Shown here: piece by piece, positions 1-49,315 of the stretch
Numbering within the stretch: position 1 is the stretch's first letter
How the letters are laid out: each line of letters begins with the position of its first letter
DNA from: Deltaproteobacteria bacterium
GTDB taxonomy: Bacteria; Myxococcota; B64-G9
Direction: 5' to 3'
DNA: 49,315 nt
Assembly (NCBI GenBank): GCA_030591445.1
Contig: JAUVBB010000005.1
Span: 1 to 49,315 of the forward strand
The notes under the pieces: generated by a model
What the model was told of the DNA's origin: nothing
Database searches by the model: none
Seen by the model: the letters and a program-made list of their open reading frames with translations, nothing else
Translations under genes and position numbers: made by a program

Positions 1-1
1 G

Positions 2-427
2 AAAGTCAATCACCTCAGATTGGGAGAGTCGATCTTTCTCGGCTGTGAGACCTTGCAACGACAACCGATCGAGGGCCTTTACCCGGATGCTCTGACGCTG
101 ATCGCCGAAGTCATTGAGTCAAAGATCAAGCCGTCGGTTCCGTCTGGAGAGATCTGTCAGGATGCCTTTGGCACAAAGCCAGTTTTTCACAACCGAGGCG
201 CAATCCATCACGCCATTTTGGGAATCGGTCGTCAAGACGTCCTCGTCTCAGGTCTAATCCCTCTGACGAATGAGGTGCTAATACTGGGATCCAGCAGCGA
301 TCATATTATAGTAGAGTCTCGGCGAGGCCGCTTGAGGATAGGCGAGGAGCTGAGGTTCCACCTGAACTATGGAGCCTTGCTCGCCGCAATGACTTCACCC
401 TATGTAAAAAAGGTCTTTCTGCAATAA
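2..427 (+). CDS. Ornithine/alanine racemase-family PLP enzyme, C-terminal fragment (5' end outside window)
   Basis: Frame open to the window start (KVNHLRLGESIFLG...). C-terminal motif 'SSDHIIVESRRGRLRIGEELRFHLNYGALLAAMTSPYVKK' is typical of the ornithine racemase (Orr/YhfX-like) family. Confidence 0.75.
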   Translation, partial: KVNHLRLGESIFLGCETLQRQPIEGLYPDALTLIAEVIESKIKPSVPSGEICQDAFGTKPVFHNRGAIHHAILGIGRQDVLVSGLIPLTNEVLILGSSSDHIIVESRRGRLRIGEELRFHLNYGALLAAMTSPYVKKVFLQ

Positions 428-520
428 GGACTCCTTGACTTTCCCAGGGTCGAGTGCTACCCACAAATCGGTAAGGAGTTCAATCATCCCGGGCGCTTCC
501 ATGCGAGGCGGCGGGGTTTT

Positions 521-1885
521 ATGAGGGAGTGGCACATGCGTCGGTTGGTGCTTGCCGGGGTTGCATCGTCCCTGTTGTTGGCAACTGTGCTCGGGGGATG
601 TGATAGTCCTTGCCGGGATAACATCGAGGCAGTGCAGGACCGGGTGTTGCAATACATTCGGGATACCGATCCTACCGTGTTGGGACTGCAGCAATGCAAT
701 ATCAATCCTAGTGCGGCCAATTATGATCAAATTTGTGATTATGCCTTGCGGGCCTTGTCGACGCGGTGGCCTTATTTTGATTGTCAGGCATGTGACTCTT
801 TGGAACTGAGGCTGTGCGGTTGTTATGATGACACGGTTTGGGTGCGCGACGATGCGGGCAAGCCGATCTATCCGGGCCTGGTCTATTGCTTGGCCAGCTA
901 TTACCGGATCCGAGAGCTGTGTTCCTGTGCCCCGGATTTTCCCGGTGATCCCAGTGATTGTTACGACGCGGCCGGTGACCGGGTCTGCGCGCTGCCGCGC
1001 TCGCCGCTGCTGAAGCATCCCACCCAGCAACAGACCGATGTCTGTGACATCCTGGCCGACTCCTTTAGCTGCGCGGCCTACGATGGTGATGCCGACGGGA
1101 TACCCGATCAGTACGACGGGGGCCAGGATCACTCGGCCCAGTATGCGGCCGAAGACGCGGAGTGTCTGGATCAGTTGGGTACGCCCTGTACTGCCGATGC
1201 CCCCTGCCCGCCCGGGCCGGCCATTTGGGAGGCCTGGCGGCTGGCACCGCAGAGCTTGTACGATACCAGTTTCAACAACAACGAGGTCAAGCTGTTCATC
1301 GATGCCGATGGCGCACCTGATGACATTGACGGCGACGGGGTTTCCGATTCTTGTGACAATTGCCCCAATTTGGCCAACGGTTTTGATTGCGATCTAAGAG
1401 TCCAGGGCCAAAAGGTCAACGAACTACGCTGCGACCTCAACGGCGACTCGGTCATCACCCGGGTGTGCTGGGGCTCGGACGGCTTCCAAGATAGTTGGCG
1501 GGCACAAACGGCGGTCCTTTGCCAAAATGGTTTGCCGGCCCTGACCGAGACCTTTATGGGCGAGCAGCTCGACACCGACGACGACGGTCTGGGCGACGTC
1601 TGCGACAGCGATGTCGACAATGATGGCATTGGCAACGCGACCGACAACTGCCTCCACCTGGCCAATACCGATCAGCTCAACAGCGATGCCAACAACGAAG
1701 TCGGCGCGGATGCTTACGGCGACGCCTGCGATCCGGATGACGATGGTGATGGCGTCTGCGATCCGGGTTTTGCCAGCGAAGCCCACAGCCCGTGTAGCGG
1801 CACGGACAACTGTCCCTTGGCCTACAATCCCAGCCAGCTCGACAGCGACGGTGATGGGGTGGGCAACTCCTGCGACCCCGACTAA
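521..1885 (+). CDS. Secreted lipoprotein with thrombospondin type-3 (TSP3) calcium-binding repeats
   Basis: Signal peptide/lipobox 'LLLATVLGGC' (alternative start at 536), then DxDxDGxxDxxDNCP repeats. Confidence 0.85.
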   Translation: MREWHMRRLVLAGVASSLLLATVLGGCDSPCRDNIEAVQDRVLQYIRDTDPTVLGLQQCNINPSAANYDQICDYALRALSTRWPYFDCQACDSLELRLCGCYDDTVWVRDDAGKPIYPGLVYCLASYYRIRELCSCAPDFPGDPSDCYDAAGDRVCALPRSPLLKHPTQQQTDVCDILADSFSCAAYDGDADGIPDQYDGGQDHSAQYAAEDAECLDQLGTPCTADAPCPPGPAIWEAWRLAPQSLYDTSFNNNEVKLFIDADGAPDDIDGDGVSDSCDNCPNLANGFDCDLRVQGQKVNELRCDLNGDSVITRVCWGSDGFQDSWRAQTAVLCQNGLPALTETFMGEQLDTDDDGLGDVCDSDVDNDGIGNATDNCLHLANTDQLNSDANNEVGADAYGDACDPDDDGDGVCDPGFASEAHSPCSGTDNCPLAYNPSQLDSDGDGVGNSCDPD

Positions 1886-1910
1886 ATCCGCCCGGGGCAG
1901 AACGAAAATT

Positions 1911-4280
1911 ATGCAGTTCGATGATACAAGTGCCGAGCACCTGGGTTGGAACGAAATCCTTACTGCCCTGGCCGACCGGGCGGTCACGCCGCAAGGACGT
2001 GAATGTTGTCTGGCCTTGCGCCCGGTCTCTGACCCAGAGACCATCCAAGTCCGCCAGCAACGCTGTCAACAATTGGGGCGCCTGGTGGCCGAAGGCAGGA
2101 ATTTGCCCATCGATGCCATCGATGAAATCGGCCCAGAGCTGGATCGGGCGCGCAAGCACGGCCTGCTGACGGCAGAAGCGGTCCAGCGCGTGGCCCAGGC
2201 CATGCGCATCTCTTCCTTGGTTCGGCGTTTTCTGATCGACGCCGGACCAGAAGCCCGGGCCTTGGTCGACCTGGCGCGCGACGCGCACGATCTTTTGAGC
2301 CCGGGACGAGATCTGCTTGATGCTTTCGATGAGATGGGCGAGCTGCGCGACAGTGCCAGTCCCGAACTGGCCAAGCGGCGCAAATCGGCTCGCTCCACGG
2401 CTAGCCACATTCGTAGCAAGCTAGAAAGGATCATGCGCAAAACCAGCGTGGCCTCCTGTCTTAGCGATCAATATATTACCCAACGGGCCGATCGCTTTGT
2501 GCTGCCGGTCCGGGCCGATATGCATCAGCCCTTTGCGGGCATCGTCCACGACACTTCCCAGACGGGGGCCACGCTCTTTATCGAGCCGACCGAGCTATTG
2601 GAGGACGGCAACCGCTTGAAAATTGCCCAGCGGGCAGTGCAAGAAGAGGAACAACGCATCCTGGCCGAGTACAGCGATGAAATCGCCCGGCACGCCTCTG
2701 CCTTGGCAGACAACCTGGTCTGCCTGGCCCGAGCCGATTTGGTTATGGCCGCGGAAGAACTCGGCCGGCGGCTGCGAGGCAGTTTCCCCCAGGTGGGCGG
2801 CAAAGGATTTTTTCTGAATGAGGCGCGTCATCCATTGATGGCCCTCGACCCGGGACCGGTGGTCACCAACTCCATTCGGCTAACGCCCGCCCAGCGATGC
2901 CTGGTGATAACGGGACCCAATGCCGGGGGCAAAACGGTCACCTTGAAGTCCATGGGCCTGATTGCCATGATGGCCCAGGCCGGCTTGCCCACCCCCGTGG
3001 CCGATGGTTCGCGTATCGGCTTGTTCCAACACCTGCATGCGGTTATGGGCGATGCCCAGGACCTGCACAGTGGCCTGTCCACTTTTTCCGCCCATGTCGC
3101 CGCCATCGGCCGCATTCTGCCCCAGGCGGATGAAGACACCCTGGTCTTGCTCGACGAAGTCACCGCCGACACCGACCCCAGTCATGGCGCCGCCCTGGCC
3201 GCCGCGCTGCTGGCTTTCCTTACCCGCCGAGGCGCCACCACCGTGGTCACCACCCACTACGAGGAACTCAAACACCTGGCCTACCACGACGATCACTTCG
3301 CCAACGCCAGTGTCGGTTTCGATCTCGACACCATGCAGCCTAGTTACACGCTGCACCCGGATCTGCCCGGCCGCTCGCTCACACTTGCTATCGCCCGGCG
3401 CCTGGGCATCCCGGAGGAGATCCTGGCCGCGGCTGAAGCCAGTCTGGACGGCGGCGAAAGTAAAGTAGACGACATGCTCGATAGCCTCGAAGAAGAACGC
3501 GGAGCTTTGAGCCGGCTGCGATTGGAGCTGGCCCAAGAAAAGGGCGAGGCCGGGCGCAAAGCGCAAGAGCATGCCCAGGCAGCGCAATCGCTCAGCCAAG
3601 AAAAAGAAGATTTGCAGAAAACCGGAAGAGACGATCTGCTCGCCGATATCCGCCAGATCCGCGGCGAGGTGGCCAGCCTCATCGAATCATTGCGCCGAAA
3701 ACCTTCCCTGCCGGCCGCCGGGCAGGTCAGCGAAAAACTGAAAAGTACCGAAGAGCGCCTGCGCAAAGCTGCCCAAACACCCGCCCCGACCGCACCCACC
3801 GCCCTCGGTAGTTTGCAAACCGGCGATCGGGTCCGCATTCTATCGCTCAACAAGGAAGGCCAGGTCACCGCCATCGACACCCGTGCCGAAATGATCAGTG
3901 TGCGCATCGGGGGCATGCGCACCCGGGTGCCGGCACAGCAAGTCGAGCGAATCAGCGCGGGGCCGCTCCGCCGGCCCAAGGTGGAAGTCCGGGTAGATGC
4001 CGTGCGCGCCCCCCGACCAGAGACAGAAGTACGTACGCCGGAAAACACGCTGGACTTGCGCGGTCAGCGGGTAGACGAAGCCTTGGCCCGCTTGGACAAG
4101 TTCTTAGACGAGTTGTTCGGCGCCGAAAGAGAAACTGTATTTATTATCCACGGTCATGGCACCGGCGCACTCCGCGCGGCCATCCGGGACTACTTGCAGG
4201 ACTCAGCCTATCCGCGCCACTTTCGCACCGGCGCTCCCGAAGAGGGTGGCGACGGAATCACGGTGGTAAAATTAAAGTAA
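1911..4280 (+). CDS. mutS2: Endonuclease MutS2 (MutS core ATPase + C-terminal Smr domain)
   Basis: Walker A 'GPNAGGKTVTLKS', signature 'STFSAHV', Walker B 'LVLLDEV', Smr 'LDLRG...HGHGTGALR'. The ORF track starts at 1611, but in-frame ATG 1911 (MQFDDTSAEHLGW) lies after the upstream gene's stop. Confidence 0.93.
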   Translation: MQFDDTSAEHLGWNEILTALADRAVTPQGRECCLALRPVSDPETIQVRQQRCQQLGRLVAEGRNLPIDAIDEIGPELDRARKHGLLTAEAVQRVAQAMRISSLVRRFLIDAGPEARALVDLARDAHDLLSPGRDLLDAFDEMGELRDSASPELAKRRKSARSTASHIRSKLERIMRKTSVASCLSDQYITQRADRFVLPVRADMHQPFAGIVHDTSQTGATLFIEPTELLEDGNRLKIAQRAVQEEEQRILAEYSDEIARHASALADNLVCLARADLVMAAEELGRRLRGSFPQVGGKGFFLNEARHPLMALDPGPVVTNSIRLTPAQRCLVITGPNAGGKTVTLKSMGLIAMMAQAGLPTPVADGSRIGLFQHLHAVMGDAQDLHSGLSTFSAHVAAIGRILPQADEDTLVLLDEVTADTDPSHGAALAAALLAFLTRRGATTVVTTHYEELKHLAYHDDHFANASVGFDLDTMQPSYTLHPDLPGRSLTLAIARRLGIPEEILAAAEASLDGGESKVDDMLDSLEEERGALSRLRLELAQEKGEAGRKAQEHAQAAQSLSQEKEDLQKTGRDDLLADIRQIRGEVASLIESLRRKPSLPAAGQVSEKLKSTEERLRKAAQTPAPTAPTALGSLQTGDRVRILSLNKEGQVTAIDTRAEMISVRIGGMRTRVPAQQVERISAGPLRRPKVEVRVDAVRAPRPETEVRTPENTLDLRGQRVDEALARLDKFLDELFGAERETVFIIHGHGTGALRAAIRDYLQDSAYPRHFRTGAPEEGGDGITVVKLK

Positions 4281-4284
4281 AAGA

Positions 4285-4305
4285 GGGCACACAAGCAATG
4301 TGCCC
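4285..4305. terminator. Hairpin between convergent mutS2 and ferredoxin genes
   Basis: GGGCACA-caagcaa-TGTGCCC, perfect 7-bp stem with 7-nt loop, 4 nt after the mutS2 stop. No strong U-tract. Confidence 0.5.
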
Positions 4306-4343
4306 CCTCCACTTAACAGATTTTGGACCTAGGCCTTGCGGTA

Positions 4344-4550
4344 CTAAGCCTTAACAATGCACTCAGGTACCGGGCACTCCTCACGGCACTGGGGCTCGCC
4401 TTCTTCTTCGCACTCGGTGCAAGTCTCAGCAGAGATCACGTAGATGGTCTCACCGTCGCCATCGGTTTCTTCGGTGATAGCCTCGCGGGGGCATACCATG
4501 ACACAGGCTCCACACTTGAGGCACTCGTCCAAAATGATTTTCATTGCCAT
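4344..4550 (-). CDS. 2[4Fe-4S] ferredoxin (Allochromatium/Alvin-like)
   Basis: 'CLKCGACVMVCP' and 'CTECEEEGEPQCREECPVPEC', with the second-cluster insertion typical of Alvin-type ferredoxins. Confidence 0.9.
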   Translation of the reverse strand: MAMKIILDECLKCGACVMVCPREAITEETDGDGETIYVISAETCTECEEEGEPQCREECPVPECIVKA

Positions 4551-4740
4551 TTCCGTACTCTCCTTCAGTCGAGTGGTTACTCTTCGCCGCCGGGACCTTT
4601 TGCCACCGGTGACGAGGTGCTTTTGTATAAGATCTGCTCCCGGCGCCTGTCAACCATTTTCATCTCCTTTTGTTCCGCTTGCACTTCAGTATCAATTGAC
4701 TAAGACTAGCCGGGCTTGGTATTCGCTTGGAGGCATTGTC

Positions 4741-5265
4741 ATGAGCAACCCCGTACTCGACATTATCAAAACGCGCCGAAGCATCCGGGCTTTTCTGCCC
4801 GACGAAATTCCCGACCCCCTCATCGCCCAGATCCTGGCCGCCGGCAGCTGGGCGCCTTCGGCGGGCAATGTGCAACCCTGGCATTTCTATCTGGTCCGCG
4901 AAAGCTATCTAAAGAGCAAGCTGGCCCTGTCGGCCGTGGGACAAAAGCATATAGCCCAGGCGCCCTTGGTGATTGTGGTGGCTGCCGATCAGGCAAAAGC
5001 AATGCAGGCCTATCAGGCGCGGGGAAAAGATCTTTACTGTTTGCAAGACACTGCCGCCGCCATGCAAAACATGCTGCTGGCCGCCCATTCTCTGGGTTTG
5101 GGATCCTGCTGGGCCGGTGCCTTCGATGAAGATGCAGTCAAGAAACTGTTGCGTTTGCCCCCGGCGCATCGGCCGGTGGCACTGCTGGCACTGGGCAAAG
5201 CCGCCGGGGTCGTGCCGAACCCGGGACGTCACCCCATGCACTTGGTTTATACCGAAGTCGAATAA
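4741..5265 (+). CDS. Nitroreductase family protein
   Basis: 'IKTRRSIRAFLPDEIPDPLIAQILAAGSWAPSAGNVQPWHF' and 'QDTAAAMQNMLLAAHSLGLGSCWAGAF'. ATG at 4741 preferred over the track start. Confidence 0.92.
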   Translation: MSNPVLDIIKTRRSIRAFLPDEIPDPLIAQILAAGSWAPSAGNVQPWHFYLVRESYLKSKLALSAVGQKHIAQAPLVIVVAADQAKAMQAYQARGKDLYCLQDTAAAMQNMLLAAHSLGLGSCWAGAFDEDAVKKLLRLPPAHRPVALLALGKAAGVVPNPGRHPMHLVYTEVE

Positions 5266-6239
5266 TCCGGGGGGTCAGCCGGCGCCTGGCCCAGGATCAA
5301 CCAATGGGCCGGCGGCAGGTCAACGCGACGGAGTTGGGCCAAACCGGCGGCGCGCAGCCAAGCGCGCAGCTCCGGCTCCGAATAAGTATCGCCTCGTGAA
5401 CGCATGTTGATGGCAAACAAGGCACCCATCAGATTCTCGCGCTTGTGCTCATCAATGATAAAATCGACCACCGCCAGCCGGCCACCCGGCGCCAAACTGG
5501 CCGCCGCCCGCTGAACCAGCGCCTGGGCTTGGGCGGCTTTCTCGATGTGCAGAACATTGGCCAAAAGCACCAAATCTTGCCCGGCGGGAAACTCGGAATG
5601 GTGATAGTCTCCGCTGATAAAATGAATTCTTTGCCCCAGCTCCGTGCCGACCAGCGAATCGGTACCCAAGGTCGCTACTTCGGCAACTTCCAGGACCGTA
5701 ACCTGCAGTCGCGGCTGCGCCGAGCAAAAAACGCGGGCATATCCGCCCGTGCCCCCGCCCAAATCCAGCACCCGCTCTATCCCCAGCAAACCATCCAGCG
5801 CTTCGACTACCTGATGGGCCAGCAAGGCGGCGGCGGCCTGCATTCCCTGACTAAAGGCGGCCAACTTATCGCCGGCGCGAGTGCTGCCTTTCTCGGCCCC
5901 GGAGCGCAACCAATCTTCTAAGCCGGCACCCCAGCGATCGGCCAGCGCCTGGGCATGGGCCACAAAGGGCGTCAAATCGTCCGGACCGGGCAGAAAATGT
6001 TTTCTTAGGGCAGGATGCAAGCGGAATTTATCGCCCTCGACCGCTAACAAGCCTTGGGCACAAAGCGCGCGTACTATCTTGCCGGTGGCCGGTAAATCCA
6101 GCTTGAGGGCCGCAGCCAATTCCGGCGCGTCTGCCGGCGCCTGCGCCAGCGCCCGCAACAATCCCACCTTGGCCGCCAAGGTCACCACCCGTGGGCCGGC
6201 AAAGCCCCACAGTAGCTCATACAACTGGGATACATCCAT
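5247..6239 (-). CDS. SAM-dependent O-methyltransferase (dimerisation domain + Rossmann methyltransferase)
   Basis: 'VLDLGGGTGGYARVFCSAQP' SAM motif, N-terminal winged-helix dimerisation domain, 'LLANVLHIEKAAQAQALVQRAAASLAPGGRLAVVD'. Confidence 0.88.
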   Translation of the reverse strand: MDVSQLYELLWGFAGPRVVTLAAKVGLLRALAQAPADAPELAAALKLDLPATGKIVRALCAQGLLAVEGDKFRLHPALRKHFLPGPDDLTPFVAHAQALADRWGAGLEDWLRSGAEKGSTRAGDKLAAFSQGMQAAAALLAHQVVEALDGLLGIERVLDLGGGTGGYARVFCSAQPRLQVTVLEVAEVATLGTDSLVGTELGQRIHFISGDYHHSEFPAGQDLVLLANVLHIEKAAQAQALVQRAAASLAPGGRLAVVDFIIDEHKRENLMGALFAINMRSRGDTYSEPELRAWLRAAGLAQLRRVDLPPAHWLILGQAPADPPDYSTSV

Positions 6240-6243
6240 ACTC

Positions 6244-7944
6244 TTAATCGGTCGCTAACAAATCGTTATACACCTTGGGTCGACGGTGAGATATTGCCCC
6301 TTCGGCAACGGCGGCCAGGCGCAGCAAGAGATGTTCTTCATAGGCTCGACCCATCATTTGAAAGCCCACCGGCAAACCGCTCTGATCATATCCAGCCGGA
6401 ATCGAGATGGCCGGCTGACCGGTCAGATTGGCAACCGGGGAATAGCGCATGATCTTGGTGGTCAAAGACATATTGGATTCGCCAGTTTTCAACGAGTCTT
6501 TGCCGATTTTCGGCGCGGTGCAGGCATTGGTGGGAGTGGCAATGACATCGACCTTGGTAAAAGCCCGATCGAAATGCTCGCAAATCCGGTTACGCAAGCG
6601 CTGGGCATGGATGTAGTCGGTGGCCCGCAAACTGCGAGCCAAGGCCAGGTTGACCCGGTTCTCGGTCGAGTAATGCTTGCGGTGCGCCTTATAGTATTCC
6701 AAGTGGGCCGCCGCCATTTCGGTGGCAATGATGATCATGTGGACCGGGCCCACGCGCTCTAACTCGGGCACCTCGATTTCAACCACCTGGCAACCGGCCT
6801 GAACCAAGTGCTTGAGTTGTTTTCGGCATTGGTCGACCACTTCCGGATCAGCGTCATCAAACCATGGAGAATATACCCCGATTCGGATGCCGGCCAGATC
6901 CTGCTTGGCCAAATCAGCTAGATGGGGGGCCGGCCGACCCATGCTATTGCGGTCGCGCTCATCCGGCCCGGCCATGGCGGCATAAGCCGTAGCCACATCA
7001 CGTACGCTGGCGCCAATGGGCCCGACGTGGGCCACGGACCAACACAGGGGTGCCGCACCCCGCTCGCTGACGCGCCCGAAAGTGGGCTTGAGCCCCACCA
7101 CCCCGCAAAAGGAAGCCGGCAGACGCACCGAGCCGCCGCCGTCGGCACCCAACGCCAAAGGACAACACCCGGCCGCCACCGCCGCCGCCGAACCGCTGGA
7201 AGAACCGCCGGTGGCATGCTCTGGATGGTAGGGATTGCGAGCCGTACCATGACCAGGATTGATGCCGGTCACGCCCAGGCCGATTTCATGCATGTTGGTC
7301 TTGCCGATAAGAAGGGCGCCGGCTGCCCGCAAGCGGGCCACCGGTTCGGCGTCCTCGGCCACCGATTCCTGGCCCAGAAAAACCGTACCCACCGTGGTCG
7401 GATAACCCTTCAAATCCAATTCATCCTTAACCGCAACCGGAACACCGTCCAAGGGCCCGAGGTTTTTGCCGGCGCGGTAACGCTTGGCACTGGCCTGGGC
7501 CTGGGCCATAAAATCGTCCTGTTGCTGGGCTACGAATATGCGCATAGGCGGGTCGAGCTCTTCGCCAGCCCGAATGTTCTCAATGATACGGGTGGCGATT
7601 TTCTCTGGATCGCTGCGACTTTGCAAATAGGCATCGACAAAGTCTCCGGCCGTGGAAAAAGCAAAACCCTCGGGTTTTGGCCGCGGCAAACTAGCGGCCT
7701 GGGCCATCAAGTCCGCGCTTCCCGTCTCGGTCGCGGAAACTGCGTTTTCCCCAATGGTCAAACGCGGCTGAACCGGCAAGTCCGTATCAATCGACAACTT
7801 TCTCAGCGCGGCAATGCCGGTATCGGCCACCAATTTTGCGATCAAGGCCCCACTCAAGGGTGGCTTCTCCAGGGCATTGGCCAGCATACGCAGAGCCCCT
7901 CCAGCTACCCGAGGCGCCTTAAAATGATTTGGATCGTAGGTCAT
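6244..7944 (-). CDS. Amidase signature family enzyme
   Basis: '[20 protein letters not shown]', '[50 protein letters not shown]': Ser-cisSer-Lys triad intact. Start at MTYDPNHF preferred. Confidence 0.92.
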
Positions 7945-8078
7945 GAGACCCTCCCTTTCCGTGAAAAACAAAGAAACGGCCTACACAGACCACAAACACG
8001 CGTGAATTTCAAGCCAGGCGGGTTTTTTTGCGGCCAAGATCCCGAAACCAAAGCCTTATGATCAAGCCGATTCCTATG

Positions 8079-8107
8079 TTGACATGCCCCTTGCCAAGCC
8101 GTAGTTT
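8079..8107 (+). promoter_or_regulatory. Candidate sigma70-type promoter for the 8137-16680 operon
   Basis: TTGACA (8079-8084), 17 bp, TAGTTT (8102-8107), followed by AGGAGG RBS and ATG 8137. The -10 match is weak. Confidence 0.45.
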
Positions 8108-8136
8108 ACCCCTCGCCTTGAAACCAGGAGGCATGG

Positions 8137-10587
8137 ATGAAGACACAGAAAGCGAGTTGGCAATGGAGGTGGTCACTAGTGATTTTGCTGGTGACAATCG
8201 GGCCGTCCTGCGCCGACCGCAGCTACATGAGCACGGATGCCGGAACCAACGACGGCGACGGCCAGACCGGCAACGGCGAGACGGTCACCATTTACGCTCT
8301 CCAAAATGAAGAGGAAGCCAACCACCCCGCCTCGGGAGAGGCCGTCCAGGTTACCGGAGTGGTGGTCACCAGCCCCATGTACAAGGGTCATCCCGAATCC
8401 CTCGAAGCAGACAGTTTCTATGTCTCGGAGCTTGCCGGCGGACCTTACTCCGGCATTCTGATTCTGGGCAACAAAGTCGACGAGCTGCCGGCCCTGGTGA
8501 CCGGCGATAAGGTGGACATCTACGGAACCCTCTTTGAAGATGACAAGTCACCCTCTTTCGGCAACGGCGTCATCGAGGCTTTCCTGATCAAGCACACCGG
8601 CACCGCCGCGCTTCCCGAGCCAGAAATCGTCAGCGCGGCGGCAGTCACTACCGCTGGACCCGACGCCGAGCGCTATGAAGGTTGCCTGGTGAGTCTGACC
8701 CAGGTGATGGTATCCAACCCGGACGCCGGCCATGGAGATTTCGCGGTCAGCGGCGAGGAAGCGGATTCGGCCTTGCTGGTATCACCAAAATTCGCGGCCC
8801 ACTACAGCTACCACCCCACGGCCGACGATGCCTTTTCCCGCCTGAGTGGCGTACTGGAGTTTGCCTTTTCCGAATCACGGCTACAGCCCCGATCTTGCGC
8901 CGATCTGATTGACGACAGCGGGCAGGCGGCCTGCGACCAATGTCCCGGCGCTGAAGTACCGGTATCCATTGCCCAGCTGCAAAACCAGGCAGAACCCGCC
9001 TACGTCCCTCGCGGTTGCGAAATCAGTTTGCAGGGCGCGGTGGTTATCAGCCCGATGTTTTCCGTTAGCAGCTTCTACGTACAAGATCCGGCCGGCGGCC
9101 CCTGGAGCGGCGTTTTGGTAGTGACTCCGGCAGACGATGCCGATGCAGTCGAAATCGGCGACGAAGTTAATCTGCGCGGCGTGGTCGAGGAAGTCTCCGA
9201 AAAGACCCGGTTGATCGCGTCAGTGCTCAGTCTCAGCGGAGCACAGATTAGCCTACCCCAGCCCACCGTGCTTAGCCTCGCCCAAATACAAAGCGATGAC
9301 CCAAGCGCTGACTCCTTCGAAAGCACCCTGGTACGGGTCACCGAGGTGGCGGTTACCGAGGTTATCCAAACCGATGCCCAAGGCTTGGATCAAGGTGATT
9401 TCGTGGTCGCCTCCGCGCAAGCACCGCAGGCAAGTCTGGTGGTCGGCTGGGCATTTACCCACCCCTACGCTTGTCCCGCCGGTTATGAAAATATCTGCCA
9501 AAGCGATCGCCGCCAAGGCGGAGACTGTTTCAGCGAAATCACGGGCGTGTTGGATTTCTCGCCAGACCATTATCGACTCCAGCCGCGCCAAGAAAGTGAT
9601 CTGGTGATTGCTGAACCCGATCCGGATGATCAGGACTGTGACGGCATCGGCAACGCCAGTGACAACTGCCCCGAGGACTTCAACCCGGATCAGCAGAACG
9701 AAGACGACCAGGACTCGGTAGGCTCGGCCTGTGATAACTGTCCCCAACATGACAACCAAGCGCAGGCCGATATCGATCAGGATGGCATCGGCGACGCCTG
9801 CGACAACTGCCCGGAACTTATCAATCCCGACCAGCAAGACGGTGACCACGACGGCCTGGGTGACTCCTGCGACCCGGATATTGATGGCGACAAGATCGAT
9901 GACGAAGACGACAATTGCCCGCGGGACGCAAACCCCGATCAGCTCGATACCGACCAGGATGAGCATGGCGATTTCTGCGACAACTGCCCCGAGGACGCCA
10001 ACTCCGATCAGGCCGACCTCGACGGCGACGGCATCGGCGATGTTTGTGAACAGTTGGAACCACGACTGATTCTGTCGGAACTGCTATACGATCCAGAAAG
10101 TGATGACGATGGCCGGGAGTGGGTGGAAATTTACAACGGCACCAGCGAGACCATCGACCTGGCCAATTACTCCCTGGGCGCCGGTGGATCTACCTATTTG
10201 TACTCAGTTTTACAGCTAAGTGGCCAACTCCAACCAGGCGCCTGCTTTGTGGTTGGCGGCCCCATCTCCGATGCCTTCAACCATTTTCCCAGCTTCGATC
10301 AAGAGCAGGCTTTCGATCCCCCCATGCAAAACTCAGGCTCCAAATCCCCGGCCGACGCCGTCGCCCTGTTTGCCCTGCCCGCCGCCCAAATCCAAGCAAG
10401 CAGCGTCCCCATCGATGCCGTGCTTTATGGCGGGCTCAATGAAAACCAATTGCTAGACCAAAGCGGCCAAGCCGGAACCTCGGTCGGCTATGCCTATGGT
10501 CCCAAAACCCTAGAACGCACCCCCAGCGGCTGGCGCGTCCAAGCCGACCCTTCTCCCAATGACTGCAGTCCTGTGAGTGACCCATGA
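8137..10587 (+). CDS. Lipoprotein with two YhcR/ExeM-type OB-fold domains, TSP3 repeats and a C-terminal lamin-tail domain
   Basis: Lipobox-like 'LVTIGPSCAD'. Two repeats of 'VQVTGVV...FYVSELAGGPYSGILI...GDKVDIYGTL' and 'ISLQGAVV...FYVQDPAGGPWSGVLV...GDEVNLRGVV'. TSP3 'DNCPE..NPDQQ'. LTD 'LILSELLYDPESDDDGREWVEIYNGTSETIDLANYSL'. Confidence 0.85.
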   Translation: MKTQKASWQWRWSLVILLVTIGPSCADRSYMSTDAGTNDGDGQTGNGETVTIYALQNEEEANHPASGEAVQVTGVVVTSPMYKGHPESLEADSFYVSELAGGPYSGILILGNKVDELPALVTGDKVDIYGTLFEDDKSPSFGNGVIEAFLIKHTGTAALPEPEIVSAAAVTTAGPDAERYEGCLVSLTQVMVSNPDAGHGDFAVSGEEADSALLVSPKFAAHYSYHPTADDAFSRLSGVLEFAFSESRLQPRSCADLIDDSGQAACDQCPGAEVPVSIAQLQNQAEPAYVPRGCEISLQGAVVISPMFSVSSFYVQDPAGGPWSGVLVVTPADDADAVEIGDEVNLRGVVEEVSEKTRLIASVLSLSGAQISLPQPTVLSLAQIQSDDPSADSFESTLVRVTEVAVTEVIQTDAQGLDQGDFVVASAQAPQASLVVGWAFTHPYACPAGYENICQSDRRQGGDCFSEITGVLDFSPDHYRLQPRQESDLVIAEPDPDDQDCDGIGNASDNCPEDFNPDQQNEDDQDSVGSACDNCPQHDNQAQADIDQDGIGDACDNCPELINPDQQDGDHDGLGDSCDPDIDGDKIDDEDDNCPRDANPDQLDTDQDEHGDFCDNCPEDANSDQADLDGDGIGDVCEQLEPRLILSELLYDPESDDDGREWVEIYNGTSETIDLANYSLGAGGSTYLYSVLQLSGQLQPGACFVVGGPISDAFNHFPSFDQEQAFDPPMQNSGSKSPADAVALFALPAAQIQASSVPIDAVLYGGLNENQLLDQSGQAGTSVGYAYGPKTLERTPSGWRVQADPSPNDCSPVSDP

Positions 10588-12896
10588 ACTTACCCCGATT
10601 AAATTGGATCCTGGCAACAGCCACGCTTTCGCTGGCCCTACCAGCCTGTGTTGTCGAAACCGAACAACCGGTTCTCGAAGGCCGTACCGTACGTTTTACC
10701 GTGCTCCACACCTCCGACATCCACAGCCGTCTGTTCCCCACCCATATGCAACCCAACAGCCATGATCAGGGCGACGGCCTGTACCTCGAGACTGGCCCCT
10801 ATGGTGGCGCCGAACGGCTGGCGGCTCTCATTCGCCGGGAACGCAACCGCGGCGAGCGCGTGGTGCACCTGGACTCCGGCGACATTTTCCACGGCGGACC
10901 CATCTTCAATTTCGCCGGCGGCGAACCCGAGTTTCGTTGGCTTTCGCTCATGCGGGTCGAGGCCATGGCGGTGGGCAACCACGAACTGGGCGCCGGCGCC
11001 GAAGGGCTGGCGGGTTTGGCCGCTAATTTTGGATCCTTTCCCTTCCTGGCCGCAAATTATATCTTTGCCAACTGGCTCGCGGATGGCGACCCAGCGTTGG
11101 GCCAGCAAGTCCAACCCTACACCATGCTCAATGTCAAAGGACTGCGGGTGGCGGTGATCGGCGTGGGCGACGATTCTTCAGTCCAATCCATCTCTCGCGG
11201 TGGAAATTCCTTCGGCATCACCCCGGTGGAAGCAAACGAGACCGTTCGGGCCTATGTTGAATTTTTAGGATCTTCGGCAGATCTGATTCTAGTGCTCAGT
11301 CACCTGGGTTTGAATGAAGATCGCGAACTGGTCGAAGGGCATGAGCTGACCATGACCGCGGACATGGACGTGCGGGCTTTTCTCGACCGTCCCGTCGATC
11401 CTTGGCAGCAGCGTAAGTGTGAAGCCTGTCGCCCGGGAGAACACAAGTATTGGGTGCCAGGGGTACGCGGTATCGACGCCATTTTGGGCGGACATCTGCA
11501 CGTATTGTTGCGTCCGCCCATGATGCTGACCGACCTTGCCGGCCGCAAGGTCCTGCTCCAACATCCGGGCGCTTTCGCCAAATTCCTAGCCCGGCTGGAT
11601 TTGGCAGTCGCCGTGCCCAACCACAGCTACACCTGCGATACCAGCCAAAGCCCGTCGGTTTGCATGCCGCAGGAGAACCATTTCAGCCGCGGCGTGGTCT
11701 GTCAATCCGACGCCGATTGCCGGCGCGAACGGCTGGCGCCTTTCGGCGCCGAGATCATTGCCCACAGCCAACAAATCTTTCCCGTGGACACTATCTGGTG
11801 CGCCGAGCCTCGGCCCGATCCCTACGACTATGACTACGGTAAAGAATACGAATTCGAGCGCGACGTGGCCGCGCTGGCGGCTTACTGCGGTGAACGCGGT
11901 GACGGGGCCACCCGCAACTTGCTCGAACCTTACCGCATGGCCATGGAATTGAGCCCCGAATTCTTGCTGACCCAGGTGCTGGGCTACGCCCCCAGAATCG
12001 TCCTCCGCCGGGATACGGCCAACGGCGGTGATTCAGCCTTGGGCAACATCGTGGCCACCTCGCTGATGATTCGCAAGCGGGTCGAAGCCGAGTTCGCGGT
12101 CACCAACGCCCTCGGCATTCGCGACAATATCTACCCCGGGCCGGTCGATATCGGAACCATCTTCAACGTTTTCCCTTTCGAGAATACCATCGTGGTCATG
12201 TACCTCAGCGGCCGGGAAATCCAAGAGATGTTCGACTTCCTCACCGAACGCGGTCAAGATCGAGGCTGCCAAAGCCAGGTGCAAATCGCCGGCGCTTCCT
12301 TCGTGATGAACTGCGGACAGGTCAAGCGCAACCGCGCTCGCTATGCCTGTACCACCGCCGAGGATTGCTGCCCTTATCGGCCTGAGATTTGCGCGGCCGA
12401 CTATGAGGGCTCGGCTCGCTGGCAGTGTCTGGACGAAGCCTGTTTCAGCCATCCGGCCGAGGACATTCAAATGGGCACAAAAGCGTTGTTACCGGATGCC
12501 TCATACAAACTGGCCGCCAATGATTACATCGCCCAGGGCGGTTCCGGCTTTTATGTACTGCAGCGTAACACCACCAAGATCTTCACTGGCATCCCCTTAC
12601 AGGACGCGCTGATCGAGCACTTACGTAACTTCCCCAATTGCCGGGAGATCTTGTCGGCAGCTGATTCGGCATCGATTGACCCGCGGGCCATGGCCTATTG
12701 TTCGAAGATCAAACAGGAAGATGGCAAACACCTGATTGAGGTTCGCGCCGGCTGTAGCTGCGGCGATGTTCTCGACGGCAATATAGCCCGCTGCGGCTCC
12801 ACCGACACCCTGCTGACCCAGTTTTGCCGCAACCCGCTCGAGTTTCCCGTCATCATCGGCCAATCGGACCAGAGAATCGGTCGCAAGATCAATTAG
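10584..12896 (+). CDS. UshA-like 5'-nucleotidase/metallophosphoesterase lipoprotein with Cys-rich insertions
   Basis: 'FTVLHTSDIHSRLFP', 'HLDSGDIFHGG', 'AVGNHELGAG', 'GGHLHV'; C-terminal domain 'TNALGIRDNIYPG' and 'NDYIAQGGSGF'; lipobox 'SLALPAC'. Confidence 0.9.
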   Translation: MNLPRLNWILATATLSLALPACVVETEQPVLEGRTVRFTVLHTSDIHSRLFPTHMQPNSHDQGDGLYLETGPYGGAERLAALIRRERNRGERVVHLDSGDIFHGGPIFNFAGGEPEFRWLSLMRVEAMAVGNHELGAGAEGLAGLAANFGSFPFLAANYIFANWLADGDPALGQQVQPYTMLNVKGLRVAVIGVGDDSSVQSISRGGNSFGITPVEANETVRAYVEFLGSSADLILVLSHLGLNEDRELVEGHELTMTADMDVRAFLDRPVDPWQQRKCEACRPGEHKYWVPGVRGIDAILGGHLHVLLRPPMMLTDLAGRKVLLQHPGAFAKFLARLDLAVAVPNHSYTCDTSQSPSVCMPQENHFSRGVVCQSDADCRRERLAPFGAEIIAHSQQIFPVDTIWCAEPRPDPYDYDYGKEYEFERDVAALAAYCGERGDGATRNLLEPYRMAMELSPEFLLTQVLGYAPRIVLRRDTANGGDSALGNIVATSLMIRKRVEAEFAVTNALGIRDNIYPGPVDIGTIFNVFPFENTIVVMYLSGREIQEMFDFLTERGQDRGCQSQVQIAGASFVMNCGQVKRNRARYACTTAEDCCPYRPEICAADYEGSARWQCLDEACFSHPAEDIQMGTKALLPDASYKLAANDYIAQGGSGFYVLQRNTTKIFTGIPLQDALIEHLRNFPNCREILSAADSASIDPRAMAYCSKIKQEDGKHLIEVRAGCSCGDVLDGNIARCGSTDTLLTQFCRNPLEFPVIIGQSDQRIGRKIN

Positions 12897-12906
12897 GAAT
12901 CAAGCC

Positions 12907-14484
12907 ATGCGCAATCACAAATCTTCTTTTTCACGATGGCTACTGACCGGCACCGCGTTTTCATTTTTACTGGCCTCCGGCCCTTGCACCGAGAAGATAA
13001 CCCTGCCCAACAGCCTGTCTGGTTTCAAGGTCACGGTCACCGAAATCAGCGGCGCCATCGGCGGTACTGGCACCTTCGCCAATCCTTTCGACTACCCAGA
13101 CGGGGAGATCAGCTTTACCGTCGATGTGCAAGCCTATGACAATCACGGGCAATGGCTCGACCTGCTCGAAGGAGAAGTAGCGGTCAAGGTAACTTCGGGA
13201 GATTTGCTCTCCCCCACCACCGCCCACATGCAGGCCGGAGAAATCACCGGGCTCGAAGTCAAAGCCCGCCGTTTGATGGGACCGGCCACGGTCTGGATTG
13301 AAGACATCCACCTGGTCGACGACGAACTCATCCAGTCGGAAGGCAGCTTCTTTCAATTACGTCGGCCGATGGGCTCCTGGGCCACCGGCATTTCTCGGCA
13401 GATTCATTTCAAGAAGCCCACCCTAGGTCAGATCCAGCGGGACCCACAACTCGAGGCCGAAACCGACATTTATGAGTCGCCCTTGGCCGGCCGCTTTGTC
13501 GAAATTGACTGCCGGGAAACGGTCACCAGCGGACCCTTCCAGGACGGGTACGGCAAGCTCTTGGTGACCGGCCTCGTCAACGAGGGCTTTTTCGTTACCG
13601 ATCTGGCCGAGCCGGTGTTGGGATTCAACCACCTGTACGTCTACAATTATTCCTTTCCCGAGAACCTGCAACTGGGCGATAGAATCGCTCGTCTTACTGG
13701 CACCAGCCAGGATTTCTCCGGTTGCACCCAAATCAGTTTCCCTTCCTACCATCGGGTAGAAGACGAAGACGGCGACCCTGCGCCCTTCCGCGTGGCGCCC
13801 GACCAAATTGATACCTTGGTGCCGCCGGTGCTCATCACCACGGCGCTGTGTGACGAAAGCAGCAGCAGCAATAAACACCTGTGTGGTCACAGCAAGAGAA
13901 ACTGGTCTTTTGAAGCACTGGAGTCCGGCCGGGTGCGCATCGAAAACTTCCGAACCCCCGATGTCTTGGTCAACTGCGATTTCGACGGCGACGGCCAGGT
14001 GGTCCCGGACTGGATGGACGCGGCCGACCCGGAAGCCATCTGCTCGGTGGCCTGCTTGAAAAGGAATCCGGCCGTTGAATTCGTGGTCGAAGAAATCGTC
14101 ACCTCCCAGGCCGCCCATGCCGAGGTAGTCATCGACCCGGCGGCGCTTTGCCCCTGGGAAGAAGGACAACCCAATGCCACCGCCCACTGCCAGCGAGTGC
14201 GCGTCGGGCCCGAGCAAGTATGCACCGAGCTGACCACCTTACGCGGCTATGGCCAATGGGTGGTTGCCTTGGACGCAGGCACCGGTCCCCTGATCAACGT
14301 GATTAGCCAACAAAACCAACCCGACTACGATCCCGCGGCCCTGGAAAATCTCGGTCGTACATTACCCTATTTGCAAGGCAACCTGCGCCAAGTCCGCGCG
14401 GCGCGGCCCCGATGGATGATATTAGTCGGTGCCCAAACTGCTGACCTCCCACCCTCCTGGCAAGCCCGCAGTCGGCTTCCCTAA
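12907..14484 (+). CDS. Uncharacterised lipoprotein with an OB-like domain
   Basis: Signal peptide + lipobox 'LLASGPC'. Internal 'GRFVEIDCRETVTSGPF...LLVTGLVNEGFFVTDLAEP...LYVYNYSFPENLQLGDRIARLTGTSQDFSGCTQI' resembles the OB-fold repeats of the 8137 protein. Confidence 0.75.
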   Translation: MRNHKSSFSRWLLTGTAFSFLLASGPCTEKITLPNSLSGFKVTVTEISGAIGGTGTFANPFDYPDGEISFTVDVQAYDNHGQWLDLLEGEVAVKVTSGDLLSPTTAHMQAGEITGLEVKARRLMGPATVWIEDIHLVDDELIQSEGSFFQLRRPMGSWATGISRQIHFKKPTLGQIQRDPQLEAETDIYESPLAGRFVEIDCRETVTSGPFQDGYGKLLVTGLVNEGFFVTDLAEPVLGFNHLYVYNYSFPENLQLGDRIARLTGTSQDFSGCTQISFPSYHRVEDEDGDPAPFRVAPDQIDTLVPPVLITTALCDESSSSNKHLCGHSKRNWSFEALESGRVRIENFRTPDVLVNCDFDGDGQVVPDWMDAADPEAICSVACLKRNPAVEFVVEEIVTSQAAHAEVVIDPAALCPWEEGQPNATAHCQRVRVGPEQVCTELTTLRGYGQWVVALDAGTGPLINVISQQNQPDYDPAALENLGRTLPYLQGNLRQVRAARPRWMILVGAQTADLPPSWQARSRLP

Positions 14485-14510
14485 TGCCCGATAACTGGAA
14501 GGAATCCACA

Positions 14511-15995
14511 ATGAACCGCACCTGCATCGCCCTGCTCGCCAGCACCCTACTGCTGGCCTCAACCCAACCGGCCACCGCCGGCGAATTCATGGACACCCGC
14601 CTGAGTTTCGTTCTCTCCGAGAACAACTTCTTCGCCGGCCCGGGCGAGACCCTTGACAACAGCCCCGGCCTCGGCATTGGCGCCGATGATTCCAACACCG
14701 TTTTCTTCGACAACTACGACACCCGCTTTTCCGGCTTCGAGACCCTGAGTCACCTGGCCTTGTACAAAAAAATGCCCAGCTTCTTCGAGGGCCTGACCAC
14801 CGAAGCCGCCCTGGTTCTTTATATTCCCGGGCTTGCTGACTCCGGCTCCTATATTCGACTGATTTATGAATTGGATAACCCGGATTCCAATTTGGAGTTG
14901 ATCCTGTTTCCGGTGAGCGGTGATCGCTTTCGCCTGGGTTATTCCTACCGAATCTCCTGGGGCGGCAACGGTATCTTCCCGGAAAGAGCATCGGTGGTCC
15001 CGGCGGCAAAAATTCAGCTCAATCTTCCCTGGGGCTATGCCTTCCTGGGCGCCAAGACCACCCAGATTCCGCAACCCATCGGCGAGACCCTGCAGTTTGA
15101 ATTGGTCACCAACCACGGTTTGCTAGCCGGTTTGGGCACTGACATCCAGGGTCTGCGAGCAGAAGTCAACGGCGGCTATTTCACCCGCGGCGCCTTTGAC
15201 TTTGACGGGGTACGTGGCCGGGGCATTTACGCCAGCGGTCTTTCCTATCAAATCGGCTACCACCAGGGCATGGAGATCGGAAGTTCCATCGACTTCAAAC
15301 TCTACCAAAATGACCCGAATCGAGAGATCGAATTCTTCAAACCCGAAAGCTACGACGGTGGCTTGTCTTTCGTCGTCAAGCACGAGGGCACCTTTTTGTG
15401 GCATACCCTGATGGACCCCGATCTATTCGGCACCACCACCAACCAGTTTGCCACCGCCTTCGATCTGAACGTCGCGCTGAAGTGGGGCTATTTCCGAACC
15501 CATTTCGATGCCATGGTCCGATCGCTGTCCTTCTTGCTGCACGAGCGCCCGGGATTCACACCCTTCCAGGATTTCCCCCCGGACGCCGAAGTCAATCCTG
15601 AATACTTCCTGGCCCTCGGACTTGATTACCACTTTCCGGCTCTTCATTTGACGCCCGGTATCAAATTCGGCGTCCAGATGCCGGCCACCTACACGGTGGA
15701 GGATTTGAACATGGGCGGGCTGTCCTTCCCTGGCGAACGCACGGTTGTCGTTTACAATGTCGCCACCCAGTCGCCACTACCGGCCGGCGAGGTAGCTCGC
15801 CTGGTCTGGTCGATCAAGGCAAACTGCAAATGGGATATTTCCGAGATGCTGGCCGTTATTGCCGAGGTCTATTATTCTTGGGACGACAATCAAGTCCGCT
15901 TCCTAAGCGACACCTCCGGCATGAACGTAGTCACGGCCGAGTTTATCGACGCCGCCATTCTGGGTATGAATTTAGCCGCCCAAGCACGATTTTAA
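14511..15995 (+). CDS. Predicted outer-membrane beta-barrel/porin-like protein
   Basis: Signal peptide 'MNRTCIALLASTLLLASTQPATAGEF', alternating amphipathic strands, C-terminal aromatic residue (...LAAQARF). In-frame ATG 14511 chosen. Confidence 0.75.
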   Translation: MNRTCIALLASTLLLASTQPATAGEFMDTRLSFVLSENNFFAGPGETLDNSPGLGIGADDSNTVFFDNYDTRFSGFETLSHLALYKKMPSFFEGLTTEAALVLYIPGLADSGSYIRLIYELDNPDSNLELILFPVSGDRFRLGYSYRISWGGNGIFPERASVVPAAKIQLNLPWGYAFLGAKTTQIPQPIGETLQFELVTNHGLLAGLGTDIQGLRAEVNGGYFTRGAFDFDGVRGRGIYASGLSYQIGYHQGMEIGSSIDFKLYQNDPNREIEFFKPESYDGGLSFVVKHEGTFLWHTLMDPDLFGTTTNQFATAFDLNVALKWGYFRTHFDAMVRSLSFLLHERPGFTPFQDFPPDAEVNPEYFLALGLDYHFPALHLTPGIKFGVQMPATYTVEDLNMGGLSFPGERTVVVYNVATQSPLPAGEVARLVWSIKANCKWDISEMLAVIAEVYYSWDDNQVRFLSDTSGMNVVTAEFIDAAILGMNLAAQARF

Positions 15996-16020
15996 TTATT
16001 AAATAGGTTATGCTGGCCCG

Positions 16021-16680
16021 ATGAGGAAATTCTGGGCATGGGTCACGGTGGTACTTGCCCTGCTGGCTGCCTGCGGGTCGGCGGATGAGACCGCTTCTTT
16101 GGCAATTCGGGTCCATTCCCTAAGTGCCGAAGAGCTCCAGCCACGGCGTTTTTTCCCGCATCTGCCCGAGCCGGACCGGGTGCTGTTGCAAATATGGCCA
16201 GCAGAAGACCTGGGGGGAGAACCACTGATCCATCTGGATGAAGACTGGCAAGACCTGCCCCAAGACCCGGTCTCGGGTAAGAAGTATCTGCTGGTGACTG
16301 TTCCTTCCCGGGAAGAGCAAGAGTATTTTCTGCGCTTGGCCAGCCGCGTACGCGATGGCCGCGGTGTGCTGCAAACCGACGAGTGCGGCGCCATCGGCCA
16401 TATCCGCACCAAGGTCGGCGCCAAGACCCTGGTAGAAATGGTCACCCACCCAGGCCCCTGCGCCACCCTATTTTGCCAAAGCGACTCCGACTGCCGCGGC
16501 GAAGAGCGCTACTGTCTTTCTTTCGAGTGCCAGGAAGCAAGTCCCTGCCATGCCTGCCCGCTGGGCGCCTACTGTGATCCGGACAGCCAATGTGCCGGCT
16601 CCTGCGCAGCAGATGACGACTGCGCCGACAGCTTCGGCTGCTGCGGTGAAATCTGTTCGATTCATTGCTTCGGACGATAG
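16021..16680 (+). CDS. Cys-rich lipoprotein
   Basis: Lipobox 'ALLAACGS'; C-terminal Cys-rich tail 'CQSDSDCRGEERYCLSFECQEASPCHACPLGAYCDPDSQCAGSCAADDDCADSFGCCGEIC'. Confidence 0.8.
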   Translation: MRKFWAWVTVVLALLAACGSADETASLAIRVHSLSAEELQPRRFFPHLPEPDRVLLQIWPAEDLGGEPLIHLDEDWQDLPQDPVSGKKYLLVTVPSREEQEYFLRLASRVRDGRGVLQTDECGAIGHIRTKVGAKTLVEMVTHPGPCATLFCQSDSDCRGEERYCLSFECQEASPCHACPLGAYCDPDSQCAGSCAADDDCADSFGCCGEICSIHCFGR

Positions 16681-16681
16681 A

Positions 16682-19243
16682 CTAATAGCGATCCATAAAA
16701 TGGAGCAGGCGGTGGGTGAAGGACTCTAGCAGGAGGATGCCACCGTCGGCGGCGAGTAGTTCGTCTACCAGTAACTCACCTAGCCTGACGGCCATGCGCT
16801 CGGCGCCGCGCTGGTGATAGGCAATGAATACTTCGCGGAAGGGTGCGGCCGGGCGGGCCAAGGGGTTTTCCAGCAAGCGCTGGGTGGAGTCTTCCACATA
16901 GGGCTGTAACTTGGCGGCCAGCTGATTGCGAAAAGTGGTCAATTGCCAGCTGACACTTTGTAACAACGTGGCCAGCTCTTCGGCCGGCATTTGGCCCTGG
17001 TCGAGGAGGGCCAGGGCCTGGTCATCGCCCACAGAGCTCATGCCACTGAGCTGGGCATGGCGCAGCATCATTGCGAAAATACGGCCGGCGTCAGCCAGCT
17101 GCTCCCGGTCCAGGATCTGCAAGTCTTGACCGATCCCTTCTTCCAGTATCCGATCCAACTCTTGGACCCGCTTCCGATCATCGGCAAAGGTCTGTAAGTG
17201 ATCGGCCACGGAGGGTCGCGCTTGATCATTGGCCTTGAAAAACAGGCCCTGGAGTTGGCGACGCGCGGACAACATTTCTTGTCCGGCCACGAGCAATTCG
17301 TTGAAATTCCGGCCTGAGCTGGATGCAGACTTCTGCTGACTGGCACCCTGTTGGTACAAAGATCGGTAGACCTCCAGCAAGTGCAAGAGCACGGGGACCG
17401 CCCGGTTGCTGCAGCCCGGAAAACCGGCCAACTTGAGTAGAGTTCCTTCCTCGAAATAAGTTGCGGGCAAGCGCGCCAGCCAGGCTACGTCGTCTTCTTT
17501 CGCGCTGGGAGCATGCCGGCGCAGGCGGGTTAGAATCTCGCGAATATCGGGCACTCGCTCGCGTTCCGCCTGGGCGGGCAAGGCAGCCAAACTCTCTGGG
17601 CAAGCCAAAGAATACAACTCGGTCACGTCGCCGCTCAACCAGTAGCGAAGCACGCTCTCGACCGCCAGCAAGCTCTCCCGGCCGCCACCTGACAAAACCC
17701 GCTCTTTGAGATCGTGCAAATAGGAACCTTGGCGATCTTCCGGATCGAGGGCCAGCAGATGGGCGCGCATGGTCGGCGCTCCCAAGTGAAAGGGCGATAG
17801 TGGGGTCAATCGCACCACGGTACGCAGCAAATGGATCATCTCCCCGGGCCAAGATCGCGACAACATATCAACCAGGGCCTGCCCCACCGTAAGCAGGGGC
17901 TCGCCCGATCCATCTTGTTGGTTCTGTGGGCCTTCGTCCCGCAGCCATACTTCTTCCAAGGAGAACCCGACCACCAGCGGCAAAAGCATTTTTTCAGCCA
18001 CGTCCGGATGCGCGTTCGATACCCCCAAGCGCCAGCTTACGTCTTCGCGGCTGACCGGCGCGCCCTGGATGGGCCCGGTGCGCAAGCGCTGGGCTTCTGC
18101 TACGGTTCGAGCCACCACTGAAATATCCGAAGATCCGAGCAAACGCTGCAAGATCTCGGCGGCGACTGCGCGTAGATCTTCCAAAGCCGGTTCGATTTCC
18201 CCTCGGCCGGCTTCTTGCTGCAGTCGGTCCATGACCGCATTGGCTACGGTATCCAAGGCCGTAACCAGGCCCGCTTCGCCGCCGGCAGCGACAATGGCGG
18301 GAACCCGATTGCGCAACACCGAAGCCATCAACCGAAACAAACGCAGATCACGGGTTTGACCAATCCAGTCGGCAAAACCCTCGCACAGACATCTCAAGGA
18401 TGCAGATTCAGGCGCTTGGGAAACAAATTTTTGGTTCAACTTGGCAAACCAGGTCTCCCAAACCTGCTCTCGCTCTTGGGCACGACGGTAGGCCGCCAAC
18501 TCGAGCAAGACATCGATCACCGGTCGCTCGGTACTGGCCAAGTCTGCCATCAGATCGTGCAGCCAATCCAGATCCGTTTGCAGCTGCTCTTTGCGAACAT
18601 CCGCCAACAAGGGCAGTTCAAAAAGATCGGCCTCGCAGCCTTGGTCCCAACGACCGTCATAGACCGGTTCGGCTTCGATGCGCCACTGTTGCATTCTCAA
18701 CGCCATCCGCGTGGTGTCCAGCAACATGGCGGACCAACTAGCGGCCGGGCAGCCATCTTCTCCGATCAAGAGAATCTGCCGGCCAAAATCCAACAGCGCC
18801 GGCAGCAAGTGATCAAATTCGCGCAGCCCGTCTCCCATTTGCACCATTTCCGCAAGCAAGGTCTCCAGACATTCGGTGGCCGCTTCCGGAGTATTCTCGG
18901 GACCTTCGCGCATAATCTCTTCGACGATCGCCGCAAACAATCCCTCGGTCAGGGTGGCAGACTGCACGCGCAGCGAGAGACTGGGGGCCTGCCCCATTCC
19001 CTGCAAACCAGCCTTTCCTAAAACCTGCAAGGCATCGACGGAGCGCAGCAAGATGGCGGGATAGGCACTGTAGAATGATTCAATCGCCCGCAACAAAACC
19101 GGCCAGGAGCGCTTTTCGGCAGACAGCTCTCGATCCAGCGCATTGGATTCGTACAAGACCGAGGCGGAAGGATTGTGTACCCTTACCGTGGCCTCGATGC
19201 GGCCACCGCTTTGGCTTGGGTTATGGTTCGCCTCGCTCATCAC
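16682..19243 (-). CDS. Uncharacterised 853-aa, probably alpha-helical cytoplasmic protein
   Basis: Long ORF with no signal peptide or TM. Its start overlaps the pheT stop by 4 nt (translational coupling). No recognised domain. Confidence 0.8.
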   Translation of the reverse strand: MMSEANHNPSQSGGRIEATVRVHNPSASVLYESNALDRELSAEKRSWPVLLRAIESFYSAYPAILLRSVDALQVLGKAGLQGMGQAPSLSLRVQSATLTEGLFAAIVEEIMREGPENTPEAATECLETLLAEMVQMGDGLREFDHLLPALLDFGRQILLIGEDGCPAASWSAMLLDTTRMALRMQQWRIEAEPVYDGRWDQGCEADLFELPLLADVRKEQLQTDLDWLHDLMADLASTERPVIDVLLELAAYRRAQEREQVWETWFAKLNQKFVSQAPESASLRCLCEGFADWIGQTRDLRLFRLMASVLRNRVPAIVAAGGEAGLVTALDTVANAVMDRLQQEAGRGEIEPALEDLRAVAAEILQRLLGSSDISVVARTVAEAQRLRTGPIQGAPVSREDVSWRLGVSNAHPDVAEKMLLPLVVGFSLEEVWLRDEGPQNQQDGSGEPLLTVGQALVDMLSRSWPGEMIHLLRTVVRLTPLSPFHLGAPTMRAHLLALDPEDRQGSYLHDLKERVLSGGGRESLLAVESVLRYWLSGDVTELYSLACPESLAALPAQAERERVPDIREILTRLRRHAPSAKEDDVAWLARLPATYFEEGTLLKLAGFPGCSNRAVPVLLHLLEVYRSLYQQGASQQKSASSSGRNFNELLVAGQEMLSARRQLQGLFFKANDQARPSVADHLQTFADDRKRVQELDRILEEGIGQDLQILDREQLADAGRIFAMMLRHAQLSGMSSVGDDQALALLDQGQMPAEELATLLQSVSWQLTTFRNQLAAKLQPYVEDSTQRLLENPLARPAAPFREVFIAYHQRGAERMAVRLGELLVDELLAADGGILLLESFTHRLLHFMDRY

Positions 19244-20925
19244 AATTCACCACCTAGCAGAGCCCCCACATTCATTTCCCAGGCCACCACCGGCACCGTG
19301 ATTTCCCAGCGTTCGAGCACCTCGGGGGCCAGCTCGCCCAAAACCCCGATCGGCTCACCTTTGCTTCCCAGCACCCGAGCCATGCGGCCGGGCAAGAAGG
19401 AAGCGTGCTTATCCTCGCGTAAATGCAACTCTTCGTTCAATTGGAAAAACAAGAAGTCGATATCGGTGTGAATCTCCGACAAGTTGGCTTCGCGGTGAGC
19501 CACCATCACGGCCAGGTGCAGTTCCGTTCGAGAACCATGGGCAGCCTGCGGATCGAAAACCGCCACCTCGCCGACTTCGAAGATTCGATGCGGATAGGCG
19601 GCGGTAGCCGAATGGGTCTCCACTTTCAACAGCGAAGGCAAAACCGCGTTGCGCAAAACCGCGTGGTTTTCGTTGACCTGGTTCGAAATCTCGACCAGCT
19701 TGGTATCGGCCATATTCATCCGGTCTGCCACCTGGGCGCGGGAAACCAGGATATTGGAAATAATTTCCTCGTAGCCCAGGCCGACCATGTGATCGCGAAC
19801 CTTGTCTTCCAGCACGCTCAAGGCATCGGAGCTACCCGGGCTGAAATCCTGGGGCATTTTGGGCGAAAAAGAACCGTAGCCGCGCGAGATGGCATAGTCT
19901 TCCACCGCATCCACGGCATGCAAATAGTCAAGGCGCGTGGGCGGCGGATGTACCTCAAGGACTTGCCCGTTCACCACCACATCACAGCCATATTGTTCCA
20001 GGCCGTTGGCCACCTCCGTCGGCGTGCACTCGACTCCGATCAAACGGCTGAATTCATCGGCGGAAACTTGCAGGGTGCGATCCAGTTGCAACGGCGTGGT
20101 AAGCTCGCGCCCCAAGGGCGTGTCATACGGATACCGGGTCAGCACCCGGGAGATAATTCCGCCCCGGTCGGCCAAATCACAGGCCATGATATTGAGCGCC
20201 AGCACCAGAGAGAAAATATCGGTACCGGTTGCCTCCACAAATAAATCCGAGTCACCCGGCTGCACCTCGCCTACTTCCCGGGAGTTGATGATCGGCGGCA
20301 TGGACAAAGTCAGGCCGGCCTCATCCACCAGCAAGGGCACCTGCGCTTTGCCGGCCAGGATGGCCTGGTACTCCACGCCTTTCGGGTGTCTCTTCAGAAT
20401 CTGCGACAGCAACATGGGTTCTTCCATGCCCAGCGGAACATAGCTGTGGCTCTCGGGATCCTGGGCCCGGTAGTGAATGGGAAAGGAAATTTTGTCCAGA
20501 CGATAGACGCCAATCGCCAGATCACGCCGGTGGTGGCCAAAGTTTTCGGCCAGCTTCTCCTGGGTCTGTATGATCTGTTGCAAACAGGTCTCGGTCACGT
20601 TCAGTCCGCGCACCATAAAGGCGCCCACGTAGGGTCGCAACTCGCGCATGGCAGCCTGAACCTCGATGGAGCCTTCGGCCTCGCCCTCGAAAAAGCGATA
20701 GTGCCGGCGCCGGCCCTGGACACAGCGCAACTGACGGGCAATCCCAGCGGCCGTCCACAGGTCGGGCCGATTGGTATCGTTCAACTCCACCCGGTAACGG
20801 CCTTCCTCGTCCAAGCCCTTGAATTCGGCCTTGGCCAAAGCCAGCTGTTCCACCAGTTTTTCCTGGTCAAGTTCTTCGCCCAACAGTTCCGCGAAATCAT
20901 CCGGATTGACAAAAATAGTCGGCAT
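19240..20925 (-). CDS. pheT: Phenylalanyl-tRNA synthetase beta subunit, archaeal/eukaryotic type
   Basis: 561 aa (bacterial PheT is about 800 aa). 'MPTIFVNPDDFAELLGEELDQEKL...VELNDTNRPDLWTAAGIARQLR' matches the archaeal-type N-terminus. Adjacent to pheS. Confidence 0.9.
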   Translation of the reverse strand: MPTIFVNPDDFAELLGEELDQEKLVEQLALAKAEFKGLDEEGRYRVELNDTNRPDLWTAAGIARQLRCVQGRRRHYRFFEGEAEGSIEVQAAMRELRPYVGAFMVRGLNVTETCLQQIIQTQEKLAENFGHHRRDLAIGVYRLDKISFPIHYRAQDPESHSYVPLGMEEPMLLSQILKRHPKGVEYQAILAGKAQVPLLVDEAGLTLSMPPIINSREVGEVQPGDSDLFVEATGTDIFSLVLALNIMACDLADRGGIISRVLTRYPYDTPLGRELTTPLQLDRTLQVSADEFSRLIGVECTPTEVANGLEQYGCDVVVNGQVLEVHPPPTRLDYLHAVDAVEDYAISRGYGSFSPKMPQDFSPGSSDALSVLEDKVRDHMVGLGYEEIISNILVSRAQVADRMNMADTKLVEISNQVNENHAVLRNAVLPSLLKVETHSATAAYPHRIFEVGEVAVFDPQAAHGSRTELHLAVMVAHREANLSEIHTDIDFLFFQLNEELHLREDKHASFLPGRMARVLGSKGEPIGVLGELAPEVLERWEITVPVVAWEMNVGALLGGEL

Positions 20926-20929
20926 CGGC

Positions 20930-22483
20930 TCAGTCCCTCATACGAATGTTGGTCGCGCGAACCTTGCCCAGATCCGAAGAGAACAGATCGCGGATATCGT
21001 CAATGCCCAAGGCCATCATGGCCATCCGATCCAAGCCCAAGCCCCAGGCAATCACCGGCACCTCCACCCCCTGGGCCCAAGTCAATTCGGGGCGAAAAAT
21101 ACCGGCACCGCCCAGTTCCATCCAACCCAGATCCGGGTGCTTGACGTGTATTTCCACCGATGGCTCGGTAAACGGAAAATAGGCCGGGGCAAATACAACC
21201 TCGGTCGCCTTGGCTACCTGCTCGGCAAACAAGCGCAAGAGGCCCAGCAAAGTGACGAAGTCAATGTCGTCACCCAGGACGATGCCCTCGCACTGGTAAA
21301 AGTCGGCCGCGTGGGTGGCATCTACCTCGTCGGGGCGAAAACAGCGGGCAATGCCGAAATACTTACCCGGCACCTTGGCCTGTCTCAGTTTGCGGGCGCT
21401 CAACACCGTTCCCTGGCTACGCAGCAGCAAACGGCGGCTGCTATCGTGATTGAAATCATACCCCCAACCACGGCTACCGGTCTCGCCGCCCTGGGCATGG
21501 GCCGCCGCCACCCGCTCGGCAGTTTCTTGCTCGATGGCGGCAACGTGGGTCGGCTCCTTGACCGAATACACATCGTGGATGTCGCGAGCAGCGTGAAACT
21601 GGGGCATAAACAAAGCATCCATCAGCCAGAACTCGCTCTCGACCAGGCCCCCGCGCATCTCCTCGAAGCCGAGCCCAATCAGTTTGCGGCGTACAAAATC
21701 AAGAAACTCCCGGTAAGGATTGCGCCTACCGGCAACGCGGCGCGGCGGGCGAATGCTAAGATTGTAGGGACGAAAGGTCTTGCCCCGCCAACTACCGTCA
21801 GCCAGCATTTCCGGGCTAAGACGATTAATCTCGTCACTGCTACGCCCCGCCTTGCGGGCCGCCGCGCGAACTTGGCAACCCAGTTCAGTAAAACCTAGCT
21901 CCCGCGTACTTTCGCTGGCAATGCGAAACACCCCTTTCGATTTGCCCCGCTTGCGGCTAGCACCAGCCACCAGTGCCTGTTCCGCATCCGAAAGCAAATC
22001 AAACGACAAGCGGCCTACCTCCTCGACCCTTTTGATGAGACGCGGCAAAGCCTCGATAGGCTCCAGATCGGCCCCATCAGCCAAACGCACACTGCCCGCA
22101 CCGGCATCTTCCAGCACCCCAGCTTTTTTCAAAGCCCCCAGCGCCTGGCCCACTTCCTTCTGTTCGGCCCCCTCCATGCTGAGCAGTTGCTTGATCCCAA
22201 CCGAATCCTGGCCGCGCACCGCTTCGACCAGCCGCTGCTCCGGCGTCCCCTTCCGGTATTTTTGCCCCAACTCCCCCAACTCCACCCACTGGCGCTCAAC
22301 CGTGCCCGTTACTTCCATACACTCTTTGGCTCGCTGCCACTCAATCACGGTTCTGACCTGAGCCTCGGTCGTCACTTCCGCCGCCACAATCTCGGCATCG
22401 GTAAAAGTGTCCCTATCAGCCAGCAGCTCATAGATTTTAATTTCGAGCGGATGCAAAGTCGCGGCAATTTCTTCGGCTTTCAT
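20930..22483 (-). CDS. pheS: Phenylalanyl-tRNA synthetase alpha subunit, archaeal/eukaryotic type with N-terminal winged-helix extension
   Basis: 'NPYREFLDFVRRKLIGLGFEEMRGGLVESEFWLMDALFMPQFHAARDIHDVY' and 'WMELGGAGIFRPELTWAQGVEVPVIAWGLGLDRMAMMALGIDDIRDLFSSDL'. Confidence 0.92.
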   Translation of the reverse strand: MKAEEIAATLHPLEIKIYELLADRDTFTDAEIVAAEVTTEAQVRTVIEWQRAKECMEVTGTVERQWVELGELGQKYRKGTPEQRLVEAVRGQDSVGIKQLLSMEGAEQKEVGQALGALKKAGVLEDAGAGSVRLADGADLEPIEALPRLIKRVEEVGRLSFDLLSDAEQALVAGASRKRGKSKGVFRIASESTRELGFTELGCQVRAAARKAGRSSDEINRLSPEMLADGSWRGKTFRPYNLSIRPPRRVAGRRNPYREFLDFVRRKLIGLGFEEMRGGLVESEFWLMDALFMPQFHAARDIHDVYSVKEPTHVAAIEQETAERVAAAHAQGGETGSRGWGYDFNHDSSRRLLLRSQGTVLSARKLRQAKVPGKYFGIARCFRPDEVDATHAADFYQCEGIVLGDDIDFVTLLGLLRLFAEQVAKATEVVFAPAYFPFTEPSVEIHVKHPDLGWMELGGAGIFRPELTWAQGVEVPVIAWGLGLDRMAMMALGIDDIRDLFSSDLGKVRATNIRMRD

Positions 22484-22589
22484 GACTTTGTTGACCTTTC
22501 TGGCCCAAATAGAAATTTAGACCCAAAATCAGGCAGGTTGCGTCTAACATATCGCACCCGGGCAGTCAATTCAGACCAGGCGCGAGAAA

Positions 22590-22618
22590 TTGACTTGGCT
22601 TTGGGCAATGGCTAGACT
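22590..22618 (+). promoter_or_regulatory. Candidate sigma70-type promoter for the HD-domain gene
   Basis: TTGACT (22590-22595), 17 bp, TAGACT (22613-22618), then RBS-like AAGGAG. Confidence 0.5.
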
Positions 22619-22642
22619 AACACGTAAGGAGAAAAGCGTTTT

Positions 22643-24397
22643 TTGGAAATGCTGCCAAACCTAAGCAAGCGATTCATCGGCTACTACGACCGTAACGGAC
22701 AAGCGGGTAGAATCGGCTACGACGAGTTGCTGATTCAGATGGGCGAGGGTCGCAAGCTGTCGCTGACCGAGTGTTTGTACGAAGAGCATGATCGCCTGCA
22801 TGAATTCCGTAGGCTCTCTGCAAAAATATCTAAAAAGATCAGGGCGCTGGATCCGATTTATGACGAGATTGAAAAGAATTACCCTGCCTTCGTGCAAAAG
22901 TGCGAGGAACGAATCAAGAATTTGAATAAGATGTCTTATTCACGGCGCATTCACCTGCTTAACACTTACTACACGCTGAATGGAACCCACGACCGTATTC
23001 TGCGCAAATTGACCGATCATATGCTCAGCGGCTCAGAAGGAGATCATAGCGAGCACAATATCTCCTTGGTGCGCCGGGCGATTGATTACACTTGCCGGGT
23101 GATGCGGCGCAAGTCACGCAAGACCAAACAACCGGCGGCCATGCATGCTATCGAAGCCGCGCGCGGCGCGGCCAAAAACGGCCTGCGCATCATTACCGTG
23201 ATCTCTACGCTGCTTCACGACGTGCTGGAAGACAGGCTAGACGAGTGGACCGAGGCGATGATCACCCAAGAACTCGCCAATCCGGTCTATGGCGAGTACA
23301 GCGGTAAGAAAATGAAGGAAGTGCCGGCTTCGCTTCGGCGCAGCATTATCCAGAAGCATATCGGCGCCTACAACGACCGCGCCTCGGGCATCTATTTCGG
23401 CATCGGCCTGGCCTTGTACGATCATGTGCGCCATTTCCCGGTGCCCGGCCGGCACTACGAAGCCTTGCATTCCATTAGCGATATGGTGGCGGCACTTTCT
23501 CGGCGCCGGGACATGTCCTATTATAGCTACCTGCAAGATCTGCTTTATCCCAAAGCGAAGGTAGAGTTGGACACCATCGATTATGAACGGCTCCTGGAAG
23601 AGCTAGAGCCAGATCATCCCTTGGCCAGCCAAATCCTCGACCCTTTTCTCAACAAGGTACACACTTTTTACCAAACCCAGCTGGGCGAGTTTTCGGCCAA
23701 AGAGGAAGTGCGCCGCAACGCCTTTCGGGAAATCTTGGCCAAGATTCTCGATCGCATGAACAACACCCGCGACATGAATCGAGAACTGGGATTTTCCATT
23801 CCCAAACGACTGTACGGAACGGGATTCAAGAATATTTTCTTTTTGCAAGCCATCGAAGACAAGTTTCGGCGACCCAGCTTCAACACCGAGGAGCGCCGGC
23901 TCATCGAGAATAAGTTTATCAACAAACCAAAAGTCGCCGCCCTGTATCAAATCCTCGATGATCTGCGCTTCATGGAACAAAAGCATGATCAAAGCGAGTT
24001 GATTGCCTTCTTGGAAAAAGAAATCAAGCGCTACATGGCCACCCGCGCCTTTCGCCGCATCACGGCTCCCGGCCAAGGCGGCTACTTCAATGGCTTGGTT
24101 TTCTTGTTCAACGATATCACCCTGGGCCGAAAGTCAGACCTGGTTGAATTGGCGAAGCGACCCGACAAGATTGCCGAAGTGCTGGTGGCCTTCAAGGCCG
24201 TCTTGGAATCTTATCTGGTCTATCCGGCCCTGATTCGCGAAGAGAAAAAGAAACAAGGCTTGCCGGCCAATGCCACTTGCTGCTTTCGACCTTATCGGAT
24301 CGAAGGAATGGGCCCAAGCCTGGAACGCCGCTCGCGGGCCAAACTGGAAAAAATAGACCTTGAGGGATTGAACACTTTTAGCCGAGAAGTGATTTAG
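22643..24397 (+). CDS. Divergent RelA/SpoT-type HD-domain phosphohydrolase, no synthetase domain
   Basis: 'RRKSRKTKQPAAMHAIEAARGAAKNGLRIITVISTLLHDVLED' (H-x23-HDxxED) and 'ILAKILDRMNNTRDM' match the RSH hydrolase motifs RKSGEPYxxHP, LLHDVVED and KLADRLHNMRT. ATG at 22649 is an alternative start. Confidence 0.75.
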   Translation: MEMLPNLSKRFIGYYDRNGQAGRIGYDELLIQMGEGRKLSLTECLYEEHDRLHEFRRLSAKISKKIRALDPIYDEIEKNYPAFVQKCEERIKNLNKMSYSRRIHLLNTYYTLNGTHDRILRKLTDHMLSGSEGDHSEHNISLVRRAIDYTCRVMRRKSRKTKQPAAMHAIEAARGAAKNGLRIITVISTLLHDVLEDRLDEWTEAMITQELANPVYGEYSGKKMKEVPASLRRSIIQKHIGAYNDRASGIYFGIGLALYDHVRHFPVPGRHYEALHSISDMVAALSRRRDMSYYSYLQDLLYPKAKVELDTIDYERLLEELEPDHPLASQILDPFLNKVHTFYQTQLGEFSAKEEVRRNAFREILAKILDRMNNTRDMNRELGFSIPKRLYGTGFKNIFFLQAIEDKFRRPSFNTEERRLIENKFINKPKVAALYQILDDLRFMEQKHDQSELIAFLEKEIKRYMATRAFRRITAPGQGGYFNGLVFLFNDITLGRKSDLVELAKRPDKIAEVLVAFKAVLESYLVYPALIREEKKKQGLPANATCCFRPYRIEGMGPSLERRSRAKLEKIDLEGLNTFSREVI

Positions 24398-24407
24398 CCC
24401 CAAGCTC

Positions 24408-26618
24408 TCAATAGCTCTGCCGCGCCGAGAGTAACAAGGGAAAATGCAGGTCGTAGGTTTCTCCCGAAAACTGGGGAAACATCCAATTCTTGATTTCCTT
24501 GGTCAGGCACTCCTCAACAAAAGTGCCCTGAAACTTCGGTGTTTCGACATGGACCGACTTGACCTTGCCGTTGGGCAAGACCCGGGTCACGATGTACATC
24601 TTTCCCGAAACAGAGGAGTCTCGCTTCAGCTGGCGCTCAAAGCAACTCTGCACGCGCTTGTAGTGTCGGCGAATCACTTGATTCACTTGCCAGTCCGCTA
24701 GTTTTTCCGGCCCCTTTTCCTTGGCCGGCCCCGTGGGCGCCACTTCTACTTTGCGCTCCATGCGGGTCAGATCAACGTCGGTGTTCATGGCCGTGGGCAT
24801 GTCAATCCCCTGGGCCGCAACCATCGCCGCCGAACCACCGCGGGGACCGAGCGGAGCCATTTCTCGCCGTTCGCCACCCTGGCTGGAGTAAAAGGCCATC
24901 AAGTCCTTTTCCTTCTTGCTCAAAGGCGCTGCCACCGGGTCGACCGTTTTGCCAGGGAAGCCCTGCTTTGCTGCCGACGGGTCATGGCCAGGAGCCACGA
25001 CCGGCACTTTGACACCCAGGAGCGCGTCGCGCAGCTGCTTGGCTTCCTCGGCATTCATTTGCTCCGGGTTGAGGGTGCCGGCCACGGCGTTAACTTCTGC
25101 CACGGCAGAACTTGGCTCCTTGTTGATGCTTTTCTTGCCAAAATCGCGCGTGCCCAAAATGTAGCCGATACCACCCACCACCACGATCACCACCAGCAAA
25201 CAGCCAATCACCAAGCCAATGCGACGACCGGTAGAGGGAACGCCGGCTTGTTGGGCATATATCCGCGTCACCTTTGAAATTTCATCGGTGGCCGAAGCAT
25301 CCCGCTGTTTGACCACTCCCATCGGATCAAGCTGGATCTTTTCGTATTCTTCCTGGATGGATTCTTCATGGAGGCGATCGGCCAATTCATCAAGCGCGGC
25401 CACTGGCGGAGGCAGAAGCTCATTTTGCTCCTGCTCCACTTTTTGGGCATCGTCAAAGAAACCTTTGGCCGTCCGATCTTCCAAGGAAGGGCCGGTCGTC
25501 TCTTCGATAAGGGCAGCCGGCTCCGAAAGTTTCTCTGCTCGATCTCGCTCTTCTTGAACCAAGCGCTGCTGATGCGCATCTTCTTCACGCTGACGCTGCT
25601 CTTGCTGATCGCGTAGAGCTTGCTCTTGTTCTTCTTCTAGTCTCTGCTCTTGTTCTCGCGCTAGCCGTTGCTCCTTTTCTTGGCGTTTGCGCTTTTTCTG
25701 CTGGCGCTGTTTCTCTGCTTTTCGCTGTTGTTGCTCTGCCTCTCGCTGTTGTTGCTCTGCCTCTCGCTGTTGTTGCTCTGCCTCTCGCTGTTGTTGCTCT
25801 GCCTCTCGCTGTTGTTGCTCTGCCTCTCGCTGTTGTTGCTCTGCCTGCTGCCGTTGCTGCTCCTCAGCTTTTTGTTTTTGCTCTTGCGCTTCCTTACTGC
25901 GAGCCTGCTTGCGTTCGCGTCGTTTTCGGTCTTCTTCCTCTTTCCGCTGTCGGAAGCCCTCTGCCTGGCGCCGCTTTTTCTCTAGTTCCTCTTCGCGGAC
26001 CCGACGTTCCTCCCCTTCTCGGCGCCGACGGATCTCCGATCGGCTCCGTCTGCGAATCGCCTCTTCTCTTTCTTCGGCAAGTTTCCGCGCCTGTTGGTCT
26101 GCCTTTTGACGAACCGCGGCCGACAAAGGCATGGGCGGAGGGCTCGCCCGCTCGGGGCGGGCATCGGGCTTCAACGCGGGCACCTCCTCTAACGGTGCCC
26201 AATCTTCCATACCTTCTTTCCAGACAAAATGGTCCTCGGTGACTCGACCAGAGACCACCTTGCGCCTCATTTCCATCAGGCTGAAGGGACCCTCCTCTGA
26301 ACCATCGAGACCATAATACCACTCTTGCGGATCATCGCGGACGCGCCCTCGTCTCTTGCCGGCCATCGCCGGCAATTCTTGGTCCGCCAAACCCGAATCG
26401 TAGATGCCACGAAAAGCCTGCTCGAACTCCATCTCTAAACTGGCATCGTGCAAAACCCCGGGATCGGCCAGCTTGGTGTTTTTGGAAAGACGCGAGGGGC
26501 CCGAGCGAACCACGATGAGGTGATTGCATTTCTTGCAGCGAACCTTAATCACCTTACCGCGGACTTTTTCGTCCGCAATGGTGTAGGGCGTATCACATTT
26601 CTTGCAGCTAAAACGCAT
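24408..26618 (-). CDS. Zinc-ribbon (MJ0042-type) + GYF_2 + long coiled coil + TM + AgmX/PglI C-terminal domain protein
   Basis: N-terminus 'MRFSCKKCDTPYTIADEKVRGKVIKVRCKKCNHLIVV'; GYF_2 'WYYGLDGSEEGPFSLMEMRRKVVSGRVTEDHFVWKEGMEDWAPLEEV'; QQQREAE repeats; TM 'IGLVIGCLLVVIVVVGGIGYIL'; C-terminal 'INQVIRRHYKRVQSCFERQLKRDSSVSGKMYIVTRVLPNGKV'-type domain. Confidence 0.85.
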   Translation of the reverse strand: MRFSCKKCDTPYTIADEKVRGKVIKVRCKKCNHLIVVRSGPSRLSKNTKLADPGVLHDASLEMEFEQAFRGIYDSGLADQELPAMAGKRRGRVRDDPQEWYYGLDGSEEGPFSLMEMRRKVVSGRVTEDHFVWKEGMEDWAPLEEVPALKPDARPERASPPPMPLSAAVRQKADQQARKLAEEREEAIRRRSRSEIRRRREGEERRVREEELEKKRRQAEGFRQRKEEEDRKRRERKQARSKEAQEQKQKAEEQQRQQAEQQQREAEQQQREAEQQQREAEQQQREAEQQQREAEQQQRKAEKQRQQKKRKRQEKEQRLAREQEQRLEEEQEQALRDQQEQRQREEDAHQQRLVQEERDRAEKLSEPAALIEETTGPSLEDRTAKGFFDDAQKVEQEQNELLPPPVAALDELADRLHEESIQEEYEKIQLDPMGVVKQRDASATDEISKVTRIYAQQAGVPSTGRRIGLVIGCLLVVIVVVGGIGYILGTRDFGKKSINKEPSSAVAEVNAVAGTLNPEQMNAEEAKQLRDALLGVKVPVVAPGHDPSAAKQGFPGKTVDPVAAPLSKKEKDLMAFYSSQGGERREMAPLGPRGGSAAMVAAQGIDMPTAMNTDVDLTRMERKVEVAPTGPAKEKGPEKLADWQVNQVIRRHYKRVQSCFERQLKRDSSVSGKMYIVTRVLPNGKVKSVHVETPKFQGTFVEECLTKEIKNWMFPQFSGETYDLHFPLLLSARQSY
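25723..25846. repeat. 21-bp in-frame tandem repeat, about 5.9 identical copies
   Basis: Unit cgctgttgttgctctgcctct starting at 25723, 25744, 25765, 25786, 25807 and 25828; encodes QQQREAE on the minus strand. Confidence 0.95.
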
Positions 26619-26637
26619 GGGGGTCAGAAATGGCGCA

Positions 26638-28041
26638 TCACAACAATTTGATCAGCTGGCTCTTAACCTCTTTTCGAGTGGGCTCATCGGGGCTACAACG
26701 TAGCGCCCGTTCCCACATCTCCAAGGCCTTGTTCTTGAATCCTTTCTTTTGATACAGGATGGCAAGGTTACGCAAAGGTGCGAACAAATCCGGCTTTAAC
26801 TCAACAGTTGATTCATATTCTTGAATGGCTTCGTACAACTTCCCTTGCGCTAAATACACGCTGGCGCGAGCGTAATGAACGTTGGCGCTGAAAGGGTCAA
26901 GCTGACAAGCCTGTTCCAGGAACTTCTCCGCATCCTGATATTTCTTCTTGTTATAGCTGGCCACACCCTGGCGGTAGGCTTGATTGGCGGCATCTGGATC
27001 GACCTCGGCATCTACCTTGCTGCTGCTTTGATTGAGCAAGTCATGAATGCGCCGCATCAAGGGCACCACGCGAAAAGGTTTTTCAAAAAAGTCATCGGCC
27101 CCGTAGGTACTCTTGACATCTTCGGCGTATCGCCAGCCACGATAAATGGCGGAAATAATGATGACCGGGATATGCCCAAATCGCTTGCTGGACTTGATTT
27201 TCTTGCATATTTCAAAGCCATGAATTTCGGGCAACATGGCATCGAGCAAAACCAGGGAAGGTCCGAGAGCCTTGACCTTTTGCAGCGCCTCCAGGCCACG
27301 CGTCGCAGAGTCTACGGCAAAACCTTCCGCCTTGAGCGCTTTTTCCAGCATGCGCACTATGTCTTCCTCGTCATCGACAACCAGGATCAGATCTTGGCTT
27401 TTCTCCTCCAGGCTGGCCGGTTTGCTGATTGCGGCCACCTCGTCACCGAGATCCACCTCAATGGATATCAGATCTTCATCCGGATCGATCTGCACATCCG
27501 GTTCCGGCAGTTGATTGGATAAGACGGCCAGATAGCCATCGGGATCTGCCTTATCTTCGTGAACCGAGGAGCGCTCCCCCCGGTAGAAATCGAGGGAGGC
27601 ATCACGCTTGCGCAAAGCATAGGCTTCGCGAATGACGTTTTTCACGCGTGCTTCCAGAACCACCTGCGGATCTACTTTCTTTCCCGTGATAAAATGAATC
27701 TCATCGATGATGCTTTGATCGTCCGGGTTGGACATGGCCAGCAGCACCCGATCTTCGTCCACCCGCAAAGGCATGATGTTGTTCTTGCTGGCCACTTCTT
27801 CGGGGATGAGATCCAGAAAGCGCAAGGCGATAATACTGCCGGCCAGATCCACTGCCGGCACACCCTGTTGCTCGGCCAAGGCCAATAACAAATCCTCTTC
27901 CCCGGCCAGACCCAGATCTAGCAACTGCGAGGCCAGGCGGCCCCCATCGCGGTGCTGATGCTCCAAGGCCTGGCCCAATCCGTCTTGGTTGATTTTCTTC
28001 TTCTCGACCAGGATTTTGCCGATCGGATCTTTTTTCCCCAT
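26638..28041 (-). CDS. MshEN/GspE_N domain + response-regulator receiver + TPR protein
   Basis: N-terminal 'IGKILVEKKKINQDGLGQALEHQHRDGGRLASQLLDLGLAGEEDLLLALAEQQGVPAVDL'; receiver 'LILVVDDEEDIVRMLEKAL...LVLLDAMLPEIHGFEICKKIK'; TPR C-terminus. Confidence 0.88.
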   Translation of the reverse strand: MGKKDPIGKILVEKKKINQDGLGQALEHQHRDGGRLASQLLDLGLAGEEDLLLALAEQQGVPAVDLAGSIIALRFLDLIPEEVASKNNIMPLRVDEDRVLLAMSNPDDQSIIDEIHFITGKKVDPQVVLEARVKNVIREAYALRKRDASLDFYRGERSSVHEDKADPDGYLAVLSNQLPEPDVQIDPDEDLISIEVDLGDEVAAISKPASLEEKSQDLILVVDDEEDIVRMLEKALKAEGFAVDSATRGLEALQKVKALGPSLVLLDAMLPEIHGFEICKKIKSSKRFGHIPVIIISAIYRGWRYAEDVKSTYGADDFFEKPFRVVPLMRRIHDLLNQSSSKVDAEVDPDAANQAYRQGVASYNKKKYQDAEKFLEQACQLDPFSANVHYARASVYLAQGKLYEAIQEYESTVELKPDLFAPLRNLAILYQKKGFKNKALEMWERALRCSPDEPTRKEVKSQLIKLL

Positions 28042-28112
28042 TCAGGCCTCCGGCATCAGCCAGCTCGTCTTCGTGCCAAATTCTCCTGTAGGTGCTGAAT
28101 GTATCACTTGTT

Positions 28113-28865
28113 TCACTTACCTGGCAAGGGTTGGGAAGGATTTAAGCGGGTATCAAGCACATGGCTTGCGCGGATGTGTTTCATGGCCGCCAGCAGGCTG
28201 CGTTTGACCTTGGGGTAGCGTTGCTCCATGGCGGTGAGCATGGCCTGCGCCTGGAGACGCCCGGCGCCGTCGGCATCATCGCCTTCGGGGCCAGAACCGG
28301 CCAGGGAGGTAAAGTGCCTCTCCCGGGCAAATTGCTCGACCAGGTCCCGCTCGATATTGACCAGAGGGTGAACGGTTGTGATTTGGTCGACCTGGGTCGG
28401 ACTGCGCACGGGGATAGACTTTAGCTGCCCGGAGAAAAAGATATTCGCCAGCAGGGTCTCTAAGAAATCTTCCAATACCTGGGCCAAGGCCAGTTTGTGA
28501 CAAGCCTGATCACGCCCGTATTGGGCAAGCCTCTGTCGCCACTGCCCGGTCCCGGTAAGAACCTTTATGGTGATCCCAGCTTCGGCCCAATAACGCACAA
28601 TCGCCGAGGCCACGCTGGGATCCTGGTCGGACGCAACCAAAACCGGCAGCAGCTCGAAGGCAAACGAAAACCGGCGCCGATGCAATTCCAACACATGGAG
28701 CAAAGCGAAAGACTTGATCCCGCCGGAGACACCGACCAGAACCCGATCTCCTTCGCTTATCAATGCATATTCCGCGATGGCGTAGCCCGAACGAACCATG
28801 AGCAGATGCTCCAAGTCGCTCAGGGGGCGGGCGCGGCCGGTAAAGACAGGGCGAGAATTTTTCAT
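28113..28865 (-). CDS. TtcA-family (tRNA 2-thiocytidine synthetase-like) protein with degenerate active-site motifs
   Basis: 'VLVGVSGGIKSFALLHVLELHRRR...' aligns to TtcA 'VAVSGGKDSLALLHLL'; 'LEDFLETLLANIFFSGQLKSIPV' aligns to '[23 protein letters not shown]'; 'HIRASHVLD' to 'NVxPSHLLD'. Start at MKNSRPVF. Confidence 0.75.
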   Translation of the reverse strand: MKNSRPVFTGRARPLSDLEHLLMVRSGYAIAEYALISEGDRVLVGVSGGIKSFALLHVLELHRRRFSFAFELLPVLVASDQDPSVASAIVRYWAEAGITIKVLTGTGQWRQRLAQYGRDQACHKLALAQVLEDFLETLLANIFFSGQLKSIPVRSPTQVDQITTVHPLVNIERDLVEQFARERHFTSLAGSGPEGDDADGAGRLQAQAMLTAMEQRYPKVKRSLLAAMKHIRASHVLDTRLNPSQPLPGK

Positions 28866-29071
28866 GTGCTGTTGGTTGCGTCTTGGGTTTTCCGATCCCT
28901 GACAAAATAGCGCACCAGGCAGTAGACGGCCAAGACCGCACACAACCAGCCACCGTTGATGGGAAATCCCAGCATTTTCTCGGTAAAACGGATACCGACG
29001 TAAGGGCTCTGAAAATGGTTCCAGAGAAAAATTCCTGCCGACGCGAGTGTCCAGATGATCACTGAGGGCAT
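28862..29071 (-). CDS. Small membrane protein (two predicted TM helices)
   Basis: MPSVIIWTLASAGIFLWNH...GGWLCAVLAVYCLVRYFVRDRKT; 4-nt overlap with the downstream TtcA-like start. Confidence 0.6.
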   Translation of the reverse strand: MPSVIIWTLASAGIFLWNHFQSPYVGIRFTEKMLGFPINGGWLCAVLAVYCLVRYFVRDRKTQDATNST

Positions 29072-29186
29072 CTTTCCCTCCTCTCCCTCACTTTTTCTCA
29101 CCCTGGGATAGATATGACAAGGGGAAAAGTGGCAAATCGCTCATTACCCTTTGTGAATTCAAGGCCATTGCGATAGCATAAGGGGG

Positions 29187-31034
29187 ATGGCAAAGAGAGT
29201 ATTTTCGGCCGCCCTGCTGATGGGCACCATGGCAGGGTGTTGCATTGGGTGCCTGCCGAAACCTGCGTTACCAACCACAGTGTTGAGCGAACAGGTAGCT
29301 GCCCCAGCCGAACCTGAAGCACGCCCGCCCCATGCCTTGGCCATCGAACACTATTTAAAATCCCAACTACGCGGACGCCTCGGTCAAAGTCGCGCGGCCA
29401 TCGAAGAACTACGCAAGGCCTTAATCTACGACCACGACTCGCCCTATCTCCATGCCCGGCTGGGAGCTTTTTATGCCCACGAGGGGCTGTGGCGCCTGGC
29501 CAGCAAAGAGGCCCAACTGGCCTTGAAAACCGACCCCACGTACGTCCCGGCAATCTTGATGCAAGGCCGAACCCAAGTGCATTTCGGAAAAATTGCCCAG
29601 GCCATCGCCTCTTACCAGCAGATACTCAAAATCGATCCCCAGAACATCGACGCCTATATCAAGCTGGCCCACCTGTTCCTAAACCAGAACCAGAAAGACC
29701 AGGCCCTGGCCACGCTCACCCGCATGACCCAAACCAACCCTGAATCAGGTGAGGGCTTCCGCCGCCTGGCCGATCTCTACTTTGAGAATGGCGAAGAAAC
29801 GCGAGCCGAAGCGAATTATCGCCGCGCTTTGCTGTTGGCGCCTTACGACACCGATACCACCCGGGTGTTGACCGGCCTGTTCGAGCAACAGGGCCGCTAC
29901 CATGAAGCCATCAAAGTCTTTATCGACGCCTTGGAAAGCAGCCCCCAGAATCCTTACTATCTGTCCTATATGGCCACGCTCTACCTCAAAGCCGGCGACG
30001 AGCAATCGGCCAATGCCTATTTCGATCAACTTCGCGACGAAAGCCCTGACAATGCCCGGCTCATTGCCCATGCCTACTCGCGCTTGAATCGCTACCCGCA
30101 AGCCATCCGGGAATTGACCGAGTTATTGAAAAACAACCCCCATTATCACAACGAACGTTTGCTGTTGGCCATCATGTACGAAGAGCGCAAGGATTGGGAT
30201 CAGGCCATCGCCCATCTTCAGCTCATCCCTCGGCAAGCCAAGATTTACTTCAATGCCCAAGTCAATATCGGCTACTGTCTCCGGCACCAACGCAAGTTTG
30301 ATCTGGCCGAGCAGAGCTTATTGCAAGCGATCGAGCTTAGCCGCAGTGAAGACGACCTGGGCCGGGTATACCGAATACTGGCCGAGGTCTACGCCCAAAA
30401 GAAGCAATTCGAAAAAGGCCTGCAAGTGATGGAACAGGCCCTGGCCAAACATCCCGCCCTGCTGGATCTGGCCGAGGCCAAGGCCAACCTGTTGTATGAA
30501 GCCGGCCAACGGGAAAAAAGCATCGGCCTGCTAGAAGACACTCTGAAAAACAACCCCCGCAACATCTCCCTGCTCTATCTGCTCAGTGCCACCCACGAGC
30601 GCATGGGTCAAATCGACAAGAGCATCGAGGTTATGCGTCGAGTCGTCGAGATTGACCCAAACAACGCTTCGGCCCTGAACTTTATCGGCTACACGCTAGC
30701 CGACCAGGGCCAGAAGCTGGCCGAAGCCGAACGGCTCATCCGCCGGGCCCTGCTGCTCAATCCCGGCAACGGCGCCATCACCGACTCACTGGGCTGGCTG
30801 CTCTACCGCATTGGAAAATACGAGCACGCCCTGGATTACCTGCGCCGCGCCGACCGCATCTCTCCCGGCGAAGCGGTTATCATCATGCACGTAGGCGATG
30901 CCCTGCTAAAACTGGGCCAGCGCAAAGCAGCCATCGATGAATATCGCCGGGCGCTGACTACCCATCCCATCCCGCGCGATCGCGATGAAATCATAAAACG
31001 CCTCGAAAAACTGGGCATCAAGAACCAAAGCTGA
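29187..31034 (+). CDS. TPR-repeat lipoprotein
   Basis: Signal peptide 'MAKRVFSAALLMGTMAGCC' then more than 10 TPR units ('...GYTLADQGQKLAEAERLIRRALLLNPGNGAITDSLGWLLYRIGKYEHALDYLRRA'). Confidence 0.88.
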   Translation: MAKRVFSAALLMGTMAGCCIGCLPKPALPTTVLSEQVAAPAEPEARPPHALAIEHYLKSQLRGRLGQSRAAIEELRKALIYDHDSPYLHARLGAFYAHEGLWRLASKEAQLALKTDPTYVPAILMQGRTQVHFGKIAQAIASYQQILKIDPQNIDAYIKLAHLFLNQNQKDQALATLTRMTQTNPESGEGFRRLADLYFENGEETRAEANYRRALLLAPYDTDTTRVLTGLFEQQGRYHEAIKVFIDALESSPQNPYYLSYMATLYLKAGDEQSANAYFDQLRDESPDNARLIAHAYSRLNRYPQAIRELTELLKNNPHYHNERLLLAIMYEERKDWDQAIAHLQLIPRQAKIYFNAQVNIGYCLRHQRKFDLAEQSLLQAIELSRSEDDLGRVYRILAEVYAQKKQFEKGLQVMEQALAKHPALLDLAEAKANLLYEAGQREKSIGLLEDTLKNNPRNISLLYLLSATHERMGQIDKSIEVMRRVVEIDPNNASALNFIGYTLADQGQKLAEAERLIRRALLLNPGNGAITDSLGWLLYRIGKYEHALDYLRRADRISPGEAVIIMHVGDALLKLGQRKAAIDEYRRALTTHPIPRDRDEIIKRLEKLGIKNQS

Positions 31035-31056
31035 AAACCGCGCTGGCCACTGTCTC

Positions 31057-31085
31057 TTGACATCCGCCGCATATCTGCCTATGTT
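31057..31085 (+). promoter_or_regulatory. Sigma70-type promoter for the FHA gene
   Basis: Perfect TTGACA (31057-31062), 17 bp, TATGTT (31080-31085), 33 nt before ATG 31119. Confidence 0.65.
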
Positions 31086-31086
31086 T

Positions 31087-31106
31087 GTTAGGAAATTTGT
31101 CCTAAC
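31087..31106. promoter_or_regulatory. Operator-like inverted repeat at the predicted +1 of the FHA promoter
   Basis: GTTAGGA-aatttg-TCCTAAC, perfect 7-bp arms, directly after the -10 element. Confidence 0.5.
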
Positions 31107-31118
31107 CAGCGAGAGTGC

Positions 31119-31643
31119 ATGGCCTATATCAAAGAGTATCTTGAGCAGGTTCGTTCCCTGGAAAGAAGCGCCTTCGTCGCTGAAAATCCGGCTGCTTTCC
31201 TGGTTCATCCCAGCGGTCCCGATTCACTCCACCCCCGAGAAGAATATTGTTCCACGCTGGAAATGAAAGTGGATCAGCAGCGGCAGGAAGTGCGCATCGA
31301 ACCGCAACCGCCGGCACTTTCCGATATCGTGATTCCGCTGGAGAAAACCGATGCCAACTCTTTTGCCGGCAAGATCCTGGTGGGCAGAACCGAAACCAAC
31401 GATTTGCTCATCTCCCACCTGACCGTCTCTAAGCACCACGCCTTCTTCAATATTGGCCAGCCCGACACCCTGACCGATGCCGGCTCGACCAATGGCACCA
31501 CCCTCAACGGCCGCCACCTGGGCGCCAAAACCCCCAACCAAATCACCGACGGTGATCGCATCTCTTTTGGCGATGTGCAGTACACCTACTTCACTCCCGG
31601 CGGATTGTACGATCTACTAAGCAGCCTTTCTGCCCTGCACTGA
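31119..31643 (+). CDS. FHA-domain protein
   Basis: 'ILVGRTETNDLLISHLTVSKHHAFFNI...LTDAGSTNGTTLNGRHL...ITDGDRISFGDVQYTYF', a canonical FHA core (GR...SxxH...NG). Confidence 0.92.
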   Translation: MAYIKEYLEQVRSLERSAFVAENPAAFLVHPSGPDSLHPREEYCSTLEMKVDQQRQEVRIEPQPPALSDIVIPLEKTDANSFAGKILVGRTETNDLLISHLTVSKHHAFFNIGQPDTLTDAGSTNGTTLNGRHLGAKTPNQITDGDRISFGDVQYTYFTPGGLYDLLSSLSALH

Positions 31644-31653
31644 GGCCGAGCCC

Positions 31654-32445
31654 ATGCCCCGCCCCGCCCTGCTTTTGCCTGCGTTCGCGCTGGCCATGCT
31701 AGTTGTCAGTGGATGTCCGCGCCGAATACCAACGCTCGATCCCGCGGCCCAAATCACCGACGCCGAAGAGTTGATTAAAGCCGTGGCCCAAAGCGGCCAG
31801 AAATTGACCGCCCTGCGCGCCACCGGTTCAGTCATCATGCGCACCGGCTCCAAACGCCTCAAAGCCCACACCGTAGTATTGGTACGCCGACCCGCCAAGC
31901 TACGCTTCGAGACCGAGAGCTTCTTCGATCAACCCCTCTCCATCCTAATCACCGACGGCATGCGCTTTTCCCTATGGGACATGCAAGAAGGCCGTTTCTT
32001 AAGCGGCCGCGCCACCCCCGACAACATCTCCCGGGTCATTCCCATCCCCATGGACGGCCCCGAAGTAGTCGGCATCATCATGGGCGACCCGCCCCTGATC
32101 GCCTACGCCCAGTCAGCCTTACGCTGGGACCCAGACCAAGGCCAATACCACCTGACCCTGAGCAATTCCCGCCAGACCCAACAAATCTGGATCCACCCGG
32201 AACGCCTGCGCCCAGTAAAAATTGTCTGCGAGCAAGAAGGCAAATTGCTCTATCGCCTCCAATACCAAGAATGGCAAGGCGGCAAGCAAGACCCGCATTT
32301 CCCCACAAAAATCCGCTTCGAAATGCCCGCCCGCGACATCCAACTCCGCCTCCGCCTACGCGAAGTCGAGCGTAATGTGGAACTGAGTAAAGAACTGTTC
32401 GAACTGACCCCACCACCGGGTCTGTCTGTCGAAATAATTGACTAA
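31654..32445 (+). CDS. LolA/DUF4292-like outer-membrane lipoprotein
   Basis: Lipobox 'MLVVSGC'; LolA-like 'ALRATGSVIMRTGSKRLKAHTVVLVRRPAKLRFETESFFDQPLSILITDGMRFSLWDMQEGRFLSG'. Confidence 0.72.
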   Translation: MPRPALLLPAFALAMLVVSGCPRRIPTLDPAAQITDAEELIKAVAQSGQKLTALRATGSVIMRTGSKRLKAHTVVLVRRPAKLRFETESFFDQPLSILITDGMRFSLWDMQEGRFLSGRATPDNISRVIPIPMDGPEVVGIIMGDPPLIAYAQSALRWDPDQGQYHLTLSNSRQTQQIWIHPERLRPVKIVCEQEGKLLYRLQYQEWQGGKQDPHFPTKIRFEMPARDIQLRLRLREVERNVELSKELFELTPPPGLSVEIID

Positions 32446-32517
32446 CACATGAGAACTGCCGTCTCTCTGGGTTCCATGATTGTCCCGCCCGGCGGCCCGC
32501 TAGGAGAGAAATTTCAG

Positions 32518-32556
32518 CTACTAGGCCTGCTAGTGACAGTTTTTCTGGCCTAGTAG
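32518..32556. promoter_or_regulatory. 10-bp perfect inverted repeat upstream of the AAA ATPase gene
   Basis: CTACTAGGCC (32518-32527), 19-nt spacer, GGCCTAGTAG (32547-32556). Confidence 0.6.
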
Positions 32557-32602
32557 GGCAAAAAGACACTATACTGGGCCGGTAGATAACAATTTACTGA
32601 GG

Positions 32603-34051
32603 TTGGAGATGTTTGTCGGCAGAACAAAAGAATTGGATTCTTTGCGGCGGTGGCAAATGGAGGCTCACCCGCGGCGATCTCAGATCAGTGCGGTCTATGG
32701 AAGAAGGCGCATTGGAAAAACCCGACTGGTCGAACAGGCAGCAAAAGGAACCCGTTTCTTTAAATTCGAGGGCCTCGAGGGAGAAGATGAGGCCGCTCAG
32801 CGCGCCCATTTTACTCATACTCTCTTTGGCTACTCGGCTAACCTGGCCCACAAGCTGTTCCGATCCGACAATTGGATCGATCACCTGCAGCTTCTTTCCG
32901 CATTTCTCGGGGACGAGCCGGCAATTGTGTTCTTCGATGAATTCCAATGGATGGCAGCAGAAAAACCCGACTTGGTGAGTAGACTCAAGTATGCCTGGGA
33001 CAACTTCTTCGACAAGCACAACCAAGTACATTTGATCCTTTGCGGATCGATTTCATCGTTCATTGTAAAAAAAGTGATCAATTCGAAAGCGCTTTACGGA
33101 CGGATTGATCACATCCTTCACCTGAAGGCAATGTCGGTTCAAGAACTTGGCAACGCTTTCCTTCGCGACCGCTCCACAACCGACCATCTCGACTATTACC
33201 TTTGCGTAGGCGGCGTGCCGAAATACTTTGAGCTCTATGATCGATCAAAGTCGGTGCGGCTGAATCTTCAATCACTGTGTTTCACCCAGGACGCTTATTT
33301 CAATAACGAGTTGGAGCGTTTATTTGTAAGTCATTTTGGCAAATCTGCCCATTATCGACAGGTGATCGAAAACCTGGCACTTAAGCGATTCGCAAAACGC
33401 GAAGATATTATTGCCCAGACATCGCTGTCTCCTGGCGGACGCGCTTCGGTGGTTTTGGACGAACTTGAACTTGGGGATTTTATTGAGTCGTATGGCCCGG
33501 TCCACAATTCCGATTCCCGCATCCTCAAACGTTACCGCATTGTCGATTACTTCCTTAGATTCTACTATGCGTTCATTCATCCAATTAAGCAGCAGATCGG
33601 ACCAAACACCCTGCCACTTCACCGGGCCCTACCCGACCAAAAATACGCGATCTGGAGGGGACTTGCCTTCGAGCATTACTGCCGGCAGAACGCAGCTACC
33701 ATCGCCCGCATTCTCGGCTTCTCTGCTGTCCGTTACCAGTGTGGCGCATGGTTTCGCCGCGCTGAAATGCGGTCAGGCGCACAGGTCGATCTTATTTTTA
33801 CGCGGGCTGACGGCGTCATTACCCTGTGTGAGGTTAAATATAGCGAATCGCTCGGCACCGACGTTTTTCGGCAAACGCAACGCAAGACACAAGCCCTCCT
33901 GGACAGTCCCCTCAACAAAGGCAAAGACTTCACCATCGAAAAGGTTCTCGTTACCGCACTGCCAGCCCCAAAGGCAGTCATCGAGGAAGGCTACTTCTCC
34001 CGCATCATCACCTTAGACGAACTGCTCGACGATAGGATAACTACATCTTAG
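32603..34051 (+). CDS. MNS-clade/archaeal-type AAA ATPase with DUF234 (PD-(D/E)XK-like) C-terminal domain
   Basis: 'FVGRTKELDSLRRW', Walker A 'GRRRIGKTRL', Walker B 'IVFFDEFQW', C-terminal 'AQVDLIFTRADGVITLCEVKYSE' (D...ExK). Confidence 0.9.
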   Translation: MEMFVGRTKELDSLRRWQMEAHPRRSQISAVYGRRRIGKTRLVEQAAKGTRFFKFEGLEGEDEAAQRAHFTHTLFGYSANLAHKLFRSDNWIDHLQLLSAFLGDEPAIVFFDEFQWMAAEKPDLVSRLKYAWDNFFDKHNQVHLILCGSISSFIVKKVINSKALYGRIDHILHLKAMSVQELGNAFLRDRSTTDHLDYYLCVGGVPKYFELYDRSKSVRLNLQSLCFTQDAYFNNELERLFVSHFGKSAHYRQVIENLALKRFAKREDIIAQTSLSPGGRASVVLDELELGDFIESYGPVHNSDSRILKRYRIVDYFLRFYYAFIHPIKQQIGPNTLPLHRALPDQKYAIWRGLAFEHYCRQNAATIARILGFSAVRYQCGAWFRRAEMRSGAQVDLIFTRADGVITLCEVKYSESLGTDVFRQTQRKTQALLDSPLNKGKDFTIEKVLVTALPAPKAVIEEGYFSRIITLDELLDDRITTS

Positions 34052-34088
34052 TCAACACAAGTTTCGAGGAACGAACAGGGGAAATCCC

Positions 34089-35297
34089 TCAGTAGTCCAC
34101 GCAACCTTGGTTGACGTAGCCACCGGGGGTGGCATTTTCTAATATCTGGAAGTAGGCGTTACACTCGACATCCGTCGAGCAATATTCGCTCTCGCACAGG
34201 TTGTTGCGACACTGGTACAGATAGGGATAATCCGCCCCGCAGGTAAGCTCGCCCATGTTGGCCGGGCAGCAATCCTGGTAGATCGAGCAGCTCTGCTTGA
34301 AACTGCAGAGGCCGTACCAGAGTTCGCCGGTGCAGGGGTCGGTATTGGCGACACAGCCCAGGTTGACCCAGCCGTCGTCGGGGCTCCGGTATTCACCGAG
34401 TTTCTGGCAATGAGAGTCCTGGGTACAGTAGACGTTCTTGCAGATCCCGTCCTCGCAGTTGTAGATCTGCGGGTAATCTACCCCACAGACGAAGGGTTCG
34501 ATGCTGGCGGCGTTTGGGCAACAGTCGGCAGCGCGGGTGCAGGTCTTGTGATAGTCGCACCAGCGATTGAAAGGTGCGCACTCGCTGGTCACACAACCTT
34601 TGTTGACCCACAGGCCGGGATTGTCTTGCTGGACGTCCAGGAAGTTCGCCGAACAGTGGGCATCGGTATCGCAAGTTGCCGCCACGCAAGTACCGTTCTG
34701 GCAAGAGTAGCGGTAGGGATAGTCGCGATTGCAAACCAGCGGGGCAATACCTGCCGGGTCCGGGCAACAGTCGGCGGCACTTGCGCACTTTTGCGCATAC
34801 TGGCACACGGAGAAGTCATACTTGGTCCGTTCGTAGCAAGCGCACAGCGTCTCTTGGCACTCGAGCCCGACAGCCTCGTAACCATCGTCGCAGTCGCAGG
34901 CGGCCACTCCATCCTGGTTGACGCACTGCCCATGAGAGGAGCAGCTTACCCCCAGGCAGGGATCCACTGGATTCTCCACGCAGCTAAGTCCCTCGGCGTG
35001 GTAATCGCTGTCGCATTGACACACCGGGCTGCCGGCCACATCCACGCAGAGCCCATGACCAGAGCATTCGATCCCGTAACAGGGACCTACGGTACCATCC
35101 TCGACGCAGCTCAGGCCCTCAGCGTGATAGCCCGAGTCGCATTCGCATTTGGCACCATCGGGGCCCACAACACAGCTGCCGTGATCTGAGCAAGTGACCC
35201 CCGCGCAGGGATCTTGGCCGGCGTCAGCACCACTGTCGGAATCTCCGCCGCTGCACGCGCATACCGCCAGGCACATCAAGAAATATTTCATCTTCAT
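34089..35297 (-). CDS. Lipoprotein with three EGF-like repeats and three copies of a Cys-rich 'DCCP...DYP' module
   Basis: Signal 'MKMKYFLMCLAVCAC'; EGF-like 'CxGVxCSxHGxCV...CxCDxGYHAEGLSC' x3; tandem 'CxxAADCCP...VCxxDYPxxYxC' x3. Start 35297 has an upstream GGAGG. Confidence 0.88.
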   Translation of the reverse strand: MKMKYFLMCLAVCACSGGDSDSGADAGQDPCAGVTCSDHGSCVVGPDGAKCECDSGYHAEGLSCVEDGTVGPCYGIECSGHGLCVDVAGSPVCQCDSDYHAEGLSCVENPVDPCLGVSCSSHGQCVNQDGVAACDCDDGYEAVGLECQETLCACYERTKYDFSVCQYAQKCASAADCCPDPAGIAPLVCNRDYPYRYSCQNGTCVAATCDTDAHCSANFLDVQQDNPGLWVNKGCVTSECAPFNRWCDYHKTCTRAADCCPNAASIEPFVCGVDYPQIYNCEDGICKNVYCTQDSHCQKLGEYRSPDDGWVNLGCVANTDPCTGELWYGLCSFKQSCSIYQDCCPANMGELTCGADYPYLYQCRNNLCESEYCSTDVECNAYFQILENATPGGYVNQGCVDY

Positions 35298-35426
35298 TTC
35301 AATCCTCCCTATGGCTTTCATGATGTATATGACCCATTGCGAACATTTTTGTAAACCACCCAGTAAAATTTTCTGGAGTTCTTCCGAATCAATATCGGCT
35401 TAACTAACCTGAAAAATTTTGGAGCT

Positions 35427-35447
35427 TAGGGGGGCCGCCTCCCCCTA
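35427..35447. other. Hairpin in a gene-free interval
   Basis: TAGGGGG-gccgcct-CCCCCTA (7-bp stem, 7-nt loop). Confidence 0.45.
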
Positions 35448-35493
35448 CTTCAACATCCGCAGATAATCATCTCTACTCGGATTTAGTTCGCTT

Positions 35494-35528
35494 GCATCCC
35501 GATCGGGCAACCCGGTCGGGATGCTTTT
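35494..35528 (+). terminator. Strong intrinsic terminator on the + strand
   Basis: GCATCCCGATCGGG-caa-CCCGGTCGGGATGC (about 14 bp including one G-U), followed by TTTTGTT. Confidence 0.75.
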
Positions 35529-35573
35529 GTTAAACATCCCTGGGCTCGCCCTGGCTTCTCCGGGTCCAATACC

Positions 35574-35596
35574 ATTATGACGCATTCCGTCATAAT
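35574..35596. promoter_or_regulatory. 9-bp perfect palindrome, operator-like
   Basis: ATTATGACG-cattc-CGTCATAAT. Confidence 0.5.
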
Positions 35597-35648
35597 CAAG
35601 CTAAAACATGTATCCCTGCTGTTTATACTGCCCCGCTAACAAGCGATT

Positions 35649-36245
35649 TCATAGCACGCGATAGTCGGGGACATCGTCGCAGAAGGAGTCCTGCTGGGGG
35701 TGGGCGTCTTTCAGTTCCGGGGCCGCCGGTAGATCCAGTTCGGTTTCGTGGAGCTGGTTGAAGAAATTGGTCAGGGTTTTCTGGGCAATCAGGGTGATGA
35801 TTTCGGGAATGTATTCGTCCTGGTAACCGGCTTCCAGAAAATCAAAGATGTCCTCGTCGGCAAGCTTGCCACGCGTCTGTAACACCCGGTTGGTGAAATC
35901 CAGCAGGGCCTGGAGTTTCTCGTTTTCCGCCCAGCCCCGGCGAAATCCCACCATCTGGTCATCGGTAAATCCGACTTGTCGGCCGGCGATGGTGTGAGCC
36001 GATAAGCAGTAATGACAGCCGTTGAACTGGCTCACCACCAGTCTCACGATCTCTCGCTCAGCCGGAGTGAACCGGCCCTTGGCCGTGATCTGCTCCAGGG
36101 CCATATGAGCTGCCAAGGCCACCGGGCTATTGCCCAGCCCCTGAAAAAAATTGGGAACGAAACCCATTTTCTTCTCAATGTCGTCAAACATCTCCTTGGT
36201 TTCTCCGGTCGCTTCCTCTGGCGATACGGTATACAAGCGTGCCAT
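35649..36245 (-). CDS. Carboxymuconolactone decarboxylase/AhpD-like peroxidase-related protein
   Basis: 'REIVRLVVSQFNGCHYCLSAHTIAGRQVGFTDDQM': CxxC...H AhpD motif. Confidence 0.88.
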   Translation of the reverse strand: MARLYTVSPEEATGETKEMFDDIEKKMGFVPNFFQGLGNSPVALAAHMALEQITAKGRFTPAEREIVRLVVSQFNGCHYCLSAHTIAGRQVGFTDDQMVGFRRGWAENEKLQALLDFTNRVLQTRGKLADEDIFDFLEAGYQDEYIPEIITLIAQKTLTNFFNQLHETELDLPAAPELKDAHPQQDSFCDDVPDYRVL

Positions 36246-36446
36246 GTTGACCTCCTCTAGGATAGGGTCCCGAACACAAGATTGGTCAAGGCCCGCACCC
36301 CACCTTTGATAAATCTGGTTCGTAATCGGCCCCGGTCAAGACCAAGCCTCGATAAAAAGGCGGGCATTCATTGGTCAGACAAACCCCCTTCGACCCACTG
36401 GCCCAAGCGGAAACGAAATATTTTGTGGTACCATAGGTAAAACCCA

Positions 36447-39278
36447 ATGACCGGCAAACGAAACCAGCAAACGGGATCGACCTTCGCGGAGATCGATGCC
36501 AGCACCAACCAGACCATCGCCTCGCAGGGAGACGAAGTACCTGAGGGAGTGACCAGAGAACTGGCTCCCGGCACTCGTAGTGGCCGCTATATTGTTCTGG
36601 AGCAACTGGGTCGCGGGGGCATGGGGGTGGTGTACAAAGCCTACGATCCGGATCTGGATCGCAAGATTGCCCTGAAGTTGCTCAGTACCCGGCGAGGTTC
36701 CGAGAGCCGGGGCGATCGGGCCCGGGAGCGCTTGCTGCGCGAGGCCAAGGCGCTGGCCCAGCTTTCTCATCCCAATGTGGTATCCGCTTACGATGTGGGC
36801 ACGCTGGACGACGACGTGTTCGTGGCCATGGAGCTGGTGGAGGGGACCACCTTGCCACAATGGCTGCGGGATGAACGGCCCAGCTGGCGACAAATCATTG
36901 GGGTGATGATCGATGCCGGCAAGGGTATCGCCGCCGCTCACCAGGCTGGGCTCATTCACCGGGACATCAAGCCGGACAATATCGTCATCGGCAAAGACGG
37001 CCGCCCGCGGGTACTGGATTTCGGTCTGGCCCGCGCCGCTTCCTTCGACGAGTCTAGCCAGGATCCGGTGGACGATGAGGCCGCACAGGAGCTCGAAGAC
37101 GAGCACGCCTTGGAGTCCGGCCATTCGCTGCGCACACCCATGACCCTGGCCGGCGCCGTGCTGGGAACACCCGGCTACATGGCACCGGAACAATACCGAG
37201 CCGGAGAGCTGGACGAGAAAACAGATCAATACAGCTTCTGCGTCACTTTGTACGAAGCGCTTTTTGACCGCCGCCCACACGTCGGCAGTACCTACAAACA
37301 AGTGAAGCAACGAGTCCTATCGGAGCCGGCAGCCACGCCGCCGGCAGAACCCAGACTGCCCGCTCGCCTGCGTCGGGTCTTGATGCGCGGGCTATCCGCG
37401 GCAAAAGAAGACCGCTTTGCGGGCATGGCCGAGCTGCTGGCCGCTCTGGCCTGGGATCCACGCACCCGGCGACGTCGGCTGGTCGGCCTGGCCACCTTGC
37501 TCTTACTGCTGGGGGCAAGTTTCACCGCGGCCGCGATCTGGCAGTCGCGCTTACATAGGCTGTGCCAGGGTTCCGAGCGAGCCTTGGCCGGGGTATGGGA
37601 TCAGCCGCGTCAGCAGGCCATCGAAAAAGCCTTTCTGGCCACCGGGCTCAACTATGCCGCTGACACCAACCGCCGGGTGGCCGAGCAACTCGACAGTTAT
37701 GCCCAGGCTTGGGTGACGATGCGGGTAGAAGCCTGTGAGGCAACGCATCTGCGGGGTGAACAGTCACAAAACCTACTGGACCTACGCATGCGTTGTCTGG
37801 ATCGGCGTATCGGCGAAATGGGCGCCTTGACCCAGTTGTTTGCCACCGCCGCCGACAGCAAGGTAGTCGACAAAGCCATCGTTGCCGCCCACGGACTGGC
37901 TCGTTTGCAAAGCTGCGCCGATGTCGAAGCACTGACCGCGACCGTGGCACCGCCGTCCCAACCGGCCGTGCGCAAAAAGGTGGCGGCGCTGCGCAAACGC
38001 CTGAACCAGGCCGTGGCCCAAAACCGGGCGGGAAAATACAAAATGGCCTTGGAAACGGTGCAAACCATCGCCCGCGAGCAGAAATCGATCACCTATCTTC
38101 CGCTGCAGGCCGAGCTCTCCTTTCTGCAAGGATCTCTGCTAGCCAAAACGGGAGACGCCAATTCCGCCCGGCTGCGCCTGAAAGAAGCCATCCGGGCCGC
38201 CGCCGGTGCCCGCGATGACCGCTTGCGGGCACGGGCCACGGCCGAGCTGGTCTACGTGCTCGGCCACTACCTGGCCCGCTATGCCGAAGCCATGGAAATG
38301 AGCTGCCTGGCAGACGCCGAAGTGCTGCGTTCGGGCAACGATCCGGTTTTGCGGGCGCAGGTCTTGAACAAGATCGGGGTGGTTTTCGTGCCCCAGCAGA
38401 AATACCAAACCGCCGCAAAATATCTCAACGAAGCCCTGGCCCTGGCCGAAAAATCTTTAGATCGAGACGATCTCCAGATAGCCTCCATCCGCAACAACCT
38501 GGCTTATGCTCTGTCCGAGGAGGGCAAACATCGCCAAGCGGGCGATCAATACCGCGCCGCCATCGCCATCGAAGAGCGCTTGCTGGGACCGGTTCACCCC
38601 GATCGGGGCTTTGCCTTCATGAACCTCGCCGGCAGCCTGTACTCCCTGGGAGACATGGAAGCAGCCCTGAAAAACTATCGCCGCGCCCTGAAAATTTGGG
38701 AAGATTCGCATGGACCCAGACATCCCGACGTGGCCATGGTGCTCGGCAACCTGGGAGTCGTTCTCAGCCAAAACGGCGACTACGCCGAGGCTCGTAGAGT
38801 GCTCGAACGATCTTTGATCATCTGGACCCAAACCATGGGCGAAGATCACCCCAAGGTGGCCTACTCTCTCAATGGGCTGGGCGATCTATTAAAGAAACAA
38901 GGACAATGCCCGCAGGCCCGACCCTACTTCGAACGAACCCTGGCCATCTGGGAGAAATCCCTGGGCGATCAGCATCCGCTACTGGCTTATCCGTTGCTCA
39001 GCCTCGGTCAATGCTCACTTACCGCCGCCCTTCCCGCCCAGGCCTTAGGCCCACTCACCCGCGCCCTCGCCCTGCTCGAAGCCAAACCAGACAACCCGCA
39101 GCTGCTGGCCCAGACCCGCTTCGACCTGGCCCAGGCCCTGTGGGATACCAAACAAAACCGCACGCGCGCCATCACCCTGGCCCGATCCGCCCACCAATCC
39201 CTAAGCGCCACCGACGATCCGGACCCCTCCCTGCTGGCCAAGATAAATTCCTGGCTGGCCAGCCATCCCGGGCTATAA
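36447..39278 (+). CDS. Ser/Thr protein kinase with TM and C-terminal kinesin-light-chain-type TPRs
   Basis: 'LGRGGMGVVYKAYDPDLDRKIALKLL', 'LIHRDIKPDNIVI', 'LDFGLARA', 'GTPGYMAPEQY', TM 'LVGLATLLLLLGASFTAAAIW', TPRs 'HPDVAMVLGNLGVVLSQNGDYAEARRVLERSL'. Confidence 0.93.
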   Translation: MTGKRNQQTGSTFAEIDASTNQTIASQGDEVPEGVTRELAPGTRSGRYIVLEQLGRGGMGVVYKAYDPDLDRKIALKLLSTRRGSESRGDRARERLLREAKALAQLSHPNVVSAYDVGTLDDDVFVAMELVEGTTLPQWLRDERPSWRQIIGVMIDAGKGIAAAHQAGLIHRDIKPDNIVIGKDGRPRVLDFGLARAASFDESSQDPVDDEAAQELEDEHALESGHSLRTPMTLAGAVLGTPGYMAPEQYRAGELDEKTDQYSFCVTLYEALFDRRPHVGSTYKQVKQRVLSEPAATPPAEPRLPARLRRVLMRGLSAAKEDRFAGMAELLAALAWDPRTRRRRLVGLATLLLLLGASFTAAAIWQSRLHRLCQGSERALAGVWDQPRQQAIEKAFLATGLNYAADTNRRVAEQLDSYAQAWVTMRVEACEATHLRGEQSQNLLDLRMRCLDRRIGEMGALTQLFATAADSKVVDKAIVAAHGLARLQSCADVEALTATVAPPSQPAVRKKVAALRKRLNQAVAQNRAGKYKMALETVQTIAREQKSITYLPLQAELSFLQGSLLAKTGDANSARLRLKEAIRAAAGARDDRLRARATAELVYVLGHYLARYAEAMEMSCLADAEVLRSGNDPVLRAQVLNKIGVVFVPQQKYQTAAKYLNEALALAEKSLDRDDLQIASIRNNLAYALSEEGKHRQAGDQYRAAIAIEERLLGPVHPDRGFAFMNLAGSLYSLGDMEAALKNYRRALKIWEDSHGPRHPDVAMVLGNLGVVLSQNGDYAEARRVLERSLIIWTQTMGEDHPKVAYSLNGLGDLLKKQGQCPQARPYFERTLAIWEKSLGDQHPLLAYPLLSLGQCSLTAALPAQALGPLTRALALLEAKPDNPQLLAQTRFDLAQALWDTKQNRTRAITLARSAHQSLSATDDPDPSLLAKINSWLASHPGL

Positions 39279-39321
39279 GAAAAAGCCCTGTTCGTCACAA
39301 TCATTGTTGTGGACTAATATC

Positions 39322-42318
39322 TCAATGGTGATCTTGCAGCCAGGCTGCCACTTTTTCTTTCTCTTTTTGTCGGTATTTCATGTTCTGGTAAGCCTCTTGG
39401 GCCTGGAGGGCGAGGGTGCGAGACTTGCTTCGGCAGTGGGCCAAGTCGATGTCGGTTCGGCGCAGCTTGCAGGCGCTTTCCCGTAAGACCCGGGCCAGGC
39501 AGAAGCGGGCGGCGGGGAGCAAGTCAGCGAGGCAGGAGGCCTGCTGGCAAATCGATAAGACTTCCTGCAAGAAGCCGTTGGCCTGATCGTATTTCTTCTG
39601 GGCCAGTGAGATCTGGCCCAGCTCCTTGTAGCTCATGGCGATATTGGGATGCCGGGGACCCAGGGCTTTTTTCCAGATGGCCACCGCCTGGGAGTAATGC
39701 TCGCGCGCGGTGTCGAATTTGCCCTCTTCCTGGTAGGCCTGTCCCAAATTCATATAGCAGTAGGCCAAATTCGGGTGCTCGGAGCCGAAAACTTGCTGGC
39801 GAATGCGCAGGGCCCGAAGGAAGTTTTCTTTGGCCGACTGATGTTCGCCCAGGGCTACCAAGACCTGGCCAAGATTGTTCAGGCTCATGGCGACATCCGG
39901 GTGGTTCGGGCCCAAAGATTTTTCCTGTATGGCCAGCGCGCGCTGGAAGTTCTGTTGCGCTTGATCATAGGCGCCCATGTTGTAGAACAAGCCGCCCAGA
40001 TTGTTATAGCTAGTGCCCAAGTCTGGGTGCATGGGGCCAAGTGCGCCCGCGAGCAAAGCCTGGGAACGACGGTACACTTCGACCGCCTGATCGAAGTCTC
40101 CGGATTCCTCGAAAACATTGGCCAGGTTGTTGAGGCAACGGCCCACCGCGGGATGGTCCGGACCCAGCGACTTTTCCATGATGGCCAGGGCTTGCCGGTA
40201 ATGGGTCAGGGCCTTTTGGTGATCGCCGCTGCGATAGTATACCGAGCCTAGGTCATTGTGGGCCATGGATACTTGCGGATGAGCGAAACCCAGCACTTTT
40301 TCAAAACCATGTAGCGCACGAAGATAGTGCGTCTGAGCCTGGGCATAGCTTCCTTCGGCATAAAGAACGGTGCCGACGGCGGCATGCCAGCGAGCGCGCA
40401 GATGCCCATCGTTGCCGCAGCGGTCGATAACCGCTTGGGCATGACGACTCCTACGGTGTCCGTCCTCGGGTTTGGCCATATGTTGACCCAGCAAAATGGT
40501 CAGCTCGATCAAAACCTCAGCTTTGAGTTCGTCGTTGGCAGTGGCTTCGGCCAACAGCCAGGCCTGGTTCAGCTCCTGCCGGGCAAGCGGGTAGGCGCCG
40601 GCACTATGTTGCGAGCAGCCGAGCCAGTACCGAGCCTCGGCTTCCACCGGCCGATAGCCGGAATCCCGGGCCTGGGCCAATGCCGCGGTGGCGGCCTTGA
40701 TTCCTTCCTGGTACTTGCCGGTGTCGTTCCAGGCCTTGGCCCGGGCAAGCTGTTTGCGTATGTTGGCCACCAGCCCCCGGGTTTTCGCATCAGCCGGCGG
40801 CGGTATTCGGGCACTGAGAGCTACTAGGTCCGCACATTGCGACAGGGCCGGCAAGGCCGCCGTGGCCGGCACCGCCTTGCCCAGTACTTGGTCATCGGTC
40901 CGGGAGGAAAACAGCTCCGTGAGTGCTGCCACTTCCGCCAGGCGCCGGTCCAAACACTGCATCCGTTTGTCCAGCAGGGCCGGCGACTGTTCTCCTCTTA
41001 CCTGCGTTGCCTCACAGGCCTCCGTACGCATGCCAATCCAATCAGCCGCTCGCCGGTTCAGCATCTTTTCTACCCGCTGGAAGGTGCTTTCGGCAAAGGG
41101 TCGCCCGGTGGCCACGAAAGCCTTACGCGTGCTTAGCTTGATTTCCTGATCCCACACTCCCTGCAATTTTTCTTGCGCGCCGGCACAGAGTCGCTGTTTG
41201 TGCGCCTGTAAGATATAGGCGCCGGCAAAACTCGCGGTCACCAGCAAGATCACAGCGACGATGGCCAGCAGACGCCGGCGCACCGCCCGCGGATCTTTGG
41301 CCAGCTCATGAAGGAGATCGGCCAGCGAGGGAAAACGATCTTCTCTGGCTACCGAAATCCCCCGCAGGGCGATGCGGCGAAAACAAGAGGGAACCTTGGC
41401 CTCGACCGGCGGCGGATCCATTCGACCGGTCAGAACTTTCTGCTTCAGCTGTCCGTATCTACGGGCGACAAACGGTCTTTGCCCAAACAAGACCTCGAAC
41501 AAGGTGACACTGTAGCTGTATTGGTCCGACTGTTCGTCCACCGCCCCACCCAGATACTGTTCCGGCGCCATGTAGCCCGGTGTTCCCACGATTGCGCCGG
41601 CCAAAGTCATGGGCGATGAGAGAAAGCTGCCCCCGCTGTTGAGCTCGCCGCTGAGCACGGAACACCCGGAACCGGAACCATCAGACTGGGCGCTGGCCAA
41701 AGGAACACTTGGCTTCTCGGTCATGGCCGCCCGCGCCAGCCCGAAATCGATCACTCGGACCCGACCGTCGTTGCCTACGATGATATTGTCGGGCTTCACA
41801 TCCCGGTGGATCAGACCCGCCTGATGCGCCGCCGCAATCCCCCGGCCAGCCGCGACCATGACTTCGACCCGCTGCCAAATAGTCGGCTGATCCTGCCGAA
41901 TCCACTCATTCAGGGTTTTGCCCTCGACCAGTTCCATGGCCACAAAGACATCCGAACCGATGGTACCCACGTCAAAAGCTGAAACCACGTTGGGATGGGA
42001 TAGTTGGGCCAGGGCCTTGGCCTCGCGCAGTAGCCGATCCCGGGCCTGGTCGGCTTGGCTCTGGCTGCCTTTTCTCACGCTCAGCAACTTCAGTGCCACT
42101 CGTCGGTCCAGCTCGGGATCGTAGGCTTGGTAAACCACACCCATGCCCCCGTGGCCGAGCCGGTCGAGAATCAGGTAGCGACCCGCCTGGGAACCAGGCG
42201 GCAGCAGCAGTTCATCCGCTTCGCCGGCAAGGCCATCGCGAGACTCGATGGTATCGCCATCAAGCTGGAAATCCTCCCCTACCGTCACCGGCGGATTTCT
42301 GGTGCGTTTTCCCGTCAT
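39322..42318 (-). CDS. Ser/Thr protein kinase with TM and TPRs, paralogue of the 36447 kinase
   Basis: 'LGHGGMGVVYQAYDPELDRRVALKLL', 'LIHRDVKPDNIIV', 'IDFGLARA', 'GTPGYMAPEQY', TM and TPRs; same architecture and same MTGKR N-terminus as the convergent neighbour. Confidence 0.93.
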   Translation of the reverse strand: MTGKRTRNPPVTVGEDFQLDGDTIESRDGLAGEADELLLPPGSQAGRYLILDRLGHGGMGVVYQAYDPELDRRVALKLLSVRKGSQSQADQARDRLLREAKALAQLSHPNVVSAFDVGTIGSDVFVAMELVEGKTLNEWIRQDQPTIWQRVEVMVAAGRGIAAAHQAGLIHRDVKPDNIIVGNDGRVRVIDFGLARAAMTEKPSVPLASAQSDGSGSGCSVLSGELNSGGSFLSSPMTLAGAIVGTPGYMAPEQYLGGAVDEQSDQYSYSVTLFEVLFGQRPFVARRYGQLKQKVLTGRMDPPPVEAKVPSCFRRIALRGISVAREDRFPSLADLLHELAKDPRAVRRRLLAIVAVILLVTASFAGAYILQAHKQRLCAGAQEKLQGVWDQEIKLSTRKAFVATGRPFAESTFQRVEKMLNRRAADWIGMRTEACEATQVRGEQSPALLDKRMQCLDRRLAEVAALTELFSSRTDDQVLGKAVPATAALPALSQCADLVALSARIPPPADAKTRGLVANIRKQLARAKAWNDTGKYQEGIKAATAALAQARDSGYRPVEAEARYWLGCSQHSAGAYPLARQELNQAWLLAEATANDELKAEVLIELTILLGQHMAKPEDGHRRSRHAQAVIDRCGNDGHLRARWHAAVGTVLYAEGSYAQAQTHYLRALHGFEKVLGFAHPQVSMAHNDLGSVYYRSGDHQKALTHYRQALAIMEKSLGPDHPAVGRCLNNLANVFEESGDFDQAVEVYRRSQALLAGALGPMHPDLGTSYNNLGGLFYNMGAYDQAQQNFQRALAIQEKSLGPNHPDVAMSLNNLGQVLVALGEHQSAKENFLRALRIRQQVFGSEHPNLAYCYMNLGQAYQEEGKFDTAREHYSQAVAIWKKALGPRHPNIAMSYKELGQISLAQKKYDQANGFLQEVLSICQQASCLADLLPAARFCLARVLRESACKLRRTDIDLAHCRSKSRTLALQAQEAYQNMKYRQKEKEKVAAWLQDHH

Positions 42319-42322
42319 TCAG

Positions 42323-42335
42323 ATGATCCGATCAT
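42323..42335. promoter_or_regulatory. Palindrome upstream of the minus-strand kinase, overlapping a TATGAT-like -10
   Basis: ATGATC-c-GATCAT directly upstream of the kinase ATG (42318); minus strand reads TATGATCGGATCAT. Confidence 0.35.
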
Positions 42336-42381
42336 ACCGTAATCTGGACAACAATGGGAAATTTACTGAACCAAATGGGGT

Positions 42382-43578
42382 TCACTCTCCTGCATGCCAG
42401 ACAGCCTTGCGGATGGGCTCGATATAGGCGGCGGGTAGGTTTTCGACCAGGAGTACCCGGGCGGCCCGGCGTTCAAACAACACGGCTTGGCCTTGGTCGT
42501 TTTTCCAGCGCAGGCATGATTTGGAGATGTGAGTTTGGGCGGTAAATCCAGCTAGCCGCGAGGGCATGGTCTGGGCCAGGGCGGTTAAGTACTCCTGGGC
42601 GTCGTTTTCAGAATCCCATACCGACAGTTGAATCCAGGCCAATTCATCGGCCTGTTTGAAGACCACGAAGGAATCGCCGTCCCAGCCGGCGGCGGCTTGG
42701 TTTTCTTGCTGGCGATCGGCGAGGGCATGGAGCAGCTGCCGGGTCATGAATTCACCCAGAACATCTTGGTGTATTTTCTGCCAGCCCTTTACCTGCTTTT
42801 CGATGCCGGCCAAATTGACCGAGGTTGGCTGATCGCGCTTTGCGAAATACTTTTGGGGATGCAAGATCTGCTCGGTGCTGGTCGGCAGATCGGTATAGAC
42901 GCGATCGATGCGCGACCAGCCGCCCTGGGTCCGACCATGGCTGACAAAGCCGAGTCCTTGGACATAGGGAAACAACATAGTGTCGCGCAAGGCGCGCGGG
43001 GCTTTGGCAAAAGTGGGCGATGGATCAGCGGCAGAGCCCTGGGCACTTGGGGGCGCTGCCATCATCACCAGGGTGGCGCCGCCCTCCACCAGGGCGGCGC
43101 GGGCCAGCTGCCGATCGGAATTGCCTTTGATCCGCTCGATAAACTTATCGATGCCGAAATGCTGGTCCTGCAGGGCATGGGTCAGCTCGTGGATAATAAT
43201 TGTCTTTTGCAAATGCGCGGGAATCCAGTCGGCCAGATAGAAAATTTCCTGCTTCGGGTCGTAGTAGCCACCTACCTGCTCCATATACAAATCGACCATG
43301 AACTGCTGGTAATTCATGCTGCGGGGGATCAAACCCAGGACCCGCATGGCGTCTTGCTCGGCCTCCATTTCTCCCGGGGCATATTGCTGGGCCAAGACTT
43401 TAAGGAGATAGGCGCGAACCTTTTCCTTGCTGGTAATTTGCCAAACGATGGGCTTGAGAATTGGCAAAGATCGGATTTCGGTCACTGCTTGCTGGCATTG
43501 TTTGCCAAGATCAATCAGTTCTTGCTGGGGAGCAACACTCGCCATCCACAAACAGCTAAGCAAGACTGCCAAAGACAT
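42382..43578 (-). CDS. Exported HExxH (gluzincin-like) metallopeptidase-like protein
   Basis: Signal-like N-terminus 'MSLAVLLSCLWMASVAP'; 'TIIIHELTHALQDQHFG' with downstream 'EGGATLVMM'. Confidence 0.7.
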   Translation of the reverse strand: MSLAVLLSCLWMASVAPQQELIDLGKQCQQAVTEIRSLPILKPIVWQITSKEKVRAYLLKVLAQQYAPGEMEAEQDAMRVLGLIPRSMNYQQFMVDLYMEQVGGYYDPKQEIFYLADWIPAHLQKTIIIHELTHALQDQHFGIDKFIERIKGNSDRQLARAALVEGGATLVMMAAPPSAQGSAADPSPTFAKAPRALRDTMLFPYVQGLGFVSHGRTQGGWSRIDRVYTDLPTSTEQILHPQKYFAKRDQPTSVNLAGIEKQVKGWQKIHQDVLGEFMTRQLLHALADRQQENQAAAGWDGDSFVVFKQADELAWIQLSVWDSENDAQEYLTALAQTMPSRLAGFTAQTHISKSCLRWKNDQGQAVLFERRAARVLLVENLPAAYIEPIRKAVWHAGE

Positions 43579-43621
43579 GCTTTCTCCTTATCGATGAGCC
43601 ATATTGGCGAGCCATCATGGC

Positions 43622-43654
43622 AAAAAAAAAGCCGTGAGCGCAAGGCTCACGGCT
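43622..43654 (-). terminator. Intrinsic terminator downstream of the PilZ gene
   Basis: Minus strand AGCCGTGAGC-cttgc-GCTCACGGCT followed by TTTTTTTTT (10-bp perfect stem, 9-T tract). Confidence 0.85.
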
Positions 43655-43677
43655 CTGGTGAAGTACAGACAGGCGCA

Positions 43678-44094
43678 TCACTCCGGATGATCATCCAGAT
43701 ATTTGGCGATCAGCAACTCAGATTTGATATTCACATCGACAAACCTGACCCGGGTCCCCCGCTCTTCGACTTTGCCCACTGCAGTGATCTCCACCACTTC
43801 CCCTTTTACCAACATCGGTTGTTCCAAACCCGGCAAGGCGAATCGAAGCTGCACTACCGAGCCTGCCGGCATGGACAGTGCGCGCTTGAAAAACATGCCG
43901 CCGATGCCGATATTTCCCTGGTGTTCCTCGAAAGGAGCATTGCCCTCTCGCACTCCTACATCCAGTGGCAAACGATGAGAGTCTCGTCGATCTCCCAATC
44001 TCCGCTCATTGTTCCGTGAAGTCTCATCTCTGCGATCATCTCCGTCTCTACGCTCAAGCATGCCACTCTCCTCGGTTAGTCCTACATTTGCCAC
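43678..44094 (-). CDS. PilZ-domain protein
   Basis: 'RRDSHRLPLDVGVREG...GNIGIGGMFFKRALSMPAGSVVQLRFALPG...GEVVEI...RVRFVDV'; repeated RRxxDRR N-terminal segment. MLERRDGDD is an alternative start. Confidence 0.82.
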   Translation of the reverse strand: MANVGLTEESGMLERRDGDDRRDETSRNNERRLGDRRDSHRLPLDVGVREGNAPFEEHQGNIGIGGMFFKRALSMPAGSVVQLRFALPGLEQPMLVKGEVVEITAVGKVEERGTRVRFVDVNIKSELLIAKYLDDHPE

Positions 44095-44151
44095 ACATGT
44101 AAGGTAACCTACGACACCGCGCGAGTCAAGTGATAATATTACCTTTTTGCC

Positions 44152-46719
44152 TTAAACCTTGCGTACGAGGGCCTCGGAAAGAAACATAATCATGGCCAGA
44201 AAAAGCAGGGGCGGCCACCGGGATTCATGCTGCTCGCGCTCAACGCGGCCGGGGGCAAAGATTTCTTCCGGGCTGGGATTGAGCTTGGCGCCGGTGATGG
44301 TGGCCAAATCGGCAAGCATTTCGAGGTCGGCGGTCGCGGCCCAGGTCTCTTGAGCAGCGGGACGATGCAAGGAGAGGAAAGCCTGCTCGACCACCCCGCT
44401 ACGCGCCAGGCGCTGGGCGCGAAAAGCGTAGGCCCCCTCCCTGTCGAGCCGGAATTGGGCCCGAAAATGGCCTAGCCCCCGGCGATGCACGGGCAGGGCG
44501 GTTTCTTGGCCATTGGGGGCCATCACCCACAGCTTGGGCGGCGATGGCGAGCGCAGGCCCGGGCGCAGCCAAAGGGAAAGCAAAGCCTGATCGCCATCCA
44601 TCATGCCGCTGAGGCGCAGGTCGCCCGGGGGCGAGTTGCGCAGAGTATCTTTGACCAGGTTGGTCCATAGATTTGCAAAACCAGGCCACTTGGTCCAGGT
44701 CGCCGACCAGGCACCCTGAATATCGGTAGTCGCCAGCACCACCCGGCCCAGGCCGAAGCGCCAGCGCGCCAGCAAGGGTTCTTTTCGATCGGAACTCCGC
44801 AGCATGAGCTCGGAGCTAGGACGAGCTTCGCTGGCCAAGTATCCGCCCAGGGCGGGCGCGCTTTTGAAATCGATCCCGGCCAGCACCGCCAGCAACTTGG
44901 CCGGTTCGGCGTGAATCTCTTGCTCGATGGCCTTTTTCTCGGTGAAACCTTCGGTCTCGGCGGTAAAAATTTTGGGGACATTGGCCATGGAGTCAGCAAA
45001 ATAGAACTTTCCCCCGCTGCTGGCGGCAATCCGGGTTAGTTCCTGCTTATCGGCGTCGGTACCCAGGGCCACGGTGGTTACCGTCATGCCTTCCTTGGCC
45101 ATTTTTTCGACAATGTGGCCATGGTGGGCAAACACGCTGATGCTTTGGCCATCGGAGAGCAGAATCACGTGTTTGATCCGGGCGGCGCTTTTGGCCAATT
45201 GATCGCGGGCCAGGGAAAGCGCCGGGTACATGGAAGTTCCCCCCCCCACTCGCTGAGAAAGCACCGCCTTGCCAATCTCCTGCCGATGCCGGGCCTCGGT
45301 CAGGGGCACCACCAGCTCCGGGAAGTCATCAAACAAGACCACCGCCACCTGCGCATTGTCGCGCAAGCGAGCCAGGGCATCGCTGACCGCGCGTAATAGA
45401 ATGAGGAACTTCTTCTCCCGGGCCATGGAGGCCGAGCGATCCAACACAAAAACCAAAGCTGCCGGCGTCTTCTCTTTCTTCTTCACCTGACGAAAATGAA
45501 CGGGCAACAAGGGCTCGATGGCCGCCTCCTCGGGGCCGGCCAAATCCTGGGCCTGCTGGCCGGCCGCTACCAGCAATCCGCCGCCAGACTCCTCCACATA
45601 ACCGCGGAGCATACCCACTTGGGTCGCGGTCCACTCCGCCAGGGGCAAATCGTCCAGGATCACCAAATCATACCCGGTCCACTCGGCAATGGTACGGGGA
45701 AGTTCTTTGTCGGTAGTACTGGTCAATTCCAGATCACTGCTATCGAGCAAACTGGCCAGTGGGGTCGGTTGCCGCGCGCTTTGTACCAACAGCACCCGAG
45801 GCCGCCCGGCGACCAGGATTTTTTTCTCTTGCCAATTGTTTTGCGGGTAACGATCCGGCCGCGAAATAATTCCGGCCTTTAGGGATAAAACGCCAACTTT
45901 TTTGGGCGTCATCGAAAACTCGACCCGGGCCTTTTGGGGCCCGGCCCACACTATGCGGTCAGCGATCTTGGCGCCCTCGAGCCGCAGGTGCAAGCGCACC
46001 TTTTTCCGCTCGTTGGCCCAGACTTCTACCGTCACGGTCGCGGTCTCGCCCACTCGCAGTTGGCCGGTCGTGGTCAAGGTCACCAAGCGCGCATCAAAAG
46101 CGGCCGGGGGCTCGATGGGAATGGGGAAAATTTGAATACCCAAGGCACGGGCCTTTTGCGCCTCTCTGCGGGCATCCCCGTGGGTCTGCTGCCCGTCGCT
46201 TAACAGCACCAGCCGGCGTTCGTAATCTGGAGGAAACTGGGTTAGACAAAAACGCAGGGCAGCGGCAATGTCGGTTCCATCCTGGGCAGGCTGGTCGTAA
46301 AGACGGGGGAAAGCCGAGCTTTGCGGGCCGGCCAAAAATGCCGGCCGGGGCCCGAAACCGATCAGGCTCAGCCAGCCCTCGGGATTCATGCCCGCCATCC
46401 GGCCCATGAACTTGTCCATCTCAGCGCGTGCCGGCGCAGACATACTGGCAGACAGGTCTGCCAGCACGATCACGGCCGGGGACGCGTCTTGCCGCAGGCG
46501 CACCGGTTGGGCCAAGGCCAGCGCCATCGTGACCAGCAGACCGGTACGCAACAACTGAACCAAGCTGCGCTGGGGCCAAGGCAATTGACGATGCAGCCGT
46601 AGGCCAATCAACCAGAACACCGGAATCGTCGAAAGCAGCCATAGCCCCGCGGGCCAAAGCAGTTTCAGCTCATAGCCGGCCAAGAAGTTCTGGATGCTGT
46701 CTATCCACTCAGACCACAC
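44152..46719 (-). CDS. Membrane protein with VWA domains and a class-I glutamine-amidotransferase-like segment (BatA/aerotolerance-operon type)
   Basis: 'VIVLADLSASMS', 'LVFVLDRSASMAREKKF', 'VGGGTSMYPAL', GATase1-like 'YDLVILDDLPLAEWTATQVGMLRGYVEESGGGLLVAAG'. Confidence 0.82.
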   Translation of the reverse strand: MWSEWIDSIQNFLAGYELKLLWPAGLWLLSTIPVFWLIGLRLHRQLPWPQRSLVQLLRTGLLVTMALALAQPVRLRQDASPAVIVLADLSASMSAPARAEMDKFMGRMAGMNPEGWLSLIGFGPRPAFLAGPQSSAFPRLYDQPAQDGTDIAAALRFCLTQFPPDYERRLVLLSDGQQTHGDARREAQKARALGIQIFPIPIEPPAAFDARLVTLTTTGQLRVGETATVTVEVWANERKKVRLHLRLEGAKIADRIVWAGPQKARVEFSMTPKKVGVLSLKAGIISRPDRYPQNNWQEKKILVAGRPRVLLVQSARQPTPLASLLDSSDLELTSTTDKELPRTIAEWTGYDLVILDDLPLAEWTATQVGMLRGYVEESGGGLLVAAGQQAQDLAGPEEAAIEPLLPVHFRQVKKKEKTPAALVFVLDRSASMAREKKFLILLRAVSDALARLRDNAQVAVVLFDDFPELVVPLTEARHRQEIGKAVLSQRVGGGTSMYPALSLARDQLAKSAARIKHVILLSDGQSISVFAHHGHIVEKMAKEGMTVTTVALGTDADKQELTRIAASSGGKFYFADSMANVPKIFTAETEGFTEKKAIEQEIHAEPAKLLAVLAGIDFKSAPALGGYLASEARPSSELMLRSSDRKEPLLARWRFGLGRVVLATTDIQGAWSATWTKWPGFANLWTNLVKDTLRNSPPGDLRLSGMMDGDQALLSLWLRPGLRSPSPPKLWVMAPNGQETALPVHRRGLGHFRAQFRLDREGAYAFRAQRLARSGVVEQAFLSLHRPAAQETWAATADLEMLADLATITGAKLNPSPEEIFAPGRVEREQHESRWPPLLFLAMIMFLSEALVRKV

Positions 46720-46735
46720 CGGTCATTCCTCTCGC

Positions 46736-48631
46736 TCAGAACAAAATACGAAAACAAAAAAACACCCAGTCGAAAAGCAGCAGCCAGGCCGCGGCCAATA
46801 ACAACAGGGGCCATTGCGGCTCCGGTACCGCCGGGGCTTGGCCACCTAGACCCGCGGTCGCGAGCGCGGGCGCCGGCCCGTCATGCCACAACCATTGATT
46901 CTGACCTTCTGTCCGATCCCCGCCCAGATCGGATTCGCCGGCCATGTGGAAATTAACCGCCAGCACCAAACGGCGCCGGTCCTGTTGCAAGCTGAGAAAA
47001 CCGGGTGAGTTGGGCCGGACCGCCAGTTGCTCGCCCATGGAGTGTAAGGCCAGCGCATCACCGGCATCCGGCTGGAAAGTGCTTTGGGCCCGAACCCAGG
47101 CCGGCACCAGCCAGGGCCGACCGACCGCGGCGGGAACCGGTTCTTGTTCCTCGTTTTCACCAAGGAACCAATCCAGGCAGTTGTGCAAGAGCAAGGGAAA
47201 GGCCACCCGCAAGGGAAGATCGCTGCCGCCCAGGGCAAAGCCCAGCGCCAGCATCTTTTGGCCCTTTTCCTCACGCGCCAGCACAAATGGGCCCTTGTCG
47301 TCACCCAACAACTCGACGTCACCGGCCTGGGGCACCAGATGATGCGCCCGGCTCAGGTGCAAATCGGGCAGGCTCAATTCCCGGGTCACCGGATGATCGC
47401 CCGCCAGCGGCAACAATTTGGGAGCCGAAACTTCGTCGGCCAGAACAAAGGGACAATTCCCCCCGGCCGGGGGATGGAAGTACAGGGCTGGGATCGATAC
47501 CGCTGGGCAAATCCCAGCGAAGACCACGGCATCAGCGCCGGCCAAGGCCTGCGCCTGATATTGGGAGGGCTTGATCACTTGCAAGGAAACCGAGGGATGC
47601 AGGGCCAAGGCTTTTTCAAGATAGAGGTTGTTTTCGGCAACCAAGCGTATCTTCCGGGCCCGTGCCCGGGGCAACCAGGAAAAAGCACGATTGTCGATGG
47701 CAAACCCGTCTACCGGCTCTTGGCCTTCGACCGCAAGCAACGAGGCCAACAAACGGCGCTGCCTAAGCGGTTTCAACAGGTAGTTTCGGCTAAGCGATCC
47801 TCCCGCTTCGATGACCACTATTTCATCGCCCAGCAGCAGCTCGGGGGTATGCAAGACCAGCCGGGCTTGCCGACGACTGCGACCATGGTTGCGTACCTCA
47901 ACAAAAACTTCGCTGCCAGCAACCGGGCCGGTGGCCAGACGCGCCTCCAGGGCCGTGAGGGAGAGATTGTCTTGCCGCCGTCCTACCGCTAGCTGTATCC
48001 GTTCTATTTCATCGTCGGCCGGCGGTAAGTCGAAAAAGTGATCGCTTACGATCACCAGGCGGCGACGGGACCAAGCGCGCGGATCGGCACCGACCAAGGC
48101 CTCTTTCGCCACCGCCAAGGTGCTGGCCACCTGTTCGGTTTGCCACAATACTTGCAGGTCCGCCAAGGCCGTCTCCAGCTGGGGAGACGCAGAGACAAAG
48201 GGCGTCTGGGGCCGACAATTTTCGGCCATGGTCAGCAAGGCCAGACGATCTTGCGGCCCCGCTTTTTGGATCAGCGCCCGGGCCAGATCCTTTGCTCGTT
48301 CGAGCCGGGTAAGCCCCTGGTCTTGGGCCGACATGCTCGCGGATACATCAACCACAATGGCCATGGTAACGGGCCGGCGGGCCGCGGACAAAGCCAAGCG
48401 CGGATCGCCCAAGGCCATGGAAAGCAAAAACAAGACCGCGATCTGCAGCAGCAAAGCCAACAGACGCCGGTAAGGCGTCCGTCGCTTACCGGCGATAAGA
48501 CGCCAGATGGGCTCGGTGGCCATAAGGACGGTCCGTTTGCGAAACGAAACCAGATAGATCAGGGTGGCCAAGAGGGCCGCCGCGGAAAATAGCAGGGCAA
48601 ACTCGGTCGGGCTCAGGGCGGTGAAACGCAT
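46736..48631 (-). CDS. BatA-like protein: N-terminal two-TM BatA domain + VWA domain
   Basis: 'FTALSPTEFALLFSAAALLATLIYLV', 'RRTPYRRLLALLLQIAVLFLLSMALGDPRL', VWA 'MAIVVDVSASMSAQD'. Confidence 0.85.
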   Translation of the reverse strand: MRFTALSPTEFALLFSAAALLATLIYLVSFRKRTVLMATEPIWRLIAGKRRTPYRRLLALLLQIAVLFLLSMALGDPRLALSAARRPVTMAIVVDVSASMSAQDQGLTRLERAKDLARALIQKAGPQDRLALLTMAENCRPQTPFVSASPQLETALADLQVLWQTEQVASTLAVAKEALVGADPRAWSRRRLVIVSDHFFDLPPADDEIERIQLAVGRRQDNLSLTALEARLATGPVAGSEVFVEVRNHGRSRRQARLVLHTPELLLGDEIVVIEAGGSLSRNYLLKPLRQRRLLASLLAVEGQEPVDGFAIDNRAFSWLPRARARKIRLVAENNLYLEKALALHPSVSLQVIKPSQYQAQALAGADAVVFAGICPAVSIPALYFHPPAGGNCPFVLADEVSAPKLLPLAGDHPVTRELSLPDLHLSRAHHLVPQAGDVELLGDDKGPFVLAREEKGQKMLALGFALGGSDLPLRVAFPLLLHNCLDWFLGENEEQEPVPAAVGRPWLVPAWVRAQSTFQPDAGDALALHSMGEQLAVRPNSPGFLSLQQDRRRLVLAVNFHMAGESDLGGDRTEGQNQWLWHDGPAPALATAGLGGQAPAVPEPQWPLLLLAAAWLLLFDWVFFCFRILF

Positions 48632-48639
48632 TGCTCTCC

Positions 48640-49315
48640 TTACACCAGCAGACGCCCGGCCCGCAGTTCGCTGAGAATCATTTGCTCGATCGGCTTCGAA
48701 GTGGGGGTGCGAATATAGGCACCGCCGGTGCTAAGAAAATACCGGCGCAGTTGTTCGGTATGCGCCGCCAGTGCTTGTTGATAACGGCCGAGCTGTCTAC
48801 GGGTGAGGTGGAGGCTATGGGCCCGGCCACCTTCCGGATTGCGCAGGCGCCATTCGCCCAGCAAGCTCGGCCGTAATTCCGAGGGCGTCACCACGTGTAA
48901 AGCCTGCAACTCAAAACCATGGCGCAAGATCTGGTTCAAACCCGGCCGCCAACCCTCGAGGTCCAAGAAATCCGAGCACACCAGCACGGTGCCTTTTTGC
49001 CGACCGTGGCGGGCAACAAATGACTTACCCACCCGCGGAAAGTCGGTCCCCCCCGCGGGCTCGGCCCCAATCAGAAATTGCAATGCCGCCATCAGCGACT
49101 GGCGTCCTCGCAGCATCGGCAGCGTGGCCGTGATGTCCTCGGAAAAAGTCAGCAAGCTGACGCGATCCATCTCAAACAGGCCGATGGCAGCCAAGCAAGC
49201 ACAAAGTTTACGGGCGAAATCAAATTTATCGGGCTCGGCAGACATCGATCGGCTTACGTCCAGCAAAAAAAACAAATTGCGATCTTCCTCCTGGCAAAAG
49301 AGCTTGGTATAGAGC
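48640..49315 (-). CDS. DUF58 domain protein, 5' end truncated by window edge
   Basis: 'LFFLLDVSRSMSAEPDKFDFARKLCACLAAIGLFEMDRVSLLTFSE', immediately upstream of the BatA-like gene. Frame open to the window end. Confidence 0.85.
   Translation of the reverse strand, partial: LYTKLFCQEEDRNLFFLLDVSRSMSAEPDKFDFARKLCACLAAIGLFEMDRVSLLTFSEDITATLPMLRGRQSLMAALQFLIGAEPAGGTDFPRVGKSFVARHGRQKGTVLVCSDFLDLEGWRPGLNQILRHGFELQALHVVTPSELRPSLLGEWRLRNPEGGRAHSLHLTRRQLGRYQQALAAHTEQLRRYFLSTGGAYIRTPTSKPIEQMILSELRAGRLLV

Follow-up and report, generated by a model that had tools for sequence, protein, structure and literature searches.

Five plus-strand genes, here called A to E, lie in close succession on a 49,315-nucleotide stretch of DNA (hereafter the window), which is one contig of the 6.86 Mb draft genome of a member of the Myxococcota. 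The genes, the domains of A and a possible upstream promoter are positioned as follows:

8079..8107, plus strand: possible promoter (TTGACA, 17 bp, TAGTTT; the -10 element is weak)
8137..10587, plus strand: gene A, a lipoprotein of 816 aa that combines a pair of ExeM-type OB domains with thrombospondin-3 repeats and a lamin-tail domain
8272..9621, plus strand: tandem OB-domain pair of A (N-terminal part of the NCBIfam model NF033681; PDB profile matches)
9634..10012, plus strand: thrombospondin type 3 repeats of A (PF02412, five stretches, E 3.5e-13)
10060..10371, plus strand: lamin-tail domain of A (PF00932)
10584..12896, plus strand: gene B, a 5'-nucleotidase-family lipoprotein of 770 aa
12907..14484, plus strand: gene C, a lipoprotein of 525 aa with an N-terminal Ig-like domain and OB domain(s)
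14484..15995 (probable start 14514), plus strand: gene D, an outer-membrane beta-barrel
16021..16680, plus strand: gene E, a small Cys-rich lipoprotein; a neighbor rather than a conserved member

The open reading frames and the tiny gaps or overlaps between them, reported in a preliminary description of this DNA, are confirmed, including an ATGA overlap at 10584/10587. Signal peptides, as read from the sequence, are present in all five proteins, again as described, and those of A, B, C and E end in a lipobox cysteine (GPSC, LPAC, SGPC and LAAC, respectively). In Myxococcus xanthus, a lysine at position +2 marks most inner-membrane lipoproteins (PMC3222651). Because the lipoboxes of A, B, C and E lack a lysine at +2, these four proteins are likely placed in the outer membrane. 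The candidate promoter at 8079 was upheld in part: an exact TTGACA is present at 8079-8084, and the best -10 element at a spacing of 17 bp is TAGTTT, which matches at 3 of 6 positions. A promoter scan did not list this site and returned two promoter-like sites in the region versus 3.1 expected, with no excess.

The proposal that gene A carries ExeM-type OB domains and a lamin-tail domain was borne out, with Pfam recognizing the TSP_3 and LTD domains and NCBIfam the OB part of the ExeM/NucH model. Residues 310-488 of A match this model, as do all ten A orthologues (10/10) in addition to the window copy. For A and its orthologues, the best NF033681 stretches fall at model positions of about 2-218 of 546, which correspond to the OB part and leave out the nuclease part, and the score of A is far below the cut-off of 300. 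With respect to membership in the ExeM/NucH group, A has the N-terminal OB region and lacks the C-terminal EEP nuclease domain. When the profile of the OB pair is compared with the PDB, it matches the EEP nuclease 9sf8/9sf9 over N-terminal 6-159 (E 2e-7); a further, weak match is to RPA32. LTD domains occur at 11 places in the window's genome; the domain is therefore, by itself, weak evidence for nucleic-acid work. The match to the MtsC model stems from the thrombospondin-3 repeats only. Another secreted protein, encoded at 521-1885 (plus strand), likewise carries thrombospondin-3-like repeats and matches MtsC in the repeat portion of that model.

Gene C, previously described as a second OB-like lipoprotein, is indeed OB-related by its profile matches to A, ExeM and 9sf8. 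The C profile aligns with the second OB domain of A (prob 97, E 6e-11) and with the EEP nuclease 9sf8 (E 0.0014), and five of 24 C members match ExeM/NucH, more weakly than A and in the OB region only. The AlphaFold model of C (pLDDT 88) has an N-terminal beta-sandwich. Foldseek matches of C are weak and mostly to Ig-like/beta-sandwich proteins; HIN tandem-OB domains are among them (E about 0.01), which is a hint. Neither Pfam nor NCBIfam has a family for C, and neither detects an EEP nuclease domain in it. The gene is widespread in the phylum (105 of the 156 Myxococcota genomes searched and 45 of 75 genera, Myxococcus included) and is absent, among these genomes, from several families (e.g., f3, f13 and f23).

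The assignment of B as a UshA-type 5'-nucleotidase is sound at the level of domains, which are Metallophos (PF00149) and 5_nucleotid_C (PF02872) in Pfam, and the nearest PDB entries are 2z1a, 3ivd, CD73 and UshA. B also matches PRK09558; against the UshA equivalog NF007109 it scores 135.5 bits versus a curated 600, and the cut-off is not reached. All seven metal ligands and the catalytic histidine are kept in 21 of 21 sequences (the window and 20 relatives). Asn508, Arg513 and Phe532 are likewise invariant in all 21 and align with the substrate site of CD73, in residues that we take to be the substrate residues of that enzyme. Two substitutions set B apart. Ser654 replaces the aspartate of the GGDG motif throughout the family (21/21), whereas an aspartate is present in solved nucleotidases, CD73 among them, presumably as the ribose contact in the CD73 and UshA structures; the serine suggests an altered substrate specificity of the whole B family. 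The second substitution is confined to the window. The His-Asp dyad motif GNHEFD is intact in all 20 relatives, and the window's B reads GNHELG, with Gly136 for the aspartate, making it the only one of the 21 sequences without the dyad aspartate. This glycine suggests a reduced activity of B in this organism; the loss, within 10584-12896, may reflect decay or a changed chemistry in this genome. Given both substitutions, the substrate of B may not be a 5'-nucleotide, and the window copy may be weak. Two 5'-nucleotidase-family lipoproteins, MXAN2470 and MXAN5361, occur in the outer-membrane fraction of M. xanthus (PMC3222651), with neither tag matched to the B orthologue.

The predicted beta-barrel nature of D is corroborated by its AlphaFold model (pLDDT 81), in which roughly 20 strands form a barrel. 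D has an AxA signal-peptide site and a C-terminal ARF, as read from the sequence, and combines a beta-barrel with a C-terminal aromatic residue, both general marks of outer-membrane porins. Its structural neighbors are the general porins PorB, Occ, AlgE and OmpF (TM-scores of about 0.35-0.5), and among its fold matches in the PDB are AlgE, which exports alginate, and Wzi, which binds carbohydrate; the fold is porin-like and is not that of Omp85 or LptD. The window copy of D has no Pfam or NCBIfam family, PF24653 is matched by just two of 31 D members, and the D profile matched no solved protein in the PDB at the sequence level. The earlier suggestion of nucleoside import through the barrel is a guess, as D resembles general porin folds and nothing nucleoside-specific. 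D-family barrels are also found without B and C, and D has unlinked paralogues, whose neighbors offer no common substrate clue. One D-family barrel, at 11670-13157 of locus L087, ends a riboflavin-biosynthesis run (ribD, ribE, ribBA, ribH and nusB by inspection of the sequence) and is unlinked from B-C.

No nuclease is encoded in the run, as originally stated: Pfam and NCBIfam detect no EEP or TNase domain in A-E, and Pfam detects no Exo_endo_phos. Elsewhere in the window's genome there are three Exo_endo_phos genes and, besides B, two 5_nucleotid_C genes; one of the Exo_endo_phos genes, on another contig, encodes a secreted lipoprotein of 454 aa. Endonuclease_NS was not found in this genome, and no linked secreted Endonuclease_NS was seen in the window's family. 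With other nuclease genes in the genome, nucleic-acid cutting could be supplied from elsewhere.

The conservation of the neighborhood was surveyed in 58 relatives searched with C and D, with 40 loci read. B and C are adjacent in 13 Myxococcota families, a majority of those covered. In most of the 13, the proteins share no more than about 22-45% identity with those of the window, and because the adjacency recurs at such low identity, B-C linkage is far above chance. D lies directly after B-C, or one gene later, in nine families; it is elsewhere in the genome in f2, f6 and f15, and no D was found in f12, in which B-C is present. In an independent D-based locus search with a nine-sequence barrel alignment, 64 of 76 loci have the order B-C-D, and in 73 of 76 D is immediately preceded by C; contig ends truncate many of the loci outside these counts. 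Relatives found in this way are Myxococcota, ranging from uncultured members of the family to more distant genera such as Myxococcus, Corallococcus and Archangium. A two-pattern scan, shallow for other phyla, likewise returned Myxococcota-like records only. One B-C-D locus (L127, BNCN01000003.1) is labelled Comamonas sp. KCTC 72670; as it is 46% identical to the query and resembles its Myxococcus neighbors, the record is probably a mislabelled or contaminated assembly. The M. xanthus genes MXAN2659/2660/2661 (outer-membrane barrel, outer-membrane lipoprotein and OMV hydrolase) were considered as D-C-B and are a lead only, with tags not matched to sequences (PMC3222651, PMC9548883).

Conserved synteny in relatives, set beforehand as a check on the proposed five-gene operon, thus extends to B-C and usually D and not to all five genes; the operon gives way to a B-C-(D) core, with A in a few families and E displaced. 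In the window's family A precedes B; f4 and f10 have it there as a protein with OB domains only, and in f16 this OB-only form lies further upstream. In L072 and L074, the thrombospondin-3 repeats and lamin-tail domain are absent from A as read. A is a variable addition to the module, confined to a few families. E was rejected as an operon member. D and E are held apart in L069 and L071 by a pair of HAD hydrolase genes, one of which runs in the opposite direction, and the same two genes come after D in L070; the window has lost them, so E now adjoins D. Three loci have C and D without B, and in two of these (L145 and L146) an A-like lipoprotein gene directly precedes C, the third being L148. 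DsbA-like thioredoxin genes lie upstream of C-D in all three, the L145 protein being a tandem of four DsbA-type repeats.

The flanking minus-strand genes have features of their own. Positions 19240-22483 encode archaeal-type PheRS beta and alpha subunits (pheT_arch at 468 bits, over the cut-off; PRK04172 at 516 bits), which are unusual for a bacterium, and the same archaeal-type PheT adjoins the B-C-D locus in relatives. Positions 16682-19243 encode an 853-aa protein without an NCBIfam match; relatives keep a counterpart of it, 27-41% identical, next to pheT.

With a little better than even confidence, we regard B, C and D as the central part of a scavenging system in the outer membrane of Myxococcota, with extracellular nucleotides or short oligonucleotides as its targets. 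The probable task of this unstudied gene set is to strip nucleotides set free in the cell's surroundings and to take them up. We infer that B, C and D work at the cell surface, perhaps as a physical complex. There, the OB lipoprotein C, in some families together with A, would hold nucleotides or oligonucleotides; B, as an outer-membrane lipoprotein of the UshA/CD73 family, would take off phosphate; and the porin-like barrel D would admit nucleoside and/or phosphate to the periplasm. Nuclease cutting would be left to the organism's other secreted nucleases, or to lysed prey and dead cells. A more specific version, in which B-C-D is a dedicated Myxococcota machine that joins OB capture from lysed prey to a nucleotidase of altered specificity and a barrel unlike characterized nucleoside channels, is tentative and rather unlikely.

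Other explanations of the same loci were weighed. UshA-like enzymes also cleave UDP-sugars, and the match of B to PRK09558, the invariant serine at the GGDG aspartate and the AlgE and Wzi matches of D would all suit a module whose substrate is a different phosphate ester, for instance a nucleotide sugar or a surface phospho-glycan, with D moving the product or exporting a polymer and the OB-like domain of C binding sugar or protein. However, no glycosyltransferase or polysaccharide gene was recognized beside B-C-D in the loci read, and the OB domains match nucleases rather than carbohydrate proteins; we consider this explanation unlikely.

It is also conceivable, if quite improbable, that C and D form a pair for envelope assembly or lipoprotein presentation, in which D is a scaffold or passage that places C, and hence B, outside the outer membrane, and nucleotide work belongs to the cargo enzyme only. 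C-D adjacency is the tightest link among the D-found loci (73/76), and the loci in which C-D occurs without B, two of them with an A-like gene, are all near DsbA-type thioredoxin genes. Yet B-C without a linked D is also common (f2, f6, f12 and f15), so the pairing of D with C is not constant, and the fold of D is porin-like rather than that of Omp85 or LptD. That chance or shared regulation keeps these adjacent secreted proteins together, without a joint task, would fit the variability of A, the position of E clearly outside the unit and the unlinked paralogues of D; the recurrence of the B-C-D order across nine families at low protein identity leaves this reading only a slight chance.

If nucleotide scavenging is the task of B-C-D, the module would explain how predatory and soil bacteria harvest nucleotides and phosphate from prey. 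Its genes are widely conserved, uncharacterized outer-membrane genes that are present in the genetically tractable Myxococcus, and C and D are two protein families without a Pfam or NCBIfam entry.

Like the ExeM/NucH nucleases (NF033681; Shewanella ExeM, PMC6085458), A and C are secreted and have an ExeM-type OB region, and a lamin-tail domain is found in both ExeM and A; unlike them, A and C have no EEP nuclease domain and match the model in its OB part only. B resembles UshA, CD73 and NadN in having both domains, all of the metal ligands and the aligned substrate Asn, Arg and Phe. In contrast to these enzymes, it is a lipoprotein with family-specific Cys inserts and Ser for the GGDG Asp, and it falls below the UshA equivalog cut-off. 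Bacillus YhcR is a multidomain nuclease/nucleotidase with OB-like domains and, like the module, brings together OB-like domains and a nucleotidase in one functional unit; in the module, the domains are on separate proteins, there is no nuclease, the host is diderm and a barrel is added. Degraders of extracellular DNA belong to other phyla, and their loci, in the available part of the published account, include nucleases and are described with no C-D pair (PMC8289736). In that same part, LTD-bearing proteins and secreted nucleotidases serve DNA catabolism, and the module is like these systems in having an LTD-bearing protein together with a secreted nucleotidase.
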